A DNA stretch of 64,000 nt, taken from the NCBI GenBank assembly GCA_023511455.1, contig JAIMBJ010000015.1, forward strand, positions 1 through 64,000. The letters are read 5' to 3'. This document shows positions 1-64,000 of the stretch, piece after piece; positions within the stretch are counted from its first letter, which is position 1, and every line of letters starts with the position of its first letter. This stretch comes from Bacillota bacterium (GTDB lineage: Bacteria > Armatimonadota > HRBIN16). The position numbers were made by a program, and so were the translations under genes. Under the pieces are notes generated by a model that did no database searches, was not told the DNA's origin, and saw only the letters and a program-made list of their open reading frames with translations.

Positions 1-1374
1 GCCGACCTGCCTGCGCCCAAAGACCCGCTGGTGATGCCTGCCATCGCGATGCGCCAGACGCCTGAGCTGTGGGTGCGCATCTACCGCGAGTCGGAAAAGG
101 ACCCCGCAACGCTGTTGCGCTACCTGGAGCAACACATCGAGTTTGTTCAAAATCGCAAGAGAGCACCCAGTCTCGAGCCCCTCTCCGACCCGCAGGCTAT
201 CTTGCAGGTAGAAACCCATGCCTACGTGTTCAATCGTCTGGGAGACGTGGGCACGCCCGAGTTGATACCGGCGATAGAGCAGTTCATGGAGCGCAGGAAG
301 GCGATGAACGACTGGGCGACGAAGGCAGACCTCGCTGTGGCACAGTTAACCATCGAGCGCATCCGGGCGCGCGCCAAGGGTGCCGAGGCGTACAAACAGA
401 CGATGCTGGACTGGGTGCAGAACGCGACGCGGTATCCCGACGCGCTCTCGCCCGATGGGCGCTGGAGAGCAATGGCGATAAGGCGGCTGGGCTATGGCAT
501 TCGTGCCCTTGCCAGGATGGGCGCAACCGATACGGTACCAGCCGTTCTGGAAGCGGTGCGAAAGGCGAGGCAGGAGATGTCGAAGGCGCAGTGGCTGTTC
601 AATCAGTTTGCCATCCTGCACTTTCTGGCACAATTCGAGGATGAAAGGGTGCTGTCCGAACTGGAGGGTGTGCTGTTTCTGTATGGCCCCACTCTCATGC
701 CGTGGGCAGGGGCAGAGTACCATCTCGAGCCGGGCGAGAAGGACCCGGAGTGGTTGTACTGGCATGTGCGCACGAAGGGCATGGACACGACCGAGACCGT
801 CAAAGCCATCCTGCAGTCCATTGGCAACGGCGGTCCGGGCAGGTTTACCGATAAAATATTGCCGCTTTTTGGCGAGCAGGTGGTTCCTTTGTTGCTGAGG
901 GCTATCACAGAGCCTCCGCGATGCGAGGCGCCCGAGAACATGCAGGCAGTGGCTATCCGTGTGTTAGGGGAGATGCGTTCTCGGCAAGCGGTGGAGTTGT
1001 TGCGTTCCGTGCTGCGGACGGGCACGGGTAGACTGCGCAAGAATGCTGCCACCGCGCTGGGCAAAATCGGTGACCCATCCGCCTTGCCCGACCTGCTGGA
1101 AGTGGCGCAGAACGATGCGGATGTCACTCTGCAGATGGACGCCATTACCGCGCTGGGCGAACTGGGCGACCCCCGCGCCGAACCGGTGCTGCTGAAACTG
1201 TTGGTCGAGCATCACGACTCCCGTATCCGTTACTGCGCCGCTGGGGCCTTAGCAAGGGCTGGTACTCGGGCAGCGATACCGGTGCTGGAATCCCGGATGG
1301 ACAAGGAGAACTTCGTTCACGTCAGGTCGCAAATCGGCCGGGCAATTCGCGAGTTGCGCCGCAAGGGGCGGTGA
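1..1374 (+). CDS. HEAT-repeat protein, 5' end outside the window
   Basis: The reading frame is open to the first base, so the real start lies upstream; the first in-window start candidate is the GTG at 31. The visible 457 codons are mostly alpha-helical. The C-terminal third shows HEAT or PBS-lyase-type repeats: units of about 30 residues with the pattern AVRVLGEM..., ATALGKIGDPSALPDLL and ALGELGDPRAEPVLLKLL. Such repeats form protein-binding solenoids; no catalytic motif is visible. It converges on the herA-like gene, with 27 bp between the stop codons. Function unknown; a scaffold or regulatory role is inference only. Confidence 0.75.
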   Translation, partial: ADLPAPKDPLVMPAIAMRQTPELWVRIYRESEKDPATLLRYLEQHIEFVQNRKRAPSLEPLSDPQAILQVETHAYVFNRLGDVGTPELIPAIEQFMERRKAMNDWATKADLAVAQLTIERIRARAKGAEAYKQTMLDWVQNATRYPDALSPDGRWRAMAIRRLGYGIRALARMGATDTVPAVLEAVRKARQEMSKAQWLFNQFAILHFLAQFEDERVLSELEGVLFLYGPTLMPWAGAEYHLEPGEKDPEWLYWHVRTKGMDTTETVKAILQSIGNGGPGRFTDKILPLFGEQVVPLLLRAITEPPRCEAPENMQAVAIRVLGEMRSRQAVELLRSVLRTGTGRLRKNAATALGKIGDPSALPDLLEVAQNDADVTLQMDAITALGELGDPRAEPVLLKLLVEHHDSRIRYCAAGALARAGTRAAIPVLESRMDKENFVHVRSQIGRAIRELRRKGR

Positions 1375-1401
1375 TGCGCCGCAGAATCAGCAGGATGTGG
1401 C

Positions 1402-3276
1402 TCACTCGCGGGTGCGCGCCACCTCGCGGGTTCGCTGCCACTCGCTCTTGAGCTGGTTCAGGAAGACTTCCACGCGCTGATTAGCGTCCTCGCAGTGGAT
1501 GGGCACGGGCACGGCTTCCAGCCCGATGGCGTCGTGGCTCATCAACAGCCAGTCGCCCTTTTTGAACTTGAAGGTCTGCGCGAACATCTCCTCGGCGATG
1601 CCGAAGGCTTCCGCAATCGCCTGTCGGTCGGACTGGCGCGGCATCTTGCTGACGAAATAGGTGTGGGGCTGCGCCATGATGCTGGTGTCCAGGTAGCGCA
1701 CGCGCTGGGTGGCGATGCCGATTCCGAGACCGAACTTGCGCCCGCGCCGCGCCAGCGTCATCACCACGAAGCGGGATCGCCCGTAGCTGTCGTCCGTGCC
1801 TTCGCGCCGCTGGGGAATGAATTCGTCTGCCTCGTCGAAGACGAACACCACCAGCGGGCTAATCTTGCCGCTCTTGCGTCGGTTCTCGAACATCACCTCG
1901 CCCAGCATGGCGGCGAAATCGCGCAGGCGGTCGGGGTCGTGCGACTGCACCACATATAAGCCAGAGGTATGCGGGTCGTTCAGGCGGGCTATCAGGTCGC
2001 CCAGCGTCATCTGGTAGGCCTCGTTCACGTGTCGCAGGCTGATGTATCGGCGGTGCGCCTCCTCGACGGCGGTGCGCAGCACCGTGAATGCCTCGCGGGC
2101 GTCGTTGGTAGTCAGCAAGCCGTTTTCGAACATCTCGTCGATCCAGTCGTTGATTTTGCGGGCGTTGGTTTCGTCGAAGGGAGTGTCGAAGTGGGTGATG
2201 ACCCAGTTGCGCACCGCCTGCCGGATGGTGGCGTCGTTCCTGCCCAGCGTGCCGCGCGGTTGCCAGTGTCGCTCCACCAGCCTGCCCAGCGTGGGGGGCT
2301 TTTCGCGGTAGAGATGCAGGCGTGCGCCCTTGGGGTTCAGCAGCCGTCGCCACGCAAAGCGGAAATCGCTGCGCCTGCCAATCAACGCGCGGGGATAGAG
2401 GGTGGTCTGTGTCAACGCAGTAAGCGCCTGGCTGAAGGTCTCGTTCGAGGGCTGTTCCATGAACTGCAGCACATCTTCGGGCAGGGTCTCTTCGGTCAGC
2501 ACCAGCAGCGCGGCATCGGGCGCTTTGACCAGCCAGTCCGCCAGCAGCACGCTGTACTCACTCATCAGGTCAAACAGCACCACTTTGACGTTCTCGCGCG
2601 GGGCGTCGGGCGGCGGTTCCAGCATCGTATACGCCTGCATCACCTTGTCCACCAGTGTGCTGACCAGGTTCGACTTGCCCGCGCCAGTGAAACCGAAGAT
2701 GGCGAAGTGCGTGCGCAGCAGGTCTTCCGCGGAGATTTTGACGCCCACCTGCGGGTCGCGCACCAGATTGCCCACGGTGAAGGTGGGAACGCCCACCGGC
2801 AGACCGCTGTTCAGCACGTATTCGGTGGAGGGTGTGTCCAGCAGCAACGCCTTCGCGCCGATCATGGGCAGGTTGCTCTCTTCCTGCAGGTGCGCTTTGC
2901 CATCGCGCTCCACCAGCTCCAGATTGGTGGGGATGGCGATGCAGCGGATTTTGGTCACATCTTCGGTGGGCTCGTGTTCCTGCTCCTCCCAGTCCCGCGC
3001 CGCGCTGCGCGCCGCCTCCACCACGAAACCGGGGTAACCCTGCGGGTTATCCCCCAGCCCGTAGTGCAACGGCAGGATAGAGACCACTTCGAGGATGGAA
3101 TGGTGGCTGGCTCCTGCTTCCGAGGCGAAGTTGGGCACCGCCAGCAGCGCGCCTTCACGGATCAGGTTCATTGCCTGCCGTGTGTAGTCGAACCAGATTT
3201 CGAACTCGTAGCGCGCTTCCGGGTCCTCCTGCATCCGGATGAGCGTGCCTTCCAGACCATTGACAAAGGTAATCAT
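1402..3276 (-). CDS. herA: HerA-like hexameric DNA-translocating ATPase (DUF87 family)
   Basis: Predicted HerA-type ATPase that pumps DNA and partners the NurA nuclease in end resection or DNA defence. A Walker A motif, GFTGAGKS, lies near residue 195. A Walker B, VVFVFDEADEF, lies in the C-terminal half and is followed by a long arginine-rich segment, as in the HerA/FtsK superfamily. An N-terminal beta-rich region of about 190 residues precedes the motor (HAS-barrel position). Two ATGs are possible. AAGGAG at 3290-3285 sits 8 nt from the ATG at 3276 but touches the one at 3282, so 3276 is preferred (624 aa). The Shine-Dalgarno overlaps the stop of the upstream nurA-like gene, which suggests coupled translation. 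Confidence 0.85.
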   Translation of the reverse strand: MITFVNGLEGTLIRMQEDPEARYEFEIWFDYTRQAMNLIREGALLAVPNFASEAGASHHSILEVVSILPLHYGLGDNPQGYPGFVVEAARSAARDWEEQEHEPTEDVTKIRCIAIPTNLELVERDGKAHLQEESNLPMIGAKALLLDTPSTEYVLNSGLPVGVPTFTVGNLVRDPQVGVKISAEDLLRTHFAIFGFTGAGKSNLVSTLVDKVMQAYTMLEPPPDAPRENVKVVLFDLMSEYSVLLADWLVKAPDAALLVLTEETLPEDVLQFMEQPSNETFSQALTALTQTTLYPRALIGRRSDFRFAWRRLLNPKGARLHLYREKPPTLGRLVERHWQPRGTLGRNDATIRQAVRNWVITHFDTPFDETNARKINDWIDEMFENGLLTTNDAREAFTVLRTAVEEAHRRYISLRHVNEAYQMTLGDLIARLNDPHTSGLYVVQSHDPDRLRDFAAMLGEVMFENRRKSGKISPLVVFVFDEADEFIPQRREGTDDSYGRSRFVVMTLARRGRKFGLGIGIATQRVRYLDTSIMAQPHTYFVSKMPRQSDRQAIAEAFGIAEEMFAQTFKFKKGDWLLMSHDAIGLEAVPVPIHCEDANQRVEVFLNQLKSEWQRTREVARTRE

Positions 3277-3289
3277 TGCCATCTCTCCT

Positions 3290-5146
3290 TCATCGTGGGT
3301 TCTCCTCGCGCAGTCGGCGCAGCGTTTTGGCGATGGGGTTGGAGTGGAACGGGATTTCGCTGCTGAGTATCAGCTCGCGGGCGCGTTTGCCCACCGTCTT
3401 CGCCCCCCAGTCTGCCTTGTGCATCGGGTCGGGATAGCCGATGGCCTCCGGGAAGTGATTGCGGGTGAGTACGTCCAGCAGGTACATCATCACCTGTTGC
3501 ACGGGGTTGTCGGCGTCGCGGTCAGGGTAGAGCAGGGGCTTGATGACACCCACGCGCGGGTTGCTGACGACGAAATCGTGCGACAGGGCGGATTTGTCCC
3601 ATCTGGGCATGGCGAGTCGGTCCAGAAAGATGACGTGTCCAGCGAGGGGCGTGCTTTTGCGGCGGTCCAGATAGAACTGCGCCAGCGAGCGCAGGAAGAG
3701 CCGTTCGGGAGAGACAATCTCGCCGATGCGACTGGGTGTGCCGATAATGGTGGGTTCGCCGGTGACCTCGTCGCGCCCCAACCGCAGCGTCTGGAACACC
3801 GAGTCGAACTCGATGGTGCTCCACGGCGCTTCCAGCGAGGTATCGCAGTACAGCGGTACCGTTTCCAGAAAGATGCGGTCTGTCCAGGGCAGGGGCGCGA
3901 CCTTCATCTGCTGCATTTCGGGATACACGCCCAGATGCTTCATCACGCCCAGGTAGTTGCGCGTGAGGTAGCGCGACTCCGAGTCCTTCACGATGCCCAC
4001 CAGCAGGATGTGGCGTTCCCAGCACTTTTCGATGAGCGCACGCAGCCCCACCGCAGTGAGGAAGTGCACATCCTCGGGCGACATCCACCGCTGACGGCGT
4101 ACGGTGGAGTCTTCCGGGTCAGTGGTTTCATACACCAGCGCGGAGGGGTCTTTGTCCACAAAGAGCCGTTCGCAGATGCTTTCGAACAGGCTGACGGTGT
4201 AGCGCCACGAGTCGCGGCACAGGTAGCGCGTGCGCAGGTTGCCCTGACCGTCCATCTCGCACAGCGGCACGGGCTTGCCCATGAGGATGCCTGTTGCGGC
4301 GTGCAGCTCGGTTTCGGAAAGGTTCAGGCTGCGGCGCAGGTCGTCCAGAGGCAGGCTTTGCGTGTTGCGGTGATGGAACTCCGCCAGCACCGCGAGATGC
4401 CGCCCGAACCGCTTGGTGGATGGAACCTGCAGCTCACGCGAGATGGGATGGGCGAACGCCACACGGATGTCGAAGGCGTCGAGCGCGCGGCGGTCATAAG
4501 GATAGCCTGCGAGCTGTGTGCCCGCGCCGTGCGATACCGCCGCCATCAGCCCGCTGAGCGACTGGTCCAGCATGATGAGGCGCGGGTAGTCGGTCGCGCT
4601 CGCACTGGCGACGGAGTAGGCGAGGTATATCTCCGCCAGCTGCATCAGGCTGAGGTGGATGTTCGAAAGGTTCACCCGATCGTGGTCGGAGACCACGAAG
4701 GTCTCCTGCACGTCGGCGTTGGTCACGTCCTCGATGTTGGCGAAAGGCACGGGTACGTAGGCAACGAGGGACACATCGCGGTTCATGTCCCAGCGTTCGT
4801 ATTGCACCACGGGCGGGTCGCTTTTCAGTCGCACCGAGCCTTTCGCGCCGTATGCCCCACCGAAAAAGACCACGAAGTCCTGAAAGGCGTCGCGGGTGCA
4901 GGTTCCGTCGATGGCGACGAAGTCGATTTTGTCGGTATCGAGGAGGCGTTCTGCCAGCTCGCGCAGGCGACGGCGCACGCTCTCGGAGCGGAAGCGGTCG
5001 TGGAAGGGAATCATCAGGCGGTGGAAGAAGCGGTGATAGAAGTCGCAACCGTTCTCCAGGCGGTCGCGGTAAAGGTGTTCGAACCGCTCCCGCGAGAAGA
5101 GCAGGGAATGATGATAACCCTTAAAAATCTCCGACAGCACGGACAT
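3290..5146 (-). CDS. nurA: NurA-domain nuclease, enlarged
   Basis: Likely the 5'-3' nuclease partner of the HerA ATPase encoded just downstream. The NurA signature aspartates are visible: VAIDGT near residue 80, and IMLDQSLSG near residue 195, where the family has a second D-G/S-S-L motif. At 618 residues it is much longer than typical NurA proteins (roughly 300-450), with extra central and C-terminal sequence. The ATG at 5146 follows a GGTGGTG ribosome site at good distance; a GTG at 5158 is the alternative. The upstream minus-strand extended -10 at 5183-5191 would drive nurA-herA as one operon. The order nuclease then ATPase and the tight spacing support the paired role; the exact process served is not visible. 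Confidence 0.8.
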   Translation of the reverse strand: MSVLSEIFKGYHHSLLFSRERFEHLYRDRLENGCDFYHRFFHRLMIPFHDRFRSESVRRRLRELAERLLDTDKIDFVAIDGTCTRDAFQDFVVFFGGAYGAKGSVRLKSDPPVVQYERWDMNRDVSLVAYVPVPFANIEDVTNADVQETFVVSDHDRVNLSNIHLSLMQLAEIYLAYSVASASATDYPRLIMLDQSLSGLMAAVSHGAGTQLAGYPYDRRALDAFDIRVAFAHPISRELQVPSTKRFGRHLAVLAEFHHRNTQSLPLDDLRRSLNLSETELHAATGILMGKPVPLCEMDGQGNLRTRYLCRDSWRYTVSLFESICERLFVDKDPSALVYETTDPEDSTVRRQRWMSPEDVHFLTAVGLRALIEKCWERHILLVGIVKDSESRYLTRNYLGVMKHLGVYPEMQQMKVAPLPWTDRIFLETVPLYCDTSLEAPWSTIEFDSVFQTLRLGRDEVTGEPTIIGTPSRIGEIVSPERLFLRSLAQFYLDRRKSTPLAGHVIFLDRLAMPRWDKSALSHDFVVSNPRVGVIKPLLYPDRDADNPVQQVMMYLLDVLTRNHFPEAIGYPDPMHKADWGAKTVGKRARELILSSEIPFHSNPIAKTLRRLREENPR

Positions 5147-5182
5147 GCGCGGCACCACCGCAGTTCACTCGGCGTTACGGAT

Positions 5183-5191
5183 ATTATACCA
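5183..5191 (-). promoter_or_regulatory. extended -10 promoter of nurA-herA
   Basis: Read on the minus strand the site is TGGTATAAT, a perfect extended -10, about 37-45 bp upstream of the chosen nurA start. No convincing -35 box is seen, which is usual for extended -10 promoters. Confidence 0.55.
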
Positions 5192-5513
5192 CCCGGCGGC
5201 GAGGGTGTCATCTGATGGTGGACGATGGTTTTACCATGCACTGACAGGGCATCCGGGGTCGCAGCAGACGATAGATTGGCTCCATGCCAACCAGAGTGCA
5301 GAATTGTTAAGAAAATGTGATGAAACTCCAACGGCTGCGTGGTGGCCTGTTCCGGTGGTTATTTCTGAGCGTGTGGGATGTTTCTCAAAGTGTTGAACGT
5401 CCAATGGATGACGTGGTGGAAAGACAGTATTACGTTCCAAAATGCCACCAGTTCGTGTGCCTCCGTTCGATGTGTTGCCTCGGACGGTGCAATTGGATTT
5501 GTGTGCTTGTAAC

Positions 5514-5738
5514 ATGAAGAATCTCATTGGTAGTTACCATGTTTATGCCATTTCCGCTGGCATCGGCTCAGGATGGGGCACTTTTGAAGGCGCGGTGGAC
5601 AACATCTCCTACCGCTTTGGCAACGGTCCGATTGTCACCACCAACTTCGAGGTGGTGCCTGAGCCGACCACGATGGCGCTGTTTGGGTTGGGACTGCTCG
5701 GCGCGGCGGGCGGTCTGCTGCGCCGCAGGTCCGCTTAA
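5514..5738 (+). pseudogene. C-terminal remnant of a PEP-CTERM secreted protein
   Basis: The frame encodes 74 residues ending in a textbook PEP-CTERM sorting tail: VPEPTTMALFGLGLLGA followed by an RRR stretch, i.e. a PEP motif, one hydrophobic helix and a basic end. The 45 residues before it look like the last strands of a jelly-roll domain (GTFEGAVDNISYRFG). No signal peptide or full-length domain is found in frame. The 350 bp upstream are broken across frames, so this looks like a degraded gene rather than a complete small protein. PEP-CTERM tails are recognised by exosortase; no exosortase gene is in the window. A short intact gene starting at 5514 cannot be excluded, but no Shine-Dalgarno precedes it. 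Confidence 0.6.
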
Positions 5739-5763
5739 CCCCGCGATAACCCACACGAGTATT

Positions 5764-5795
5764 CCGCGCAGGGCGATTGCGCCCTGCGCGGTTTT
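5764..5795 (+). terminator. intrinsic terminator after the PEP-CTERM remnant
   Basis: A perfect 12-bp GC-rich stem (CCGCGCAGGGCG with CGCCCTGCGCGG), a 4-nt loop and a TTTT tail. Canonical rho-independent structure on the plus strand. Confidence 0.85.
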
Positions 5796-5984
5796 CGTGG
5801 CGACAGGCTTCTATACCGTGGCTGGCGCCCTGGTCAGATATAGATTCTGCTGGTTTCTCCCGTCTGAGAGGGTATCCCTTGCCCGCTCGTCGAAGGGTTA
5901 GTGCACAGAGGTCTCGAGAAACGTTGGGGGGCAGGCAGCTAAGGAGCGATGAGACCGGTTCAGCAGGAACTGCACAGGGACGTC

Positions 5985-6035
5985 TGGTATAGTCCTTAAT
6001 AAGGTGACCACTCTTTCAACCACCTGTGGTCAGAC
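5985..6035 (+). promoter_or_regulatory. extended -10 promoter and inverted repeat in the leader
   Basis: TGGTATAGT at 5985-5993 is an extended -10 about 70 bp upstream of the propeller gene at 6063. The leader holds an inverted repeat, GGTGACCAC (from 6003) and GTGGTCA-ACC (to about 6036), which could be an operator or an mRNA hairpin. The rest of the interval 5796-6062 shows no gene. Confidence 0.4.
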
Positions 6036-6062
6036 CGAATACGCTCAAGGAGGGGGAACGCA

Positions 6063-7175
6063 TTGAGCGGACTAAACTGGCTAGCTGACGGCATCTATCG
6101 GGGGGTGGACCGACTATCGGGAGCAGCGGTGTGGCAGTTGACGAGTACCTCGGTCACCACCCATAACATCTACGGAGAATGGGTCTACGCCTCCACGGAT
6201 GGTGAGCGCATTGCCTTCGTGCGCGACCTCGCGTATGGCGAAAACCGGCTGGAATTATGGGTGTATGACTTGCCGACGCGACAGGCGGCTAAAATCGGTG
6301 AAACCAACGGCGCGTTGACCACGACGCCGTTTCTGGACACGCTGTATTACGTTCGTCAGACGGACGGCACGTCCTGCCTGAACCGTGTGCATCTGAAAAC
6401 TCTGGAGGTGGAGACCGTTTTTCGCTTTGAGGAGTGCCCCCTTCCGCTATGGGTATCCGCGACCGCAATCTCTCCCGATGAGCGGTACTGGGTCGGCTGC
6501 CTGCGTCTGGGAGACAGGCGGTACGGGTTGTGTCGGATAGACCTTGCGCACGGAACCTGGGAGATTTTCCACGAGAACGAGGATATCTTCAATACTCACG
6601 TGCAGTTCGAGCCGTCGGAGGGCAAATACATACTCGTTCAGTGGAACCGCGGTGGCTTGCTGGACGAGAACGATAACATCGTGCGGTCGGTTGGCGAGGA
6701 GGGAGCCACGCTGTATGTGGTGGATGCCACCAGTGGAGAGATGCTGCCGCTTCCGGTAGGCAAGCCCTACACCGCGCCCGTGACAGGACACGAGTGCTGG
6801 GTAGGCGCAAGGCGGCAGGTAATTCTCACTGTGGAGGACGGCGGGATATACCTGTGTGCGCCTGGAGATGAGCAGGCACGCCTGGTGACTCGCAAAAGCG
6901 GTTTCATGCATATCTCTGCCTCACCAGATGGGCGGTTTTTCGTGGTGGACGACATCTCTAACGGCTTGTTGTATCTGGGCAGCGTGGAAACAGGTCGCTG
7001 TTTTCCGCTCTGCTCTTCTGGCGCCAGCTGCGGACACCCGCAGTATACCCATACCCATCCCTACATCACGCCGGGCAACCGTTATGTCATTTACAACTCG
7101 GATGCGACCGGGATTGCGCAGGTGTATGCTGCGGAGATACCGCCGCGCCTCCTGGAGGATATCGAGGCAGTCTGA
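6063..7175 (+). CDS. oligogalacturonate-lyase-like beta-propeller (PL22 family)
   Basis: A 370-residue beta-propeller with repeated SPDG-type blades, resembling family PL22 oligogalacturonate lyases, which cleave unsaturated pectin oligomers by beta-elimination. In characterised PL22 enzymes the metal is held by one His plus a Q-x-x-H-x-H cluster. Here H243 (TGHECW) and Q327, H330, H332 (PQYTHTHPY) keep that spacing, so catalysis is plausible. An H-x-Q-F motif at residues 179-182 is also kept. There is no signal peptide, in line with a cytoplasmic enzyme acting on imported oligomers. The start is a TTG, chosen because AGGAGGGGG lies at the right distance and no other start fits. No pectin transporter is adjacent, so a different uronate oligomer is possible. 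Confidence 0.7.
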   Translation: MSGLNWLADGIYRGVDRLSGAAVWQLTSTSVTTHNIYGEWVYASTDGERIAFVRDLAYGENRLELWVYDLPTRQAAKIGETNGALTTTPFLDTLYYVRQTDGTSCLNRVHLKTLEVETVFRFEECPLPLWVSATAISPDERYWVGCLRLGDRRYGLCRIDLAHGTWEIFHENEDIFNTHVQFEPSEGKYILVQWNRGGLLDENDNIVRSVGEEGATLYVVDATSGEMLPLPVGKPYTAPVTGHECWVGARRQVILTVEDGGIYLCAPGDEQARLVTRKSGFMHISASPDGRFFVVDDISNGLLYLGSVETGRCFPLCSSGASCGHPQYTHTHPYITPGNRYVIYNSDATGIAQVYAAEIPPRLLEDIEAV

Positions 7176-7259
7176 AAGGGTGGGTTGTCTTGCGGTTTCG
7201 GAACACGGTGCTGCTCAGGGTGGCTTGTGTCTGTGGAGGTAGCAGGCGCTCAGGCGGTC

Positions 7260-7268
7260 TGGTATAAT
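7260..7268 (+). promoter_or_regulatory. extended -10 promoter of the DUF433 gene
   Basis: TGGTATAAT, a perfect extended -10, about 18 bp before the ATG at 7286. The larger string TCTGGTATAATC recurs almost unchanged before mutS (11574). Confidence 0.5.
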
Positions 7269-7285
7269 CCTGATGGGTGACAGGT

Positions 7286-7546
7286 ATGGAACGGCGTCCA
7301 CTGGATGAAGAAGCGTTGCTTTAGCGGATTACGGTGAACCCAGCCATCTTCGGGGGAAAGCCTATCATTCGTGGAAGACGGCTGGCGGTAGAACACGTGT
7401 TGGCGATGCTGGCCGCTGGAGATACGCCAGAGACCATCTTTGAAGGCTACCCCTGGCTGGAACCCGACGACATTCGGGCGTGTTTGGTCTACGCGCGGCG
7501 GCTCGTGGCTCGTGAGCGTGTGGATGCGTTGACAATCGAGACTTAG
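7286..7546 (+). pseudogene. DUF433 antitoxin-like gene interrupted by an in-frame TAG
   Basis: The frame starting at ATG 7286 reads MERRPLDEEALL, then TAG at 7322-7324, then RITVNPAIFGGKPIIRGRR and the rest of a DUF433 domain to the stop at 7546. In DUF433 proteins the residue before the R-I-T is commonly Gln, so a single CAG-to-TAG change explains the stop. DUF433 proteins are small winged-helix, VapB-like antitoxins often paired with a PIN/DUF5615 toxin; no toxin follows here. Translation could restart at the GTG at 7334 (70 residues), which keeps the whole core domain, so residual function is possible. A sequencing or assembly error is the main alternative. Confidence 0.6.
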
Positions 7547-7638
7547 CGAGAAAACCTTGTCCTCTACTCTAAAATTGAGGCCACAGCATGAGTTTAGATA
7601 CGCAGTGAATCCCAGCGCCACTCAGTCTGTCGCATCTA

Positions 7639-7668
7639 TTGACAGGTCTAAATGGGTCGTATTATAAT
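7639..7668 (+). promoter_or_regulatory. consensus promoter of the Dnd-like operon
   Basis: TTGACA at 7639-7644, an 18-bp spacer, and TATAAT at 7663-7668. Both hexamers match the sigma70 consensus exactly. It starts a leader of about 25 nt before the first gene at 7701. Confidence 0.8.
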
Positions 7669-7700
7669 CGAGCCGCCAATCCCTTGATTTGAGGTCGCAA

Positions 7701-7889
7701 ATGAGCCGTATTGAGGAATACAAAACATATCTGGAAGATTTGTGTAGACGACATGGCGTGCCCATAAACATGGTTGTCGAGATGTTAGAAATAGAATTGA
7801 TGAAGTCAAATATGCGGCGCCGACACAACCTCTACAATGACCTTCGTAAGATTATTGAAAAGTATCTGAAGGAGGACATACCACGTTGA
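7701..7889 (+). CDS. small Dnd-associated-type protein
   Basis: A 62-residue charged helical protein. The ATG at 7701 is chosen because GAGGT at 7691-7695 is correctly placed; an in-frame TTG at 7689 lacks a site. It overlaps the next gene by four bases (TTGA), so translation is probably coupled. Its position directly before a dndD-like gene matches small proteins of unknown function that accompany some DNA-modification systems; this is from memory of such loci and not a motif match. It contains no cysteines suited to metal binding except one. Role unknown; an adaptor or regulator of the DndD-like ATPase is inferred. Confidence 0.6.
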   Translation: MSRIEEYKTYLEDLCRRHGVPINMVVEMLEIELMKSNMRRRHNLYNDLRKIIEKYLKEDIPR

Positions 7890-9883
7890 TTATCCGTTCT
7901 TTCTGTGTTGAAAACTTTGGATGCTACCGCGATAGGGTATGCATACAGTTTGTGCCGCCGCAGACGGGACGAAACTTGTACCTGATTGGCGGGATGAACG
8001 GGCATGGCAAAACAACCCTAAGCACTGCCCTAAAAGTGTGTTTGTTCGGAATCCAAGGGCAACCTCGCCTCATTGCTGATTATGTTAACCGAGTCAACGC
8101 TCGACAAGGCAAAAACGATGTGGCTATGGAACTGGAGTTCGAGGAAGATAATAAGACCTATGTGGTGCAAAGGCGGTATTACACGCGAGGTTGGGCACAA
8201 GGTACTTGGGATGTCGAACTTCAGGTGTTGGTGGATGGTAATCGCTATGAGGGTGATGAAGCTGAGGATATTATTAACCAGATCTTTCCTTCTGACATTG
8301 CTGACTTCTTTCTCTTTGATGGAGAAGAGATTAAGAACCTTGCGGACAAGACAGAGGAAGACACTGCGCAGCAGATTGGCGAGTCGTTGGAAGCAATTCT
8401 GGGTCTCAGAGTTCTCAGAACATTGCAACAGGACTTGGAAAAGGTGCAAAATGACTATGCTCGTGAGAGCAGTAGTCAGAGTTACCAGGTCCTACGCTCG
8501 CTAGAGCAGAGATGCCGCGAGCTCGAAGAAAAAGCAGATGATTACCGTGATAAGATGGAGAACGTAAGAACAGAGCTCCAGCGCATCAACCGAGATATCC
8601 AAAGACGGGCGCAGGAACTGGAAAAGGTTCGGGGCGGTTATGAATATTATGCCGAACTACACCGTAGACTCCTGCGGCTTCAAAACCAATCAGATCGGAT
8701 ACTATCGCGTTTGCGTATAAATATGTCGGAGCGCTTGCCATTTGCCCTTGTAGCCACGTATCTGGAGCAATTTCTTATTGCTTCAGAACAATCAGCCCAG
8801 TTCCGTTTGCAGCAGCAGGCACATAGGGTTATTCAGCTGAGGCTCGCTGAGCTTGTACAACTGCTAAAAGAGAATGCGGAATGCATCTGTGGGCGGGCTC
8901 TTTCCTCTGATTCACTAAATCAAGTGGGACAGTTTTTGTATGCCCACTTATTGGAGCAATCCGGCAATGAAGATGGCAATGCGAACCCGCCGCTCGTGGC
9001 TGCCACTCTTCCGACCTTAAGAGAATCCGAGATTGCGGTACTGCGTGAGCACCTAAAACAGGCAGTCTTGTGTGAAGATGTCGTAAAACTCTCGGTAGAA
9101 CTGCGGCAATTGCAACGAGAGATGGAGGATGTAAAACAGCAACTGGACTCGTTGGGTGATTTGGGCGACCAACGCAAAACTGTGTCTGAACTGGAAAATA
9201 TCGTGCGGGAACTAAGTGAAAGGAAAGGTGCTCTGGAAAAAGAGTTTCAGACGCTAAAGCAATACGTAGAAAAGGACATACCAGGTGAACTAGAGAAGAC
9301 TCGTAACCAGATGCAACAGATTCGCGATGAGCTAATTAGGAGTGATAAGGCTCGCAAAGCAGAGAGGCTAGCGGGTAAGGTCAAAGACCTGATTGAGGAA
9401 CTTCTGCAGGCGATGCGAAGTCAGAAGATAGAGATGCTGGAGCGACACGTTACAGAAACATTGCGCAGGTTGTGGACAAAAGGCGAACTGCTGGACAGAG
9501 TTGAGATAATGCCTGATACGTTTGTGGTGTCCGTTGTGCAAAGGGGTGAAGGTAGGCTAGACAAGCAGGCACTGTCGGCAGGGGAGAAAGAGCTGTTTGC
9601 CCTATCGCTACTTGCCGGTCTGTGCAAGTGCGCAAGTTCCACGCTGCCTGTGCTAATCGATACGCCGCTTGGTAGACTGGACAGTGAGCATCGTGAGCAC
9701 GTTGTGCGCAACTATTACCCTTATCTAGCCCCGCAAGTCATATTGTTGTCTACTGACACGGAGGTTACCCGAGACCTCTACCAAGCTCTCCAGCCACATG
9801 TGTGTCAAACCTTCACTCTGGAATATGACTTGGCAAAGGAGAGCACTTCAATAAGGAAGGGATTTTTCGATTTCGACGTCTGA
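7886..9883 (+). CDS. DndD-like SMC/Rad50-type ATPase
   Basis: 665 residues, the usual DndD length. Walker A GMNGHGKTT is at residues 36-44. The DndD-typical FFLFDGEEI is near 141-149. Long coiled coils lie at about 155-330 and 395-510, split by a Cys-Ile-Cys pair (C333, C335) where SMC-like proteins have a hinge or zinc hook. The ABC signature LSAGEKE is at 563-569 and Walker B VLIDTPLGRLD at 589-599. In Dnd systems DndD is the ATPase of the phosphorothioate-DNA modification complex and needs the sulfur-transfer protein DndC, which is absent here. The TTG start overlaps the upstream stop and follows AAGGAGGA. The gene is visibly poorer in GC than mutS downstream, suggesting horizontal origin. 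A related SMC-like defence ATPase is the alternative. Confidence 0.85.
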   Translation: MIIRSFCVENFGCYRDRVCIQFVPPQTGRNLYLIGGMNGHGKTTLSTALKVCLFGIQGQPRLIADYVNRVNARQGKNDVAMELEFEEDNKTYVVQRRYYTRGWAQGTWDVELQVLVDGNRYEGDEAEDIINQIFPSDIADFFLFDGEEIKNLADKTEEDTAQQIGESLEAILGLRVLRTLQQDLEKVQNDYARESSSQSYQVLRSLEQRCRELEEKADDYRDKMENVRTELQRINRDIQRRAQELEKVRGGYEYYAELHRRLLRLQNQSDRILSRLRINMSERLPFALVATYLEQFLIASEQSAQFRLQQQAHRVIQLRLAELVQLLKENAECICGRALSSDSLNQVGQFLYAHLLEQSGNEDGNANPPLVAATLPTLRESEIAVLREHLKQAVLCEDVVKLSVELRQLQREMEDVKQQLDSLGDLGDQRKTVSELENIVRELSERKGALEKEFQTLKQYVEKDIPGELEKTRNQMQQIRDELIRSDKARKAERLAGKVKDLIEELLQAMRSQKIEMLERHVTETLRRLWTKGELLDRVEIMPDTFVVSVVQRGEGRLDKQALSAGEKELFALSLLAGLCKCASSTLPVLIDTPLGRLDSEHREHVVRNYYPYLAPQVILLSTDTEVTRDLYQALQPHVCQTFTLEYDLAKESTSIRKGFFDFDV

Positions 9884-9898
9884 CGGAGGAAGATGAAT

Positions 9899-11443
9899 AT
9901 GCCGTTGGGAAGGGTGCTAACATCAGAAAGGGCAGAGAAGATAAAAGACGATCTGACCGAGTTTACTGGACTGCGTGGTGATCAAGTTGCAGTGCTCGCT
10001 ATTTGTCTGTCCCTGGGTGTTTATGGGAAAAAGGAGTTTAGCTTCGAGGACGCTACTGGTTACGAACTTAATCCGCAAACTTTAACTCGCAACGGTTCTG
10101 ACCCGTGGGTAGAGGCGTTGTTCAGCCTCGTCTACGGGCGTGATTTATCCGTGCCGGAGGAGAGTGAGACTCTAACCCATCTGGTCAGGGGACACCTGAA
10201 TCATGGCTTGTACTTATTGCAAGAGATGAAGGACGGTTCTGGGGGCAGGCTCGATGCTTTTCTGAAAGAAATATCTCAGTATGTTACCATCCGTCATCTT
10301 CAACTTCAAGACAGATGGAGGCCCGTGGTACACGGAATTAAACTTTTTGTCGGCACAGATGTAGACAGCAGTAATCGGGTCGAATGGGAGTTTAATAATA
10401 CCGAAAAGTCCCCAAGCCCGCATGTTGGAATAGCAGGACGGTCGGGATATGGTAAGACACAGTTGTTGAAGGCGTTATTAGCACAATTGTGCGGGATAGA
10501 AGCGCGTGTACCCTGTCTGGTCTTCGACTATAAAGGTGATTTCGCACGTGATACATCCTTTGTTCAGTCTCTAAATGCACAGGTTCTAAACCCTGAGCAT
10601 GACCCGCTCCCTATTCACTTGTTTGCTCTTCCTGACTACAGCGAAAAAACAATTAAGCGTTTCGCTGCGCGAATGCAGGAATCATTTTCTGCTGCAGTCC
10701 GCATGGGTGAAAAGCAGCAGTACCGTCTGAGGCAAGCAATCATTGAAGCCTTCAACCGGCGCAGAGGCAAGGCCCCTCCTTATCCAGACTGGAGAGAAGT
10801 AGCCGAAGCAAACTGTAATCTCAGTCAGAGTGGCGAGGCCGACACTGTGTCTGGCGTCCTTGATAAAATTGTTACTTATGAACTGTTTGCAGATAGCACT
10901 ACTAGCGTTCCCAACGAACCTTTCTATGCGCGGAATACCATCATCGACTTGAGTGCCCTGAGTGCTTATCAGGAACTGGTCGTCTATCTGCTACTTGACC
11001 ATGTGTATTATGATATGCGTTCCAAAGGCGATGCTTTGATCAGCGAGGGATGGCAAGAGCTTCGTCTGATTATTGCCTTAGACGAAGCACACCATTACTT
11101 ACAGGAGGACAACCCCGTTCTGGGCAGACTTTTACGAGAGGGACGCAGTTTCGGTATTGCGGTTTTCTTAAGCACACAAACCTTATCTGACTTCTCTAAC
11201 CAATCCGTAGACTATTCTGAGCTAATCAACAACGTTTTCCTGTTTCAATTGGCACAAGTTAAGCGGGCAGATCTAACCAAGCTCCTAAGGGTTTCCCGCG
11301 AGGAGGCTCGCGGGTTAGAGGATGAGATACACCGTCTTAAGCCAGGACAATGCGTGTGGAGTCGTCCGGTGGGCATTGGAGATAGGACATATTCGGTCAT
11401 CGAGGCGGAACAATTCTACAAGACAATTGGAAGGGACATTTAG
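9899..11443 (+). CDS. DndE-domain protein fused to a HerA/DUF87 ATPase
   Basis: A two-part protein. The first 120 or so residues resemble DndE, with LTSERAEKIKDDL and a hydrophobic helix. DndE is a small DNA-binding member of the phosphorothioation complex. The remainder is a HerA/FtsK-type motor with Walker A GRSGYGKT (residues about 180-187), FDYKGDF, Walker B LIIALDEAHHYL (about 390-401) and a sensor-like STQT (about 425-428). Standalone DndE is about 110 residues, so this is a fusion, comparable in design to DptH-like ATPases. GGAGGA at 9885-9890 is 8 nt from the ATG at 9899 and only 2 nt from the one at 9893, so 9899 is preferred (514 aa). It follows the dndD-like gene by 15 bp, in the same operon and with the same low GC. 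Confidence 0.8.
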   Translation: MPLGRVLTSERAEKIKDDLTEFTGLRGDQVAVLAICLSLGVYGKKEFSFEDATGYELNPQTLTRNGSDPWVEALFSLVYGRDLSVPEESETLTHLVRGHLNHGLYLLQEMKDGSGGRLDAFLKEISQYVTIRHLQLQDRWRPVVHGIKLFVGTDVDSSNRVEWEFNNTEKSPSPHVGIAGRSGYGKTQLLKALLAQLCGIEARVPCLVFDYKGDFARDTSFVQSLNAQVLNPEHDPLPIHLFALPDYSEKTIKRFAARMQESFSAAVRMGEKQQYRLRQAIIEAFNRRRGKAPPYPDWREVAEANCNLSQSGEADTVSGVLDKIVTYELFADSTTSVPNEPFYARNTIIDLSALSAYQELVVYLLLDHVYYDMRSKGDALISEGWQELRLIIALDEAHHYLQEDNPVLGRLLREGRSFGIAVFLSTQTLSDFSNQSVDYSELINNVFLFQLAQVKRADLTKLLRVSREEARGLEDEIHRLKPGQCVWSRPVGIGDRTYSVIEAEQFYKTIGRDI

Positions 11444-11574
11444 TGGGTTTTTGTTGCGAATACCTGCGTATGGTTTTTTGACGTGTGCAAAACAATGCTT
11501 ATGTCTTTTGTCTCGCATAAACCAAAAGTCATTTGACGAAGCCAGCATCCTTCTCCGTCATAGTTCCACAGCTC

Positions 11575-11583
11575 TGGTATAAT
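11575..11583 (+). promoter_or_regulatory. extended -10 promoter of mutS
   Basis: TGGTATAAT directly upstream of mutS, giving a very short leader. The rest of the interval 11444-11574 is AT-rich and shows no gene or convincing terminator hairpin. Confidence 0.5.
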
Positions 11584-11603
11584 CATGGTGAGGTGTTCCC
11601 GTT

Positions 11604-14249
11604 TTGGCGATGTCGCAAACGAACACAATTCAACCCCAAACCCCCATGCTGCAGCAGTACTTCCGGGCGAAGGCGGAGTACCCGGAGGCGTTGCTGATGA
11701 TGCGCGTGGGCGATTTTTATGAGCTGTACGGCGAGGACGCCGAAATCGCCGCGCGCGAGCTGGAGATTGTGCTGACGGGGCGCGACGACGGCAAGAACGG
11801 GCGCGTGCCGATGGCGGGCGTGCCCTACCACGCCGTGGAGCGCTACGTCGCCCGGCTGGTGCAGAAGGGCTACAAGGTCGCGCTGATGGACCAGATGGAA
11901 GACCCCCGCTTCGCGAGGGGGCTGGTCAAGCGCAAAGTCACCCGCGTGCTGACGCCCGGCACCGTGCTGGAAGACTCCATGCTGGAGGAGCGCAGCAACA
12001 ACTACCTGGTGGCGGCGGTGGCGGGCGAAAAGCTGTCGGGGCTGGGCGTGGTGGATGTCTCTACCGGTGAGTTTCTCGCCACCGAAATCCGCGGGGAGTT
12101 GAGTCTCGCGCGCATCGTGCAGGAGATTGTGCGCCTGCAACCCGCGGAGTGCCTGGTGCCTAAAGACGCCACCGATTTAGCGGCAGCCATCGAGGAAGCC
12201 TGCCACGCTACCGTCACCCTGTACGACCCGCAGGAGTATGCCGACCGCCGCGATGCCCGCCAGCTGTTGCTGCAACACTTCCAGACGCAATCCCTGCGCG
12301 GTTTCGGTTGTGAGGACTACTCGGTCGGTCTAGAAGCGGCGGCGATGGTGCTGCGCTACCTGAAGCGCAATCAGGTCTCCGCGCTACAGCATATCCGCAC
12401 GCTGTCCACGTATTCGGTGGATAACTTCATGTATCTGGACGCCGCGGCGCGGCGCAATCTCGAGCTGACCCGTTCGCTGGTGGACGGCTCGCGCAAGGGC
12501 ACGCTCATCGAAGTGCTGGACATGACCCGTACGGCGATGGGGGCGCGCCTGCTGCGCCGCTGGCTGGATGAGCCTTTACAGGACATCGACGCGATAGAAA
12601 CGCGCCTGCAGTGCGTGCAGGAGCTGGTGAACGACTCCCTCACCCGCGAGGAGGTGCGCCACCAGCTGGGCAGACTGGGCGATTTGGAGCGGCTCACCTC
12701 GCGCATCGCCACAGGGGTGGCATCGCCGCGCGATTTGGCGGCGCTGAGACAGTCCCTGCAGGTGCTGCCCGAACTGCACGCCGCGCTACAGCCGGTGCAA
12801 ACACCCCGCCTGCAACACCTGCGCGAAGCCATCCGGGGCATGCCCGACCTGGCTGGCTTCATCGCCCGCGCGATTGTGGACGACCCGCCCGCCACGCTGA
12901 AGGACGGCGGCGTCATCAGGGACGGCTTTCACGCCGAGCTGGACTCCATCCGCCGCGCACAGCGCGAGGGGAAACAGTGGATTGCAGACCTGGAGCTGCG
13001 CGAGCGTGAGCGCACCGGCATCCCGTCGCTGAAGGTGGGCTACAACGCCGTTTTTGGCTATTACATCGAGGTTTCCAAGCCGCATCTTTCCAAAGTGCCC
13101 GCCGACTACATGCGTAAGCAGACCACCGCCAACGGCGAGCGGTTCATCACGCCCGAGCTGAAGGAGATGGAGGCGCAAATCACGGGGGCGGAAGAGCGCG
13201 CGCTGATCCTGGAGCAGGAGCTGTTCAGCATGGTGCGCGAGGAGGTCGCGCTGCACGCCCCCGAGATACTGGACATCGCCCGCGCGGTGGCGGAACTGGA
13301 CGTGCTGGCGAACTTCGCGGAGGTCGCCGTGCGCAACGACTACCAGCGTCCGGTGGTGCATTCGGGCACGCACATCCGCATCCGCAACGGCAGGCACCCG
13401 GTGGTGGAGCGTTTCGGCATGCAGACCTTCATCCCCAACGACTGCGTGCTGGACGATGAGCAGCGCATGATCGTGCTGACCGGCCCGAACATGAGCGGCA
13501 AAAGCACCTACCTGCGACAGGTCGCGCTGATTTGCCTGATGGCGCATATCGGCAGCTTTGTGCCCGCGGATGAGGCGGAGATTGCGCTGATAGACCGCAT
13601 CTTCACCCGCGTGGGCGCGCATGACGAACTCGCTACTGGGCAGTCTACCTTTATGGTAGAGATGACCGAGACCGCCACCATCCTGAACCATGCCACCGAG
13701 CGCAGTCTGGTGGTGCTGGACGAAATCGGGCGGGGCACGAGCACCTACGACGGTCTGGCGATTGCGTGGGCGGTGGCGGAGGCGCTGGTGCAGATTGGCT
13801 GCAAGACGCTGTTCGCCACGCACTATCACTACCTGAACGAGCTGGCGAACCTGATGCCGGGCGTGCGCAACTATCGCGTGGCGGTGAAGGAGCAGGGCGA
13901 GCAGATTATCTGGCTGCACAAGGTGCTGCCTGGCGGCACGGATAAGAGCTACGGTATTCAGGTGGCGCGGATGGCGGGAGTGCCGCCGGAGGTGGTGGCG
14001 CGGGCGCAGGAGATTCTGCGCGAGCTGGAGCGGCAGTCCACGCAGCGCGGCGGCATGGCGAGCGCGATTGCCCCCGACGCCGAGGCGGTTTCCAGCGTGA
14101 AGGTCCACAAACAGAAGCTGCAGCTGACCCTCTTCGAGGCGGAGAAACATCCCGTCATCGAGGAGCTGGACAAGATGGATGTAACCACCCTCTCGCCGCT
14201 GGAGGCTCTGCTGAAAATCAACGAGTGGAAGAAGCAACTTAAGACGTAG
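11604..14249 (+). CDS. mutS: DNA mismatch repair ATPase MutS
   Basis: Recognises mismatches and starts methyl-independent or MutL-dependent repair. The N-terminal mismatch-binding domain carries the F-x-E motif region (GDFYELYGEDA). Connector, lever and clamp domains follow, and the C-terminal ATPase has Walker A TGPNMSGKST (about 627-636), the STFMVEM loop and Walker B VVLDEIGRGTSTYDG. At 881 residues it is of normal MutS1 length. The GGTGAGGTG site at 11588-11595 is 8 nt from a TTG at 11604 and 14 nt from an ATG at 11610, so the start is uncertain by two codons. No mutL is adjacent. GC content returns to the local high level here, marking the right edge of the Dnd-like island. Confidence 0.97.
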   Translation: MAMSQTNTIQPQTPMLQQYFRAKAEYPEALLMMRVGDFYELYGEDAEIAARELEIVLTGRDDGKNGRVPMAGVPYHAVERYVARLVQKGYKVALMDQMEDPRFARGLVKRKVTRVLTPGTVLEDSMLEERSNNYLVAAVAGEKLSGLGVVDVSTGEFLATEIRGELSLARIVQEIVRLQPAECLVPKDATDLAAAIEEACHATVTLYDPQEYADRRDARQLLLQHFQTQSLRGFGCEDYSVGLEAAAMVLRYLKRNQVSALQHIRTLSTYSVDNFMYLDAAARRNLELTRSLVDGSRKGTLIEVLDMTRTAMGARLLRRWLDEPLQDIDAIETRLQCVQELVNDSLTREEVRHQLGRLGDLERLTSRIATGVASPRDLAALRQSLQVLPELHAALQPVQTPRLQHLREAIRGMPDLAGFIARAIVDDPPATLKDGGVIRDGFHAELDSIRRAQREGKQWIADLELRERERTGIPSLKVGYNAVFGYYIEVSKPHLSKVPADYMRKQTTANGERFITPELKEMEAQITGAEERALILEQELFSMVREEVALHAPEILDIARAVAELDVLANFAEVAVRNDYQRPVVHSGTHIRIRNGRHPVVERFGMQTFIPNDCVLDDEQRMIVLTGPNMSGKSTYLRQVALICLMAHIGSFVPADEAEIALIDRIFTRVGAHDELATGQSTFMVEMTETATILNHATERSLVVLDEIGRGTSTYDGLAIAWAVAEALVQIGCKTLFATHYHYLNELANLMPGVRNYRVAVKEQGEQIIWLHKVLPGGTDKSYGIQVARMAGVPPEVVARAQEILRELERQSTQRGGMASAIAPDAEAVSSVKVHKQKLQLTLFEAEKHPVIEELDKMDVTTLSPLEALLKINEWKKQLKT

Positions 14250-14303
14250 AGGTCATGAGCGTCTGGAAGTCTCGGTGCGCTAGCATTCGATTTGCCGGTA
14301 GGG

Positions 14304-14309
14304 TATAAT
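14304..14309 (+). promoter_or_regulatory. -10 box of gmhA
   Basis: TATAAT in the context GGGTATAATGG, 30 bp before the gmhA start. No clear -35 box. Confidence 0.4.
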
Positions 14310-14338
14310 GGCGATAGATTCTGGAGCGGAGGACACGC

Positions 14339-14911
14339 ATGTTGAAGACATACCTTACCGGGTATCTGGACACGGTGCAGCATCTGGTAGCACAGGTTCC
14401 CGTCGAGCAGGTGGAAAGCATCGTTTTGCGACTGGTAGACCTCTATCATCGGGGAGGCACCCTGGCGCTGGTGGGCAACGGGGGGAGTGCGTCCACTGCC
14501 TCGCACATTGCGAACGACTTCCAGAAGTGCCTGTACGACCTGTTCGGCAAGCCGTTTCGATGTTTGGCGTTGACCGACAGCATCTCCATCATCACCGCAT
14601 GGGCGAACGACACCGATTACACCAACGTGTTTGCCCCGCAGGTGCGCACCTGGCTGGGCAAGGACGACGTGCTGATTGCCATCAGCGGCAGCGGTAACTC
14701 GCCCAACGTGTTGCACGCGGTAGAAGCGGCAAAAGAGCAGGGCGCATACACCATCGGGTTGACGGGCTACCGCGGCGGCAAGTTGGCGGCTATCGCGCAC
14801 GAAAGCATCATCGTGCCCTGCGAGAATATGCAGCAGATCGAAGACATGCACATGATACTGGTGCATCTGTTTTTCTCGGGGATGCGCGAGCGAATCGCGG
14901 GAAGGGTATAG
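14339..14911 (+). CDS. gmhA: sedoheptulose-7-phosphate isomerase (phosphoheptose isomerase)
   Basis: Converts sedoheptulose 7-phosphate to D-glycero-heptose 7-phosphate, the first step of ADP-heptose synthesis for LPS or surface-glycan cores. It is a 190-residue SIS-domain protein. Phosphate-binding loops GNGGSAST and ISGSGNSPN are present, as is the C-terminal QQIEDMHMILVH helix typical of GmhA. GGAGCGGAGGA precedes the ATG. It is not linked to other heptose genes here. Its presence supports a diderm cell envelope. A related SIS-domain aldose isomerase is the only realistic alternative. Confidence 0.88.
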   Translation: MLKTYLTGYLDTVQHLVAQVPVEQVESIVLRLVDLYHRGGTLALVGNGGSASTASHIANDFQKCLYDLFGKPFRCLALTDSISIITAWANDTDYTNVFAPQVRTWLGKDDVLIAISGSGNSPNVLHAVEAAKEQGAYTIGLTGYRGGKLAAIAHESIIVPCENMQQIEDMHMILVHLFFSGMRERIAGRV

Positions 14912-14958
14912 CAGAAGCGGTTTTCGATGAAGTATCACGAAATAGGTTTGGTAACGGC

Positions 14959-14987
14959 GCGAGGGGCACGCAGTGCGTGCCCCTCGC
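14959..14987. terminator. bidirectional hairpin between gmhA and the xylanase gene
   Basis: A perfect 13-bp stem (GCGAGGGGCACGC with its complement) and a 3-nt loop between two convergent genes. No T-tract on either side, so termination strength is uncertain. Confidence 0.6.
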
Positions 14988-14994
14988 CTATTCC

Positions 14995-16200
14995 TTACAG
15001 CCTGATCACCCACTCGTTTCTGCCGCGCTTCAGGGTGAACTGCTGGGTGCGTCTGCCAGCGGTCGCGTTCACCGTGACCTGATAGTCGCCGAGAAAGCCG
15101 CGCAGCTTCGCCTCCCCACGCGCGTTCGTGCGGACGGTCTCTTTCGTCCACCATTTGCCCTTGATAAGGCGCATCAGGCGGTGATACACTGGCTTGGGGC
15201 TGAGGTCTTCACGAACCAGACCCGCCGGCGCGCCCATCCAGCCGCCGTCCATGAAGTCCCACCAGGTGATGGCTTCCACTGCCGGATGGGAGAAGAGAAT
15301 GGTGTAGAACTTCTCCACGTAGTCCGCCTGCCGCGCCTCGCCGTCCGGTGTGGTGCGCCAGGGGCGTGGCAGTTCCCAGCCGTGCTGTCCCGAAAGGACG
15401 GTGACTTCCGTGAAGTGCAACGGCTTGCCGAACCGCGCATAGGTCTCGCAGATTTGCCATGCTCGCTCCAGCGGCCACTCACCACGTTGCATGTGGGATT
15501 GAAGGCCAAAGGCATCGACGGGCGCGTTGCGACGGACGAGTTCCTCCGCCAGCTTCTCGTAAGGAGGTTGGATGTACCAGTCGTTGTACAGCAGAAACGC
15601 TTTGGGGTTGGCTTCGCGTGCGCAGGTCAGGCATTCTAACACCACCGCCACCGACCCGTCGCGCTTTATCCAGTTACTGACGCCATTGACGGGCATATTC
15701 GGTTCGGTCGCCTCGTTGACGACGTCCCAGCGGTCGATCAACCCCTTGAATTGCGAAACAATCTCACGAATACGCTCAAGCAGAAGGGGTTTTACCTGGT
15801 CTACCTCGTTGGGTGCCCACTGGGGATACACTGTATGCCACACCAGCGGGTGTCCTTTGGTGGCAATACCGCGTTGCTGGCACCATCGGGCGATGCGTTC
15901 CTGTTCCTCGCGCCCCTTGCGACCGCGTTCTGGCTCATACATGCCCCAATAGAATGCCAGAGTGGCATAGTTCAGCAGGGCAGCAAACTGGCTGCCGTAC
16001 TTCTCGTGCATCTCACCCTGATAAGAGAACAGCGGGAAGATGTTGCATCCGAACAGGAAGGCATGACGAGTTTGGGCTACCTCGACCTGGGCACCAGCGA
16101 CGGGCTTGCCCTGCCTGTCTACCACTTTCACGGTAAAGTCCGCCTTGCGGTGCTTCTCGATGCGGCTATCAGCGGTCTTCAGGATTTCTTCCGCAGTCAT
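14995..16200 (-). CDS. GH10 endo-1,4-beta-xylanase-like glycosidase
   Basis: A glycoside hydrolase family 10 TIM barrel expected to cut beta-1,4-xylan or xylo-oligomers. The acid/base Glu is at about 163 in DVVNEATEP, and the nucleophile Glu at about 265 in LHFTEVTV, where the family usually has TELD. KGHPLVWH (about 116-122) is the substrate-binding His-Trp motif. An N-terminal beta domain (residues 20-55, G-K-P-V-A-G-A type) and a C-terminal beta segment (365-401) flank the barrel. The ATG at 16200 follows GGAGGG; upstream in-frame starts add a tail with no family similarity. No signal peptide is visible, so the protein may act inside the cell, unlike most xylanases. Confidence 0.85.
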   Translation of the reverse strand: MTAEEILKTADSRIEKHRKADFTVKVVDRQGKPVAGAQVEVAQTRHAFLFGCNIFPLFSYQGEMHEKYGSQFAALLNYATLAFYWGMYEPERGRKGREEQERIARWCQQRGIATKGHPLVWHTVYPQWAPNEVDQVKPLLLERIREIVSQFKGLIDRWDVVNEATEPNMPVNGVSNWIKRDGSVAVVLECLTCAREANPKAFLLYNDWYIQPPYEKLAEELVRRNAPVDAFGLQSHMQRGEWPLERAWQICETYARFGKPLHFTEVTVLSGQHGWELPRPWRTTPDGEARQADYVEKFYTILFSHPAVEAITWWDFMDGGWMGAPAGLVREDLSPKPVYHRLMRLIKGKWWTKETVRTNARGEAKLRGFLGDYQVTVNATAGRRTQQFTLKRGRNEWVIRL

Positions 16201-16298
16201 AGCAACCCTCCAACGATTATGAAGTAACTCAATGGTTATTTTGATGCAAAACGACCTATTTCCTTCGCGTGCTAAGTCAGCCGCGCATTGCTGGAAAA

Positions 16299-16342
16299 GT
16301 ATCAATGATAAGTTGAATATTCGCTTTTCCCAGTATTGATAC
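16299..16342. repeat. inverted repeat upstream of the xylanase gene
   Basis: GTATCAAT (16299-16306) and ATTGATAC (16335-16342) form a dyad with a 28-bp spacer in the divergent region between the xylanase and the prepilin operon. Possible operator for a sugar-responsive regulator. The rest of 16201-16373 shows no gene. Confidence 0.35.
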
Positions 16343-16373
16343 GGTCTTTTTTCGTATGCATGCAGAATGGGCA

Positions 16374-16432
16374 TTGACTCGAGTTATTTAGCTATGTTAA
16401 AATCGAGACAAATGTATTACGGCAGACTGCCG
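16374..16432 (+). promoter_or_regulatory. promoter and short dyad before the small membrane protein and prepilin
   Basis: TTGACT at 16374-16379 and TAAAAT at 16398-16403 with an 18-bp spacer. About 17 bp downstream of the -10 is a perfect 13-bp dyad, CGGCAG-A-CTGCCG (16420-16432), whose 1-nt centre cannot form an RNA hairpin and so looks like a protein-binding site. Confidence 0.5.
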
Positions 16433-16465
16433 ACGCACATGAGGCGAGGGAGGGGGTAACAATCT

Positions 16466-16615
16466 ATGCGCGCAGAAATACCACCGTTCGTGGTGGCGAT
16501 TGTGGTGGTGGTCGTACTGATTTTGGTCGCAATCGGTTACTGGCAGGCTACCAAACCGAAAGAGGTTGTCAAGCCCCAGATGACCGCGCCGACAATACCA
16601 ACCTATTCTGAGTAG
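16466..16615 (+). CDS. small single-span membrane protein
   Basis: A 49-residue protein: a short N-terminus (MRAEIPP), one strongly hydrophobic helix of about 20 residues rich in Val, then a Pro-rich tail ending PTYSE. GAGGGAGGGGG lies at the right distance before the ATG. It is followed after 20 bp by a prepilin-like gene, and both sit behind the promoter at 16374. No known family is recognised. Its place suggests a role with the prepilin, for example as an inner-membrane partner; this is inference. Confidence 0.6.
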
Positions 16616-16635
16616 AAGGAGGTCGAACCAAACAA

Positions 16636-17391
16636 ATGACTCGGAGAGGATTCACTCTCATCGAGCTGCTGGTGGTCATCGCAATTATCGCGATACTGGC
16701 AGCCATCCTGTTCCCGGTGTTTGCGCAGGCGCGCGAAAAAGCGCGAAGCGCATCCTGCCTGTCCAACCTCAAGCAGCTGGGGCTGGCGGTCGCCATGTAC
16801 GTACAGGACTACGATGAACGCTTCGGTGGCGGCAGCACCCACCTGTTCGGCACGCCCGAAAACTGTTTAGGGCATCGGTGGTGGCTTGATATGATCGAGC
16901 CGTATGTCAAGAACCGCGGGCTCAAGAACTGTCCTTCCGAGAAAGTACGAGTTGGCTGGTTTGACCCCACAATTGCCGATGTGCCTGGTACCCAGTGTGG
17001 CGAAGGTGTCTACTACTCCAGCTACAGCTGGAATGTGGTTATCTGCTACATCGATGGGGCGAACGGACTAACTGCGGATTTAGGCTTCGCGTGCCCGTGG
17101 GACGGTGGTCGCTACTGGGGGCTTCGCCGTGGTACCGCGCTGGCTGCGGTATCGCGTCCAGCTGAGGTCATCGCGATCATGGACAGCCGAGACGGATGGA
17201 TCGAGACATGGGCGGATATAATCACTGACCTACATCGTAACCCGAACGGTCCTGGCGTTGCTTATCGCCACAATGAGGGCTTCAATGCGGTGTACGTGGA
17301 CGGCCACGCCCGTTACCATCGCAAACACTCGACGAAGGTACGTAACTGGGTGATCCAGGAACTGCCCGACAATATCGCGAACCTGCCGTAG
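16636..17391 (+). CDS. prepilin-like protein, H-X9-DG type
   Basis: Begins with a type III/IV-pilin leader: MTRRG, cleaved before the Phe, then [20 protein letters not shown], with the conserved Glu at mature position 5. The C-terminal region has the H-x9-DG motif ([14 protein letters not shown]), typical of the large DUF1559-like prepilin families in planctomycetes and armatimonads. These are secreted or assembled by type II/IV machinery after cleavage by a prepilin peptidase, which is not in the window. Several cysteines (about seven) could make disulfides in the exported domain. AAGGAGGTC precedes the ATG. Substrate or structural role unknown. Confidence 0.85.
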
Positions 17392-17416
17392 GTTCTCGTG
17401 TGAAGGCGGCAACTGC

Positions 17417-17450
17417 ACTCCCCGCCACCCCGTGGCGGGGAGTCTTCTCT
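17417..17450 (+). terminator. intrinsic terminator after the prepilin gene
   Basis: A perfect 12-bp stem (ACTCCCCGCCAC and GTGGCGGGGAGT) with a CCC loop, followed by a weak T-rich tail (CTTCTCT). Confidence 0.75.
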
Positions 17451-17542
17451 GGCAACGGGGTCTTCATGGTCTGACCCGCGCTTTACCTGTGCCCTTAATC
17501 TTCTTGTAAACAATCACCCTGCTCCTTTGTCTTGCTGCCGTA

Positions 17543-17571
17543 TTGACAACAGCCGCTCCACGTTGTATAAT
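17543..17571 (+). promoter_or_regulatory. consensus promoter of the CsgG/FlgT/LPP20-like cluster
   Basis: TTGACA at 17543-17548, a 17-bp spacer and TATAAT at 17566-17571: an exact sigma70 consensus. Confidence 0.85.
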
Positions 17572-17603
17572 TGATTCACCCCGAGAGGGGGGAGGTGTCA
17601 ACG

Positions 17604-18605
17604 GTGGTTCGCGGGCTATTTTTCATCTTACTGTTTGCCAACGCGGTGTTTGCTACGCCGACCAAGGGCGAGCAAGGGTCTCCGCTTGCGCTCGCGGTCT
17701 CGGATTTCACCGGTGACAGTCCTGCACTGTGCCAGGCGGCGACCGAGATTGTCCTGACCGACCTGGCTAAATCGCGCAGGCTCACGCTGGTGGAACGAGC
17801 GCAGCTGCGGCAGGCGTTGAACGAGTTGCGGTTGCAGAAGACAGGCCTGACGGAAAGCGGTGACATGGCACGAGCCGGCAAAATCATCGGGGCAACCCAT
17901 GTGGTTATCGGTAGCCTGAGCGTCAACGAACAGAGGGTGATACTGAATGCCCGTGTGCTGGATGTGCGCACCGGCGCGCTCTATGCGGGAGCAGCGGTCA
18001 ACGTGGAAGGCTGGAGCGATGAGCTTTTCGCGCTGGCACATGAACTGGCAAATGCTCTGCACTACCAGTTGACCGGTGAGTGCCTACCCGGTTTTGTCAC
18101 GCCTCCTGCCGTGCCCACTGTGAACAGGACGACCCTTGCTGAAGACACTGGCTTGTCGCGGAGCCCTGAGACGCCCGCACCCGACTGGGGAAACCTGCCG
18201 GAAAGCGAGGCTATCGCCCTTGCGCTGGCGAAGGGATGCATGAGGCTGTTTGCGGATGGGTCGTTTCGTCCGCACGAGCCGGTAACCGGGCGTTATCTCT
18301 ATGAAACCTTACGTCGCCTTGCCCGACGCTATCAGATGGATGACTCCCGCCTTTTCCCATCTGGTGATGGAGCCAACGTTGTCTGCCGGATGGAGGCGGT
18401 GCGCCTCGTCGGGGCGCTGGTTACAGGGCGACAGTCCTACTTCCTCGATGTGCCTGAATGGGCTACCTCGTGGCTGGGAAATACCCCTCACAAGCCTCTC
18501 ACCCGCGCTCATCTGGCGATGCTGTTGCGCCTGACGGAAGAGCAGCTGCAACGCAGGATAACGTCTTCTGCACCGGCGTCGTCTGTATCTGCGGGAGAGC
18601 GTTAA
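17604..18605 (+). CDS. secreted CsgG/FlgO-like protein with an SLH-like repeat (paralog 1)
   Basis: 333 residues. An N-terminal signal peptide (VVRGLFFILLFANAVFA) is followed by a CsgG/FlgO/LpoB-like domain over about residues 30-160, with the typical VSDF...LTDLAKSRRLTLVERAQL and GATHVVIGS...VLDVRTG motifs. The C-terminal half has one surface-layer-homology-type repeat (AIALALAKG through DGSFRPHEPVTG). The GTG at 17604 is chosen because GGAGGT lies 7 nt upstream and the signal peptide starts there. First gene of a four-gene cluster, 28 bp before a paralog. In Vibrio, FlgO and its neighbours FlgP and FlgT form an outer-membrane ring; whether this cluster builds a similar envelope structure is inference. 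Confidence 0.75.
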   Translation: MVRGLFFILLFANAVFATPTKGEQGSPLALAVSDFTGDSPALCQAATEIVLTDLAKSRRLTLVERAQLRQALNELRLQKTGLTESGDMARAGKIIGATHVVIGSLSVNEQRVILNARVLDVRTGALYAGAAVNVEGWSDELFALAHELANALHYQLTGECLPGFVTPPAVPTVNRTTLAEDTGLSRSPETPAPDWGNLPESEAIALALAKGCMRLFADGSFRPHEPVTGRYLYETLRRLARRYQMDDSRLFPSGDGANVVCRMEAVRLVGALVTGRQSYFLDVPEWATSWLGNTPHKPLTRAHLAMLLRLTEEQLQRRITSSAPASSVSAGER

Positions 18606-18633
18606 GAGGGCACAAGGAAAGGAGCGTGCCGTC

Positions 18634-19965
18634 ATGTGGAGATGGATGTGGTCCTGGGGTCTCCTGCTTTGTGCGGTTATCGCACAAGCGGCTGGTGAGG
18701 TCATTGCGGTCAGCGATTTTGTGGGTAAGCCTGCGGAGATCGGGCAGGAGATAGCCGAGACGCTCGGTACGGATTTGGCGAAGTCCGAGCGTATCACGCT
18801 GGTGGAACGCTCGCAGCTCGGTCAGGCGTTGCGGGAGCTGCGTCTCCAGAGCACCGGTTTGACGGAACCCGCTCAAGCCAGAAAGGTCGGTAAGCTAGTC
18901 GGTGCGGATGCGATTATAGTGGGTAGTTTCTACCTGCGCGGTAACCAGATAGTCATCAACGCGCGGGTGGTGGATGTACGCACTGGCAAGGTGATGGCAG
19001 GACGGGCGGAGAACGTGCAGGGCAAGCTTAGCGACCTGTACATTTTGCTGGGCGACCTGGCAAACCGTTTGCACGTGCGATTGACAGGACAGGAGCTCGC
19101 TTCTGTGGAACCCGGCACGGCGAAGTGGACTTCTCCGAACGTGCGGATAGCAGATGCGCAGGACGACCCTGAAATACTTTATGTCGTACAACAGGGCTGG
19201 ATGCAGGGAACGCCAGACGGCTACTTCCTGCCGGACAAGCCGGTGACGGTGGGCGATTTTGCGCGGGTGATCTCCCGCCTGGCTGCTGCGCGACGATGGG
19301 AAGGCAGGCTGGAGATAGATGCCTCGCGTCCGGGCGACCTGATGAACGCACTGCGTGCTGTGGTCGCGTTAACCCGACTGGCTCTACCCCCGGAGCGATT
19401 CTCTGAACAGCCATACGCCGAGGGAGCACTCGCACTGTTGCCACCCTGGTCACGTCCGTATGTCTATCAGGCGCGGCAGCAGGGCTATATTCGCGACATT
19501 CAGGAGGCTTCACCCCACCAGGTGCTCAAACGACGACAGCTGGCGGGGTTACTGGCGAGGCTCGTGCCTCCGCCTCCCACTGCACAAATAGCCTCCTTGC
19601 AGCCTGCAACGACCTCTGCATCTGCGGGAGCATGGACGGGACTGGTGGTCGATGCCAGGGGATTGGGGATGCGTTCCTGTATGAGCCCGGTGGTCATCGA
19701 CACGAATGGCAGACAGATTTATCCCGACCCTCGCAACGTACCGCCGCTGGACTACATTCAGGAATACGGTATCGCAGATTTTGTGAAGATGGAGGAACAG
19801 AGCCAGCGAGCAGGGGGCAATCCGGTATACGTGCGCCCGATACAGGTGAAAGGTGCAGCCCGAGACACGGTGGTAATTACCGTGTCGGATGCAGAGCGGG
19901 TGCTGGAGGCAGAGAGACAGGGAGGCTTCCTGAAACGCTGGCGTGTGGTCTTCCTGGTGGACTGA
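18634..19965 (+). CDS. secreted CsgG/FlgO-like protein with SLH-like repeats (paralog 2)
   Basis: 443 residues with a signal peptide ending at about AQAAG. The CsgG/FlgO-like domain (about 22-150) is close to that of the upstream gene: SDF...LGTDLAKSERITLVERSQL and GADAIIVGS...VVDVRTG. Two SLH-like repeats follow (ILYVVQQGWMQGTPDGYF and a weaker one near 290). The last 115 residues form a domain beginning LVVDARGLGMRSCMSP and ending RVVFLVD that recurs at the end of the gene at 21135. AAAGGAG precedes the ATG. The combination suggests an envelope protein bound to cell-wall or surface layers. It is followed after 1 bp by the FlgT-like gene. Confidence 0.75.
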   Translation: MWRWMWSWGLLLCAVIAQAAGEVIAVSDFVGKPAEIGQEIAETLGTDLAKSERITLVERSQLGQALRELRLQSTGLTEPAQARKVGKLVGADAIIVGSFYLRGNQIVINARVVDVRTGKVMAGRAENVQGKLSDLYILLGDLANRLHVRLTGQELASVEPGTAKWTSPNVRIADAQDDPEILYVVQQGWMQGTPDGYFLPDKPVTVGDFARVISRLAAARRWEGRLEIDASRPGDLMNALRAVVALTRLALPPERFSEQPYAEGALALLPPWSRPYVYQARQQGYIRDIQEASPHQVLKRRQLAGLLARLVPPPPTAQIASLQPATTSASAGAWTGLVVDARGLGMRSCMSPVVIDTNGRQIYPDPRNVPPLDYIQEYGIADFVKMEEQSQRAGGNPVYVRPIQVKGAARDTVVITVSDAERVLEAERQGGFLKRWRVVFLVD

Positions 19966-19966
19966 G

Positions 19967-21052
19967 ATGCGTATTCTCATCGTTGCGCTTGTGCTGATGG
20001 TCATCGGCGGAGGGGCACCAGCCGTCTCGCAGGAGGTCGAGATTGTCGCCTCTGGTATGGCGGCAATCGGCAGCGACCGCGCCGCGGCGATAGAGGAGGC
20101 GATACTGGACGCCAAGCGCAACGCAGTGGAACAAGCACTGGGCGTTCTGGTCAATGCCGAAGCACTGGCGCAGAACTTCGAGGTCGTGTGGGAAACGATA
20201 CGCACCCGCAGTCAGGGCTACGTCAAACGATGGGAAATGCTGGGTGAGCCGGACTGGGATAGCCGTAGCGGGCTGGTCAGGGTTCGGATTCGGGCGGTGG
20301 TCAGCACGGCGGATGCGGTCAAGGACCTCTGGGAGATACCGGAGGTGTACATCGCTTTAGAGCGTCCCCGTATCGGGGTGAAGCTGCTCTCTGCCGACAC
20401 GCGCCAGCCCGAACCGCTCAGCATTGCCGCACTGATACATGCTTTGCGCGTCAGGGGCTTCGATGTGGCGGACGGTTCGAGCAACCCGGCGGAGGTGTTC
20501 ATCACGGGCACTGTGCGCACAGAGGCAGGCATCTGCCTTGGTGACCGGGATGCCCCGTATGGGTTGGGGAAGGTGGTCGCTACTCAGAAAGCGTATGCGG
20601 ATGTGCGCGTGGTGTGGGCAGATACGGGCGCGGTGATAGTGCCTCCTTTTCGCTGGGAAGCGACCGGTTTCAGCTTCAATTCGAACGAGGAGGCGCGTCG
20701 AGAGGCGTTGCAAACGCTGGGACGAGAACTGGTGGAGGAGAGCAAAGCCGCGCTGGGGCAGCGGGTACTGAGCGCGTGGGTCAGCCAGCTGCAAAACGGG
20801 TATCGCGTGCGGCTGGTAATACGCGGTGCGGACTACCGAACCCTCTCGCAGTTCGCGGACAAGCTGCGCGGCATTCGCGGTGTGGTGAGTGTGGAACGTG
20901 AGCGCATGGAGGCGGGTGAAGGAGTGGTAGAGGCTGTGGTGCGGTCAACGCCTGCTCTGTTTCGCAGGCAACTGTTACATTTGCAGGCAGGTAACAAGCG
21001 AGTGGTCATTTTGCGCCATTCGCCCAGTTTGATACGTTTGGCGTTGCGGTGA
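19967..21052 (+). CDS. secreted FlgT-N-like protein
   Basis: 361 residues with a signal peptide ending near PAVSQ. Residues 20-110 (VEIVASGMAAIGSDRAAAIEEAILDA and the following VRVRIRAVV) match the pattern of the FlgT N-terminal/LPP20-like domain, in which a helix of alternating Ala residues precedes a beta sheet. A middle TolB/CsgG-like alpha-beta region and a C-terminal beta-rich part follow. The ATG is 1 bp after the upstream stop and lacks a strong Shine-Dalgarno, pointing to coupled translation. In Vibrio, FlgT is part of the flagellar H ring; no flagellar genes are seen here. Confidence 0.65.
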   Translation: MRILIVALVLMVIGGGAPAVSQEVEIVASGMAAIGSDRAAAIEEAILDAKRNAVEQALGVLVNAEALAQNFEVVWETIRTRSQGYVKRWEMLGEPDWDSRSGLVRVRIRAVVSTADAVKDLWEIPEVYIALERPRIGVKLLSADTRQPEPLSIAALIHALRVRGFDVADGSSNPAEVFITGTVRTEAGICLGDRDAPYGLGKVVATQKAYADVRVVWADTGAVIVPPFRWEATGFSFNSNEEARREALQTLGRELVEESKAALGQRVLSAWVSQLQNGYRVRLVIRGADYRTLSQFADKLRGIRGVVSVERERMEAGEGVVEAVVRSTPALFRRQLLHLQAGNKRVVILRHSPSLIRLALR

Positions 21053-21134
21053 GTTGCCGGGGAGGGCAGGAGCCAGTGCGGGCAACACAGACGAACCTTT
21101 CAAAAGACAACGAGACGCGAAGGAGGGTTTTGCC

Positions 21135-22037
21135 ATGAAGTACGGGGCAATGTTCATCGCCCTTGCTGTGTGCGCAACGGTGCTTGCGCAAAGCAAGCTG
21201 CCACAAAGCCAGATGGTTGGTCTGGTGGAGAAAATTGGGGATAAGGGCAAAATAGACTGGCAGTACGGCGTTATCTACGGCAAGGGCATAGGCGCGATGC
21301 CGACCAATGAGCCAAACAAAGCGAAGGCATATCTGAAGGCACGCCGTTATGCCGTGATGATGGCTCTGGAGAACCTGCTGATGGTGACCGACCGGGTGCG
21401 CGTGGATGCCACTGCGTATGCCGAAGACTTCGAGGTGAAGAACGAGCGCATTCGCACCGAGGTGCGGGGCTTTGTGAAGGGAGCGGAGGTAGTGAGTGAG
21501 CGGACCATCACGCTCAACGGTGCGCCAGCGGTGGAAGTAACGATGGCTGTTCGCATGTATGGAGAAGATGGTCTCAGCCGCATCCTGATACCAGAAGTCG
21601 CCGCTCAGTCCTCCGAGCCTGCTAAGCCGTTGCCAGTGGTGACAAAGCCGGCACCGCAACCTGCGCCGGTTCCTGCACCGGCGGTATCGGGCAACGCTTA
21701 CACCAGCGTGATTATCGACACGCTCGGGCTGGGTATTCGCCCCGCCATGAGCCCCAAGATCCGTCGACAGGACGGTTCGGAGGTTTGGGGCACAGTGTCT
21801 GTGAGCACGGACTTCGCGATAGAGCAGGGCATCGTCGCGTATGCCAAGACGCTGGAGGAGGCGAAGGCAAACCGGCGTGCGGGACGCCATCCGCTCATCT
21901 TGCGGGCAGTCGGCTACGCCAAAACGCCCGGTCGCACAGACCCCGTGCTATCCGACAACGACGTGCGGCTGTTGCTCACCGCGAACGAGAACTCCGGCTT
22001 TTTGAACGAGTGCCGCGTGATTTTCGTGGTGGATTAA
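21135..22037 (+). CDS. secreted LPP20/FlgP-like protein
   Basis: 300 residues with a signal peptide (MKYGAMFIALAVCATVLA). Residues 60-170 resemble the LPP20/FlgP family: AKAYLKARRYAVMMALENLL, then IRTEVRGFVKGAEVV and a closing VEVTMAVRMYG strand. A Pro/Ala-rich linker (about 180-200) leads to the same C-terminal domain as in the gene at 18634 (VIIDTLGLGIRPAMSP ... CRVIFVVD). No lipobox Cys is found, so it is probably not a lipoprotein. AAGGAGGG precedes the ATG at 21135. Last gene of the cluster. Confidence 0.65.
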   Translation: MKYGAMFIALAVCATVLAQSKLPQSQMVGLVEKIGDKGKIDWQYGVIYGKGIGAMPTNEPNKAKAYLKARRYAVMMALENLLMVTDRVRVDATAYAEDFEVKNERIRTEVRGFVKGAEVVSERTITLNGAPAVEVTMAVRMYGEDGLSRILIPEVAAQSSEPAKPLPVVTKPAPQPAPVPAPAVSGNAYTSVIIDTLGLGIRPAMSPKIRRQDGSEVWGTVSVSTDFAIEQGIVAYAKTLEEAKANRRAGRHPLILRAVGYAKTPGRTDPVLSDNDVRLLLTANENSGFLNECRVIFVVD

Positions 22038-22043
22038 ATGATG

Positions 22044-22073
22044 GGAGGCTTCTGCAGTTCTGCAGAAGCCTCC
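22044..22073. terminator. bidirectional hairpin between convergent genes
   Basis: A perfect 13-bp stem (GGAGGCTTCTGCA and its complement) with loop GTTC. No T-tract. Confidence 0.65.
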
Positions 22074-22095
22074 TGCATGCACACCATCTGACCGT

Positions 22096-24780
22096 TTATC
22101 TCGGCGTGACCGCTCGCCGCGCCGTGGCGACCACCTCGTACCACAGTGTGCGGTACTGCGGACCAATCTGAATGACCGCTCTGCCGCCAGAGTCACTGCT
22201 TACAGGCAGTTTCGCCTTGCGTGCGCCACGCTCATCCAGCGCATACACCTGCACCGCACCGGCAGGCATCGGCAGGGTGATTCGGGCAGGAATGCCTTCC
22301 ACCAGCGTCGGAGCAGTACCCCAGTTGTCGCGCACGGTAACACGGTTGTCACCCAGTTCTTGCCAGCCCCAGTTCGTATTCTGCACATAGCCCGTGGCCG
22401 TGATGAGCAGCTGGGTCGTCTGGGTTACCTGTGGAGACAGCGCGCCCTGCTTGACGGTCAGCGTAATCACGCCGAAGCCGTTCTGGCGGGTGTTGCCAGG
22501 TTCTACCTGCACGCCGTCACCGAGGTCAAACTGCCTACCTCCCCCAAAACCGATGACCGCTTTGCTGCGCGGCGACGAAACGGTAATCACACCCTTGCCT
22601 GATACGCTCCAGTCCCACTTGAGCTGCCCAGTATCGGAGATGAGAGTGTTACCGGAGGTATTTACCTGGTCGGGACGCAGGGCATCGGATGGTAGCGACT
22701 GCCCTTCTGTGGCTACGGCAACACGGTGTTTAAGTGTCATTTCTCCACGCAGACCGACATCGGAACCGTCCACCAGCCTCCACGCCCAGCTGCCGCGCAG
22801 AGTCTCTATCTCCTGTTCGCGGCTGAGCGATACCGCCACCAGCTTTTGGGCAGGAGCCACATCTCCGCGCAAGAACATCGCGCCGGCGGCAACGAGGCTT
22901 ATCCACTGCGTGGGATGCTGGTCGATGTCGAAGAAGCCGGTAATCCTGCGGGCGCTGAGGTCATCGCGGCGGTGTGCGTAGGTATAGAAGTAGATGGCAT
23001 CCCAATCCTGCAGGAGCCCGTAGGCCGCCGCTATCAGTAACCCTTCGCTCGTGAAGGTATTCGGCGCAGGGTGGTTGTACTCGCTCAGTGTATGCGGTTT
23101 GCCCAGCACCCGCTTTGGGGCAAGCGAGGTGAGGGTGCCTCCGCGTTCGTTCACCATCGGGATGTTACGGATAAACCAGTTTCTACTGTCCCAGCTTCCA
23201 CCCGGAAATTCGGGGTGTTGCCAGTAGGAATGAGTGTCCACCAGGTCCATCGGTGCCATCAGGTTGGGCGTGGTACAGCCCACAATGGTGCCCGTCACCA
23301 GCGCGCGTACACCGAGGTCCTGTTTCAGATAGCGGTACAGGCTGGTCCAATAGCGTTCCTCAATGTCCCGCAAGAAGCGCAACCAGTCCTTCTGAACGGG
23401 CTCAGGGGTGGCTCCCCAGTTACTGCGCAGCACGTTGCCAACGGTTTTCGCTTCCAGCGTTTGTCCCTCTGGTAGTACGCGCATAGTGCCTCCCGGGCGC
23501 AGTGACACCCCTGTGATCCAGTAGGTACCTGTCTGCAAGCCCATGCCGGTGAAAAGTACACGGGCGTTGGTATCGCTCTGGCTGACCACAAAGGTATATT
23601 CAAATCGTTGCCAGGAAGTGGTCAACGGCACCGAAATCCAGGGACCGAGTCCTAACCACGGGTCATGCGCCATCGCGACGGCAACGGTGATGCTTCGGCT
23701 GGTGTTCGCTCGCGCCCAGAAGGAAAGGGTGTATAGCCGTCGGCCCTCCACCGTCAATCCCGGCTGGTTCCACTGCACGTGCCAGCTCTGTGTGCCGGGC
23801 CTGGTGACTTCGATGCGCACGGAACGTGTATATCCCGGTGGTGCACTGGTGGACTGCGTGGCGGAAGCCTGCGCCCCTGCATGTTGTTCCAGTATCCAGC
23901 CGTTCAGTCCGCTGGTGTAATCTCCGTTGGTCAGCATTTCACTGCCCAGCGGTTCATTGCGCTCGCCCCATGCTTGGCGCAGGGCCTGGGTGTTGCCGTA
24001 CTTAGCAATCAGCCATTCGTTCCATTGCCGCTGCAGGTCAGTCTGAAACACCGACGGTATGCGGTCGGTGACGCCGCCCAGGAAGCCGTGAATCAGCCCG
24101 TTTTCGTTGTTTATCTCTACGAAGGCGACGGCAGGGTCCTGGGCATACGTTAAACCGGTGTAAGGGTTTCGGTGAGTCAGCAGCAGCCGTGCGTACTCTT
24201 TTTGCAGTTCCAGCATCGGCTGATAGAAGAAGCCTATCACGTGCTGGTCTTTCATATCGGTGACGCTGTCTATCTCTGCGGGCAGACCGTCGCGTGAAGA
24301 GAACAGGCGATGCACCACCAGGTTCAGGTTGGCGTAGACTCCCACTTTCTTCAGCTGCGCGAAGAAGTAGTCGAGGTTATCCAGCGCCTGCGTGTTCAGC
24401 TGGCGTGAGCCGCCCGCGGCATAGTTGATCAGCGAGGGGTTCGCCCAGGGGGCGTCCATGTGGTGAAATCGCACCACGTTCACCCCAGCCTTAGCCAGGC
24501 GCAGGGCGACCTTCGGCGCGTTTGCTTTGTGCTGAAAGCAGGCGTCGGCTGTCATGTTGACGCCCCAGAAGCGGATACGCTGCGCGCCAACGTAAAAATG
24601 TCCGTCTGCGCCCACGTGCACATGCCCGAACTTTCCTGCAGGGCGATGCAGGAGGACACTCATGTCCGCGACGCCTGCTGGAGCAACATCCCATGGCACC
24701 ACAAAGGGGAACAGGTCATCCTGAGCAAACGCACGGCTTGCGATCAGCAAAAGGGTAACGGAAAGCCATATCTTGCGCAT
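22096..24780 (-). CDS. secreted GH5-like glycosidase with an internal carbohydrate-binding module
   Basis: 894 residues with a signal peptide (MRKIWLSVTLLLIASRAFA). Residues 40-265 and 450-650 together resemble a clan-A TIM barrel of the cellulase (GH5-like) kind. RFWGVNMTADACF and VNVVRFHHMD are typical early strands; FVEINNENG (N225-E226) fits the acid/base, and HTLSEYNHPAP fits the nucleophile strand. Between them, residues about 273-430 (NGDYTSGLNGW ... YWITGVSLRPGG) look like a CBM4/9-type jelly roll inserted in the barrel. A beta-rich C-terminal region follows. Substrate unknown; a plant or microbial beta-glycan is likely. ATAGGAGGGAAATTGTC precedes the ATG. Probably cotranscribed with the zinc-ribbon gene 27 bp upstream. 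Confidence 0.75.
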   Translation of the reverse strand: MRKIWLSVTLLLIASRAFAQDDLFPFVVPWDVAPAGVADMSVLLHRPAGKFGHVHVGADGHFYVGAQRIRFWGVNMTADACFQHKANAPKVALRLAKAGVNVVRFHHMDAPWANPSLINYAAGGSRQLNTQALDNLDYFFAQLKKVGVYANLNLVVHRLFSSRDGLPAEIDSVTDMKDQHVIGFFYQPMLELQKEYARLLLTHRNPYTGLTYAQDPAVAFVEINNENGLIHGFLGGVTDRIPSVFQTDLQRQWNEWLIAKYGNTQALRQAWGERNEPLGSEMLTNGDYTSGLNGWILEQHAGAQASATQSTSAPPGYTRSVRIEVTRPGTQSWHVQWNQPGLTVEGRRLYTLSFWARANTSRSITVAVAMAHDPWLGLGPWISVPLTTSWQRFEYTFVVSQSDTNARVLFTGMGLQTGTYWITGVSLRPGGTMRVLPEGQTLEAKTVGNVLRSNWGATPEPVQKDWLRFLRDIEERYWTSLYRYLKQDLGVRALVTGTIVGCTTPNLMAPMDLVDTHSYWQHPEFPGGSWDSRNWFIRNIPMVNERGGTLTSLAPKRVLGKPHTLSEYNHPAPNTFTSEGLLIAAAYGLLQDWDAIYFYTYAHRRDDLSARRITGFFDIDQHPTQWISLVAAGAMFLRGDVAPAQKLVAVSLSREQEIETLRGSWAWRLVDGSDVGLRGEMTLKHRVAVATEGQSLPSDALRPDQVNTSGNTLISDTGQLKWDWSVSGKGVITVSSPRSKAVIGFGGGRQFDLGDGVQVEPGNTRQNGFGVITLTVKQGALSPQVTQTTQLLITATGYVQNTNWGWQELGDNRVTVRDNWGTAPTLVEGIPARITLPMPAGAVQVYALDERGARKAKLPVSSDSGGRAVIQIGPQYRTLWYEVVATARRAVTPR

Positions 24781-24807
24781 GACAATTTCCCTCCTATTAT
24801 GGAAGTA

Positions 24808-25443
24808 TCATCTACCCGTACCCAATCCCGGCAGAGACGGCAATCTGAGAGAGCCGCCCATCGCAGATACGACGCTGCCGAGAAGGTCGCATTTCCACTT
24901 GCCGTCTTCCCCTTTGACCATAATCACGTTCCAGTCGTCGTCTTTGCCGCCGCGCCTTACTGTGGTTTTGACGGTTGCGCGGTTTTCCTCAGTGGTTACC
25001 TGTTGGATCGAGTAGGCATCGATGTTTATGTCGAGACCAAGCTGCTTCGCCATGTCAAAAACCCGCTGCACATCCTGTCCGCTCTTGACGAAGCCGAGGA
25101 ACCCCGTCCACATACAGGACTGGTATATTTTCTCGTAGTCCTTTGATTTCAGGGCGTCCAGAAACTGGCGGGCAGCATACTGCGGCGAACGCAGGAAGAT
25201 GAAGTAATACCAGCTTGCCACACCGATTGCTGCGATCAGGATAATGACCAGTATCGCGGCGACCGCTCCACCTCCCTTGCCGCTGGAACTTCTGGTTGGG
25301 GATGGCGCGGTGAGTTGCACCGGTGGAGACTCTTTCGCCGCCTTCGCGATGCGCTCAGCCTCTTCGCCCGTCAACGGCGCAAAGCACACACTGCACGCGG
25401 CCAGTCCTTCCTTGACTTCCGCACCGCATTTGGGACACTTCAT
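24808..25443 (-). CDS. zinc-ribbon membrane protein with exported DUF4878-like domain
   Basis: 211 residues. A rubredoxin-type zinc ribbon opens the protein (CPKCG at 3-7, CSVCFAP at 17-23). A linker and one transmembrane helix (AAILVIILIAAIGVASWYYF, about 60-80) follow, then a domain of about 110 residues (SPQYAARQFLDALKSKDYEKIY ... GKWKCDLL) resembling DUF4878/SnoaL-like folds that sit outside the membrane. The ATG at 25443 follows AAGGAGGGT. It lies between a J-domain gene and a glycosidase gene in an apparent three-gene operon. Function unknown. Confidence 0.65.
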   Translation of the reverse strand: MKCPKCGAEVKEGLAACSVCFAPLTGEEAERIAKAAKESPPVQLTAPSPTRSSSGKGGGAVAAILVIILIAAIGVASWYYFIFLRSPQYAARQFLDALKSKDYEKIYQSCMWTGFLGFVKSGQDVQRVFDMAKQLGLDINIDAYSIQQVTTEENRATVKTTVRRGGKDDDWNVIMVKGEDGKWKCDLLGSVVSAMGGSLRLPSLPGLGTGR

Positions 25444-25464
25444 GGCAAATACCCTCCTTGTGCA

Positions 25465-25869
25465 TTAGATGAGTCCCTCGCGCAACTGGCGGTCGTATTC
25501 CGCCCTCCGCGCGGGGTCGGAAAGGATGTCATAAGCGGCGTTGATTTGCTTCATGCGTTCCTCCGCTTGCTGACGGCTGCGCGCATCCGGCTGTTTATCG
25601 GGGTGGTATTTCAGGGCGAGCTGCCGATAAGCGGCTTTAATGACCTCCGGCGAAGCGGTAGGGCTGACCTCCAGCAAGTCGTACAGCGTGTTGCGGGCAC
25701 GAGGCGGCTCTGTGCGTGGAGGCGGCGTCTGGTAGGAGGTCTGCTGGGAACGGTTGTCGTACATCGCGCTGCTCTGTCGCGACATCGCCCACAGTGCCCA
25801 CAGGAACACCAGCCAGAAGATGGGAAACTTCCACGCCAGAATGAAAGAAATCAACGCCACCGCACACAT
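25465..25869 (-). CDS. membrane-anchored J-domain protein
   Basis: 134 residues. An N-terminal hydrophobic segment ([22 protein letters not shown]) is followed by a Gln/Pro-rich linker and a C-terminal J domain (about 67-128) with the HPD motif intact (KYHPDKQ). J domains stimulate the ATPase of DnaK-type chaperones. With a membrane anchor and no G/F or zinc region it is a type III J protein, likely recruiting DnaK to the inner membrane. The ATG at 25869 is chosen by the AAAGGTG site; longer in-frame starts add residues unlike a signal. A possible promoter (TTGCCT, 18 bp, TAAGAT) reads on the minus strand over 25933-25904. Confidence 0.8.
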
Positions 25870-25903
25870 GCTCTCAGACACCTTTCGCAGGTTACTCCAA
25901 TGT

Positions 25904-25933
25904 ATCTTACACGAAAGACCGGAATGAAGGCAA
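25904..25933 (-). promoter_or_regulatory. putative promoter of the J-domain operon
   Basis: On the minus strand TTGCCT (25933-25928), an 18-bp spacer and TAAGAT (25909-25904). Moderate match. The remaining intergenic stretch to 26077 shows no gene. Confidence 0.35.
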
Positions 25934-26077
25934 TAGCCGTGGGGGACTCGGGGCATTTGTCTGGAGGGCGAATCTTCAGGTGAGCCGCACTCCCACCCGA
26001 CATCCTCGCAGGTGGCGTCGTTTTACGGCTCGGCACAAACCACGCCTTCCAGGTGGTAACCGACTGGTGATGACGGC

Positions 26078-26106
26078 TGCATCGGGAGAAACCAGCCCCC
26101 GATGCA
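26078..26106 (-). terminator. hairpin downstream of the ferritin gene
   Basis: TGCATCGGG (26078-26086) and CCCGATGCA (26098-26106) form a 9-bp stem just after the ferritin stop. No T-tract, so this is a weak terminator call. Confidence 0.4.
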
Positions 26107-26119
26107 ACCAGACGACAGA

Positions 26120-26617
26120 TTACTCCCCGCCGCCGTGCGACAGGTAGGCTTCCACCATAATCAGGTAGTGTTCACCAACCTGTTGCACAATCTGCAGCAG
26201 GTCTTGCATTGTGGAGACTTCCTCCACCTGTTCCTTCACGAACCAGTCGAGGAACTCCTGAGCCGCGTAATCCTTCTGCTCGACCGCCATCGTCATCAGC
26301 TGGTTGATTTGATGGGTGACTTCCAGTTCCCACTTCAGGGCAAGACGCACCGCCTCTTCCGCGTTCTTGAACTCGCTGGTGGTAGCGCTGATGGCGGGTA
26401 CTTCCACCGTACCGCCGACCTCATTGAGGTATTCCACGAACTTCATCGCGTGCTCGCGCTCTTCCTCAGACTGCTTGAAGAACATCGCCGCCAGCTTCTT
26501 CAGCGCGCGTCCGTCAAAGTACGAGGCGATGGCGATATACTGGTTTGAAGCGAAAAGCTCGCGTCCAATCTGCTCGTTAAACGCCCGGTTCAGCTCGGGG
26601 CTAATCAAGGTGGTCAT
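26120..26617 (-). CDS. ftn: non-haem ferritin
   Basis: 165 residues, the length of bacterial FtnA. It forms a four-helix bundle that would assemble into a 24-mer iron-storage shell. Ferroxidase-site residues are visible: E19 (IGRELFASNQYIA), the E-x-x-H pair (EEEREHAMKF, E52 and H55), E96 in KWELEVTHQ and Q129 near VEEVSTMQD. It ends in a Gly-rich tail. AAGGAGGG precedes the ATG. It lies 50 bp behind the enzyme-I-like gene with no clear promoter between, so cotranscription is possible. Confidence 0.93.
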   Translation of the reverse strand: MTTLISPELNRAFNEQIGRELFASNQYIAIASYFDGRALKKLAAMFFKQSEEEREHAMKFVEYLNEVGGTVEVPAISATTSEFKNAEEAVRLALKWELEVTHQINQLMTMAVEQKDYAAQEFLDWFVKEQVEEVSTMQDLLQIVQQVGEHYLIMVEAYLSHGGGE

Positions 26618-26667
26618 GGTCGTTTCCCTCCTTCTCTGCCGTCGCAGAATAGTTTCCCACTGAAAGT

Positions 26668-27879
26668 TTACTCGTTTTGCATCTGCTTTTTCAAGCGACG
26701 GTAAAAACGGCGCACCTTCTGGCGGTTCCTGCAGGCATCGCCGGTGACCTGCAGACTGCGCACCAGTTCACGGCACTGCTCGTAGGAGAGGTAGGGGATT
26801 ATCTCTTTTGCGGAGGCGACATGGTAAGGAGGTAACAGCAGTTCGCTGATGCCAACTCCTACGGCAAGGGGTATTAACCACTCGCTTTCCGCCCCCAGCA
26901 CCATACCCCGCGCCAGCAGTCTTGTCTGTGCAAACATCGTGAGGTTTTCCAGCTCCTGCAGCCACTGTGCCTCGAACCAGTTGCGCACTGCCGTCTCCCG
27001 CAGGTAGACGGCGCGGACGTTGGCGACCTCCGGAAAATCGGGCAGGGGGGAGGGAAGTGTCCATCCGCCCAGCAGAGCATCCTGAAAGAGCAGCGCGCCC
27101 TCCTCTTCCTCCAGCCTGTTTTGTGCCTGCTGAAGGCTATCCAGAAAGGCATGCACTTCGCCTTGCCGTAGAGAGGGCAGGACAAAGGTGATAACCATCT
27201 GCAGAGTCGACTCGGCGATGGCGCGCCAGATTGCCTCATCAGGCAGGACAGGGAGTTCCAGCAACAGGGATTTGCCCGCCGCTCCCTGCAACAGCGCGTG
27301 TAGCGCCGCCGGGTTCAACAGGCACCGCTCGCTGGCACAGGCATCTAAAAAGGCACCGTCCGCACCAGCCTCCAGCGATTGCACGGCATCCTGCCATGTG
27401 TCGCTGAGGGCAATTACGCGGATGGGGTGGGCGTCCAGCGTACGGGCGGTTTCATGCGTCAATCCCAGCACGTAGCGTTTGCCACTGGGGTGCATCTCCT
27501 GACGCTGGTACTGCGTCATCAGGCGCATATCAGGGTCTACGATGAGCAAGCCGTGATTGGCGTCCACAATCACGATGTCGCCGTCGCGCACGTTGAGCAG
27601 CAGTTGCGAAACGCCCACCAGCGCGGGTACGCCGATAGCGCCACTTTGTGGCGTGGCGGGGCTTTCCGCAACGATGGCACTGACGCCTGCGCCCGCCCGC
27701 CACAGCGCCTCGCCCAAGGCGATGTCGCGACACACTGCGACGAAACCCAGATGCTCCCGATGGCGCGATTCGTAAGCGGTGAACAGGTCTATGGTGGCTC
27801 GCAGGTCGGTGGCTCGAAGCACCATCGCTGTACCGACGGCGATACCACGGGAAACCGGTTGTCCGAACATCTTCAACAT
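26668..27879 (-). CDS. degenerate PTS enzyme I-like protein lacking the phosphorylated histidine
   Basis: 403 residues. The N-terminal start (GQPVSRGIAVGTAMVL) and the segment VPALVGVSQLLLNVRDGDIVIVDANHGLLIVDPD match the swivelling phosphohistidine domain of PTS enzyme I and PEP-utilising enzymes. The conserved TSHxAI motif is replaced by ESPATPQSGAI, and no His lies between residues 66 and 108, so phosphotransfer by the usual route is impossible. The rest resembles a shortened PEP-binding barrel ending in the EI-type stretch PPYHVASAKEIIPYLSYEQCRELVRSL. It is probably a non-catalytic paralog with a sensing or regulatory role (inference). It follows the LptC/LptA-like gene by 12 bp. Confidence 0.7.
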   Translation of the reverse strand: MLKMFGQPVSRGIAVGTAMVLRATDLRATIDLFTAYESRHREHLGFVAVCRDIALGEALWRAGAGVSAIVAESPATPQSGAIGVPALVGVSQLLLNVRDGDIVIVDANHGLLIVDPDMRLMTQYQRQEMHPSGKRYVLGLTHETARTLDAHPIRVIALSDTWQDAVQSLEAGADGAFLDACASERCLLNPAALHALLQGAAGKSLLLELPVLPDEAIWRAIAESTLQMVITFVLPSLRQGEVHAFLDSLQQAQNRLEEEEGALLFQDALLGGWTLPSPLPDFPEVANVRAVYLRETAVRNWFEAQWLQELENLTMFAQTRLLARGMVLGAESEWLIPLAVGVGISELLLPPYHVASAKEIIPYLSYEQCRELVRSLQVTGDACRNRQKVRRFYRRLKKQMQNE

Positions 27880-27891
27880 GGTTTGCCCACC

Positions 27892-29226
27892 TCAGCGCTG
27901 TCCCTGTTGGGGTGGGGTGGTCGGTGATGCTGGCTGGGTGGCGGCGGGCGTTTCCTCCGTCTCCTCTTCCCCTTCGACGAGTATCACCATCTTGCCCGGC
28001 TGGCTAATCTTCAGCCACTCATCGCCTGCCTTTACCGAGACGAGGATTTCGGGAGCGATGAGTTCCTGACCTTTTTCATCCACGCCGTGAACGTCACCTG
28101 TCAGCTGCACCTGCTCGGTGCGCGAGTTGTAGACCGCTTTCTGCGCGGTGAGCGTGCGTGTCTTGCCGCTCTCCTTCAGTATCTGCACCATCTTCAGGTT
28201 GCCGGTGAGAGTGATAATTTTCTTCTGGTACAGGTTCTCCGCGCGGTCGCAGGTAATCTGCACCGGCTCACGCATCTCGGTTTTGAGCGAGCGGGTTTCT
28301 TCGCTGGCTGGCTGGGCGACCTGTTCCTCCGACTGTTTGGGCTTGACGAGGATTTTGACGTTACCTTCCAGTACCGCACGCTTCTCCTTCAGTTCGATGG
28401 TGAGTTTGTCTGCGGAGAGGTCCACGCGCGGGTCGGTGACGCGCAGGTTACCGCTGGCGCGGATGATTTGCGCCTTGATATCCTGTTCGGCACGGTCGGC
28501 GGTCATGATGGTGTCGCCATCTCGTATAACCAGTCCCTCGCCAATACGAGTTTTGCCTTGCTGTTCCTCCAGGCGTTTGAAGGTTATTTCCACCCGACGG
28601 GTTTTAGCCTGCTTCTCGCCGCTGTTCTGCCCCGGGGGTTCCGCCTGCAGGAAAGCGACAGGTTCTAGCGATGTATGCATGGTCAGGCGCACCCCTTCCG
28701 CGACGAGACGCTTTTGTCTGCCCAGGTAGCGCAGCGTTTGTGCGGTGAACTCGCCGTCGCGCAGGAATCCCCGAATGATGCCCATACATTGCAGCTCACG
28801 TGTCTGGTCGCGCCATGTTGCCTGGGAGCAGGTCAGGCGAACCGGATTGCCATACAGGTGGGCATCTGCGACCTGAAGAAAGCGTGATGCGCCTTCGTAC
28901 AGCGCCTGTGCGGCGGTCAGCCTCCACGCCGGTCTGCCGTCATCATACAGCACCGCTTCCTGCACGCCATCTAGCAGCCAGCGCTGACGGTCTCGCGAGA
29001 GGTCTGCACGTTGCACCTTCATCCGCCACAGAGGAGTATTGATCTGGCGAGCAACCACTTCTGTTTCGCTGAAACGCACCAGCACGTTACCCATGCCTGC
29101 GTCGGCGTAAAGGGGATTGAGGCGAGCGAAGGGGTCTATCTGCTGAAGCCGGTGGACGCACCACGCCAGCCCGGCAATGCAAAGCATAGCCACAATCGAG
29201 GGTATCGCCGCGCGCCAGTTACGCAT
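27892..29226 (-). CDS. LptC/LptA-like envelope protein (fused domains)
   Basis: 444 residues from the ATG at 29226. An N-terminal transmembrane anchor (SIVAMLCIAGLAWCV) is followed by an LptC-like beta-jellyroll (about 40-200), then two OstA/LptA-like stretches with the repeating pattern ADRAEQDIKAQIIRASGNLRV, ADKLTIELKEKRAVLEGNVKI and ENLYQKKIITLTGNLKM. Such domains form the periplasmic bridge carrying lipopolysaccharide to the outer membrane. LptC and LptA are usually separate; here they look joined. It ends in a Pro/Thr/Gln-rich tail. An upstream in-frame start would overlap the neighbouring gene, so 29226 (preceded by AGGA) is preferred. No lptB or permease is nearby. Confidence 0.7.
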   Translation of the reverse strand: MRNWRAAIPSIVAMLCIAGLAWCVHRLQQIDPFARLNPLYADAGMGNVLVRFSETEVVARQINTPLWRMKVQRADLSRDRQRWLLDGVQEAVLYDDGRPAWRLTAAQALYEGASRFLQVADAHLYGNPVRLTCSQATWRDQTRELQCMGIIRGFLRDGEFTAQTLRYLGRQKRLVAEGVRLTMHTSLEPVAFLQAEPPGQNSGEKQAKTRRVEITFKRLEEQQGKTRIGEGLVIRDGDTIMTADRAEQDIKAQIIRASGNLRVTDPRVDLSADKLTIELKEKRAVLEGNVKILVKPKQSEEQVAQPASEETRSLKTEMREPVQITCDRAENLYQKKIITLTGNLKMVQILKESGKTRTLTAQKAVYNSRTEQVQLTGDVHGVDEKGQELIAPEILVSVKAGDEWLKISQPGKMVILVEGEEETEETPAATQPASPTTPPQQGQR

Positions 29227-29261
29227 TTTTCCTATGGTTAGACGAACAGAAGTGGGCAGGG

Positions 29262-31361
29262 TTACCGTCTGCACCGCGCCAGCCACTTCTGCCACACGTC
29301 GGCGTCCGTAAGCATCTTGATGAACACGCCACCTACTACCGACCGCGCCTGAAAGCCCACCTGCTTGCCATCGTGCGTCCAGTACCAGTCGGTAAGGGGC
29401 ACCCGGCTGGGCGTTTCATTCATCCACCGCCACACGGCGTCGATGAACAGGTTAAAATCCTCGCCCGATTCCGCCAGTGTGGCTGACCAAACCGTCCAGT
29501 CCAGTTTGGTGTACTGGCTTCGGTTGTCCAGCGGTAGCCCGTATGGATTCATCTTCGTTTTATAATACGCAATCTCTTTGCCCGCGACTTCCTTCGGGAA
29601 GAGGTTCAGACCCAGCAGCTGGTCCCAAACAAGGTTGTATTTCTGGCTCCATGTGCCGGGTTTATCGAAGGCGAGGCGATAGTGGTCGCCATCGTCTGCC
29701 ATGCGCATCCACTGCTGCGCCATCTCGCGGGCGAGGCGGTGATACTCGTCGGCGCGAGCGGTGTCACCCACCATGCGACACAACATCGCGTATCCACCCA
29801 GAGCCAGTATCGCTTTCAGCGACAGGTTGGTGTTATGTGCCAAATGACCGGCGAAGTCGTCGGTACAGAGCTGATTTTCGGGGTCCAGTCCCTTTTCGCG
29901 CAGGTATTCTGCCCACTGAGTCAGCAGGCTCCAGTACCTCTTTGCGTAATCCGCGTTACCTTCTGCCTTCCCCAGCGCGGCGACCATCAGCAGCATATTG
30001 CCGCATTCTTCTACCGGCATCTGGTTCTCTTCGGAGCGTTCTCCGCCGCCGTACACCTGTCCGTTCGCCTTCGGGTAAGTTCCCAGGTCGTGCGGGGCGA
30101 AGGGAAACTTCCAGCGCGGCGAGCGGGCGTAGTCCAGCACGGGCGTGAGCATCCCCTTCAGCAGTTCGGGGTTAAACAGCAGGAAGAAGGGTGAGGATGG
30201 ATACGTCACATCCACAGTGGCGATACAGCCGTTGCTGAAGTTCTCTTTGGAGAAGAACAGCGGCGTGCCGTCGAAATCGGCGACCAGTTTATGCGCGGCG
30301 AGGCATTGCCGGTATGCGAGCGTGCATAAGTCCGCGTATTTCTCACCGCCCACTTTTTTCAGGTCTGCCAGCAGTTCTTCGTCGAATCGGGCGCATTCCT
30401 CCTGCCAGCGGGGCAAATCCTGCTCTGCCTGTCGGAGCAGTTCGTCTATCTCCATTCCCGCCCTCCGCCAGTACGGGCGCAGCTTGCGGTAGAAATACTC
30501 GATGGAGAAGAGGTCATCGTAAGCGATGAGCAGGTGTCGCGAGACGGTTTGCTCGCCCACGTCTCCCAGATGAAGCGCACACGCCAGCACAATCCAGTCG
30601 TCATGGGCGGGGCGGGGCATTCGCAGGTCATCCGAGTCGGGTAGCCTGCCGTTTTGCGCGAAGGCGTTGCGTGTCAGATGTTCCGGGGCGATGATGGTCT
30701 CATCTCCTGAGTGCCGCGGCACAGCCAGATAGAGGTATCCCCAGTCGATGCGCAGGTTGTCTCCCGATTTCTCAAGGACAGGTTGTTGTTGAGTGCCCAC
30801 GCGCAGCACGTCCATCTGCCCCATCCGATACCGTGACCAGACCACCTTTTGGTCGGTAGTGTTCACCGCCCACTCTGCGGAGGCGTCCAGATACAGCGAG
30901 ACCTCGTGCCGCTTGCCATCGGTGGCGCGTGCCTGCCACAGGATATAGGTAACCGGCCGGGATAGCACCTCCAGAGTGTAAGGCAGAGCGGGGGTGAGGA
31001 AAGTCATCTGCAGCTCGACACCGTCCGCTTCGAACGTGTACACGGTGCGGGTAGGCAACACCTGTAGCCGCACCTGACGCATCACAGGAACGGATTCAGG
31101 GCGCACACCCATGAAGCGATAAGGCTTGCCGTCGATGCGCGCGATGCCACACAGGGCATGATTCGCACCCGTCCAGTGTTTGCTCCAGCCGTCCGTCAGA
31201 CGGTCGGCAAAACTCCACGCGCTAAAGTAGGGGTCATGAGTGACCAGCGGAACAGCGGGTGGACGAAGCGCGCTTCGCGGATGGTCGCCGTTGTCTGCCG
31301 CCGCTGCAGCAGCAAAGATACATACCACCAGCGCCACAAAAAGTACCTCTACCGAATACAA
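29262..31361 (-). CDS. secreted glutaminase-like protein (DUF4964/DUF5127/DUF4965/DUF1793 type)
   Basis: 699 residues. It matches the multidomain family related to fungal glutaminase A: an N-terminal beta domain (RPPAVPLVTHDPYFSAWSFADRLTDGW and HWTGANHALCGIARIDG) and a C-terminal alpha/alpha toroid (CNLAYRQCLAAHKL-like helices, VDVTYPSSPFFLLFNPELLKG, QLCTDDFAGHLAHNTNLSLKAILAL, YNLVWDQLLGLNLFP). Many members in carbohydrate-degrading bacteria may be glycosidases rather than glutaminases. The TTG at 31361 is preferred. GAGGAGGAGG precedes it, it begins a good signal peptide (YSVEVLFVALVVCIFAAAAAA), and it avoids a 17-bp overlap with the upstream gene that the ATG at 31406 would cause. Confidence 0.75.
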   Translation of the reverse strand: MYSVEVLFVALVVCIFAAAAAADNGDHPRSALRPPAVPLVTHDPYFSAWSFADRLTDGWSKHWTGANHALCGIARIDGKPYRFMGVRPESVPVMRQVRLQVLPTRTVYTFEADGVELQMTFLTPALPYTLEVLSRPVTYILWQARATDGKRHEVSLYLDASAEWAVNTTDQKVVWSRYRMGQMDVLRVGTQQQPVLEKSGDNLRIDWGYLYLAVPRHSGDETIIAPEHLTRNAFAQNGRLPDSDDLRMPRPAHDDWIVLACALHLGDVGEQTVSRHLLIAYDDLFSIEYFYRKLRPYWRRAGMEIDELLRQAEQDLPRWQEECARFDEELLADLKKVGGEKYADLCTLAYRQCLAAHKLVADFDGTPLFFSKENFSNGCIATVDVTYPSSPFFLLFNPELLKGMLTPVLDYARSPRWKFPFAPHDLGTYPKANGQVYGGGERSEENQMPVEECGNMLLMVAALGKAEGNADYAKRYWSLLTQWAEYLREKGLDPENQLCTDDFAGHLAHNTNLSLKAILALGGYAMLCRMVGDTARADEYHRLAREMAQQWMRMADDGDHYRLAFDKPGTWSQKYNLVWDQLLGLNLFPKEVAGKEIAYYKTKMNPYGLPLDNRSQYTKLDWTVWSATLAESGEDFNLFIDAVWRWMNETPSRVPLTDWYWTHDGKQVGFQARSVVGGVFIKMLTDADVWQKWLARCRR

Positions 31362-31389
31362 CCGCCTCCTCCTCTCTGAAGCCGGGCGC

Positions 31390-31842
31390 TTACGGGCAGA
31401 TGTCATGAGGTGGTGGTGGTGGCGTGCCCTGCGAGTAGACGGTCACAACACCGATGTCGATCACATTCCCTACCGGTGCAGGCAAGTTCAGCGAGCAGCC
31501 CTGCACGTTGCGCCCGCGGTAACCGACGACTTCGTAGTACTCGCTCGCGCGACTGCTGACATCTACCTTAAAGGTGGTGGGCGCTGTGCCACTTCCCGCG
31601 TCAATGGTAAACCTGCCGTCGCTACCGCTGAGTGCGCTGACGTTATTGGGCAGCACAATGATACGGATACCAGAGACCGCCCGTCCCTGTTCGTCAAGCA
31701 CCGTCCCCCGCACCAGCAATCCGGTCGGCGGAATAACGCCTGTTCCCGTGCCCCCGCCGCCACAGCCGTTGAGCGTTGCCATCGCCGCCAGCGCCAGCGC
31801 GCCCATCGCCACCAGCGCGGCAATCATGCGAAACGAGTTCAT
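31390..31842 (-). CDS. small lipoprotein with a carboxypeptidase-regulatory-like domain
   Basis: 150 residues. A lipoprotein signal (MIAALVAMGALALAAMATLNGC) places the lipid on the Cys of LNGC. A Gly-rich linker and one beta-sandwich follow (VRGTVLDEQGRAVSGIRIIVLP ... GSDGRFTIDAG), the carboxypeptidase-regulatory/Big-like fold that mediates surface adhesion or anchoring. It ends in a short Pro run. The ATG at 31842 has a modest AGGGAA site; a second ATG 5 codons on is possible. It lies 113 bp after the larger lipoprotein of the same kind and 28 bp before the glutaminase-like gene. Confidence 0.65.
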   Translation of the reverse strand: MNSFRMIAALVAMGALALAAMATLNGCGGGGTGTGVIPPTGLLVRGTVLDEQGRAVSGIRIIVLPNNVSALSGSDGRFTIDAGSGTAPTTFKVDVSSRASEYYEVVGYRGRNVQGCSLNLPAPVGNVIDIGVVTVYSQGTPPPPPHDICP

Positions 31843-31955
31843 CGTTCCCTGTCGCAAAGCCTGTTCCTCCCTTGATTCTCTCGCAAGTTCTGAGTCAAAC
31901 GCCCTTTCTTTCTTGCGACGTGACCCACCCGGATTCCTGCTGCGCCGCACCGCTT

Positions 31956-32870
31956 TTAGCGGGTGAGATTCACGTTCACCGTTAACGGTTGATTCTGCGC
32001 AGTGAGAGTGACCTCCTGCTGCACGGTGATATATCCTGATTTGGAGACTCGCAGGATGTAGCGCCCGAGCGGTACCCAGAAGCGGAACTCGCCCGAGTCC
32101 CGCGTGATGACGGCACTATCCACCTGTGTTTGCGTGTCGGCATCCAGCACCAACACGCTCGCACCCACCGGCGAGTCGGGAGAGGGCACAATCACCCTGC
32201 CGAGCAGGTTGTAGGGGCTGGTGGGCGGGTCAGCACTGACAGGCGGTGCGAGGCGTATCTCCCCCAAATCGTTGTCGCCCGGAGACAGCGGCGGGTCAAT
32301 GGCGAATACCTTTTTCTCAAAACCGGTCGCCTCGATACTTCCTTGATTGGTCTGTGCTACGAGCCGGTCAAAGAAGAAGTTTCCCGCGCTGTTCGTTGTT
32401 GTCGTGAATGCACCGATGGTCACCTTCGCGCTGGCAACCGGTTGCCCCGTCTCCGCCGAAACCACTTTCCCCGTGGCTTTCGCAATGCCCGTGTTGGGAC
32501 CGATAAACACCTCACCGATGTACACCGTGCCGCTGCTGGGGAGAGGCGGAAGGGGAAAGGTCGCTGGAGTGTCGGAAGAGCCTGGCGGCGGGTTTACCGT
32601 GCCCTCACTGGCGTCCGAAGGCACTCCAATCACCTCAAAATTGTAATCCTGTCCGTCGCGGTTCTGCTGCACGTTAGTAACCTGCACCGTTTTGCCTGCG
32701 ATGGTGACGGTGGTGCCTGCGTCAGGCAGCCCGCGCGTATCCGAGCGTTTCACCAGTCCCTGTATGGTCACTGCACCACCGCCGCCTCCTCCTCCGCCGC
32801 CGCACGAGGCGAAGCACATTCCCAGAAGCACCGCCAGAATGGCAAACAGAAACCGTCTTATCTCTTTCAT
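31956..32870 (-). CDS. lipoprotein with carboxypeptidase-regulatory-like repeats
   Basis: 304 residues. The signal MKEIRRFLFAILAVLLGMC ends in the lipobox FASC, followed by a run of nine Gly. Three beta-sandwich segments follow: IQGLVKRSDTRGLPDAGTTVTI, ATGKVVSAETGQPVASAKVTI and LLGRVIVPSPDSPVGASVLVL, each with the pattern of a CarboxypepD_reg-like domain. Its ATG overlaps the stop of the upstream 1007-residue gene as ATGA, so translation is coupled. Probably an outer-membrane or surface lipoprotein acting with the products of the same operon; the role is unknown. Confidence 0.7.
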   Translation of the reverse strand: MKEIRRFLFAILAVLLGMCFASCGGGGGGGGGAVTIQGLVKRSDTRGLPDAGTTVTIAGKTVQVTNVQQNRDGQDYNFEVIGVPSDASEGTVNPPPGSSDTPATFPLPPLPSSGTVYIGEVFIGPNTGIAKATGKVVSAETGQPVASAKVTIGAFTTTTNSAGNFFFDRLVAQTNQGSIEATGFEKKVFAIDPPLSPGDNDLGEIRLAPPVSADPPTSPYNLLGRVIVPSPDSPVGASVLVLDADTQTQVDSAVITRDSGEFRFWVPLGRYILRVSKSGYITVQQEVTLTAQNQPLTVNVNLTR

Positions 32871-35800
32871 CGGGTGACCACCATCGGTAAGATTGCCTGT
32901 GCAGAGGTTCCGTCCTCGGTTTGCGCGCGGACACGGAGCAGGTATGCGCCAGCTGGCACAGCGACGCCGCCACCGTCTCGCCCATCCCACACGAGCGACT
33001 GCATACCCGCACGCGAGGGTCTACCTTGCTGTAACAGCCGAACCGGTGTGCCGGAGGCGTTGAGCACTTCCGCCATCACCTGCGCGTCGGCAGAGAGGCT
33101 GAAGCTAATGGTGACCGCCCCGCCGCGCGTGCGTTGTGCCCGCAGACCCACGATGCGCAAACTACCCTCTGCCTGCGGTTCCGCTACGAGTTGCAGCTGG
33201 CGCGTGCCGGAGGCATCTGTTCGCAGAGTGATGGAGGATACCGTGCGCAGGTTGTACCGCCTGCCAGAGACCGCATCTACTAGTATAAGGCGTAGGCGCT
33301 TTGGCACCGGGCGCAGGTCGCTCCACGTCAGCGTCACGTCCATTTCGGGAGCGGGAGTGCGTATCTGCAGGTTCCATGCGGTTTTCGTGTTGTCCCCGCG
33401 TACGTCCACCGCGTAGCGACCGGCGTAAGCACCCCAGTCTGTATTCTGGATGCTGAAGCCCAGCATCTGCTCGAACGCAGGCGGCGACTCACGGTCGAAG
33501 GCGGGGTCGAAGCCCGTGCTGGCAGTGCGAGACTGTCCCACCTGCACCCTCCCGAAGGAGCCTCCTGCGGTGGCGGTCAGCGTGACCAGCCAGTCGGGCT
33601 GGGGCATCTCCATGCGGGTCACGGTATTGCGGGTGCGAGTGGCAGGCGCAGGGAAAGTGAGCGTCACGCCCTCCGCCACCAGCACGCGCAGCCAGTAACC
33701 CTCCCACGGCTGCAGAGTGGTCGCCGGTTCGTAGCTGTTGTTCGTCGGGTTGTAGCGCCAGATGGTTCCGCCCACCCAGCCTTTGCTCACCGCCGTGGCG
33801 AAGGGCACCGGGTCATTCAGCAGGTATTGAACTTCGATATCCGCCACGTCCACCGGCGTGGTGAATGGGTTGCCAATCTGGTTCCATCCGAAGGTGGTGG
33901 CGATGGTGAAGTTTTGGTCGGAGCGCGGTGTGACGCCGCGAATATCCGCGATGATGTTACTGCGCAGTTTCACCCAGTATCCCACGCCTGGTCGGAAGGG
34001 CGGCGCGGTGGGATAGAGCAGATACTTGTTTTCGCCCGGAGTGTCCTGTCTCCAGTGAGCCAGTAACAGCTGACTGCGTGCCAACCCTAGTGCGTCCGCG
34101 TTGTCGGTGGCGAAGGGCAGAATGGGCAGGGAAATCATCTGTAGCCCCGCGGAGAAGCTGTGCGTTAGCGTCTGTGCGCTGTCGGAAGCCTCCAGCACCA
34201 GCACTGCCTCCTGATAGCCCAGATTCACCCGCCGTGTTGCCACCGTGTTGCCGCTTGTGTCCTTGATGGTGACGGTGTATCTGGCGGGTTGTTCAAAGGC
34301 GGGTGCAGGCAGATTGACGCCGAATCCACCCTGTGCCAGCGCGGCGCTTCCTTCCACGCCCAGACTGTTGCGGATATGCACCGTCCCGGAGTCCAGCCCC
34401 AGCACCGTTGCGTACAGGTTGTTTGGATTCGTTTTGGTGCCACCGTAGCCCGACGCATAGGGGATGCGCAGATGCAGTCCTTCCAGTGGCAGGTCGATAA
34501 GCACTCTCTGCGCCCCGCCGATGTTGATGAACAGCGGCGCGACCGTGCCCTCTCCGTCCACGATGTCGATGCGTTCGTACTGCGCGCCCAGGAACAGGCG
34601 GTTTTGCTGGTTGTAGTCCCAGTAGACAGGATAGCACACGCCACTGAGGGGTATCTCATCTCCGTCGGCGGTGGTTCGATAGTACATCAGCACCATCGAG
34701 ATTCCGGGGTTGTCCTGTCCCTCGTCGGCACGGTCTGGGACGACCCATGCGTAAATCTTTCTCCCGAAAGAGACGCTGGTGTCCAGCACATACTGTCGCT
34801 CGTACCAGAGGTCAAAGGGCAGACCTTCCACGGTGCCTCCGTTCGACAGCACGCTGGCAGCAATCGCCTTCAGTCGCGGAATGTCGCCGCGGAGCTTAAT
34901 CGGCTCGTTCGGATTGTACTGGGCGTAGTACTGCGCATTGAACTTCTTGAAGAAGTCGGGGTCTTCCAGATACACCTTGAGCCATGCCGAGCCTGCCATC
35001 TGCATCCGCGGCAGATACATCCCGCCCAGCGAGCCTGGGCTGATAGGAAGCTGTTTCAGCGAAGGGGCAATGAAAACGTTGTTGCCCAGAGCGGGCTGGT
35101 TCAGCAGGTCGTAGAAGGGAAGGGCATGGAAATTCGGGTCGGTCTTGAAGAAGCCATCCGGATCGGGGATGCCCAGCAATTGGGCAACGCGATGCGCCAC
35201 CACGAGAGTCATCGCCCGCGCAAAGCCCTCCTCCCACGCATCGTAGTCAAAAATCAGGGGTCCATGGAAGGCATGAATCAACACATGCACCAGATTGATG
35301 ACCACAGAGTTCTGGCTATTATAAACGGGGAACAGTATCTCGTTCGTGGAGGCGTCAAAAATGCCGCCTGCCACCGCGTCGCGGTCGCCGATTTGCAAGT
35401 CGTAGTTGACAACCTTGACTGTGCCGCTAATGGCTGGCTTGCCGTACACCTCTTCGATAACTGGCACGGCTGTATCGATGACTCGCCGCAGAAATGCCTC
35501 CTGCGTCGCGTTCCACCCCTCAAAGGTAAATGATAGCGTGCCGTTGCCGTAGCGGGTACGTGGCGGTGTGATAATCCTGCCGTTTTCGCGCAATACGACC
35601 AGCGTATCGATAGCGATTTGGGCATCTTTGGGCAGCACGCCGCGCTGCTTCCAACGCCGCACCTGTTGTGCCATCAACCGCACCTGTTCGCGTTGCACTG
35701 GCACCGCTTTCTGCAAAACTAGCTGACGTAGCCCGGCGGCACTGCGCGTGCCAGCGGGGACATCGATGACCAGCGCGCTCTGCGGTCCGTCCGAGCGCGT

Positions 35801-35890
35801 GTTGAAGGGCACATTGACCACGTTGCGATAAGGTGCACTCCACGCAGATGCCGCTGCGAGCAGGCACAGTGCAACAGACCATATTCTCAT
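32867..35890 (-). CDS. large secreted protein with degenerate metalloprotease-like site and FlgD-like C-terminus
   Basis: 1007 residues with a signal peptide (MRIWSVALCLLAAASAWSA). Residues 130-330 resemble a gluzincin peptidase: VVINLVHVLIHAFHG is where HExxH is expected, and WEEGFARAM supplies the glutamate ligand, but the catalytic Glu of HExxH is Val203 here. Residues 590-760 contain repeated W-x-Q-I-G-N-P and GYWVKL/GYWLRV strands common in Gram-negative surface proteins. The last 80 residues form a FlgD-type Ig fold (SLVWDGRDGGGVAVPAGAYLLRVRA), often linked to type IX-like or cell-surface display. It is the second gene of an operon with three lipoproteins. Confidence 0.65.
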   Translation of the reverse strand: MRIWSVALCLLAAASAWSAPYRNVVNVPFNTRSDGPQSALVIDVPAGTRSAAGLRQLVLQKAVPVQREQVRLMAQQVRRWKQRGVLPKDAQIAIDTLVVLRENGRIITPPRTRYGNGTLSFTFEGWNATQEAFLRRVIDTAVPVIEEVYGKPAISGTVKVVNYDLQIGDRDAVAGGIFDASTNEILFPVYNSQNSVVINLVHVLIHAFHGPLIFDYDAWEEGFARAMTLVVAHRVAQLLGIPDPDGFFKTDPNFHALPFYDLLNQPALGNNVFIAPSLKQLPISPGSLGGMYLPRMQMAGSAWLKVYLEDPDFFKKFNAQYYAQYNPNEPIKLRGDIPRLKAIAASVLSNGGTVEGLPFDLWYERQYVLDTSVSFGRKIYAWVVPDRADEGQDNPGISMVLMYYRTTADGDEIPLSGVCYPVYWDYNQQNRLFLGAQYERIDIVDGEGTVAPLFINIGGAQRVLIDLPLEGLHLRIPYASGYGGTKTNPNNLYATVLGLDSGTVHIRNSLGVEGSAALAQGGFGVNLPAPAFEQPARYTVTIKDTSGNTVATRRVNLGYQEAVLVLEASDSAQTLTHSFSAGLQMISLPILPFATDNADALGLARSQLLLAHWRQDTPGENKYLLYPTAPPFRPGVGYWVKLRSNIIADIRGVTPRSDQNFTIATTFGWNQIGNPFTTPVDVADIEVQYLLNDPVPFATAVSKGWVGGTIWRYNPTNNSYEPATTLQPWEGYWLRVLVAEGVTLTFPAPATRTRNTVTRMEMPQPDWLVTLTATAGGSFGRVQVGQSRTASTGFDPAFDRESPPAFEQMLGFSIQNTDWGAYAGRYAVDVRGDNTKTAWNLQIRTPAPEMDVTLTWSDLRPVPKRLRLILVDAVSGRRYNLRTVSSITLRTDASGTRQLQLVAEPQAEGSLRIVGLRAQRTRGGAVTISFSLSADAQVMAEVLNASGTPVRLLQQGRPSRAGMQSLVWDGRDGGGVAVPAGAYLLRVRAQTEDGTSAQAILPMVVTR

Positions 35891-35906
35891 TGCCAGCAGA
35901 ACTCCT

Positions 35907-37280
35907 TCATGGTCGATATGTGAACTTCCAGAGCGGGCTGATACTGCGCGCCAGCCCGTCCGACGAGAACGCCACCACCACCCAGTAGTAAGTCTGCCCC
36001 GGCTGCAGGGCGGGACCGGTATACACCGTGCTGTTGTTCGGGTGATTGACGCGGCTGTTGCCGGGGTTGTTCAGGTCGGCGGGCCACAGGGGGTCGCGGT
36101 TAATGTCGGGGAAGCCTTCAAAGACGATAACCTGATAGTAGGCTGCGCCGTCCAGCCTGTCCCAGCGCAAAGTCGGTGTAGACGTGGTGATGGTCGCGCC
36201 GTGCTGAGGCGAAGAGAAGGTGCTCATGGGTGCGAGCGGGGTGGCACTGGCGTTGTTCGAGGGACTGCTCGCCCCCGCGCCCGTGTCGGGGTCAAAATTG
36301 GCTCCTACCGCGACGACCTGATAGTAGTAAGTGACGCGAGGGGTCAGCTGCACGTCCAGGTCAGCGAACAGGTCTGCCAGCGGGTCGCGCAGGAAGGCAA
36401 TGGCGTTGTCGGGAACGGAGGCGGGGTTCGCCGAGCGCGCGCGGTAGATACCATAGCCCAGCCGTCGGCTATCCTCCACATAGTCCCATGTCAGGTCTAT
36501 CTCAATGAACGAGCCAGCGGGAGTCAAACGGCTGAGGGCACGTCGCTGCGCCCGCTTGGGGTCTATCAGGCGTTTAATGGCTTCCAGCGCATTCGCCATT
36601 TCGGGGGAGGCGGCACGAGTGACACCGCGCGGCTGTGTCCACACCACCGCATCCAGATTCTGTGGAGTAGCAGGGATCACTCCGGATGCCACCTGCAACG
36701 CGAACGAGACGGCAGTAATCTGCCCTGCTACCACCGACGCCGTCTTCCTGTCGTTCAGAAAGCCGGGCGAGGAAGCCACCACCGGGTAGTCGTATCCTCC
36801 GCGCAAACCGTCGATACGATAATAGCCGCTTTTATCGGTAACAGCCATGGCGGAGGTCAGTGGGCCCGCAGCGAAGACCCGCGCTCCTTCAATGCGCCCC
36901 CCGTAGGGGTCTAACACAAAACCTTCGATGGAACCCTGTAAATTCGCTGGGCTGAGTAAGATGTTAGCATTGCGCGTGGTATCGTCACCGAAGACCTGTA
37001 CCAGCGCGACGCCCGTCCAGTCCTGATTGCCGATGCGGGCACGGGCACGCACGTTCTTGAAACCCTCTGGCACATCGATCAACAGGTACGTGCCGTTGGT
37101 ATTGGTGAATGTCTCTCCCGCTCCGTCCACCCACACCCGTGCGCCAACTACCGGGTCGCCGTTAATGTCGGTAACGGTGCCAGCGATACTGCCCCGGTTG
37201 ACCTCTTTGCCGCCGCAGGCGGTCAGCCAAAACGCCAGCACACCGACGGCAAATAACTGCCAGAACGCCCCCGTTCGCAT
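35907..37280 (-). CDS. lipoprotein with carboxypeptidase-regulatory-like and fibronectin-type domains
   Basis: 457 residues. A lipoprotein signal ends in LTAC-GGK. Two CarboxypepD_reg-like units follow (GSIAGTVTDINGDPVVGARVWV at about 30-110 and GSIEGFVLDPYGGRIEGARVF at about 113-190), then two fibronectin-III-like modules (LTWDYVEDSRRLGYGIYRA ... VTYYYQVVAVG and TPTLRWDRLDGAAYYQVIV ... QTYYWVVVAFSSDG). Such proteins bind other surface proteins or glycans. It heads the operon, driven by the promoter at 37316-37344, and lies 16 bp before the 1007-residue gene. Confidence 0.72.
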   Translation of the reverse strand: MRTGAFWQLFAVGVLAFWLTACGGKEVNRGSIAGTVTDINGDPVVGARVWVDGAGETFTNTNGTYLLIDVPEGFKNVRARARIGNQDWTGVALVQVFGDDTTRNANILLSPANLQGSIEGFVLDPYGGRIEGARVFAAGPLTSAMAVTDKSGYYRIDGLRGGYDYPVVASSPGFLNDRKTASVVAGQITAVSFALQVASGVIPATPQNLDAVVWTQPRGVTRAASPEMANALEAIKRLIDPKRAQRRALSRLTPAGSFIEIDLTWDYVEDSRRLGYGIYRARSANPASVPDNAIAFLRDPLADLFADLDVQLTPRVTYYYQVVAVGANFDPDTGAGASSPSNNASATPLAPMSTFSSPQHGATITTSTPTLRWDRLDGAAYYQVIVFEGFPDINRDPLWPADLNNPGNSRVNHPNNSTVYTGPALQPGQTYYWVVVAFSSDGLARSISPLWKFTYRP

Positions 37281-37315
37281 CGTGTCTCCCTCAGTTTCAA
37301 AAAGTGACTGTGCTT

Positions 37316-37344
37316 ATCATATCAACAGACGGTTCCGGTGTCAA
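37316..37344 (-). promoter_or_regulatory. promoter of the lipoprotein operon
   Basis: On the minus strand TTGACA (37344-37339), a 17-bp spacer and TATGAT (37321-37316), about 36 bp before the lipoprotein start. The stretch 37345-37508 shows no gene. Confidence 0.75.
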
Positions 37345-37508
37345 CGCGGTTATCCTGTACTGCATCACGCCGAGCCTCACCACCGGCATCTTTCGCTCTC
37401 CATCCGTTAGAAGAGAGTAACTCGCAGCAATAGGAACCGTTGCGCGACCTTTGCCCCTTCTATGGGCAAGAGGTTGTTGAGTGACTCGCATAACGCCCCG
37501 CCCTCCCG

Positions 37509-37916
37509 CTACACTCGCTCAGCCAGCCCCTTCAGTCGCCGTTCGATCTCATCGCGTACCTCTCGGAAAATTTCCAGCACTTCTTCCGGCGTGCCGGTTG
37601 CGCGGGCGGGGTCAGGCAAACCCCAGTGCTCGGTCGTACGCGCGCCGGGGAAAGTGGGACACTCTTCTGCCGCCTCACCGCACAGGGTCACCACGACATC
37701 CACCGGTCGGGGAACATCGCTGATGGTCTTCGGGTATTGGGTGGAGATATCGACACCCTTCTCCGCCATGACCTGTACGGCGAGAGGATGTACACGCTCG
37801 GCAGGACGTGTGCCTGCGCTCCAGATGTCCCACCCTTTCAGTAACTGGCGGGCAAATCCCTCCGCCATCTGGCTGCGGCACGAGTTGCCGGTGCATAGGA
37901 AGAGAATCCTCAACAC
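37509..37916 (-). CDS. arsC: arsenate reductase, low-molecular-weight phosphatase type
   Basis: 135 residues. The P-loop CTGNSCRSQMAEG (Cys8) is that of thioredoxin-coupled ArsC and low-molecular-weight tyrosine phosphatases. The resolving pair VTLCGEAAEECP, about 70 residues on, and the catalytic Asp in GLPDPA identify the arsenate-reductase branch. It reduces arsenate to arsenite for export; no arsB, acr3 or arsR is adjacent. The start is GTG at 37916 with AGGAGG just upstream. Confidence 0.9.
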   Translation of the reverse strand: MLRILFLCTGNSCRSQMAEGFARQLLKGWDIWSAGTRPAERVHPLAVQVMAEKGVDISTQYPKTISDVPRPVDVVVTLCGEAAEECPTFPGARTTEHWGLPDPARATGTPEEVLEIFREVRDEIERRLKGLAERV

Positions 37917-38015
37917 GTATCCTCCTGCTCAAAGTGTTCATTAAGAGGATACCACGAAGCACACCCCAAAATACCAGTTTCACCGATTGCGGGGAATGTG
38001 GTGCTAAAAAATCTC

Positions 38016-38116
38016 TTGCACAAATTATGTTAGGATGTTATAATACCGTTGGTGACGAGGAATATCGAAAGGCTCACATGCGGGCTGTTCACAGATTTAC
38101 GTCGGGCCGATGTGAG
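38016..38116 (+). promoter_or_regulatory. promoter and leader dyad before the tandem prepilin genes
   Basis: TTGCAC (38016-38021), a 17-bp spacer and TATAAT (38039-38044). The 95-nt leader has an inverted repeat, CTCACAT (38073-38079) and ATGTGAG (38110-38116), that could form an mRNA hairpin. Confidence 0.65.
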
Positions 38117-38144
38117 TAACCGATAACGCAAGGAGGGTCAAAAA

Positions 38145-38855
38145 GTGAACGCGAAGAGACGCCTGCGACGGGCATTCACGCTCATCGAACTACTTGTTGT
38201 GATTGCGATTATCGCCATCCTGGCAGCGATACTGTTCCCTGTGTTCGCGAAGGCACGCGATAAGGCGCGGCAAACGCAATGCATCTCCAATCTCAACCAG
38301 ATTGGCAAATCCTTCCGCATGTACAGCCAGGACTACGACATGTACATGCCTCCGACTGCGGTGAGCACCATTCCGGACTCTCCTATCTGGAGTGCCATGG
38401 TGGCGCCGTACATCAAGAACACGGGTCTGTTCCGATGCCCGTCGGATGGTACTGGCAGGTATGTGGAGACGTACGCCGAGCGAGGCTGGCTGCCCTACGG
38501 ATACAACCGCGAGTGGGCGCCCTTTATCCCCTCTCGCAACGAGCTGGACTGGGTGGTGCAGCTGAGCCGCGTGGTTCAGCCATCGATGGTGGTGCTGGTG
38601 ACCGACAGTGTGCCGGGCGATGTCGCGCAGGGCTTTGTCGGCTACATTGTGCGTGGCAATGCACAGCCTACCCCCATTAACAACAAGGCTGGTTTCGCGG
38701 CGCGCCATTCGGACGGGGTAAACATCGCGTTCGCGGACGGGCATTCCAAATGGTACAAGGCGGAGGCAGTGGTTCCCCAGCCGCTGTCTGCGCTGAACAA
38801 CACGCCCGCTGGAGTACGTTGGGACCCCATCGACTACTATTCGAGCACGAACTAA
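38145..38855 (+). CDS. prepilin-like protein, H-X9-DG type
   Basis: 236 residues. The prepilin leader is [10 protein letters not shown] followed by [20 protein letters not shown]. The exported part has the usual [18 protein letters not shown] block and ends with an H-x9-DG motif ([18 protein letters not shown]). The start is GTG at 38145, after AAGGAGGG. It lies 11 bp before a second prepilin-like gene, so the two are probably cotranscribed and may form a pair of pseudopilins. Function unknown; the family is very large in this phylum. Confidence 0.85.
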
Positions 38856-38866
38856 AGGAGGGCGCC

Positions 38867-39712
38867 ATGTTACGACGAATTCGCGCTTTCACGCTCATCG
38901 AGCTTCTTGTGGTGATAGCCATCATCATCATCCTCGCGGCGATACTGTTCCCCGTATTTGAGCGTGCGCGGGAGAAGGCAAACCAGGCGGCATGTCTATC
39001 GCACATGAAGCAGCTGGGTCTGGCGCTGATGATGTACGCCGAAGACTACGATGAGACCCTGCCATGGTCGTGGGGTATGCCGGGAAACGAGTATCCCCTT
39101 AGCCCTCCGAACATTGCCCCCACCTGGGCAGAGCTGATTTACCCGTATACCAAGAACCTCGGCGTTTTCGGCTGTCCGGCGAATCTGCCCAACTTCGCGG
39201 AGTACCGCAAGAGATGCCAGAGAGGCTGGTTTGCCTGCCTGAATCAAACCGAACTGCGCCGACGCTACTCACTGTATGGCGCGCGCAGCTATTCGGCAAA
39301 CGCCTACGTACTGGGCTGGCTGGGTGCTAATCCGAATGGCGCTCATGGACCCGGAACGGTGCGTTCTCTCGCCGCTATTCCACAACCCGCGCAAGCCATC
39401 GCCATCACCGAGTCCATTTCCTTTGGCACGGTGATGCGTTTGCCCACAGGCGCCACGCCCGCGCCGGATATGCACTGGTGGTGGGCAATCTCGGATGAGT
39501 GCTGGGCGAGGACGGAAATGCAGTACACCCAGGAGACCGCTGCCTGGTCCAGCCTGCTGTTGCATAACGACGGTGCGAACTACGTGATGGCGGATGGGCA
39601 CGCCAAGTGGTATCGCCCCTCGCAGACTCTGGCTGCTCTGGAGGTGGTGAACGGGCAACCGAAGGGCAACCTCTGGCAGTGGGACCACGCGCCCGCTGCA
39701 CGTTGTCGGTAG
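38867..39712 (+). CDS. prepilin-like protein, H-X9-DG type (second of a tandem pair)
   Basis: 281 residues. The ATG at 38867 follows AAGGAGG and opens the prepilin leader [27 protein letters not shown]. The body has the [19 protein letters not shown] block, five or more Cys and Trp-rich loops, and the closing H-x9-DG motif ([18 protein letters not shown]). Its N-terminus is close to that of the preceding gene, but the exported domains differ in length and sequence, suggesting duplication and divergence. Confidence 0.85.
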
Positions 39713-39833
39713 TCAGGCAGGAGGAGACGCTGCCGCGGCGCAAATCCGTCCGCACAACGGGTGGTGCGATGCCCGGCGTCCCTCCGGCCGGTTGAGATAG
39801 ATAAATCTATTCAGTAAAGGAGGGTTCGAACAC

Positions 39834-41867
39834 ATGAAAGCACGCTGGCTCGTGCTGCTGGCGTTGCCACTGGTATTGTGGGCGACGACCAGCGCGCAGG
39901 ACAACCTCGATTCACCGTGGGGCGTGAAAAACGCCGACCTCTTCGCTACCAACTCATACACCGTCGACTGGCTGTTCGCGAGTGGGGGAGTAGTAGACAG
40001 CCCGGTCGACATCGCGCCCTTTGCTATCCGCCCGGGCGGACACTATGAGGTGCAGACGGTTTTCGACTCGGAGGGCAACCTTTACTTCCGCGGTAGCATC
40101 GGCGGAGACGCTCCCAACAACAGTGTGCGTATCTACTCGTTCACCGCAGAGGGAGTGTTCCGCTGGAAGTCCGACAACATCTTTGGCAACTGGCCGGGAG
40201 TATCTCCAATTGTCGGGCACAATGCAGTGTACGGCATCGGTGCGGAATACGGAAAGACAGGCACGGGAAGTCCACCGGTGGTGGCTGCTCTGGACAAGAA
40301 CACCGGCGCCACGCTGTGGTCAACGGTGTTGCCGGAGGGACAGCCCGGCTACGCGGCTACCCTGTACAACGGAGTGCTGTACGTTGCCACCCGAGACTAC
40401 CTGCGCTCCACCGGCGAGGAAGACATCCCCACGGTGACCATCTACGCGATTAACGCGGCGAATGGAAATATTACCCGCCGATACGATGTGACGGTTTCTC
40501 AGGGCGGCTGGACGGCAACCCCGCGCACCTCGCTGACCCTTGTTCCCAACGCATTCGGGGCAGGGGTGCATGGGCTGTACTTCACGGTCGACCGTGGCGG
40601 AGGTGACCCGAACGCTCCCACGGTGTTCGGCATTAACCTCGCCACAGGAAACTACTGGGCGACCCCAGCGGGCAAGGCTTTCCATAGCCACATCATCTAC
40701 TCGTCGGTCACCAATGAGCTCATCAAGGTCTCGTGGAGTGACTACGGGCAGACCATCGCCACGTTTGACCCCGTTACCGGTACAAAGAAGCACCAGTCCA
40801 ACTGGAGAGACGTGTCGATGATTGATCCGTTGCAGTCTCTGGAGTCCAGCGGCTCGTGGTTGTGGAGCAATATCGGTGGACACGGCTATGCGGATACCTC
40901 TGCGCTGTTGCCGGACGGTACCTCAGTGATTACGGCGGGCTTCGGCGGAATCGTCACGCTATATACCCGCGACGAGTCCGGCGCGTATACCGGTCGCATT
41001 CTGACGCAGGGGGCAGCACACTGGGGCGAGTTTCACAACGTGGCGCAACTGATCGTGCCCCGACTTCCCAGCAGTTCCCCTCTCAACAGTGTGAACCCCA
41101 TCTGGCTCACAGCCACCCGTACCGAACGGTCTGAGACAGGGCAGACCTCAATGGTGGTCGCAGTGGATGCGGTGACCGGTCAGGTGCTGTGGCAATACGA
41201 TACGGGGCGCGGAAGCCACGTGGACTTGCGCGGCTGCGCCGTGATGGGTCCCAGTGGCTATGTCTATTACATGACGCCTGACGGTATCCTGCACATTCTC
41301 AAGCCAGCGCCTGCGCCGCAGATCGACGGACTGGTGGAGATGCCGGGCTATGTGGGACCGATAAACACCGGTAGCGGCGACGGGCTGTACACGGCGGCCA
41401 TACCGCTGACGCTGGAGTTCCGTCAGCCAGGGACTCAGAACGTGCTGTTCCGCAAGACGGTAGCGCTTTCCGTGCCTCAGCTGGATGGCGGAATCGCCTC
41501 CTTCAAGCTGAATAACGTCCCTGCAGGAACGTACGACATTGCTGCCAAAGAGTACATTCAGTTCTTCCCGTGGGACGGCGGCAGGACTTTCAAGTTCACA
41601 CGCACCCTGCGTGCGCTGGCGACGGACGTGGTCGTTCCTGCGAACGGCACGGGCAGCGTCACGGTTTCACTCACCATGCTGGCAGGCGATGCCGACGATG
41701 ACAACGAAGTCACACTGTTTGACTTCGGGCTGCTCGTGCAGGCATTCGGCACGGTGCGCGGAGACAGCGGCTGGAGCCAGAAGGTGGACTTCGACGGGGA
41801 TGAGGAGATCACGCTGTTCGACTTCGGCATCCTGGTGCGCAACTTCGGACTAGTTGGTGAGGAATGA
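39834..41867 (+). CDS. secreted PQQ-like beta-propeller protein with dockerin-like C-terminus
   Basis: 677 residues with a signal peptide (MKARWLVLLALPLVLWATTSA). Residues 60-500 show propeller blades of the PQQ/Pyrrolo-quinoline type (GATLWSTVLPEGQPGYAATLYNGVLYVATRD, AVTGQVLWQYDTG, GPSGYVYYMTPDGILHIL). A beta-sandwich of about 90 residues follows. The last 60 residues are two Ca-binding loops, GDADDDNEVTLFDFGLLVQAFG and VDFDGDEEITLFDFGILVRNFG, matching the dockerin type I pattern. The quinone-binding residues were not checked, so the propeller may be only structural. AAAGGAGG precedes the ATG. A strong terminator follows. No cohesin gene is visible. Confidence 0.75.
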   Translation: MKARWLVLLALPLVLWATTSAQDNLDSPWGVKNADLFATNSYTVDWLFASGGVVDSPVDIAPFAIRPGGHYEVQTVFDSEGNLYFRGSIGGDAPNNSVRIYSFTAEGVFRWKSDNIFGNWPGVSPIVGHNAVYGIGAEYGKTGTGSPPVVAALDKNTGATLWSTVLPEGQPGYAATLYNGVLYVATRDYLRSTGEEDIPTVTIYAINAANGNITRRYDVTVSQGGWTATPRTSLTLVPNAFGAGVHGLYFTVDRGGGDPNAPTVFGINLATGNYWATPAGKAFHSHIIYSSVTNELIKVSWSDYGQTIATFDPVTGTKKHQSNWRDVSMIDPLQSLESSGSWLWSNIGGHGYADTSALLPDGTSVITAGFGGIVTLYTRDESGAYTGRILTQGAAHWGEFHNVAQLIVPRLPSSSPLNSVNPIWLTATRTERSETGQTSMVVAVDAVTGQVLWQYDTGRGSHVDLRGCAVMGPSGYVYYMTPDGILHILKPAPAPQIDGLVEMPGYVGPINTGSGDGLYTAAIPLTLEFRQPGTQNVLFRKTVALSVPQLDGGIASFKLNNVPAGTYDIAAKEYIQFFPWDGGRTFKFTRTLRALATDVVVPANGTGSVTVSLTMLAGDADDDNEVTLFDFGLLVQAFGTVRGDSGWSQKVDFDGDEEITLFDFGILVRNFGLVGEE

Positions 41868-41885
41868 CGCGGTTCTTCCAAACTG

Positions 41886-41917
41886 CCCCTCTCCCGCCGT
41901 GCGGGAGAGGGGTTTTT
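41886..41917 (+). terminator. intrinsic terminator after the propeller gene
   Basis: A perfect 12-bp stem (CCCCTCTCCCGC and its complement), loop CGT and a run of five T. It lies immediately before the end of the convergent small-protein gene. Confidence 0.9.
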
Positions 41918-41919
41918 GC

Positions 41920-42252
41920 TTACAGCCTTTGCTGGAGGGATTGTTGTTCCAGCACGGACAGTCGCTCTTCCAGCCGTTCTATTTTCTCGCGCAGAGCAGA
42001 TAGGGAGTTGTCGGAGGATAGCACAAACTGCGTGCTTGTCTCACGCAGCTGTTGGAACTGCTGGCGAAGGGCTTCTATCTCCTTCCGCAATGCCTCGGTG
42101 CCTTGCGTTTGCGCCTGCAACTTCATCCGCTCGAGCTTGACCTTGTGCGAATAGTGGCTGATAATCCACAGCACCGGCACCACGAACGCCAGCAACCCCA
42201 TGCCGCCGAGAAACACCCCAAATCCCATCGCAACCATGTCCCAGCCGCTCAT
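41920..42252 (-). CDS. small membrane-anchored coiled-coil protein (paralog 3 of 3)
   Basis: 110 residues: one N-terminal hydrophobic helix (MGFGVFLGGMGLLAFVVPVLWII), then a long charged coiled coil with EALRKEIEALRQQFQQLRETSTQFVLSSDNSLSALREKIERLEERLSVLEQQ. The LRETSTQ(F/Y) core and the trailing leucine-zipper stretch match the two upstream genes, so the three arose by tandem duplication. It lies 11 bp after the second paralog, at the end of the hisA transcript. Function unknown. Confidence 0.65.
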   Translation of the reverse strand: MSGWDMVAMGFGVFLGGMGLLAFVVPVLWIISHYSHKVKLERMKLQAQTQGTEALRKEIEALRQQFQQLRETSTQFVLSSDNSLSALREKIERLEERLSVLEQQSLQQRL

Positions 42253-42263
42253 CGCAGGTCTCC

Positions 42264-42542
42264 TTATAGCTGTCGCCGAGCCTGAACGGATTCGATGGCA
42301 TTGACTCTATCTTCCAGACTCTCCAGCCGACGTTCAATTCGCTGAAGGGCATCTTCGAAGGTCAGCGCATACTGCGTGCTGGTTTCCCGCACCTGGGCCA
42401 GCTCCTCGCGTATTTGACCAAAGGCTTTGTCGGTTTTTTCCTGGCGTAATCGCTCGCGTGCCAGCTGATATCGCGTCCACATGGCAAAAAAGGGTGTCCC
42501 AAATATCAGCACCACTGTGACCAGACCGATTAGCTCTCCCAT
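42264..42542 (-). CDS. small membrane-anchored coiled-coil protein (paralog 2 of 3)
   Basis: 92 residues: an N-terminal hydrophobic helix (IGLVTVVLIFGTPFFAMW), basic RYQLARERLR, then FGQIREELAQVRETSTQYALTFEDALQRIERRLESLEDRVNAIE. The RETSTQYALTFEDALQRIE block is nearly identical to RETTTQYDLALDQTLQRIE of the upstream paralog. Separated by 7 bp from it, so polycistronic. The pattern (anchor, then RxTTTQYD...LQRIE, then zipper) is one seen in small orphan proteins of several phyla; the function is not known to me. Confidence 0.65.
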   Translation of the reverse strand: MGELIGLVTVVLIFGTPFFAMWTRYQLARERLRQEKTDKAFGQIREELAQVRETSTQYALTFEDALQRIERRLESLEDRVNAIESVQARRQL

Positions 42543-42549
42543 TTTTCTC

Positions 42550-42831
42550 TCACCTCATTACCTGTTGCGATTGCTGTTGCTCCAGCTGCGCCACGCGGTT
42601 CTCCAAATCGTCCAGCTTGCGCTCGATGCGCTGCAGGGTTTGATCCAGCGCGAGGTCATACTGGGTCGTGGTTTCGCGCAGCTCCTCCAGCATCTTGCGC
42701 AGTTCGGCTGTGGCGGTAGCCTCTTGCGAACCCAACACCTTCGCCCGTTCAATCTGGTATCGGGCCATCGAGTTCAAGATGAGGGCAAGGAGCAACAGTA
42801 TCGGAATCGATAGTGCCAGTATCTCTGCCAT
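42550..42831 (-). CDS. small membrane-anchored coiled-coil protein (paralog 1 of 3)
   Basis: 93 residues. An N-terminal helix (MAEILALSIPILLLLALIL) is followed by a basic patch and the coiled coil ELRKMLEELRETTTQYDLALDQTLQRIERKLDDLENRVAQLEQQ. It begins 2 bp after the hisA stop, so it is translationally linked to histidine biosynthesis although no functional link is visible. Self-association through the zipper is likely. Resemblance to PspB (small anchor plus coiled coil) is superficial. Confidence 0.65.
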   Translation of the reverse strand: MAEILALSIPILLLLALILNSMARYQIERAKVLGSQEATATAELRKMLEELRETTTQYDLALDQTLQRIERKLDDLENRVAQLEQQQSQQVMR

Positions 42832-42833
42832 GT

Positions 42834-43547
42834 CTATCCCACCTTTTCCAGCGCTTCTGGCAGGCTAATGTCTCCTGTAAAGAGTGCTTTGCCGATAATC
42901 GCCCCCTCCACCCCTGTCTTCTTTAGTGCCAGCAGGTCATCCGGGGTAGAGACGCCGCCCGATGCGATAATCGGTACGCCCGCGTCACGCACCAACGTCG
43001 CCATTAACTCCAGATTCGGTCCCTGCAGAGTTCCATCGCGCGAAATATCGGTGACAATCACGCGCCGTGCGCCGCGCTGCACCATCTCGCGAATCAACTC
43101 CAACGCATGTATCTCGGTCTGTTCCTGCCAGCCGTGCACTGCCACCTTGCCGTGTCGCACGTCCACTCCCAGTGCGATGCGCTCGCCCCAGTCCGCAAAC
43201 ATCCGCTGTGCAAACTCCGGGGCGACAATGGCGACACTGCCCAGCACCACACGTTCCGCCCCGGCCTCAAACGCCTTCCGCACCGCTTGCTCATCGCGCA
43301 AACCACCACCAAACTGCACAGGGATGCGTACGGCGTCCACGATGCGGTCGAGGATATCCAGTTGCCGCGGAGTGCCTTCGCGTGCGCCATCCAAATCCAC
43401 GACGTGCAGCCACCGTGCGCCCTCTGCCTGCCAGCGGAGTGCGACCTGCACGGGGTCATCACTGTACACCGTTTCCGCGTCGAACTGCCCTTGCAACAGG
43501 CGCACACACCGCCCACCGCGAAGGTCTATGGCTGGGTAGAGTTCCAT
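42834..43547 (-). CDS. hisA: ProFAR isomerase (histidine biosynthesis)
   Basis: 237-residue TIM barrel converting ProFAR to PRFAR, the fourth step of histidine synthesis. The start MELYPAIDLRGGRCVRL, with Asp8, and the second catalytic Asp in VIVTDISRDGTLQGPN are conserved. The phosphate loop IIASGGVSTPDDL is present. Its neighbours are hisH upstream (136 bp away) and small paralogous genes downstream. The ATG at 43547 lacks a recognisable Shine-Dalgarno, unlike most genes here, and follows an AT-rich spacer. hisF, hisG, hisI/hisE and hisC are not in the window. Confidence 0.96.
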   Translation of the reverse strand: MELYPAIDLRGGRCVRLLQGQFDAETVYSDDPVQVALRWQAEGARWLHVVDLDGAREGTPRQLDILDRIVDAVRIPVQFGGGLRDEQAVRKAFEAGAERVVLGSVAIVAPEFAQRMFADWGERIALGVDVRHGKVAVHGWQEQTEIHALELIREMVQRGARRVIVTDISRDGTLQGPNLELMATLVRDAGVPIIASGGVSTPDDLLALKKTGVEGAIIGKALFTGDISLPEALEKVG

Positions 43548-43683
43548 TTTATACTATTTGACCCGTCTGCGTTCTTAAAGTTTCTGAGGAAGAAATCAAT
43601 TTTTGTCATGCTCATATTATCATATTTGAATGCAGAATGCAAAATATTCGAGAAACCTCCCCGACTTCCGGCGCGGCACGAGC
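43548..43683 (-). other. AT-rich spacer between hisH and hisA
   Basis: 136 bp, clearly AT-richer than the surrounding operon, with no gene in any frame. It contains an alternating stretch around 43613-43630 (TATTATCATA) that may serve as a promoter for hisA; no paired -35 box is convincing. Confidence 0.4.
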
Positions 43684-44316
43684 CTATTGCTCTGCGAAGT
43701 TACGCAAAATGCGCAAGCCCACCGCGCTGCTTTTCTCCGGGTGGAACTGCACCGCCCGAACGTTCCCCGACCTCACCGCGCAACAGAAGGGTATGCCGTA
43801 ATCGGACACTGCGGTGACTAATCCCTCCTCTTGGGGAGTGGGAAAGTAGGAGTGTACAAAATACACATGCGAACCTTCGTCTATTCCCTCAAAGAGGGTA
43901 TCGCGTCGCGTAAAGTGCAAAGCGTTCCACCCGATGTGAGGTACCTTCAACGGCTTGCCCTGCCCATCGGTCAGACCTTCGGGGAAGCGCACCACTTTGC
44001 CCCTCAGAATGCCCAGCCCGCGCTCTGGTTCTGCGCTGCGTGTTTCCTCGCTGACCTCAAACAGCAGCTGAAGCCCCAGGCATATTCCCAGAAACGGCTT
44101 GCCGGTTGCGATGAACTCGCGGATGGCGACATCCAGCCCGGCGCGACGCAGGTTTTCCATTGCCGCGCCGAATGCCCCGACACCCGGCAGAATCACCCTG
44201 TCCGCCCGAAGCACTGTCTCGGCGTCCGATGTGATTTGCGCATCGTAGCCCAGCTTTTGCAGGGCTTTCTGCACGCTGCGCAGATTGCCCATGCCGTAGT
44301 CGACGATGGCAATCAA
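43684..44316 (-). CDS. hisH: imidazole glycerol phosphate synthase, glutaminase subunit
   Basis: 210 residues. A class I glutamine amidotransferase that feeds ammonia to HisF in making IGP and AICAR. The oxyanion and nucleophile motif GICLGLQLLF is present, with the Cys as nucleophile, and the His-Glu pair lies in FHPEKSS near the C-terminus. It starts 2 bp after hisB. It needs HisF, which is not in the window. Confidence 0.95.
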   Translation of the reverse strand: MIAIVDYGMGNLRSVQKALQKLGYDAQITSDAETVLRADRVILPGVGAFGAAMENLRRAGLDVAIREFIATGKPFLGICLGLQLLFEVSEETRSAEPERGLGILRGKVVRFPEGLTDGQGKPLKVPHIGWNALHFTRRDTLFEGIDEGSHVYFVHSYFPTPQEEGLVTAVSDYGIPFCCAVRSGNVRAVQFHPEKSSAVGLRILRNFAEQ

Positions 44317-44318
44317 CG

Positions 44319-44915
44319 CTACAGCACTCCTTTCGTGCTGGGCACACCTGCCTCGCGCGAGCGGTAGCGAACCGCATCGGCAAGAGCACGTCCCAGCGCT
44401 TTGAAGGTGGCTTCGGCAATGTGATGCGCGTTTTCACCAGCCAGCTGGCGCACATGCAGGTTCATCGGCACGTGGAACGCCAGCGCGCGCAGGAACTCCG
44501 GTACCAGCTCTGCAGGCATCTGCCCCAACATGACGGGTGGCAGCTGCAGGTCACAGCGCAGATACGCTCGCCCCGAAAGGTCGACCGCCACCATCACCAG
44601 TGCATCGTCCATCGGCACAATGGCGTGCCCGTAGCGCTCGATACCGCGCTTATCGCCCAGTGCGCGCTGTAACGCCGTGCCCAGGCAGATGCCCACATCC
44701 TCCACCGTGTGGTGGGCGTCTACCTGCAGGTCGCCACGCGCCTGAATGACCGCGTCGAACAGGGCGTGGCGCACCACGTGCGTCAGCATGTGGTTGAAAA
44801 AGCCGATGCCTGTCTCCACCTCGGCTTTCCCCGTGCCGTCCAGATGCAGGCTCACATGCACGCTGGTTTCGGCGGTTTCGCGGTCCACCTGGGCGATGCG
44901 TTCTTCCATGCTCAT
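44319..44915 (-). CDS. hisB: imidazoleglycerol-phosphate dehydratase
   Basis: 198 residues, the monofunctional HisB. It dehydrates IGP to imidazole acetol phosphate with two manganese ions. The metal-binding repeats FFNHMLTHVVRHA and DAHHTVEDVGICLG, and again FHVPMNLHV and NAHHIAEATFKALGRAL, are visible. It starts 19 bp after hisD and ends 2 bp before hisH, so it sits within the operon. No fused phosphatase domain. Confidence 0.96.
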   Translation of the reverse strand: MSMEERIAQVDRETAETSVHVSLHLDGTGKAEVETGIGFFNHMLTHVVRHALFDAVIQARGDLQVDAHHTVEDVGICLGTALQRALGDKRGIERYGHAIVPMDDALVMVAVDLSGRAYLRCDLQLPPVMLGQMPAELVPEFLRALAFHVPMNLHVRQLAGENAHHIAEATFKALGRALADAVRYRSREAGVPSTKGVL

Positions 44916-44934
44916 CGTGTATCCTCTCCTGATG

Positions 44935-46221
44935 TTAATCGTGCAGCCTCCGTTTCACGGCGAGGAGGTGGGCTTCCAGACCTTCCACCGCCGCCAGAGT
45001 CTCGATTGCGTCTGCCACCTGCTGCAGGGCTTCGCGCGTGAAATATACCACGCTGGTCTTCTTCACAAAATCGTCTACGTTCAGCGGCGAGGCGTAGCGG
45101 GCAGTACCGCTGGTGGGCAGGGTGTGGCTGGGACCTGCGACGTAATCGCCCAGCGACTGGGGCGAATTTGCGCCCATCATCACCGCGCCGGCACAGCGAA
45201 TGAGAGGCAGGTAGCGCCACGGCTCAGCGACCATCAGCGCAAGATGCTCGGGGGCGCACAGATTCGCGAGGTCTACCGCTTCCTCCATATCGCGCGTCAG
45301 GATGATACCGCCGTTTTGCGCCAGAGTCTGCCGCAGAATATCCTGCCGGGCTAATCCCGCACCCGTTTTTTCGATCTCCTCCTGCACTACCTGAGCCAGT
45401 GAGCGCGAGGGGGTTATCAGGAAGGCGGCGGTATGGATATCGTGCTCGGCTTGCGTCAGCATATCGATCGCCACGTAACGCGGGTCGGCAGTATCGTCGG
45501 CAAGGATGCACACCTCGCTGGGACCCGCGAGCATGTCGATGCCCACCATGCCGTACACCAGTTTCTTGGCGACGGTAACGTAGATGTTGCCTGGTCCTAC
45601 AATCTTATCCACTGCAGGAACAGACTGCGTGCCATAAGCCATCGCCGCCACTGCCTGCGCTCCGCCCACTTTGAAAATACGGTTCACGCCAGATTGCTGT
45701 GCCGCCATCAGCACGAGCGGATGGACGGTGCCATCTTTGCGGGGCGGGGTACACAGGATGACCTCTTCCACACCGGCCACTTGCGCGGGTATGGCGCACA
45801 TCAGCACCGAGCTGGGATAGACCGCCAGTCCGCCGGGCACATACACGCCCACCCGCCGCAGCGGGGTAACCATCTGTCCGACCAGCCCGCCACGTTCGTC
45901 CGCCTCAAACCACGAGGTGCGCTTCTGGTGCTCGTGGAATCGGCGGATTCGCTCTGCGGCGAGCTGCAAAGCTTCCGCTACGGGTGGAGAGACCTCTTCC
46001 TGTGCGCGACGGAGTTCCTCCGAGGTAACCTCCAGATGCGTGAGCTGCACTCCGTCGAAGCGGGCGGTGTACTCGCGCAGGGCATCATCGCCGCGAGCTG
46101 CCACCTCGTTCAGGATGGCGCGCACGCGCGATTCTATCTCGGCATCCTCCAGAGTCAGCGAACGCCTCAGGATGGCTCGCACTTCTTCGCGAGATGCGCT
46201 ATCGGTTGAAATCACGCGCAT
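44935..46221 (-). CDS. hisD: histidinol dehydrogenase
   Basis: 428 residues. It oxidises histidinol to histidine in the last two steps, using NAD and zinc. It shows the GGLAVYPSSVLMCAIPAQVAGV region, the KIVGPGNIYVTVAKKLV motif, the zinc/substrate segment DEAEH-equivalent TQAEHDIHTAAFLIT, and C-terminal GPSHTLPTSGTARYASPLNV. First gene of the operon; the promoter is at 46295-46324. Confidence 0.97.
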   Translation of the reverse strand: MRVISTDSASREEVRAILRRSLTLEDAEIESRVRAILNEVAARGDDALREYTARFDGVQLTHLEVTSEELRRAQEEVSPPVAEALQLAAERIRRFHEHQKRTSWFEADERGGLVGQMVTPLRRVGVYVPGGLAVYPSSVLMCAIPAQVAGVEEVILCTPPRKDGTVHPLVLMAAQQSGVNRIFKVGGAQAVAAMAYGTQSVPAVDKIVGPGNIYVTVAKKLVYGMVGIDMLAGPSEVCILADDTADPRYVAIDMLTQAEHDIHTAAFLITPSRSLAQVVQEEIEKTGAGLARQDILRQTLAQNGGIILTRDMEEAVDLANLCAPEHLALMVAEPWRYLPLIRCAGAVMMGANSPQSLGDYVAGPSHTLPTSGTARYASPLNVDDFVKKTSVVYFTREALQQVADAIETLAAVEGLEAHLLAVKRRLHD

Positions 46222-46294
46222 GGGGCATACTCCGTTTCTTGCGTCGGCGAAAAAGCAGGGGGCATGACCCGCCCCCGCCCGTGTTCACACGAGT

Positions 46295-46324
46295 ATTGTA
46301 CGCTTTTTGCAGGCAACTCGTCAA
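46295..46324 (-). promoter_or_regulatory. promoter of the his operon
   Basis: On the minus strand TTGACG (46324-46319), an 18-bp spacer and TACAAT (46300-46295), about 75 bp before hisD. No His-rich leader peptide is seen in the short leader. Confidence 0.6.
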
Positions 46325-46335
46325 CCGGATGACGG

Positions 46336-47322
46336 CTACGGCACCGGTACGGGTACCCCGCGCTCCTGCGACAGGTACGCCGCCTCACACATTGCCACCG
46401 CCTGGCGTCCATCCCAGCCGGTAAAAATGGGCGTGGTATCATGCAGTACCCAATCCACGAACGAGCGCAATTCGCGCGCGTACGGATCGCCGTATTGCTG
46501 CTGAGCCTCCTCTACACAGACCACCGTCTCCTTCTCGCCAAACCGTGCCCAGCGCAGGTTGCCGCCGAAGCCGCCGTGCGCAATCGCACCGCCTTCGCAG
46601 ATGATATGCACACGATACTCACCCACCGCCGCCGACAGACTGGCTTCCAGGTCGCCGATGCCGCCGTTCTCAAAGTCGATAACGAGGTAGGCTACGTCCT
46701 CGTACTCCATCTTGCCCAGCAGGTTGAACATGCGGGCGTATACCTGCTTCGGTTCGCCCATCACCGTGCGCATGTAGTCCAGCTCATGCACGTTTGTTTC
46801 CAGCAACATGCCGCCCGCCAGCTCGCGCTTGACGCGCCAGCCGGAGTGAAACACGGTGGCGTATCCTGCGCGGGTGACCGCGATGGCTTTCGGTTTGCCT
46901 ATCTCACCAAAGGCGATGATGTCCAGCGATTTCTGGAACAGCGGGAACAGGCGCAGCACCTGCCCCACCATCAGCTTCACGCCTGCCTCCTGGGCGGCAC
47001 GGTTCATGCGGTCGCACCGCTCCACCGAAATCTCCATTGGCTTCTCCAAAAAGATATGCTTGCCCGCCTGTGCGGCTGCAAGCGTCGGTTCCAGATGTAA
47101 TCCACACGGCGTACCGATGACGACCGCGTCCAGAGCCTCCTTCTGCAGCATCTGTTCATAGTCGGTGTAAAACACGGCGTTCAGGGCGTCCGCCGCGCCC
47201 TTGCGTTCGGGGTTGGTGTCAGCAGCTGCCACCACCACAGCATCCTCGAACTGCTGCAAGAGCTTTGCCAGATGCTCCGCCATACCCCCGATACCGATAA
47301 CACCGAAGCGCAGTTTCTCCAT
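46336..47322 (-). CDS. Gfo/Idh/MocA-family oxidoreductase
   Basis: 328 residues. The N-terminal Rossmann fold (LRFGVIGIGGMAEHLAKLL) binds NAD(P). HIFLEKPMEISVERCDRM carries the conserved EKP lysine, and the C-terminal alpha-beta domain holds the VNVHELDYMRTVMG stretch with the catalytic His-x-x-D pattern. These enzymes oxidise or reduce sugars and inositol derivatives; the substrate cannot be read from sequence. The ATG at 47322 opens the fold. A stronger AAAGGAGG lies about 30 bp further up, next to an in-frame GTG at 47349, so a nine-residue longer product is possible. Confidence 0.85.
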   Translation of the reverse strand: MEKLRFGVIGIGGMAEHLAKLLQQFEDAVVVAAADTNPERKGAADALNAVFYTDYEQMLQKEALDAVVIGTPCGLHLEPTLAAAQAGKHIFLEKPMEISVERCDRMNRAAQEAGVKLMVGQVLRLFPLFQKSLDIIAFGEIGKPKAIAVTRAGYATVFHSGWRVKRELAGGMLLETNVHELDYMRTVMGEPKQVYARMFNLLGKMEYEDVAYLVIDFENGGIGDLEASLSAAVGEYRVHIICEGGAIAHGGFGGNLRWARFGEKETVVCVEEAQQQYGDPYARELRSFVDWVLHDTTPIFTGWDGRQAVAMCEAAYLSQERGVPVPVP

Positions 47323-47506
47323 TTTGCCTGCGTGTGCGTGGATGCACACAACCTCCTTTCCACTGTGGGTTAGTAAACAATTCGAGGCGTACCGGTAAGG
47401 TTCCTACGGGTGGACGGTGGGAAGGGGAGGAGATTTGCAAGGGCAGCAGGAAGGAATCGGCGAGAGCGGTGCGAAAGCTAGCGTAAAACCATGCTGCGAG
47501 GGCGCG

Positions 47507-48619
47507 ATGCCTGTTGCCATCATTCACGATTATTTGAACCAGCTTGGCGGAGCGGAGAAGGTTTTGAACGTTTTCCTGCGCTTGACCTCCGATGCGACGG
47601 TATACACTTCCGTGGTAGATTCCGGTGTGCGTGCGGCGTGTGTGCCTCCGCAAGTGCCTGTTCGGTGCAGTTTCCTGCAGAGGTTACCTCTTGCAGTGGA
47701 GCGCACACGTCTGTATCTGCCTCTGCTGCCGCTGGCTTTTGAGCGGATGAGCCTTCAAGGGCACAGTCTCATCGTCAGCATATCCAGCGCGTTCGCGAAA
47801 GGAGTACGAGCGCCGTCCGGAGTGCCGCATCTCTGTTACTGCCAGACACCGATGCGCTTCGCATGGAATCTGGACGGTTATATGCGTTACGAGCGGGTAT
47901 CTCCGATGACCCGGGCAGCCGTGCGGCTGCTGATGGCCTGGTTTCGACGCTGGGATATACACACCTCCGGGCGGGTGACCGAGTTCATTTCCATCTCGCG
48001 CACAGTGCAGGAGCGTGTCCGGCGGTTCTATGGTCGCCCATCGCGCATCATCTATCCACCGGTGGATACCGTGCTGTACCATCCTGTTTCGCCGCAGGAG
48101 AAGGGGGACTACTACCTGGTGCTGAGCCGTTTGCTGCCCTATAAGCGCATCGACGTGGCGATAGAAGCCTGTAATCGCCTGCGCGTGCCCCTGATCGTTG
48201 CAGGGGAGGGAAGGGACGAACCTCGCCTGCGCCAGATGGCAGGACCGACGGTGCACTTCACTGGCAGGGTGCCGGATGACGAGGCGCGGCGATTACTGGC
48301 TCGAGCTCGTGCGTTGATACTGGTTGCGGAAGAGGATTTCGGTTTGACCCCTGTAGAGGCAATGGCTTCGGGCACGCCGGTGATTGCCTATCGCCGCGGA
48401 GGAGCCACGGAATCGGTGATAGAGGGTGAGACGGGCATGTTCTTCGACTGGCAGCATCCCGATTCGCTGGTGGAAGCCCTCCTGAGATACTGCCCTCAGG
48501 ATTACGACCCCATCCGATGCATGGAGCAGGCGAAGCGCTTCGATACGGTGCACTTCCTGACCGCATGGAGGCAGCTGCTGCAGGAGTATGGCTATCAGAC
48601 CCGGGCGGAGGCGGCTTAA
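47507..48619 (+). CDS. glycosyltransferase family 4
   Basis: 370 residues. A GT-B retaining glycosyltransferase. The N-terminal domain opens with AIIHDYLNQLGGAEKVL, and the C-terminal domain has GRLLPYKRID-like (VLSRLLPYKRID) and the EDFGLTPVEAMASGTPVIAYRRGGATE donor-binding motif with the E-x7-E pair. It probably adds a sugar (mannose-type) to a surface polysaccharide. The ATG at 47507 follows GAGG at good spacing; the longer in-frame start lacks a site. Its stop overlaps the convergent pyrE stop by 3 bp. Confidence 0.88.
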   Translation: MPVAIIHDYLNQLGGAEKVLNVFLRLTSDATVYTSVVDSGVRAACVPPQVPVRCSFLQRLPLAVERTRLYLPLLPLAFERMSLQGHSLIVSISSAFAKGVRAPSGVPHLCYCQTPMRFAWNLDGYMRYERVSPMTRAAVRLLMAWFRRWDIHTSGRVTEFISISRTVQERVRRFYGRPSRIIYPPVDTVLYHPVSPQEKGDYYLVLSRLLPYKRIDVAIEACNRLRVPLIVAGEGRDEPRLRQMAGPTVHFTGRVPDDEARRLLARARALILVAEEDFGLTPVEAMASGTPVIAYRRGGATESVIEGETGMFFDWQHPDSLVEALLRYCPQDYDPIRCMEQAKRFDTVHFLTAWRQLLQEYGYQTRAEAA

Positions 48620-49203
48620 CGCGCCTGCAGGAACCTGCTACCCGGCTCGGTAATCGGCTCGCCGCGCAGGCACAGGGGACATTCCTCCGGTTGCCAGGCT
48701 TCGACTACCAGCTGGAGCAGCGACTCGGTGCGCACGCCCAGCTCGACCTGTCCACCCGTGCGGTCTACCAGAATACCCACGCCCACCAGTTGTACCCGGT
48801 ATGGCTCCAGCATCTCCAGTACCTCGCGCACCGACCCCCCAGTGGTCAGGATGTCGTCCACCACCAGCACGTGTTCGCCTTCGCGTAGGGTGAAGCCACG
48901 TCGCAGCACGCGCCTGTCGCCCTCGCGCTCGGCGTAGATGGCGCGCGTGCCCAGCTGTCTGGCAACCTCATAGGCGATAATCACCCCGCCGGTCGTGGGA
49001 CCTATCACAACGTCAATGCGGTCATTGCGGAAGCGTTTTGCCAGCTCGCCGCACAGCTGCTGCACGTGGTGGGGATATTGCAACACCTGGAACTTTTCGA
49101 AATAGGTGTCGCTGTGCTTGCCCGAGCTCAGGCGAAAATGCCCGTGCAACACCGCGCCGCAGTCGCGAAAGATTTGCAAGATTTGCTGTTGAGAGAGAAC
49201 CAT
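48616..49203 (-). CDS. pyrE: orotate phosphoribosyltransferase
   Basis: 195 residues. It transfers ribose phosphate from PRPP to orotate, forming OMP in pyrimidine synthesis. The PRPP-binding motif VLVVDDILTTGGSV is intact, and the N-terminal part shows SSGKHSDTYF. Start at ATG 49203 (MVLSQQQILQIF); no strong Shine-Dalgarno is visible and an upstream in-frame extension lacks similarity. A C-terminal CPLC pair (about 182-185) is present, as in some thermophile OPRTases. Neighbouring genes are unrelated to pyrimidine metabolism. Confidence 0.93.
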   Translation of the reverse strand: MVLSQQQILQIFRDCGAVLHGHFRLSSGKHSDTYFEKFQVLQYPHHVQQLCGELAKRFRNDRIDVVIGPTTGGVIIAYEVARQLGTRAIYAEREGDRRVLRRGFTLREGEHVLVVDDILTTGGSVREVLEMLEPYRVQLVGVGILVDRTGGQVELGVRTESLLQLVVEAWQPEECPLCLRGEPITEPGSRFLQAR

Positions 49204-49290
49204 GCACCCAATGCCTCTCGCACATACCATGTAGCCGCACCCTTCGGGGCGCGCCACGCTTTGCGCTGGCTACAGATGTTCGCGATGCAG

Positions 49291-49905
49291 TCACCGCCCG
49301 CGATTTCCATCGTGGGCGGGCGTCTGTGGATTCGTTGCGGGCGGGTTGGTTTCCTCTTCTATCTTGCGACGGACGGTGTCACAAAAGCGCTGCAGGCGTT
49401 TTTTGTCGAATTCGTCGGTGGCAAGAGAGAGTGCTCTGGTCAGGTAGGCATACGCTTCGCGATAGTCCTTCCGCGCGCGGAGGATAGCCATGCCCATCTC
49501 TTCGTACAATTCAAAGGATTTGGGGTTGTTACGAATGCCTTCCTCCAGCAGTTTCCGGGCATGTTCGTAGCGGTGCAGGCGACCGGAGAGCATAAAGCCT
49601 GCCACCTGATACGCCTGCACGAAGTGCGGGTCCAGCCACGTAATCATGCGCAGCATCGGCAGCAGGTCGGTGTCCTGTGCCCAGTCACCGTGGTGTTCGA
49701 TGTATTCATGGTGGTACTGGTCGACTTTAATCCACAGCAGGTTGGCAAAGACGATGCGGAACTGCCCTGCCATCGCCATCACCGTGCGCAGAGCGGCGTT
49801 GTCGACGGAAGCCTGCTCCATCCTCGGCGCATTTGCCGAGAGCAACCCCTCCGACCACACGCAGGCGACAGCCAGAGCGGCGATGAGCACGGGCAGGCGT
49901 TTCAT
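49291..49905 (-). CDS. secreted tetratricopeptide-like protein
   Basis: 204 residues with a signal peptide (MKRLPVLIAALAVACVWS). The core holds TPR-type helical pairs: LDPHFVQAYQVAGFMLSG, YEHARKLLEEGIRNNPKSFELYEEMGMAILRARKDYREAYAYLTRALSLA. Its ATG overlaps the upstream stop as ATGA. Last gene of an operon with a His-rich peptide, an ABC permease and an ABC ATPase. The conserved EYIEHHGDWAQDTDLLPMLRMITWLDP segment is typical of TPR proteins found beside ABC-2 transporters. Likely a periplasmic partner of the transporter (inference). Confidence 0.7.
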   Translation of the reverse strand: MKRLPVLIAALAVACVWSEGLLSANAPRMEQASVDNAALRTVMAMAGQFRIVFANLLWIKVDQYHHEYIEHHGDWAQDTDLLPMLRMITWLDPHFVQAYQVAGFMLSGRLHRYEHARKLLEEGIRNNPKSFELYEEMGMAILRARKDYREAYAYLTRALSLATDEFDKKRLQRFCDTVRRKIEEETNPPATNPQTPAHDGNRGR

Positions 49906-50111
49906 CCTTTGACCCTCCTGCGAGATAGCAGATAACTGCCTGCAGCCACCCCCAGTACCACCATACCGCCCAGCTGGGCGAGGATGTCGTGCCGCATCTC
50001 TGCGCTTTCCCAGTGGTGCGGCTCGTGGTGATGACCATGACCACCTTCTTCATGAGCGGCAGCGACGGAAAGGAGCAGGAGCATCGTCAGTGCAACGGTG
50101 ACCAGCCTCAT
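49902..50111 (-). CDS. small histidine-rich membrane protein
   Basis: 69 residues. A signal-like N-terminus (MRLVTVALTMLLLLSVAAA) is followed by HEEGGHGHHHEPHHWESAE with eight His in about 15 residues, then one hydrophobic helix (LGGMVVLGVAAGSYLLSRRR). The His cluster could bind Zn, Cu, Ni or Co in the periplasm. It overlaps the next gene by four bases and starts 1 bp after the permease stop. Location in an ABC operon suggests a metal-related transporter. Confidence 0.65.
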   Translation of the reverse strand: MRLVTVALTMLLLLSVAAAHEEGGHGHHHEPHHWESAEMRHDILAQLGGMVVLGVAAGSYLLSRRRVKG

Positions 50112-50112
50112 G

Positions 50113-50880
50113 CTACACCTCCCGCCGCCCGAAGTTCCAGATCGAGAGCGCCATGCAGGTTGCCGCATAGCAGATGCCGTAGATGGCTACCAGCAACAGG
50201 TAGTTTGCGGGCACGGTCAGGTCATGCACTAAGGCGTCCTTAAAGCGGAACGCCTCCATATTCGGCAGCACCGCGCTGATGGCAGTAATCGCCCATTTGG
50301 CTAAGCCGGTATTGCGCTCTGCGAGGTGGTGCAGATAGCCCATCTTCAGGCTGCCGAGCAGGTAGAAGAAGAGCGTCAGGGTGGCGGTCATGGCAGGGGT
50401 GAAGAAGGTGGAAAGCAGCATCGCCAGTGCCCCCACCAGTGCGACTTCCAGATAGGTAAAGGCAATAGCAACCAACGCCAGTTCGGATACGGTGCGCAGG
50501 TGCACCCACAGCAGGACAATCAGGGTAATCGCCATCAGTGTCATGCCAGCGTACACCGCTGCCAGCGCGCCGGTGTATCGGGCAACCACGTAAAGCCCGC
50601 GCGGGATGGGGCGGGCGAGCACGGGATAGACGAGGCGTTGCTCCACGTCGTGAAACAGCGCGCCGCTGATGAGAAACACCACGCTCAGCGAACCGGCAAG
50701 CAAAATCATCACCATGCCGGTATCCTTCACGATTTTGACCTGCACGCCCAGATCGAAGAAGGACACCGTGCCCGCGACGGCGACCACCACCAGCGACAGC
50801 AGCACCATCACATGCAGGATTTGCCGTCGCACGGCTTCCAGAAAGCTCAGTTTGACAAGGGCAAAAAACGCTCTGAGCAT
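50113..50880 (-). CDS. ABC-2 type transporter permease
   Basis: 255 residues with about six transmembrane segments (HVMVLLSLVVVAVAGTVSFF, VMILLAGSLSVVFLISGAL, ALAAVYAGMTLMAITLIVLLWV, LALVAIAFTYLEVALVGALAML, and a C-terminal pair). The HDVEQRLVYPVLARPIPRGLYVVARYTG motif is typical of NosY/ABC-2 permeases. It works with the ATPase encoded 10 bp upstream. Substrate unknown. Confidence 0.8.
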   Translation of the reverse strand: MLRAFFALVKLSFLEAVRRQILHVMVLLSLVVVAVAGTVSFFDLGVQVKIVKDTGMVMILLAGSLSVVFLISGALFHDVEQRLVYPVLARPIPRGLYVVARYTGALAAVYAGMTLMAITLIVLLWVHLRTVSELALVAIAFTYLEVALVGALAMLLSTFFTPAMTATLTLFFYLLGSLKMGYLHHLAERNTGLAKWAITAISAVLPNMEAFRFKDALVHDLTVPANYLLLVAIYGICYAATCMALSIWNFGRREV

Positions 50881-50890
50881 CCTATCCCTC

Positions 50891-51841
50891 CTATGCCGCC
50901 TTTCCGACGGGAAGTGTGGCAGGCGCGTTCTGCACGATACGCAGGAAAGCCTCTTCCAGGGTCTCGCGCTGCTGGTTCACGCTGACCAACCGCGCACTTG
51001 CCTTCTGAAGTGCTTCCATCACCACAGACAACCGGTCACCATCGATGACCGCAACCACCTGAGCACTATCCCGCCGCACGTTTGCGCATATCTGGCGCAG
51101 TGCCCTTTCGGCGTCCGGGCTGACGTTCTCGGCGACCAGCACGTACCGGTCTGTCTGTTGGGTCAGTTCCTGCGGGGTTCCGAAAGCGAGCAGATGCCCC
51201 CGGTGGATAATCGCCACGCGGTCGCAAATCCGTTCCACCTCCCCGAGGTGGTGCGAACTGAGGAAGATGGTCTTGCCATGCTCTTTCAGCGCTTGCAACA
51301 CGTTGCGCATCTCCACCCGCGACACGGGGTCCAGCCCAGAAGCGGGCTCGTCCAGAATGAGCAGTTGTGGGTCACCGACCAACGCCTGCGCCAGCGCCAC
51401 CCGCTGGGTCATTCCCTTGGACAGTTTACCGATGGGACGGTGCGCGAAGGTGTCGGCGCGAGCCAGTTCCAGAGCCACCTCCACCCTGTGCTCTGCTTCC
51501 CGGGCTGGCACACCTGCCAGCGCAGCATGGGCAGACAGCAGCTCGCGAGGACTGAGGTAACGCGGGAAGTAGGGCTGTTCGGGCATGTAGCCCACCTTTT
51601 GACGGGCGCGAGGCTGTTCGCAGGGAATATCGTACAGCCACGCTCGCCCGCGTGTGGGGGCGATAAAGTGAAGCAGCATCTTAATGGTGGTGGTTTTGCC
51701 TGCGCCGTTTGCCCCGATAAAGCCCACCGTCTCTCCGTCTGCAATGCGCAGATTCAGGTCGTGAACGGCGGTATGCGTCTGTTTGCGTAAGGTGTATACT
51801 TTGGTCAGCCCTTCGGTGCGGATAGCCCACTGCGCCTGCAT
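50891..51841 (-). CDS. ABC transporter ATP-binding protein
   Basis: 316 residues. Walker A GANGAGKTTTIKML (near 40-50), Q-loop GYMPEQPYFPRYLS, signature LSKGMTQRVALAQAL and Walker B LLILDEPASGLDP are all present, followed by the switch His in FLSSHHLGEVERICDR. The C-terminal 100 residues are the DUF4162-like tail found in CcmA/NosF-type ATPases for ABC-2 exporters. It heads the four-gene operon. Confidence 0.9.
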   Translation of the reverse strand: MQAQWAIRTEGLTKVYTLRKQTHTAVHDLNLRIADGETVGFIGANGAGKTTTIKMLLHFIAPTRGRAWLYDIPCEQPRARQKVGYMPEQPYFPRYLSPRELLSAHAALAGVPAREAEHRVEVALELARADTFAHRPIGKLSKGMTQRVALAQALVGDPQLLILDEPASGLDPVSRVEMRNVLQALKEHGKTIFLSSHHLGEVERICDRVAIIHRGHLLAFGTPQELTQQTDRYVLVAENVSPDAERALRQICANVRRDSAQVVAVIDGDRLSVVMEALQKASARLVSVNQQRETLEEAFLRIVQNAPATLPVGKAA

Positions 51842-51951
51842 GTCGGTGCTCCTGCTGGACAGTTTCTTAAGAGCTACGCTGGCGTAATGAACATGTAGCG
51901 AGCTCGTGCTTTTTCCATGCTTGCCCAGACACTTTCTTGTCAGGTCATCCT

Positions 51952-52073
51952 TGTCACCCTGAGCGTTAGCGAAGGGTCTCAGAGATTCTTCGCTTCGCTC
52001 AGAATGACAAAGTAAGTGTCATGCTGAACGGAGTGAAGCATCTCCGGGATTCTTCGCTTCGCTGAGAATGACA
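51952..52073. repeat. two tandem palindromic intergenic repeats
   Basis: Two copies, about 58 bp (51952-52009) and 57 bp (52017-52073), each an imperfect palindrome bounded by TGTCA and TGACA with a core of GAGCG-AGCGAAG and CTTCGCTTCGCT. This type (TGTCATTCTGAGCG...) is a widespread REP-like/MITE-like intergenic element. It sits between the ABC operon and the GAF-GGDEF gene. The rest of 51842-52272 shows no gene. Confidence 0.75.
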
Positions 52074-52272
52074 CATGATGTCGCTTGATATCTCAGACCT
52101 ACGACCGGTCTTTCAGCTGCGTAACTCCTATCCCTTATCTTTATCGGAAGTAATAGGGCATTTATCGAGGGGGTGAGAATATAGCACTGTTGACAGTAAG
52201 AAAGACAACAATTCAAGCCGATGATATTGCCCGAAGGCTTAGCCAGACATTCTGTCGGAGAAGGTGTTGCCC

Positions 52273-53319
52273 ATGGGAAATTCACGCAAGCATCTGAACG
52301 GGAACGAACGGGTATCTCATCTGTTCCAGCTGCTACCTGCCGCTTTAGAGGCAATCCACAGCGCGTCGCAGGTGTATCAGGTCACAGAACGTGCCTGTGC
52401 CTCTATCGGTGGGGGATTGGGGGCGCAGGCGGTGTTCGTGCTGTGGTATTCGGAGAGTGAGCGTGCGTTTGTGGGGATGCCCTCCGGATACGGCATCGAC
52501 GACGCCACGCTGTCCCAGATTCGTTTGCCTGCCGGCATGTGCGCGGCAAGCGATACCGCTTTTGTGCATGGCAGACCCTATATCAGCGATCGAACGGACG
52601 AAGAGGAACTGTTGACCGGCGCATTGCGCCGCCAGCTGTGTTTGGCGCGCCTGTTAACACTGCCCATCCGCGATGAGAAGCACACTCGCGGTGTGCTGCA
52701 TGTGGTCAACAAACCGGGCAAGCCATATGACGAAGTGGACGTGGCGTTCGCCATGAGCATCGCGCACGCCTGCGGCGCGGCGCTATCGCTGTTGCACTAC
52801 CGCCACTATATCGATCGGATGGCGATAACCGATGGGCTAACCGGGCTGTTCAACCGCTATCACGCCGAGTCTCTGCTGGAAGAGAACATCCATCTCGCCA
52901 TGCAGAACAAGTCGCCGTTAAGTGTGGCGGTGGTGTATCTGGACCACCTGAAATATTTCAATGATGTATATGGTTACCGTGCTGGCGACAGAGCATTGCT
53001 GTCGGTGGCGAAGGCTTTGCAGAAAAGCGTCAGCCCTCGTGCGCTTCTGGCGCGGTACGCTGGAGACGAGTTTGTGGCAGTGCTACCCGGCGTGAGCCTG
53101 TATGAGGCACAGGCGCAGATGCAGGCGGTGCGCGACCTGGTCGCGGCGGAGTGCTGGGAGCCTGTCGGTGGCTTGAGCGTGAGCATTGGCGTGGTGAGCT
53201 ATCCCGAAAGCGCAGTGCCTGCTGACCATCTGCTGTCTGCGGCGGAAGATGCGGCGATGGCGGCAAAGCGCCACGGACGCAATCAGGTGGTGCTGGTGAC
53301 CCCGCGCAGTGCCGCGTAG
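52273..53319 (+). CDS. GAF-domain diguanylate cyclase
   Basis: 348 residues. An N-terminal GAF-type sensor (about 35-175: HSASQVYQVTERACASI ... LLTLPIRDEKHTRGVLHVVN) is followed by a GGDEF domain (about 185-345). The active loop is ARYAGDEF, the AGDEF variant seen in active cyclases. FNDVYGYRAGDRALL binds the substrate. No RxxD inhibitory site precedes the loop (the four residues before it read LARY). It makes cyclic di-GMP in response to a small ligand or redox signal bound by GAF. The ATG at 52273 is placed 8 nt from AAGGTG. No membrane segment. Confidence 0.88.
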   Translation: MGNSRKHLNGNERVSHLFQLLPAALEAIHSASQVYQVTERACASIGGGLGAQAVFVLWYSESERAFVGMPSGYGIDDATLSQIRLPAGMCAASDTAFVHGRPYISDRTDEEELLTGALRRQLCLARLLTLPIRDEKHTRGVLHVVNKPGKPYDEVDVAFAMSIAHACGAALSLLHYRHYIDRMAITDGLTGLFNRYHAESLLEENIHLAMQNKSPLSVAVVYLDHLKYFNDVYGYRAGDRALLSVAKALQKSVSPRALLARYAGDEFVAVLPGVSLYEAQAQMQAVRDLVAAECWEPVGGLSVSIGVVSYPESAVPADHLLSAAEDAAMAAKRHGRNQVVLVTPRSAA

Positions 53320-53332
53320 CCTCCCTACCGCC

Positions 53333-53362
53333 ATCCCCCTCTCGACTCAGCGAGAGGGGGAT
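53333..53362. terminator. bidirectional terminator between the GGDEF gene and hisS
   Basis: A 12-bp stem (ATCCCCCTCTCG and its complement), a 6-nt loop ACTCAG and TTTC on the plus side, between convergent genes. Confidence 0.8.
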
Positions 53363-53363
53363 T

Positions 53364-54647
53364 TCAGTTCATTTCATCTGGCTGTCCGTTCAGCGTTTCC
53401 GCCACCGCCCGCATGACATCGTCCATCGCCACCGTGCGTTGCTCTTTGGTCAGCATGTCCCGCAGGGTAACCACCCCTTGCGCCAGTTCGTCTTCGCCAA
53501 TCATCAGGGTCACACGGCTGCCGAGGCGGTCTGCCAGCTTCATCTGTCCCTTCAGGCTGCGCCTCTGGTAATCGGTCTCAGCGGAGATACCTGCCTCTCG
53601 CAGCTGCTGCAGCAGTTTCAGCGCAGGCAGTACCGCCTCTTCCCCCAGCGCCGCCACGAACACGTCCACCGTCTGGCGTTTCGCTTCCGCCAGCCCCAGC
53701 TGTTTGAGCACGATAATCGCCCGTTCGATGCCCAGCGCGAAGCCGATGCCCGGGGTGGAAGCGCCGCCTACCGCTTCCACCAGTCCGTCGTAGCGTCCAC
53801 CGCCGCCCAGCGCGTTCTGTGCGCCCAGTGCGTCGCTGACAATCTCGAAGGCTGTCTTGGTGTAGTAGTCGAACCCGCGCACCAGATGCTTGTCCACCAC
53901 ATAGGGAATGCCCAGTGCGTCGAGATAGCTCCGCAGCGCGTCGAAGTGGGCGCGGCAATCCTCACACAGGCTCTGCACGATGTCGGGCGCGTCCTGCAGC
54001 AAGGTGCGGCAGGTCTCGCGCTTGCAGTCCAGCATCCGCAAAGGGTTCACCTCGTAGCGGGTCTGACACGCCTCACACAGCTGATGCACAAAGGGTTGGG
54101 CGAACTCGCGCAGCCGCTCGCGGTAGACAGGACGACAGACCGGGCATCCCACCGAGTTCAGCACCAGTGACAGGCGGGAGATGCCCAGCTCGCGGTAGAA
54201 GTGCATGGCAAGCGCGATGACTTCGGCATCGATGGACGGATGTTGCGCGCCGATGGCTTCCACGCCCAGCTGGTGCGCCTGTCGGTAGCGTCCCGCCTGT
54301 GGTCGCTCATAGCGGAAGATGGGGGTGATATAGTAGAGTTTGCTGACCCCGCCCAGCGCGGCGAGGTTGTTCTCGACGTATGCCCGCACAACGGGGGCGG
54401 TGCCTTCGGGTTTCAGCGTGACGCTGCGCCCGCCCCGGTCGGTGAAGGTGTACATCTCCTTGCTCACCACGTCGGTATGTTCGCCCATACTGCGGGTGAA
54501 GAGGTCTGTCTCTTCGAAGATGGGCGTGCGGATTTCGTGGTAGCCGTAGCGTTGGCACAGCGTGCGGAAGGTTTCCTCCACCTGGTTCCAGAGTGGGGTT
54601 TCGTCGGGCAGGATATCGTTAGTGCCGCGCGGGCGTTGATAGCGCAT
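53364..54647 (-). CDS. hisS: histidyl-tRNA synthetase
   Basis: 427 residues. A class II synthetase charging tRNA-His. Motif 1 region (PRGTNDILP through RTPIFEETDLF), motif 2 (YYITPIFRYERPQAGRYRQAHQLG) and motif 3 (ALGGGGRYDGL and GIGFALGIERAI) are all present, as are the His-specific loop residues LVRGFDYYTKTAFE and a C-terminal anticodon-binding domain (VDVFVAALGEEA to the end). The Cys-rich insert at about 165-215 (GCPVCRPVYRERL, LCEACQTRYEVNPLRMLDCK) is normal for the bacterial family. The ATG at 54647 follows GGAGGAA; longer in-frame starts add unrelated residues. Confidence 0.97.
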   Translation of the reverse strand: MRYQRPRGTNDILPDETPLWNQVEETFRTLCQRYGYHEIRTPIFEETDLFTRSMGEHTDVVSKEMYTFTDRGGRSVTLKPEGTAPVVRAYVENNLAALGGVSKLYYITPIFRYERPQAGRYRQAHQLGVEAIGAQHPSIDAEVIALAMHFYRELGISRLSLVLNSVGCPVCRPVYRERLREFAQPFVHQLCEACQTRYEVNPLRMLDCKRETCRTLLQDAPDIVQSLCEDCRAHFDALRSYLDALGIPYVVDKHLVRGFDYYTKTAFEIVSDALGAQNALGGGGRYDGLVEAVGGASTPGIGFALGIERAIIVLKQLGLAEAKRQTVDVFVAALGEEAVLPALKLLQQLREAGISAETDYQRRSLKGQMKLADRLGSRVTLMIGEDELAQGVVTLRDMLTKEQRTVAMDDVMRAVAETLNGQPDEMN

Positions 54648-54660
54648 TCTGTTCCTCCGC

Positions 54661-54698
54661 AACAAAACAGCGACACCGCGATAGCGGGTGTCGCTGTT
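54661..54698 (-). terminator. strong hairpin between tRNA-Met and hisS
   Basis: On the minus strand an 11-bp stem (AACAGCGACAC and GTGTCGCTGTT) with further pairing in the loop and a run of T (TTTTG) after it. It is a rho-independent terminator for the tRNA, but it lies only about 14-20 bp before the hisS start, so it could also act as an attenuator for hisS. Confidence 0.75.
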
Positions 54699-54706
54699 GG
54701 GGTACA

Positions 54707-54783
54707 TGGTAGCGGCGGGCGGACTCGAACCGCCGACTCCACGGGTATGAGCCGTGTGCTCTGACCGACTGAGCTACGCCGCC
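54707..54783 (-). tRNA. tRNA-Met (CAT anticodon)
   Basis: 77 nt on the minus strand with encoded CCA at the 3' end (54709-54707). The acceptor stem GGCGGCG (54783-54777) pairs with the 3' strand through one G-U and six Watson-Crick pairs. The D-loop has GCTCAGTCGGT-AGAGC and the T-loop GGTTCGAGTCC. The anticodon CAT is at + coordinates 54747-54749, with stem CACGG/CCGTG. The G1 start is unlike initiator tRNA (C1-A72), so it is the elongator tRNA-Met; a lysidine-modified tRNA-Ile(CAU) cannot be ruled out from sequence alone. Confidence 0.95.
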
Positions 54784-54796
54784 GTATCGCGATTTT

Positions 54797-54825
54797 ATTT
54801 TACTCGTAATTGGGCGCGTTGTCAA
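54797..54825 (-). promoter_or_regulatory. promoter of tRNA-Met
   Basis: On the minus strand TTGACA (54825-54820), a 17-bp spacer and TAAAAT (54802-54797), with a transcription start expected a few bases before the tRNA. Confidence 0.85.
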
Positions 54826-55289
54826 GGGCTTCGCAGCAGCACATCGGAGAGGTGCAGCAGGTCATGCGCCACGCACAGCTGCACCTGCTGGAAGATGCTC
54901 CACTCGCCGAACTCGGGGTGGATGCCGACGCGGTCGCGTGCTTCCATGGGCAGGCTGTTCAGGAACTCCAGCGAGCGGGCGCGCGCCTCCGAGAAGAGGC
55001 GCAAGCCTTCCTCCACGCTTCCCCCCGTGTAACGCTCTTCCTGCAGCGCGTAGTGCGGGTCATACACGGTCAGCGCAGGGCGGTCCTGCTCGGCAATCAG
55101 GCGGTAGCGAGCGTAAAACGCTTCCTCCACCTCCGCCAGATGATAAAGCAGCTCTTTCGGGGAATAGCGGTCGGGCGAGGGGCGGTATTCCCATCGTTCT
55201 GGCGGTACCAGCCTGGCCAAACGCTGTAGCGCGAGGGGCGTTTTTGCCAGCGCCTCCAGACACTCTTCCCAGATGTACGGATGATGCAT
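54822..55289 (-). CDS. DinB/YfiT-like putative metal-dependent protein
   Basis: 155 residues, a four-helix-bundle DinB superfamily member. The three metal His are visible: ELLYHLAEVEEA (H48-like), and the C-terminal LCVAHDLLHLSDVL pair (H-x3-H). Some members are thiol transferases or hydrolases using bacillithiol or mycothiol; most are uncharacterised. The ATG at 55289 follows GAGGTGG. The -35 box of the tRNA promoter overlaps its 3' end. Confidence 0.75.
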   Translation of the reverse strand: MHHPYIWEECLEALAKTPLALQRLARLVPPERWEYRPSPDRYSPKELLYHLAEVEEAFYARYRLIAEQDRPALTVYDPHYALQEERYTGGSVEEGLRLFSEARARSLEFLNSLPMEARDRVGIHPEFGEWSIFQQVQLCVAHDLLHLSDVLLRSP

Positions 55290-55363
55290 TCTACCACCTC
55301 CTGAGATGTTCCAGGCGTTCACCTCTGTGTGCTGTGCGGAAGAGGCTCCTTCGCTCTGGGTGT

Positions 55364-55389
55364 GGGGACGTGGTTACGCCCACGCCCCC
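55364..55389 (-). terminator. imperfect hairpin downstream of the prepilin gene
   Basis: GGGGACGTGG and CCCACGCCCC pair with one mismatch around a 6-nt loop, just past the stop of the minus-strand prepilin gene. No T-tract. Confidence 0.4.
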
Positions 55390-55396
55390 TGCGCCA

Positions 55397-56200
55397 TTAA
55401 CATCCGGTGTCTTCGGAATCGGTGATGTTCGTGCCCGGCACGCCGTGCAGGTCATTGTAGGGGTCCTGGCGGGTGCTGGTGACCGCTTCCAGCGCGCCCT
55501 CGCTGTTTGCGAGGGGCTCATTCGTGCGCCAGCTGTAGTAAGTGGGGCGCAGCGAACCTGCAGGCGTCGCTCCCCCGGTGGGGATGCCGCTGTAACGGAA
55601 CCATTTGGCGTGTCCGTCTGCGAAGTTCAGCACCAGCCCTTCCTTGTGCCGGGCATAACCGAGGAAGCTGTAGAACTCGAGCTGCCCTACCGAGCGTATC
55701 TGTCGCAGGTAGCCATCATAGAACATGACGGTCTCGGCAGGCACCGGCATACCCCCCAGGGTGGTCGGAGGTGTGCGCTTGGGAAGGTACGGGCAAAAGC
55801 TCTCTCCGAACAATCCGAGGTTGGGGATGTAACCCGTGAAGCGGAAGGTGCCGCCGTAGTTCAGCCCCAGGGCGGCGAGACGGCTCTGCCAGTCCACCCC
55901 CGGACGGTAGCTGGGACACACGAAAATCTCGGTGTTCTTTAAGTAGGGTGCTACCATGTCGTACACGGCGATCACGGTCGTGGGGTTCGCCAGGTACGCA
56001 CTCATCGGGAAGGTTTCGTCGTAGTCCTGTGCATACATCAACACTCCCAGTGCCAGCTGCTTCTGGTTGCTGGTGCAGCTGGTTTGCCTTGCGCTCTCCC
56101 GCGCCTGCGAGAAAACGGGGAACAGGATCGCTGCCAGTATCGCGATAATCGCGATAACAACCAGCAGCTCAATCAAGGTAAAAGCGTTGCGTCCAGTCAT
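55397..56200 (-). CDS. prepilin-like protein, H-X9-DG type
   Basis: 267 residues. [26 protein letters not shown] forms the prepilin leader; the ATG at 56200 follows AAAGGAGG. The exported part has [18 protein letters not shown], PTxxAP-like [15 protein letters not shown], and the H-x9-DG motif in [17 protein letters not shown]. It sits divergently from the mla operon. Role unknown; one of four such genes in the window. Confidence 0.85.
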
Positions 56201-56263
56201 TCCTGCCTCCTTTAAGTATTTTCCTCCGAAGCCTGATGTCGTATCGGCAAACGGAGTTGCTAT

Positions 56264-56293
56264 AGTATAACGATTTCGCCCAGCTATTTGCAA
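56264..56293 (-). promoter_or_regulatory. promoter of the minus-strand prepilin gene
   Basis: On the minus strand TTGCAA (56293-56288), an 18-bp spacer and TATACT (56269-56264), about 65 bp before the start. Confidence 0.6.
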
Positions 56294-56324
56294 TAGCTAA
56301 TAAGCCGGGCCCTACGGGCACGTA

Positions 56325-56353
56325 TTGACAACCCCTCAGATGCAGGCTATACT
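56325..56353 (+). promoter_or_regulatory. promoter of the mla operon
   Basis: TTGACA (56325-56330), a 17-bp spacer and TATACT (56348-56353), about 30 bp before the mlaE-like start. Close to consensus. Confidence 0.8.
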
Positions 56354-56382
56354 GGAACAACAGGGAGAAAGCGCGGAGACCG

Positions 56383-57165
56383 ATGCAGGTTGCAAACCCG
56401 GTATACACCTTCACCCGGCAGCTAGCCCAGCTGGTGTTATTTGTGGGCGATATCGGCATCCTGCTGGCGCAGGCGATGGGGTTTGTGTTTCGCGGCCGCT
56501 GGGAGGCGCGCGAAACGATGGTACAGATGGCGATTATCGGTGCGCAGGCGGTGCCGATGGTGGTCATCACCAGCGGGTTCACGGGAGCGGTTCTTGCGCT
56601 GTATTCGGCGAAGCTGATGCTGCAGTTCGGCGTGGGGTCACTGGCTGGGGGTGCGGTGGCGCTGGCAATGGCGCGCGAACTGGGTCCGGTCGTTACGGGT
56701 GTGGTGGTGGCTGCGCGTTCGGCTTCAGCGATTGCCGCCGAAATCGGCAGCATGAAGGTCACCGAGCAGGTAGACGCCCTGCGGGCCCTTGCCGTACCGC
56801 CCGTGCAGTATCTGGTTGTGCCGCGCCTGATAGCCTGTCTGACCATGCTGCCCGCGCTGGGCGTGCTGGCTTTCGTGACGGGTATTTTCGGGGGATATGC
56901 GGTGGCGGTGCCGATTGGCGTGTCGCCGACATCCTATTTGCTGGGTGTTCGGGAACTGGTGGGTACCTATGATGTGTTCGCGGGGCTCTTGAAGACAGTG
57001 GTATTCGGAGCGATTATCGCGCTGGTCGGCTGTCGAGCCGGACTGAGGACGGAGGGAGGCGCGGCGGGGGTAGGGCAGGCCACCACCAACAGCGTGGTGG
57101 TGGCGGTGCTGCTGATTTACATAGCGAACTTCTTTCTGGCGTATCTGCTGTTCGGTGGGCGATGA
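56383..57165 (+). CDS. mlaE: MlaE-family lipid ABC transporter permease
   Basis: 260 residues with five or six transmembrane helices. MlaE/YrbE signature regions are clear: VVITSGFTGAVLALYSAKLMLQFG, ARELGPVVTGVVVAARSASAIAAEIGSMKVTEQVDAL and VPRLIACLTMLPALGVLAF. It moves phospholipids between the membranes in the Mla pathway or a related MCE system. It overlaps the ATPase gene by 4 bp. No mlaA, mlaB or mlaC is present. Confidence 0.92.
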   Translation: MQVANPVYTFTRQLAQLVLFVGDIGILLAQAMGFVFRGRWEARETMVQMAIIGAQAVPMVVITSGFTGAVLALYSAKLMLQFGVGSLAGGAVALAMARELGPVVTGVVVAARSASAIAAEIGSMKVTEQVDALRALAVPPVQYLVVPRLIACLTMLPALGVLAFVTGIFGGYAVAVPIGVSPTSYLLGVRELVGTYDVFAGLLKTVVFGAIIALVGCRAGLRTEGGAAGVGQATTNSVVVAVLLIYIANFFLAYLLFGGR

Positions 57166-57959
57166 GCGGACAACCGGATGCCCAAACAGTGGTGCGTGTC
57201 GACGAGGTGTGGTACGGGGTAGACTCGCGATGGGTGTTGCAGGGCGTTTCTGTGGAGGTGCGTGAGGGCGAGGTATTTGCCATCATGGGTCCCTCCGGCT
57301 GCGGTAAGACAACGTTGTTAAAGCTAATTGGAGGTTTGCTCAAACCGCAGAGGGGGGAAATATGGATTGGCGATACGGAGATCTCTCGCCTGCCGGAAGC
57401 AAAGCTCACACCGGTGCGCAAGCAGGTCGGGCTGGTGTTCCAGTATGCGGCGCTGTTCGACTCGTTAACGGTATACGATAATGTGGCTTTTGGGGTACGT
57501 CGTCACATCACCCGGCGCGAAGAAGAGGTTGCGCGTATCGTGCGGGAGAAGCTGGAGATGGTGGGGATGGCAGGTACAGAGCACCTTTATCCCGCGCAGC
57601 TCTCGGGTGGGATGCAAAAGCGCGTGGGGTTGGCGCGCGCGCTGGCAATGAACCCGAAAATCGTGCTGTATGACGAGCCGACTGCGGGTCTGGACCCGAT
57701 TGTCGCGGAGACCATTGATACGCTAATCGTGGACACCACGCGTCAGCTGAAGGTAACTGCGCTGGTAGTGTCGCATGACCTTACCAGTGTGTTCCATATC
57801 GCGGACAGGATAGCGATGCTACACGAAGGTCAGATTATCACCTGCGGCTCGCCAGAAGAGGTGCGTGCGGACGCCAATCCGGTGGTGCGTCGCTTCTTGC
57901 GGGCAGGCGGCATTTCGCCGGTTGGCGAAACCACGAGTGCTCAGGAGCCAGACCGATGA
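57162..57959 (+). CDS. mlaF: MlaF-family ABC transporter ATPase
   Basis: 265 residues. Walker A GPSGCGKTTLLKLIG, Q-loop GLVFQYAALFDSLTVYDNV, signature LSGGMQKRVGLARALAM and Walker B VLYDEPTAGLDPI are all typical of MlaF. The C-terminal helix (GSPEEVRADANPVVRRFLRA) is the one that contacts the MlaB-like or partner subunit. It overlaps both neighbours by 4 bp. Confidence 0.93.
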   Translation: MSGQPDAQTVVRVDEVWYGVDSRWVLQGVSVEVREGEVFAIMGPSGCGKTTLLKLIGGLLKPQRGEIWIGDTEISRLPEAKLTPVRKQVGLVFQYAALFDSLTVYDNVAFGVRRHITRREEEVARIVREKLEMVGMAGTEHLYPAQLSGGMQKRVGLARALAMNPKIVLYDEPTAGLDPIVAETIDTLIVDTTRQLKVTALVVSHDLTSVFHIADRIAMLHEGQIITCGSPEEVRADANPVVRRFLRAGGISPVGETTSAQEPDR

Positions 57960-59329
57960 TGACACCGCGTAAGGCCGTTTTTTTGGTGGGGATGACCATT
58001 ATTCTGGCGGGTATATGGATTGCAGTAACGGTTATCTATCTGCGCGGTACACTGGCGGCGCGGCGCGTGTACCATGTGGAGGCAGTATTCCCCGATGCTC
58101 TGGGTATTCGGGAGCAGGCGAGGGTTTATCTTGCAGGGGTGGAGGTTGGCGAGGTGCAGAAAGTGTGGTTGACCTCTGACCTGCAGGCGAGAGTGCGACT
58201 GGCTTTGCGTAAGGATGTGAGAATCCCTGAGGACTCGCTGGCAGTGGTGATGTCGCCGGGCATTGCAGGCGTGGACAAGATGATAGCTCTTGTTCCGGGC
58301 AAGTCACCGGTTGAGGCGCAAGAAGGAACGGTGCTGCGGGGAACAAAGGAACCGGGAATTAGCGACCTCGCGCCCGTGGCACAGGAGACCCTGCGAGAGG
58401 TGCAGAGGCTGGTTCGCTCGGTCAACGCGCTGATTGCCGACCCGGAGATGCAGGCGGGCATCCGGCAAACGCTGAACAACGTGGAGCAGGCATCAGCCCG
58501 CCTCACCGTGCTGATAGAACAAGCCCGAGGTCTGCTGGCGAGCACGGGGCGTTCTCTGGATGCTGTGGTGCAGGACACCCGGCGTTCCACCAGAATATTG
58601 CCGGAAGTCATGGCGGACCTGAAGGCTTTGCTGGAGCAATCCCGCGAGCTGGTGCGCACCGCCCAGCACGCTACTGAGAGCTTCGACCGCTTTGTGAGCG
58701 ATGAGCAGCTCCAGCGGAACTTGCGCGAGGTCGCCGCAGAGATGAACGCATTGAGTGCGAAACTGAATCGTATCGCCGAGGACATCGGCAAATACACGGG
58801 CGACGAAGAGCTCAGGGAGAACGTGCGCGGCACTGTCGCCGAAGCGCGGGCTACCCTTACGGAGGCACGTCAGGCAACGGAAAGGATTAATCGCTTTGTG
58901 GAGCGACTGATTCAACCCGGCAAGCTGTCCATCAGACCGACAGAGGTCTCTCTGGATGTGTACGGCTTGCTGCGTGACGGTAATTTTCGCACTGACCTGA
59001 CGCTCTCGTTCCCGTATCGCGATAATCGCTTCTTTTATCTTGGCGTGTACGATGTTACCGAGAGCAACAAGTTCATCCTGCAGTATGGTTCACAGTTAGC
59101 GCCAACGCTGGATTTACGCTATGGACTCTACGCCTCCAAACCGGGGGTAGGGGTGGACTGGAGGTTCAAGCCCGGACTTCATCTGCGGGCGGATGCGTTT
59201 GACCCGAATGACCTGCAGATAAACACACGGGCGAAGATACAACTGAGCACAGACTGGAGTCTGTGGGTGGGTATCGACAGCCTGTTCGACCAGAACCAGC
59301 CGGTGTTGGGGGTGCAGTTGACACGTTAG
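57956..59329 (+). CDS. mlaD: MCE-domain lipid-transport protein (MlaD-like), long form
   Basis: 457 residues. An N-terminal membrane anchor (AVFLVGMTIILAGIWIAVTVIYL) and one MCE domain (about 35-115: VEAVFPDALGIREQARVYLAGVEVGEVQKVWL) are followed by a long coiled coil (about 150-330) that probably forms a needle- or tunnel-like extension, then a beta-rich C-terminal domain (residues 345-457: RPTEVSLDVYGLLRDGNFRTDLTLSFPY ... SLFDQNQPVLGVQLTR) resembling outer-membrane strands. E. coli MlaD is only about 183 residues, so this long form may reach across the periplasm itself. It works with MlaE and MlaF. Confidence 0.88.
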   Translation: MMTPRKAVFLVGMTIILAGIWIAVTVIYLRGTLAARRVYHVEAVFPDALGIREQARVYLAGVEVGEVQKVWLTSDLQARVRLALRKDVRIPEDSLAVVMSPGIAGVDKMIALVPGKSPVEAQEGTVLRGTKEPGISDLAPVAQETLREVQRLVRSVNALIADPEMQAGIRQTLNNVEQASARLTVLIEQARGLLASTGRSLDAVVQDTRRSTRILPEVMADLKALLEQSRELVRTAQHATESFDRFVSDEQLQRNLREVAAEMNALSAKLNRIAEDIGKYTGDEELRENVRGTVAEARATLTEARQATERINRFVERLIQPGKLSIRPTEVSLDVYGLLRDGNFRTDLTLSFPYRDNRFFYLGVYDVTESNKFILQYGSQLAPTLDLRYGLYASKPGVGVDWRFKPGLHLRADAFDPNDLQINTRAKIQLSTDWSLWVGIDSLFDQNQPVLGVQLTR

Positions 59330-59353
59330 GTTGATGGGAGGAGGCAAAAAACG

Positions 59354-59821
59354 ATGGCGATGAAAGTGATACTCACGCAGGACGTGCCCTCGCTGGGCAA
59401 GCATGGCGAGGTGGTCAACGTCTCGGAGGGGTACGCACGGAACTATCTGTTCCCGCGTGGGCTGGCGATTGCTGCCGATAAGGGCGCGATGAAAAACGTT
59501 CAGCTTCGCCAGAAGCAGGAGGCGATGCGAGCAGAAAAAGCCGCGCAAGAAGCACGCCAGATTGCGGATGTGCTGAGAGGCAGGACAGTCACGGTGAAGG
59601 CACATGCCGGTAAGGGAACTACCAAACTGTTCGGCGCGGTGACTGCCCAACACATTGCAGATTCCATCGCACAGCAATACCATGTGAAGGTGGACAAGCG
59701 TAAAATCGGTTTGCTGGAGCCGATTAAGTCGCTGGGAGAGTATGAGGTTACACTGCACCTCCATCACGATGTGAACCTGACGTTGAAGGTGGAGGTCGTA
59801 CCTCAGGAGGCTTCTGCATAA
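59354..59821 (+). CDS. rplI: 50S ribosomal protein L9
   Basis: 155 residues. The N-terminal KVILTQDVPSLGKHGEVVNVSEGYARNYLFPRGLA is diagnostic for bL9; a helical connector and the C-terminal RNA-binding domain (GKGTTKLFGAVTAQHIADSI) follow. GGAGGAGG lies 9 nt upstream. It is followed by dnaB after 16 bp, the classic rplI-dnaB arrangement. Confidence 0.96.
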   Translation: MAMKVILTQDVPSLGKHGEVVNVSEGYARNYLFPRGLAIAADKGAMKNVQLRQKQEAMRAEKAAQEARQIADVLRGRTVTVKAHAGKGTTKLFGAVTAQHIADSIAQQYHVKVDKRKIGLLEPIKSLGEYEVTLHLHHDVNLTLKVEVVPQEASA

Positions 59822-59837
59822 AGTTGGGTGTTGTGCG

Positions 59838-61277
59838 ATGAGAAGGAATTCAGACAGGCAGGGCAAGCAAGAGTCACGCATGAGTGAGCTGCTGCGTGCC
59901 CTGCCGCACAATCTGGATGCGGAGATTGCCACGCTGGGTGCGATGATGATAGACGGCGCTGCCATCGAGCGCGTGAGCGAGTTCCTTGCGCCCGACGATT
60001 TCTATCGGGAGACGCACCGCGTGATTTATGATGCCCTGATAGCCCTTTCCGGCCGCAACGAGCCGGTGGACCTCGTCACCCTCAGTGAGGAACTGCAACG
60101 GCGCGGGAAGCTGGAAGAGGTCGGAGGTATCGCTTACCTGACCACTCTCATGGACAGCGTGCCCAGCGCGGCGAATGTGGACTACTATGCCCAGATTGTG
60201 GAAGAATATGCTATCCGCCGACGGCTTATCGAGGCGGCTCAGGAGATTATCCACATGGCAGCGGTGACCGGGGATGAGGAAGAACCGCTGTCTATTGGCG
60301 AAATAGCCGACCGGGCAGAGAGCGCGGTTTATCGGGTAGCGCAGCGGCGTATCGGCAAAGGCTTTGAAAGCATCCGCCCTTTGCTGGGTGAGGCGTTTGA
60401 CCGCTTCGAAGCCTTTTATCATGAGCGCAAGCTGGTAACAGGTTTAAGCACGGGCTTTCGCGAACTGGACTTTGTCACTGCGGGGCTGCAGAAGTCGGAC
60501 CTGGTGATTATTGCGGCACGCCCCAGCATGGGCAAAACCAGCTTGTGCCTGAACATCGGTGAGCACGTCGCCCTTCGTGAAGGCAAAACGGTGGCTATCT
60601 TCAGCCTGGAGATGTCCAAAGAGCAGCTCGTGCAGCGCATGATTTGCTCGCAGGCGGAGGTGAACGCGCATCGTTTGCGGTTGGGAATGCTGCCCGACAC
60701 CGCATGGCAGAGGCTTGCCAAAGCGGTGCAGGAACTCTGGAATGCCAAGATATTCATCGATGACACGCCGGACATCTCGGTGCTGGAGATGCGGGCGAAG
60801 TGTCGCCGCTTGCGTGCCGAACACGGGTTGGACCTGGTGATTGTGGACTACCTGCAGCTGATGCGTAGCCACCGGCGAGCGGAGAACCGCACGCAGGAGA
60901 TTTCGGACATCGCCCGCGCGCTGAAGGGGCTGGCGCGCGAGCTGGAAGTGCCCATTATTGCCCTGTCGCAGTTATCCCGTGCCGTAGAGCATCGCGAGAA
61001 TAAGCGTCCAATGCTATCGGATTTGCGCGAGAGCGGTTCTATCGAAGCAGAAGCCGATGTGGTGGCATTCATCTACCGCCCCGAGTATTACGCGATGAAG
61101 GAGGCGGTCTCTACGGATGACGTGGAGGCAGGGACGATGCCTCGCGAGGAGGGGCGGGTCGAGGAAGCCGAGATTATCATTGCCAAACAACGAAACGGTC
61201 CAACGGGTACCGTGCGAGTCGGCTTCAAGCCCGATTATGCGCGGTTTGTCCCGCTGGAGCGACATCGGGAGGAATGA
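59838..61277 (+). CDS. dnaB: replicative DNA helicase
   Basis: 479 residues. The N-terminal domain (PHNLDAEIATLGAMMID) forms the collar. The C-terminal RecA-type motor has Walker A AARPSMGKTSLC (about 225-236), IVDYLQLMRS (Walker B region), ALSQLSRAVEHRENKRPMLSDLRESGSIEAEAD and an arginine finger region near the end. It unwinds DNA ahead of the fork. The ATG at 59838 has a weak GGGTG at 7 nt; the in-frame ATG at 59880 has no better site. No intein. Confidence 0.97.
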   Translation: MRRNSDRQGKQESRMSELLRALPHNLDAEIATLGAMMIDGAAIERVSEFLAPDDFYRETHRVIYDALIALSGRNEPVDLVTLSEELQRRGKLEEVGGIAYLTTLMDSVPSAANVDYYAQIVEEYAIRRRLIEAAQEIIHMAAVTGDEEEPLSIGEIADRAESAVYRVAQRRIGKGFESIRPLLGEAFDRFEAFYHERKLVTGLSTGFRELDFVTAGLQKSDLVIIAARPSMGKTSLCLNIGEHVALREGKTVAIFSLEMSKEQLVQRMICSQAEVNAHRLRLGMLPDTAWQRLAKAVQELWNAKIFIDDTPDISVLEMRAKCRRLRAEHGLDLVIVDYLQLMRSHRRAENRTQEISDIARALKGLARELEVPIIALSQLSRAVEHRENKRPMLSDLRESGSIEAEADVVAFIYRPEYYAMKEAVSTDDVEAGTMPREEGRVEEAEIIIAKQRNGPTGTVRVGFKPDYARFVPLERHREE

Positions 61278-61280
61278 GCC

Positions 61281-62558
61281 TTGAAGGTACTGGTGATAGG
61301 TGGGGGTGGGCGCGAGCACGCACTGGTGTGGAAAATCGCGCAGAGCCCGAAAGTAGCCAAAATCTATGCGGCGCCGGGTAACGCAGGCATTGCTGAACTG
61401 GCGGAGTGCGTACCAATTAAAGCCACCGACATCGAAAGTCTGGCAAGCTTCGCCGAACGCAACCGTATTGACCTGACGGTTGTCGGACCCGAGTCGCCCT
61501 TGATTGCGGGTGTCGTGGATGTATTTGAGACGCGCGGGCTGGCGATATTTGGTCCCAGCAAAGAGCCAGCGCGTCTGGAAGGCAGTAAAGTGTACGCGAA
61601 GGAAGTCATGCGCCGTTATCGTATTCCCACCGCTGATTTCTCGGTTTTCAGTGAACCGCATTCGGCTGCGGAATACGCGCACCGTCGTTTTCAGGAAGGT
61701 GCGAAAGGACTGGTGATTAAAGCGGATGGCGAGGCGGGGGGTAAAGGCGTTTTCGTCGTGCATCATCTGGACGAGGCGCTGGAAGTGATACACTCGCTCA
61801 TGGAGGAACGTGTGCTCGGAGAGGCAGGCGCGCGTGTGGTGATTGAAGAGGTTTTAGTTGGGGAAGAGGCTTCGCTGATGGCGTTTACCGACGGAGCCAC
61901 TGTACTGCCTATGCTGCCGGTTCAGGATTATAAGCGCGCTCTCGACCACGACCGCGGAGCGAACACCGGTGGGATGGGCAGTATCTGTCCCCTGCGCCTT
62001 GTTACGCCGGAACTGCATCAGCAAGCGATAGAGCAGATTATCCATCCTGCCATCCGCGCCACGCGCGACGCCGGTATCCCCTTCCGCGGTGTGCTGTACG
62101 CAGGCACGATGGTTACCGAAGAGGGCATTAAGACACTGGAGTTCAATGTGCGATTCGGTGACCCTGAAACGCAGGCAGTCCTGCCCTTGCTGGAGAACGA
62201 TATAGTGGAGGTGATGCAGGCGGCGGTCGAGTGCCGTCTGGATGAGGTTACCTTGCAGTGGAAACCGCGCTATTCGGTCTGTGTGGTGGTAGCATCGGGA
62301 GGCTACCCGGGCAAATATGAGACGGGTTTGCCGATCGAGGGGCTGGATGAGGCGGCGCAGGTGCCGGAATGCGTGGTCTTCCATGCAGGCACGCGCAGAG
62401 ATGGCGATCAGGTGGTAACCGCTGGCGGGCGCGTGCTGGGAGTAACCGCCCTGGGCGATACGCTTGCTCAGGCGCGTGGGCGAGCCTACGAGGCGGTACG
62501 GTGTATCCGCTTCGAGTATATGCATTACCGCACAGACATCGGCATGAAGTGGGTATGA
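61281..62558 (+). CDS. purD: phosphoribosylamine-glycine ligase
   Basis: 425 residues, an ATP-grasp enzyme of purine synthesis. It opens with VLVIGGGGREHALVWKIAQSPKV, then KADGEAGGKGVFVVHHLDEAL, EEVLVGEEASLMAFTDG, and DHDRGANTGGMGSICP, ending with the FNVRFGDPETQAVLPLLENDI motif. The start is a TTG, selected because GGAGGA sits 7 nt upstream. It follows dnaB by 3 bp. Confidence 0.96.
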   Translation: MKVLVIGGGGREHALVWKIAQSPKVAKIYAAPGNAGIAELAECVPIKATDIESLASFAERNRIDLTVVGPESPLIAGVVDVFETRGLAIFGPSKEPARLEGSKVYAKEVMRRYRIPTADFSVFSEPHSAAEYAHRRFQEGAKGLVIKADGEAGGKGVFVVHHLDEALEVIHSLMEERVLGEAGARVVIEEVLVGEEASLMAFTDGATVLPMLPVQDYKRALDHDRGANTGGMGSICPLRLVTPELHQQAIEQIIHPAIRATRDAGIPFRGVLYAGTMVTEEGIKTLEFNVRFGDPETQAVLPLLENDIVEVMQAAVECRLDEVTLQWKPRYSVCVVVASGGYPGKYETGLPIEGLDEAAQVPECVVFHAGTRRDGDQVVTAGGRVLGVTALGDTLAQARGRAYEAVRCIRFEYMHYRTDIGMKWV

Positions 62559-62591
62559 AAACTCGGTAAAAAAACGAAAGGAGGGATATGG

Positions 62592-63695
62592 ATGCTAACC
62601 TGGCGGTATGTGGTGGCGGGCGGTTTGCTGCTGCTGATGTCTCTGGCGTGCCTGCAGGCGCATCCGCAGCCACCGACTGTGTTTCGCACCCAAGTAATAT
62701 ATCGGCACACGAACTCGGTACAGTCGGTACACATCAACAACAACGGCTGGGTTGTCTGGTCGGAGGGGGACTTCACCCGCAGTGATGTGTGGCTGTACGA
62801 TGGCTCAGCAGTCCGTCGGCTGAGTGCAGGTGAACAGCGGCGTCTGAACACCTCTCCTCGTCTCAACAACCGGAACCAGATTGTGTGGCGTTACGATGAT
62901 GGGGAAGTGTCTGACGTGGTACTGTGGGATAGCGGGATACTCACGAACATCACCCGCAGCGACGGCTCCGTGGGCTTTGGCGCACCGGATATCAATGACC
63001 TGGGCTGGGTGGTCACTACGGGAACGGATGCTTTTACGGGCTATCAGGATATTTACATCTGGAAGCCCGGCTATTCCGACCCCGAAAACCTGACCTACTG
63101 GGCGGACTTTGACAGCCAGAACCCGCGCATCAATAATCTGGGTGAGGTGATATGGAACGCAGTGGATGCCGCGGCTAACCCGCAGATTTATCTGGCGCAC
63201 GCCGACGACATGATGAACTACCGCGATCTCACGGGTAATACCGCCGGCGATGACTACTCCTCGCCCGACCTGAACGACAACGGGCAGGCAGTGTGGATGC
63301 ACCATAACGGCAGTAACTGGAACATCGAACTGTGGTCGGAAGCGACGGGCGTGATTGCGCTGACGAACAACACGGGCAACGCCGCCAGCATGTTCCCCGC
63401 GATTAACAACTTGGGCTGGGTGCTGTACGAGCAAAGCATCCTGTTCCGCAAGTACGACGTGCAGCTGTTTGCCAATGGGGCAACCATACTGCTAACCGAT
63501 AACACCGACCCCACGCGCAGCTTCCGAGTGGCACTGAACGACCGGGGCGAGCTGGTGTGGGTGACCCGTGAAGACATCGGCGGACAGCGATACTGGAGCA
63601 TCATTCTGGCTCAGCCTGTGCCAGAGCCTGCGAGCGCCGCCGTATTGCTTGGCGGTGTGGGACTGCTGGCGTTGACGCGTCGGAAGCAGCTGTAA
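62592..63695 (+). CDS. PEP-CTERM protein with repeated NNxGxVVW motif
   Basis: 367 residues with a signal peptide (MLTWRYVVAGGLLLLMSLACLQA) and a terminal PEP-CTERM tail (PVPEPASAAVLLGGVGLLALTRRKQL). The body has repeats of about 45 residues with the core (I/L)NNxG(W/E)V(V/I)W: INNNGWVVW, LNNRNQIVW, INDLGWVVT, INNLGEVIW, LNDNGQAVW, INNLGWVLY. These form a beta-propeller-like array. The ATG at 62592 is in the frame used; a nearer ATG at 62588 is out of frame. It is probably cotranscribed with purD, 33 bp upstream with no terminator. Sorted by an exosortase encoded elsewhere. Confidence 0.75.
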   Translation: MLTWRYVVAGGLLLLMSLACLQAHPQPPTVFRTQVIYRHTNSVQSVHINNNGWVVWSEGDFTRSDVWLYDGSAVRRLSAGEQRRLNTSPRLNNRNQIVWRYDDGEVSDVVLWDSGILTNITRSDGSVGFGAPDINDLGWVVTTGTDAFTGYQDIYIWKPGYSDPENLTYWADFDSQNPRINNLGEVIWNAVDAAANPQIYLAHADDMMNYRDLTGNTAGDDYSSPDLNDNGQAVWMHHNGSNWNIELWSEATGVIALTNNTGNAASMFPAINNLGWVLYEQSILFRKYDVQLFANGATILLTDNTDPTRSFRVALNDRGELVWVTREDIGGQRYWSIILAQPVPEPASAAVLLGGVGLLALTRRKQL

Positions 63696-63703
63696 GAACG
63701 ATG

Positions 63704-63738
63704 CCACAGAGGGCACCTTTTCTGTGTGCTCTCTGTGG
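63704..63738 (+). terminator. hairpin after the PEP-CTERM gene
   Basis: A 12-bp stem with one G-T pair (CCACAGAGGGCA and TGCTCTCTGTGG) and an 11-nt loop. No T-tract. Confidence 0.5.
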
Positions 63739-63776
63739 TGAATCCTGAGATATTTCGTCCCGTGCGGCAGCGTTTG

Positions 63777-63805
63777 TTGCAGGAAGCTACGGGGCGGTGT
63801 ATACT
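63777..63805 (+). promoter_or_regulatory. promoter of the gene at the right edge
   Basis: TTGCAG (63777-63782), a 17-bp spacer and TATACT (63800-63805), about 55 bp before the start at 63861. Confidence 0.6.
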
Positions 63806-63860
63806 CTAAACGGTATGCTGAGGTTTTACCTATTGCTGCGCAATCGGGAGCTTAGGACGA

Positions 63861-64000
63861 ATGAGTTCTGTATCCAGCAACGAACGGGTTATCGAGATGG
63901 TTAAGCAGCTGCCCCCAGCGGTGAAACGAGAGATTGTGGCGATGCTTGAGCAGGAGCTCGCAGAGGAACGTCGCCAGCGGCAGAGGGTGTTTCAATCTGT
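63861..64000 (+). CDS. small helical protein, cut by the window edge
   Basis: Open to the last base, 46 codons visible. It begins MSSVSSNERVIEMVKQLPP and continues AVKREIVAMLEQELAEERRQRQRVFQ. The L-P-P-x-V-K-R-E-I motif is common in antitoxin-like DUF2281 or CopG-related proteins, but the piece is too short for a firm family. AGGA precedes the ATG. Confidence 0.5.
   Translation, partial: MSSVSSNERVIEMVKQLPPAVKREIVAMLEQELAEERRQRQRVFQS

What the first reader, a model, noticed from the sequence alone, without database searches (positions are those of the whole stretch)
7639..11443. Reduced Dnd-like module: small protein, DndD-like ATPase and DndE-HerA fusion without dndA, dndB or dndC
Seen: a three-gene operon behind an exact-consensus promoter, with overlapping or closely spaced genes, in a visibly AT-richer island between a broken DUF433 gene and mutS. 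It encodes a 62-residue protein, a full-length DndD-like SMC ATPase with all ATP motifs intact, and a protein joining a DndE-like domain to a HerA-type motor. Known: Dnd phosphorothioation needs the sulfurtransferase DndC and a cysteine desulfurase, with DndB as regulator and DptFGH for restriction. None of these is in the flanks. Inference: it is either a self-contained defence or DNA-processing module that uses a DndD/DndE machine for something other than sulfur insertion, or a mobile fragment of a fuller island. Intact ATP motifs and tight coupling argue for a working unit.
Basis: partly seen in the sequence, partly recalled or inferred. Interest (0 to 1): 0.85.

Follow-up and report, generated by a model that had tools for sequence, protein, structure and literature searches.

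The report
DndC-less DndD–DndE/HerA DNA-motor module
A horizontally acquired three-gene unit keeps the DNA-gripping machine of a known bacterial DNA-sulfur system but has swapped the sulfur-adding enzyme for just its small docking tail and gained a DNA pump; this makes it a testable, non-sulfur variant of a known anti-virus machinery, with relatives in more than ten phyla.

Summary
In detail: consensus promoter, 62-aa protein, DndD ATPase, and a DndE–HerA fusion, in an island with GC3 ~0.5 against ~0.85 in flanking genes. The near-complete host genome has no DndC, DndB, HsdS, PbeA or DndH. The DndE–HerA/DndD pairing is already published (Rakesh 2024), so the architecture is not new.

Three points go beyond the held papers. 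(1) The small protein is a free-standing copy of the DndC C-terminal tail, the stretch shown biochemically to dock on the DndD head: its profile hits 11/11 full-length DndCs there, 0/4 short DndCs and 0/2200 shuffles; in three short-DndC loci a separate small-protein gene sits beside dndC. (2) The trio recurs in at least 12 phyla, normally without dndC: of 34 loci with enough upstream sequence, 26 carry HsdM/HsdS and 1 carries dndC. (3) The window form has no modification gene; a same-genus genome has its first two genes at another site, under purifying constraint.

Best reading: a mobile anti-invader effector core in which the small protein fills the DndC dock and DndE ties DndD to a HerA translocase. 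It cannot insert sulfur by the known route. Defence is inferred, not shown. New variant of a known kind.

The parts
7639..7668 (+). Sigma-70-type promoter TTGACA-18-TATAAT, 12/12
   Evidence: a similar promoter (TTGACA, TAGAAT) precedes the same-genus copy in G186
7701..7889 (+). SP: 62-aa small protein (Sp-DndD/PbeB type), homologous to the DndC C-terminal DndD-docking tail (SP residues ~7-55)
7886..9883 (+). DndD/CxC-type coiled-coil ABC ATPase, 665 aa
   Evidence: (TIGR03185, 376 bits), (Rad50/SMC-like fold)
7988..8014 (+). DndD Walker A (GGMNGHGKT)
   Evidence: sequence
8882..8890 (+). CxC motif (CIC), candidate Zn-hook in the low-confidence region between the two long coiled-coil helices (aa 333-335)
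9572..9592 (+). DndD ABC signature LSAGEKE
   Evidence: sequence
9893..11443 (+). DndE-HerA fusion, 516 aa
9902..10231 (+). DndE domain (aa 4-113)
   Evidence: profile alignment; PF08870, weak
10334..11338 (+). HerA translocase domain (aa 148-482), closest solved structure DndH C-domain 7es4
7286..7546 (+). Broken DUF433-type gene; in-frame TAG at 7322-7324
7401..11624 (.). Block absent from the sister genome G185, where ~14 bp join DUF433 to mutS; the insert lies within it

Best explanation
A mobile, horizontally acquired anti-invader effector core built on the DndD-DndE DNA-scanning machine, working without phosphorothioation. Shown: the gene order, intact ATP motifs, homology of the small protein (SP) to the DndC docking tail, the DndE-HerA fusion, absence of DndC genome-wide, recurrence without dndC, purifying constraint. 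Inferred: SP binds the DndD head where the DndC tail would; the DndE part binds the DndD coiled coil and DNA; this loads a HerA-type dsDNA translocase, whose motor strips or stalls replication of invader DNA, or feeds that DNA to a nuclease supplied in trans. In most relatives an HsdM/HsdS methylase (with a nuclease-like domain on HsdM) supplies self marking. The window copy lacks this, so it either recognises a structural cue of foreign DNA or works with a mark made elsewhere in the genome.
For: SP homology to DndC: P0001 alone hits PADLOC DndC model positions 409-457/481 (E 4e-7), TIGR03183 positions 400-446/447 and a full-length DndC at E 7e-6. The SP-family HMM hits 11/11 full-length DndCs at their C-terminus, 0/4 short DndCs, 0/2200 shuffles. 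E. coli DndC 436-485 is the match; PMC12193691 maps DndD-head binding to 433-482 and breaks it with L458D/E462A/R471A. In three short-DndC loci a separate SP gene is adjacent (L093, L145, L165). Trio recurrence: SP in 43/48, HsdM/HsdS in 26/34, dndC in 1/34, 12 named phyla. Own genome: PF01507 0, TIGR03183 hits only the SP, PF14072 0, PF01420 0, the only PLDc hits belong to a polyphosphate-kinase-like protein, a single match to P0003 so no DndH. Constraint: SP pN 0.33/pS 0.90, DndD N-terminus 0.35/0.92 against G186 at another site. Foldseek: DndH C-domain 7es4 E 1e-26; HerA of known antiphage complexes. PbeB, C and D are each essential for antiviral activity in PbeABCD while loss of pbeA leaves a little (PMC6459918).
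Against: No nuclease and no modification gene in the module. In the one tested Pbe system, loss of phosphorothioation abolished protection (PMC6459918), so a core without a mark may be silent. No functional data for any DndE-HerA system were found. The G186 copy is cut by a contig end, so only SP and the first 104 aa of DndD are seen twice in the genus. SP docking rests on homology, not on a modelled complex.
Confidence: 0.55

Rival explanations
1. Orphaned effector: a SP-DndD-DndE/HerA core that was transferred without its modification partner and now has little or no defence activity, or depends on the host's lone TaqI-like methylase for a mark.
For: 26/34 relatives carry HsdM/HsdS; the window has none and the genome has no HsdS and one N6_Mtase, of TaqI type by eye, without HsdS. 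PbeABCD without phosphorothioation was inactive. Only 2 of 10 genus members show any part of the module.
Against: dS is saturated while dN stays ~0.45 between two same-genus copies that both begin directly at SP without upstream partners; all motifs intact; no remnants of hsdMS or dndC nearby.
Confidence: 0.25
2. A DNA-maintenance or repair machine (Rad50/HerA-like) rather than defence, for example cooperating with the neighbouring HerA-NurA pair or maintaining a mobile element.
For: The ATPase has a Rad50-like fold and a CxC hook motif; a HerA/NurA-like pair and mutS flank the insert.
Against: nurA and mutS are native neighbours in the genus with or without the insert; sporadic, low-GC, hotspot location and homologues tied to R-M genes point to conflict, not housekeeping.
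Confidence: 0.12
3. Phosphorothioation by a non-canonical sulfur donor that uses the SP as a docking adaptor for an unrelated enzyme.
For: SP could act as an adaptor; some relatives pair SP with a short DndC.
Against: No PAPS-reductase-fold protein was detected in the host genome.
Confidence: 0.03

Closest known systems
DndE-HerA fusions beside a DndD-related ABC ATPase ('clade-3 HerA/FtsK', Rakesh et al. 2024, PMC10853773)
   Same: Same fusion and same neighbour ATPase; the HerA domain groups with other fusion HerAs here.
   Different: [quoted passage not shown] here dndC is absent from almost all, HsdM/HsdS is the usual partner, and the window form has no modification gene.
PbeABCD / CxC ABC-ATPase system (Xiong 2019, PMC6459918)
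   Same: Gene order SP(PbeB)-ATPase(PbeC)-DndE(PbeD), CxC motif in the ATPase.
   Different: No PbeA (PLD nuclease + SF2 helicase); DndE is fused to a HerA motor; tree placement of the ATPase is unresolved.
DndABCDE phosphorothioation system
   Same: DndD, DndE, and the DndC C-terminal docking tail.
   Different: No sulfurtransferase domain and no DndB in the genome; no dndA beside it.
DndFGH restriction system
   Same: HerA domain most like the DndH C-domain (7es4, E 1e-26).
   Different: None of the N-terminal DndH domains, no DndF or DndG; the tree separates the two HerA groups.

Membership tests
Dnd phosphorothioation system | DndD-type ATPase | tested here: met
   TIGR03185 376 bits, cut-off 246
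Dnd phosphorothioation system | DndE | tested here: met
   as N-terminal domain of a fusion; own profile E 3e-5, Pfam below cut-off
Dnd phosphorothioation system | DndC sulfurtransferase in genome | tested here: not met
   PF01507 0 hits; TIGR03183 hits only the SP tail
Dnd phosphorothioation system | Phosphorothioate in DNA | not testable with these tools
   needs LC-MS/MS
PbeABCD | Small protein PbeB | tested here: met
   PADLOC PbeB E 2e-6, PF20306 above cut-off
PbeABCD | CxC ABC ATPase in the Pbe clade | tested here: inconclusive
   CxC present; tree puts it outside sampled Pbe at weak support, AU p 0.38 for joining
PbeABCD | PbeA PLD/SF2 protein | tested here: not met
   none in the window; genome PLDc hits are a polyphosphate-kinase-like protein
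DndE-HerA fusion systems (Rakesh 2024) | DndE fused to HerA next to a DndD-like ATPase | tested here: met
DndFGH | DndF, DndG and multi-domain DndH | tested here: not met
   absent from window; only one match to P0003 in the genome
MADS | eight-gene mad1-8 set | tested here: not met
   only a cross-match of the HerA domain to mad8 (E 1e-19, weaker than to DndH); no methylase or S subunit beside it

The most novel reading that the evidence does not exclude
A stand-alone, modification-free and nuclease-free immune machine: the catalytic sulfurtransferase of Dnd has been replaced by its bare docking tail, turning DndD-DndE from a DNA-modifying complex into a loader for a HerA DNA pump that blocks invader DNA mechanically.
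Probability: 0.3. Interest if true: 0.82.

Novelty: new variant of a known kind. Interest (0 to 1): 0.62.

Why it matters
[quoted passage not shown] It also shows the same core coupled to Type I-like methylation across many phyla, so sulfur looks like one interchangeable front end of a wider machine. One pull-down and one plaque assay would decide the main points.

Tried and rejected
Truncated Dnd island: rejected, no dndC/hsdMS/pbeA remnants and dndC-free homologues. Phage origin: 0 relatives in IMG/VR. Nuclease within the module: none found. Membership in MADS: rejected. Placing the ATPase in one clade: AU tests do not separate Pbe (0.38), short-DndC (0.29) and canonical (0.16); joining the HsdMS-type is borderline rejected (0.045). 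A PDB search with the SP found nothing of use. A paper search for MADS literature gave nothing relevant. The 2020 ABC-ATPase paper (gkaa726, recalled as reference 24 of PMC10853773) that first reported related systems is not held, so priority for the HsdM/HsdS coupling or the SP-DndC link could not be fully checked.

Full report
OBSERVATION. The three genes, their spacing and the promoter are as described. The island is foreign by composition: GC3 is 0.50, 0.51 and 0.49 for the three genes and 0.83-0.85 for nurA, herA and mutS. In the sister genome G185 (MutS 98% identical) the DUF433 remnant and mutS are joined by about 14 bp, so the block 7401-11624 is missing there. The nurA-mutS interval is a variable site in the genus: G187 carries an 846-aa methyltransferase-like ORF of low GC there, and G184 a longer insert.

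HOST GENOME. In the 98.98%-complete genome there is no PAPS-reductase domain, no DndB, no Type I specificity subunit, one N6 methylase that looks TaqI-like by its motifs and has no HsdS, and PLDc hits that belong to a polyphosphate-kinase-like protein. The DndC model finds only the small protein, at model positions 398-446 of 447. P0003 finds no second relative such as DndH, and the DndD model finds no second DndD above cut-off.

THE SMALL PROTEIN IS THE DNDC TAIL. P0001 matches the last ~50 residues of DndC in PADLOC (E 4e-7) and NCBIfam (5e-5), and phmmer with P0001 alone hits a full-length DndC at E 7e-6. An HMM of the SPs hits 11 of 11 full-length DndCs at their C-terminus (E 5e-6 to 5e-13), none of four short DndCs, and none of 2200 shuffled DndCs. 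In E. coli DndC the match is 436-485. Published work maps the DndD-head interface to DndC 433-482 and disrupts binding with L458D/E462A/R471A (PMC12193691); in the E. coli DndC used here those residues have the same numbers, the RR pair (470-471) is kept in the SPs aligned (one KR exception, L064), and the window SP also keeps the glutamate. Short DndCs in L093, L145 and L165 lack the tail and have a separate SP gene beside them; in L152 the SP lies with the second ATPase. The literature I could read calls this protein rapidly evolving and mostly disordered, and guesses a negative regulator. The docking reading is my inference from homology.

NEIGHBOURHOODS. A GTDB scan gave 67 loci. About 50 carry the DndE-HerA fusion with DndD upstream. 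With at least 4.5 kb upstream of DndD available, 26 of 34 have HsdM and 23 have HsdS; one has dndC; SP is present in 43 of 48 testable loci; 12 named phyla are represented. HsdM carries an HSDR_N_2 domain as well as N6_Mtase, with an E-x-K-type nuclease motif by eye. Of 30 whole genomes with the fusion, two have a DndC above cut-off, at other places; in most of the others that match the model at all, the match is only the tail segment. The genome scan used patterns from two sequences, so it under-samples distant forms. In the phylum, 2 of 291 genomes have the full fusion (G000, G055). In the genus, G186 has SP and the first 104 aa of DndD (51% identity) beside a tRNA at a different site, ended by the contig.

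SELECTION. Window against G186: SP pN 0.33 and pS 0.90; DndD N-terminus pN 0.35 and pS 0.92; dS is saturated. Both copies have overlapping SP/DndD genes and a sigma-70-like promoter.

PHYLOGENY AND STRUCTURE. The ATPase is a deep lineage of its own; AU tests leave its sister group open. It carries a CxC in the low-confidence region between the two long helices of the AF2 model, as Pbe ATPases do; the HsdMS-linked DndDs do not. The HerA part groups with the other fusion HerAs (93/96), apart from DndH (96/98); two DndE fusions, L152 and L165, carry a different FtsK-type motor, so DndE appears to have joined a DNA pump at least twice (long branches make this provisional). AF2 and Foldseek give Rad50/SMC heads for the ATPase and the DndH C-domain and HerA for the fusion.

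MECHANISM. Shown: parts, homology, conservation, absence of DndC. Established elsewhere: the DndC tail binds the DndD head, DndE binds the DndD coiled coil 2, and PbeB, C and D are each essential for antiviral activity. Inferred: SP caps or completes the DndD head; DndE-HerA couples ATP-driven DNA scanning to dsDNA translocation; the outcome is arrest or clearance of invader DNA. The weak point is self/non-self: relatives have HsdMS, the window copy does not, and one Pbe system is inactive without its mark.

KNOWN OR NEW. The fusion and the DndC-less DndDE core are published. Solitary Pbe cores are published. I found no held paper that links SP to the DndC tail or this core to HsdM/HsdS, with the caveat that the 2020 source paper is not held. 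Hence: new variant of a known kind.

Noticed in passing
window 1402-5158, minus strand: A HerA and NurA-like pair lies just upstream; nurA is a conserved neighbour of mutS in the genus.
   Followed up: partly
nurA-mutS interval in G187 (L135) and G184 (L134): Variable insertion site: G187 has an 846-aa DNA-methyltransferase-like ORF with low GC, G184 a multi-gene insert.
   Followed up: partly
L152:8714-9992 and L165:6040-7563: DndE fused to an FtsK-type motor unlike the HerA of the other fusions, suggesting convergent capture of a DNA pump.
   Followed up: partly
L033:7365-8000, L064:3824-5750, L071:11544-12191: A ~210-aa family (weak Mrr_N match), up to three tandem copies, sits around SP and DndD in relatives and is missing in the window.
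   Followed up: partly
L043:6136-7176 and others: RhuM-family gene between HsdS and SP in many relatives.
   Followed up: no
L026:4547-7029: N6/N4 methylase plus TdeIII restriction enzyme in place of HsdM/HsdS upstream of the same SP-X-DndD-fusion core.
   Followed up: no
L023:12777-15574: G055 carries two SP copies, each followed by an X-family gene, and a protein with a sub-threshold KwaB match downstream.
   Followed up: no
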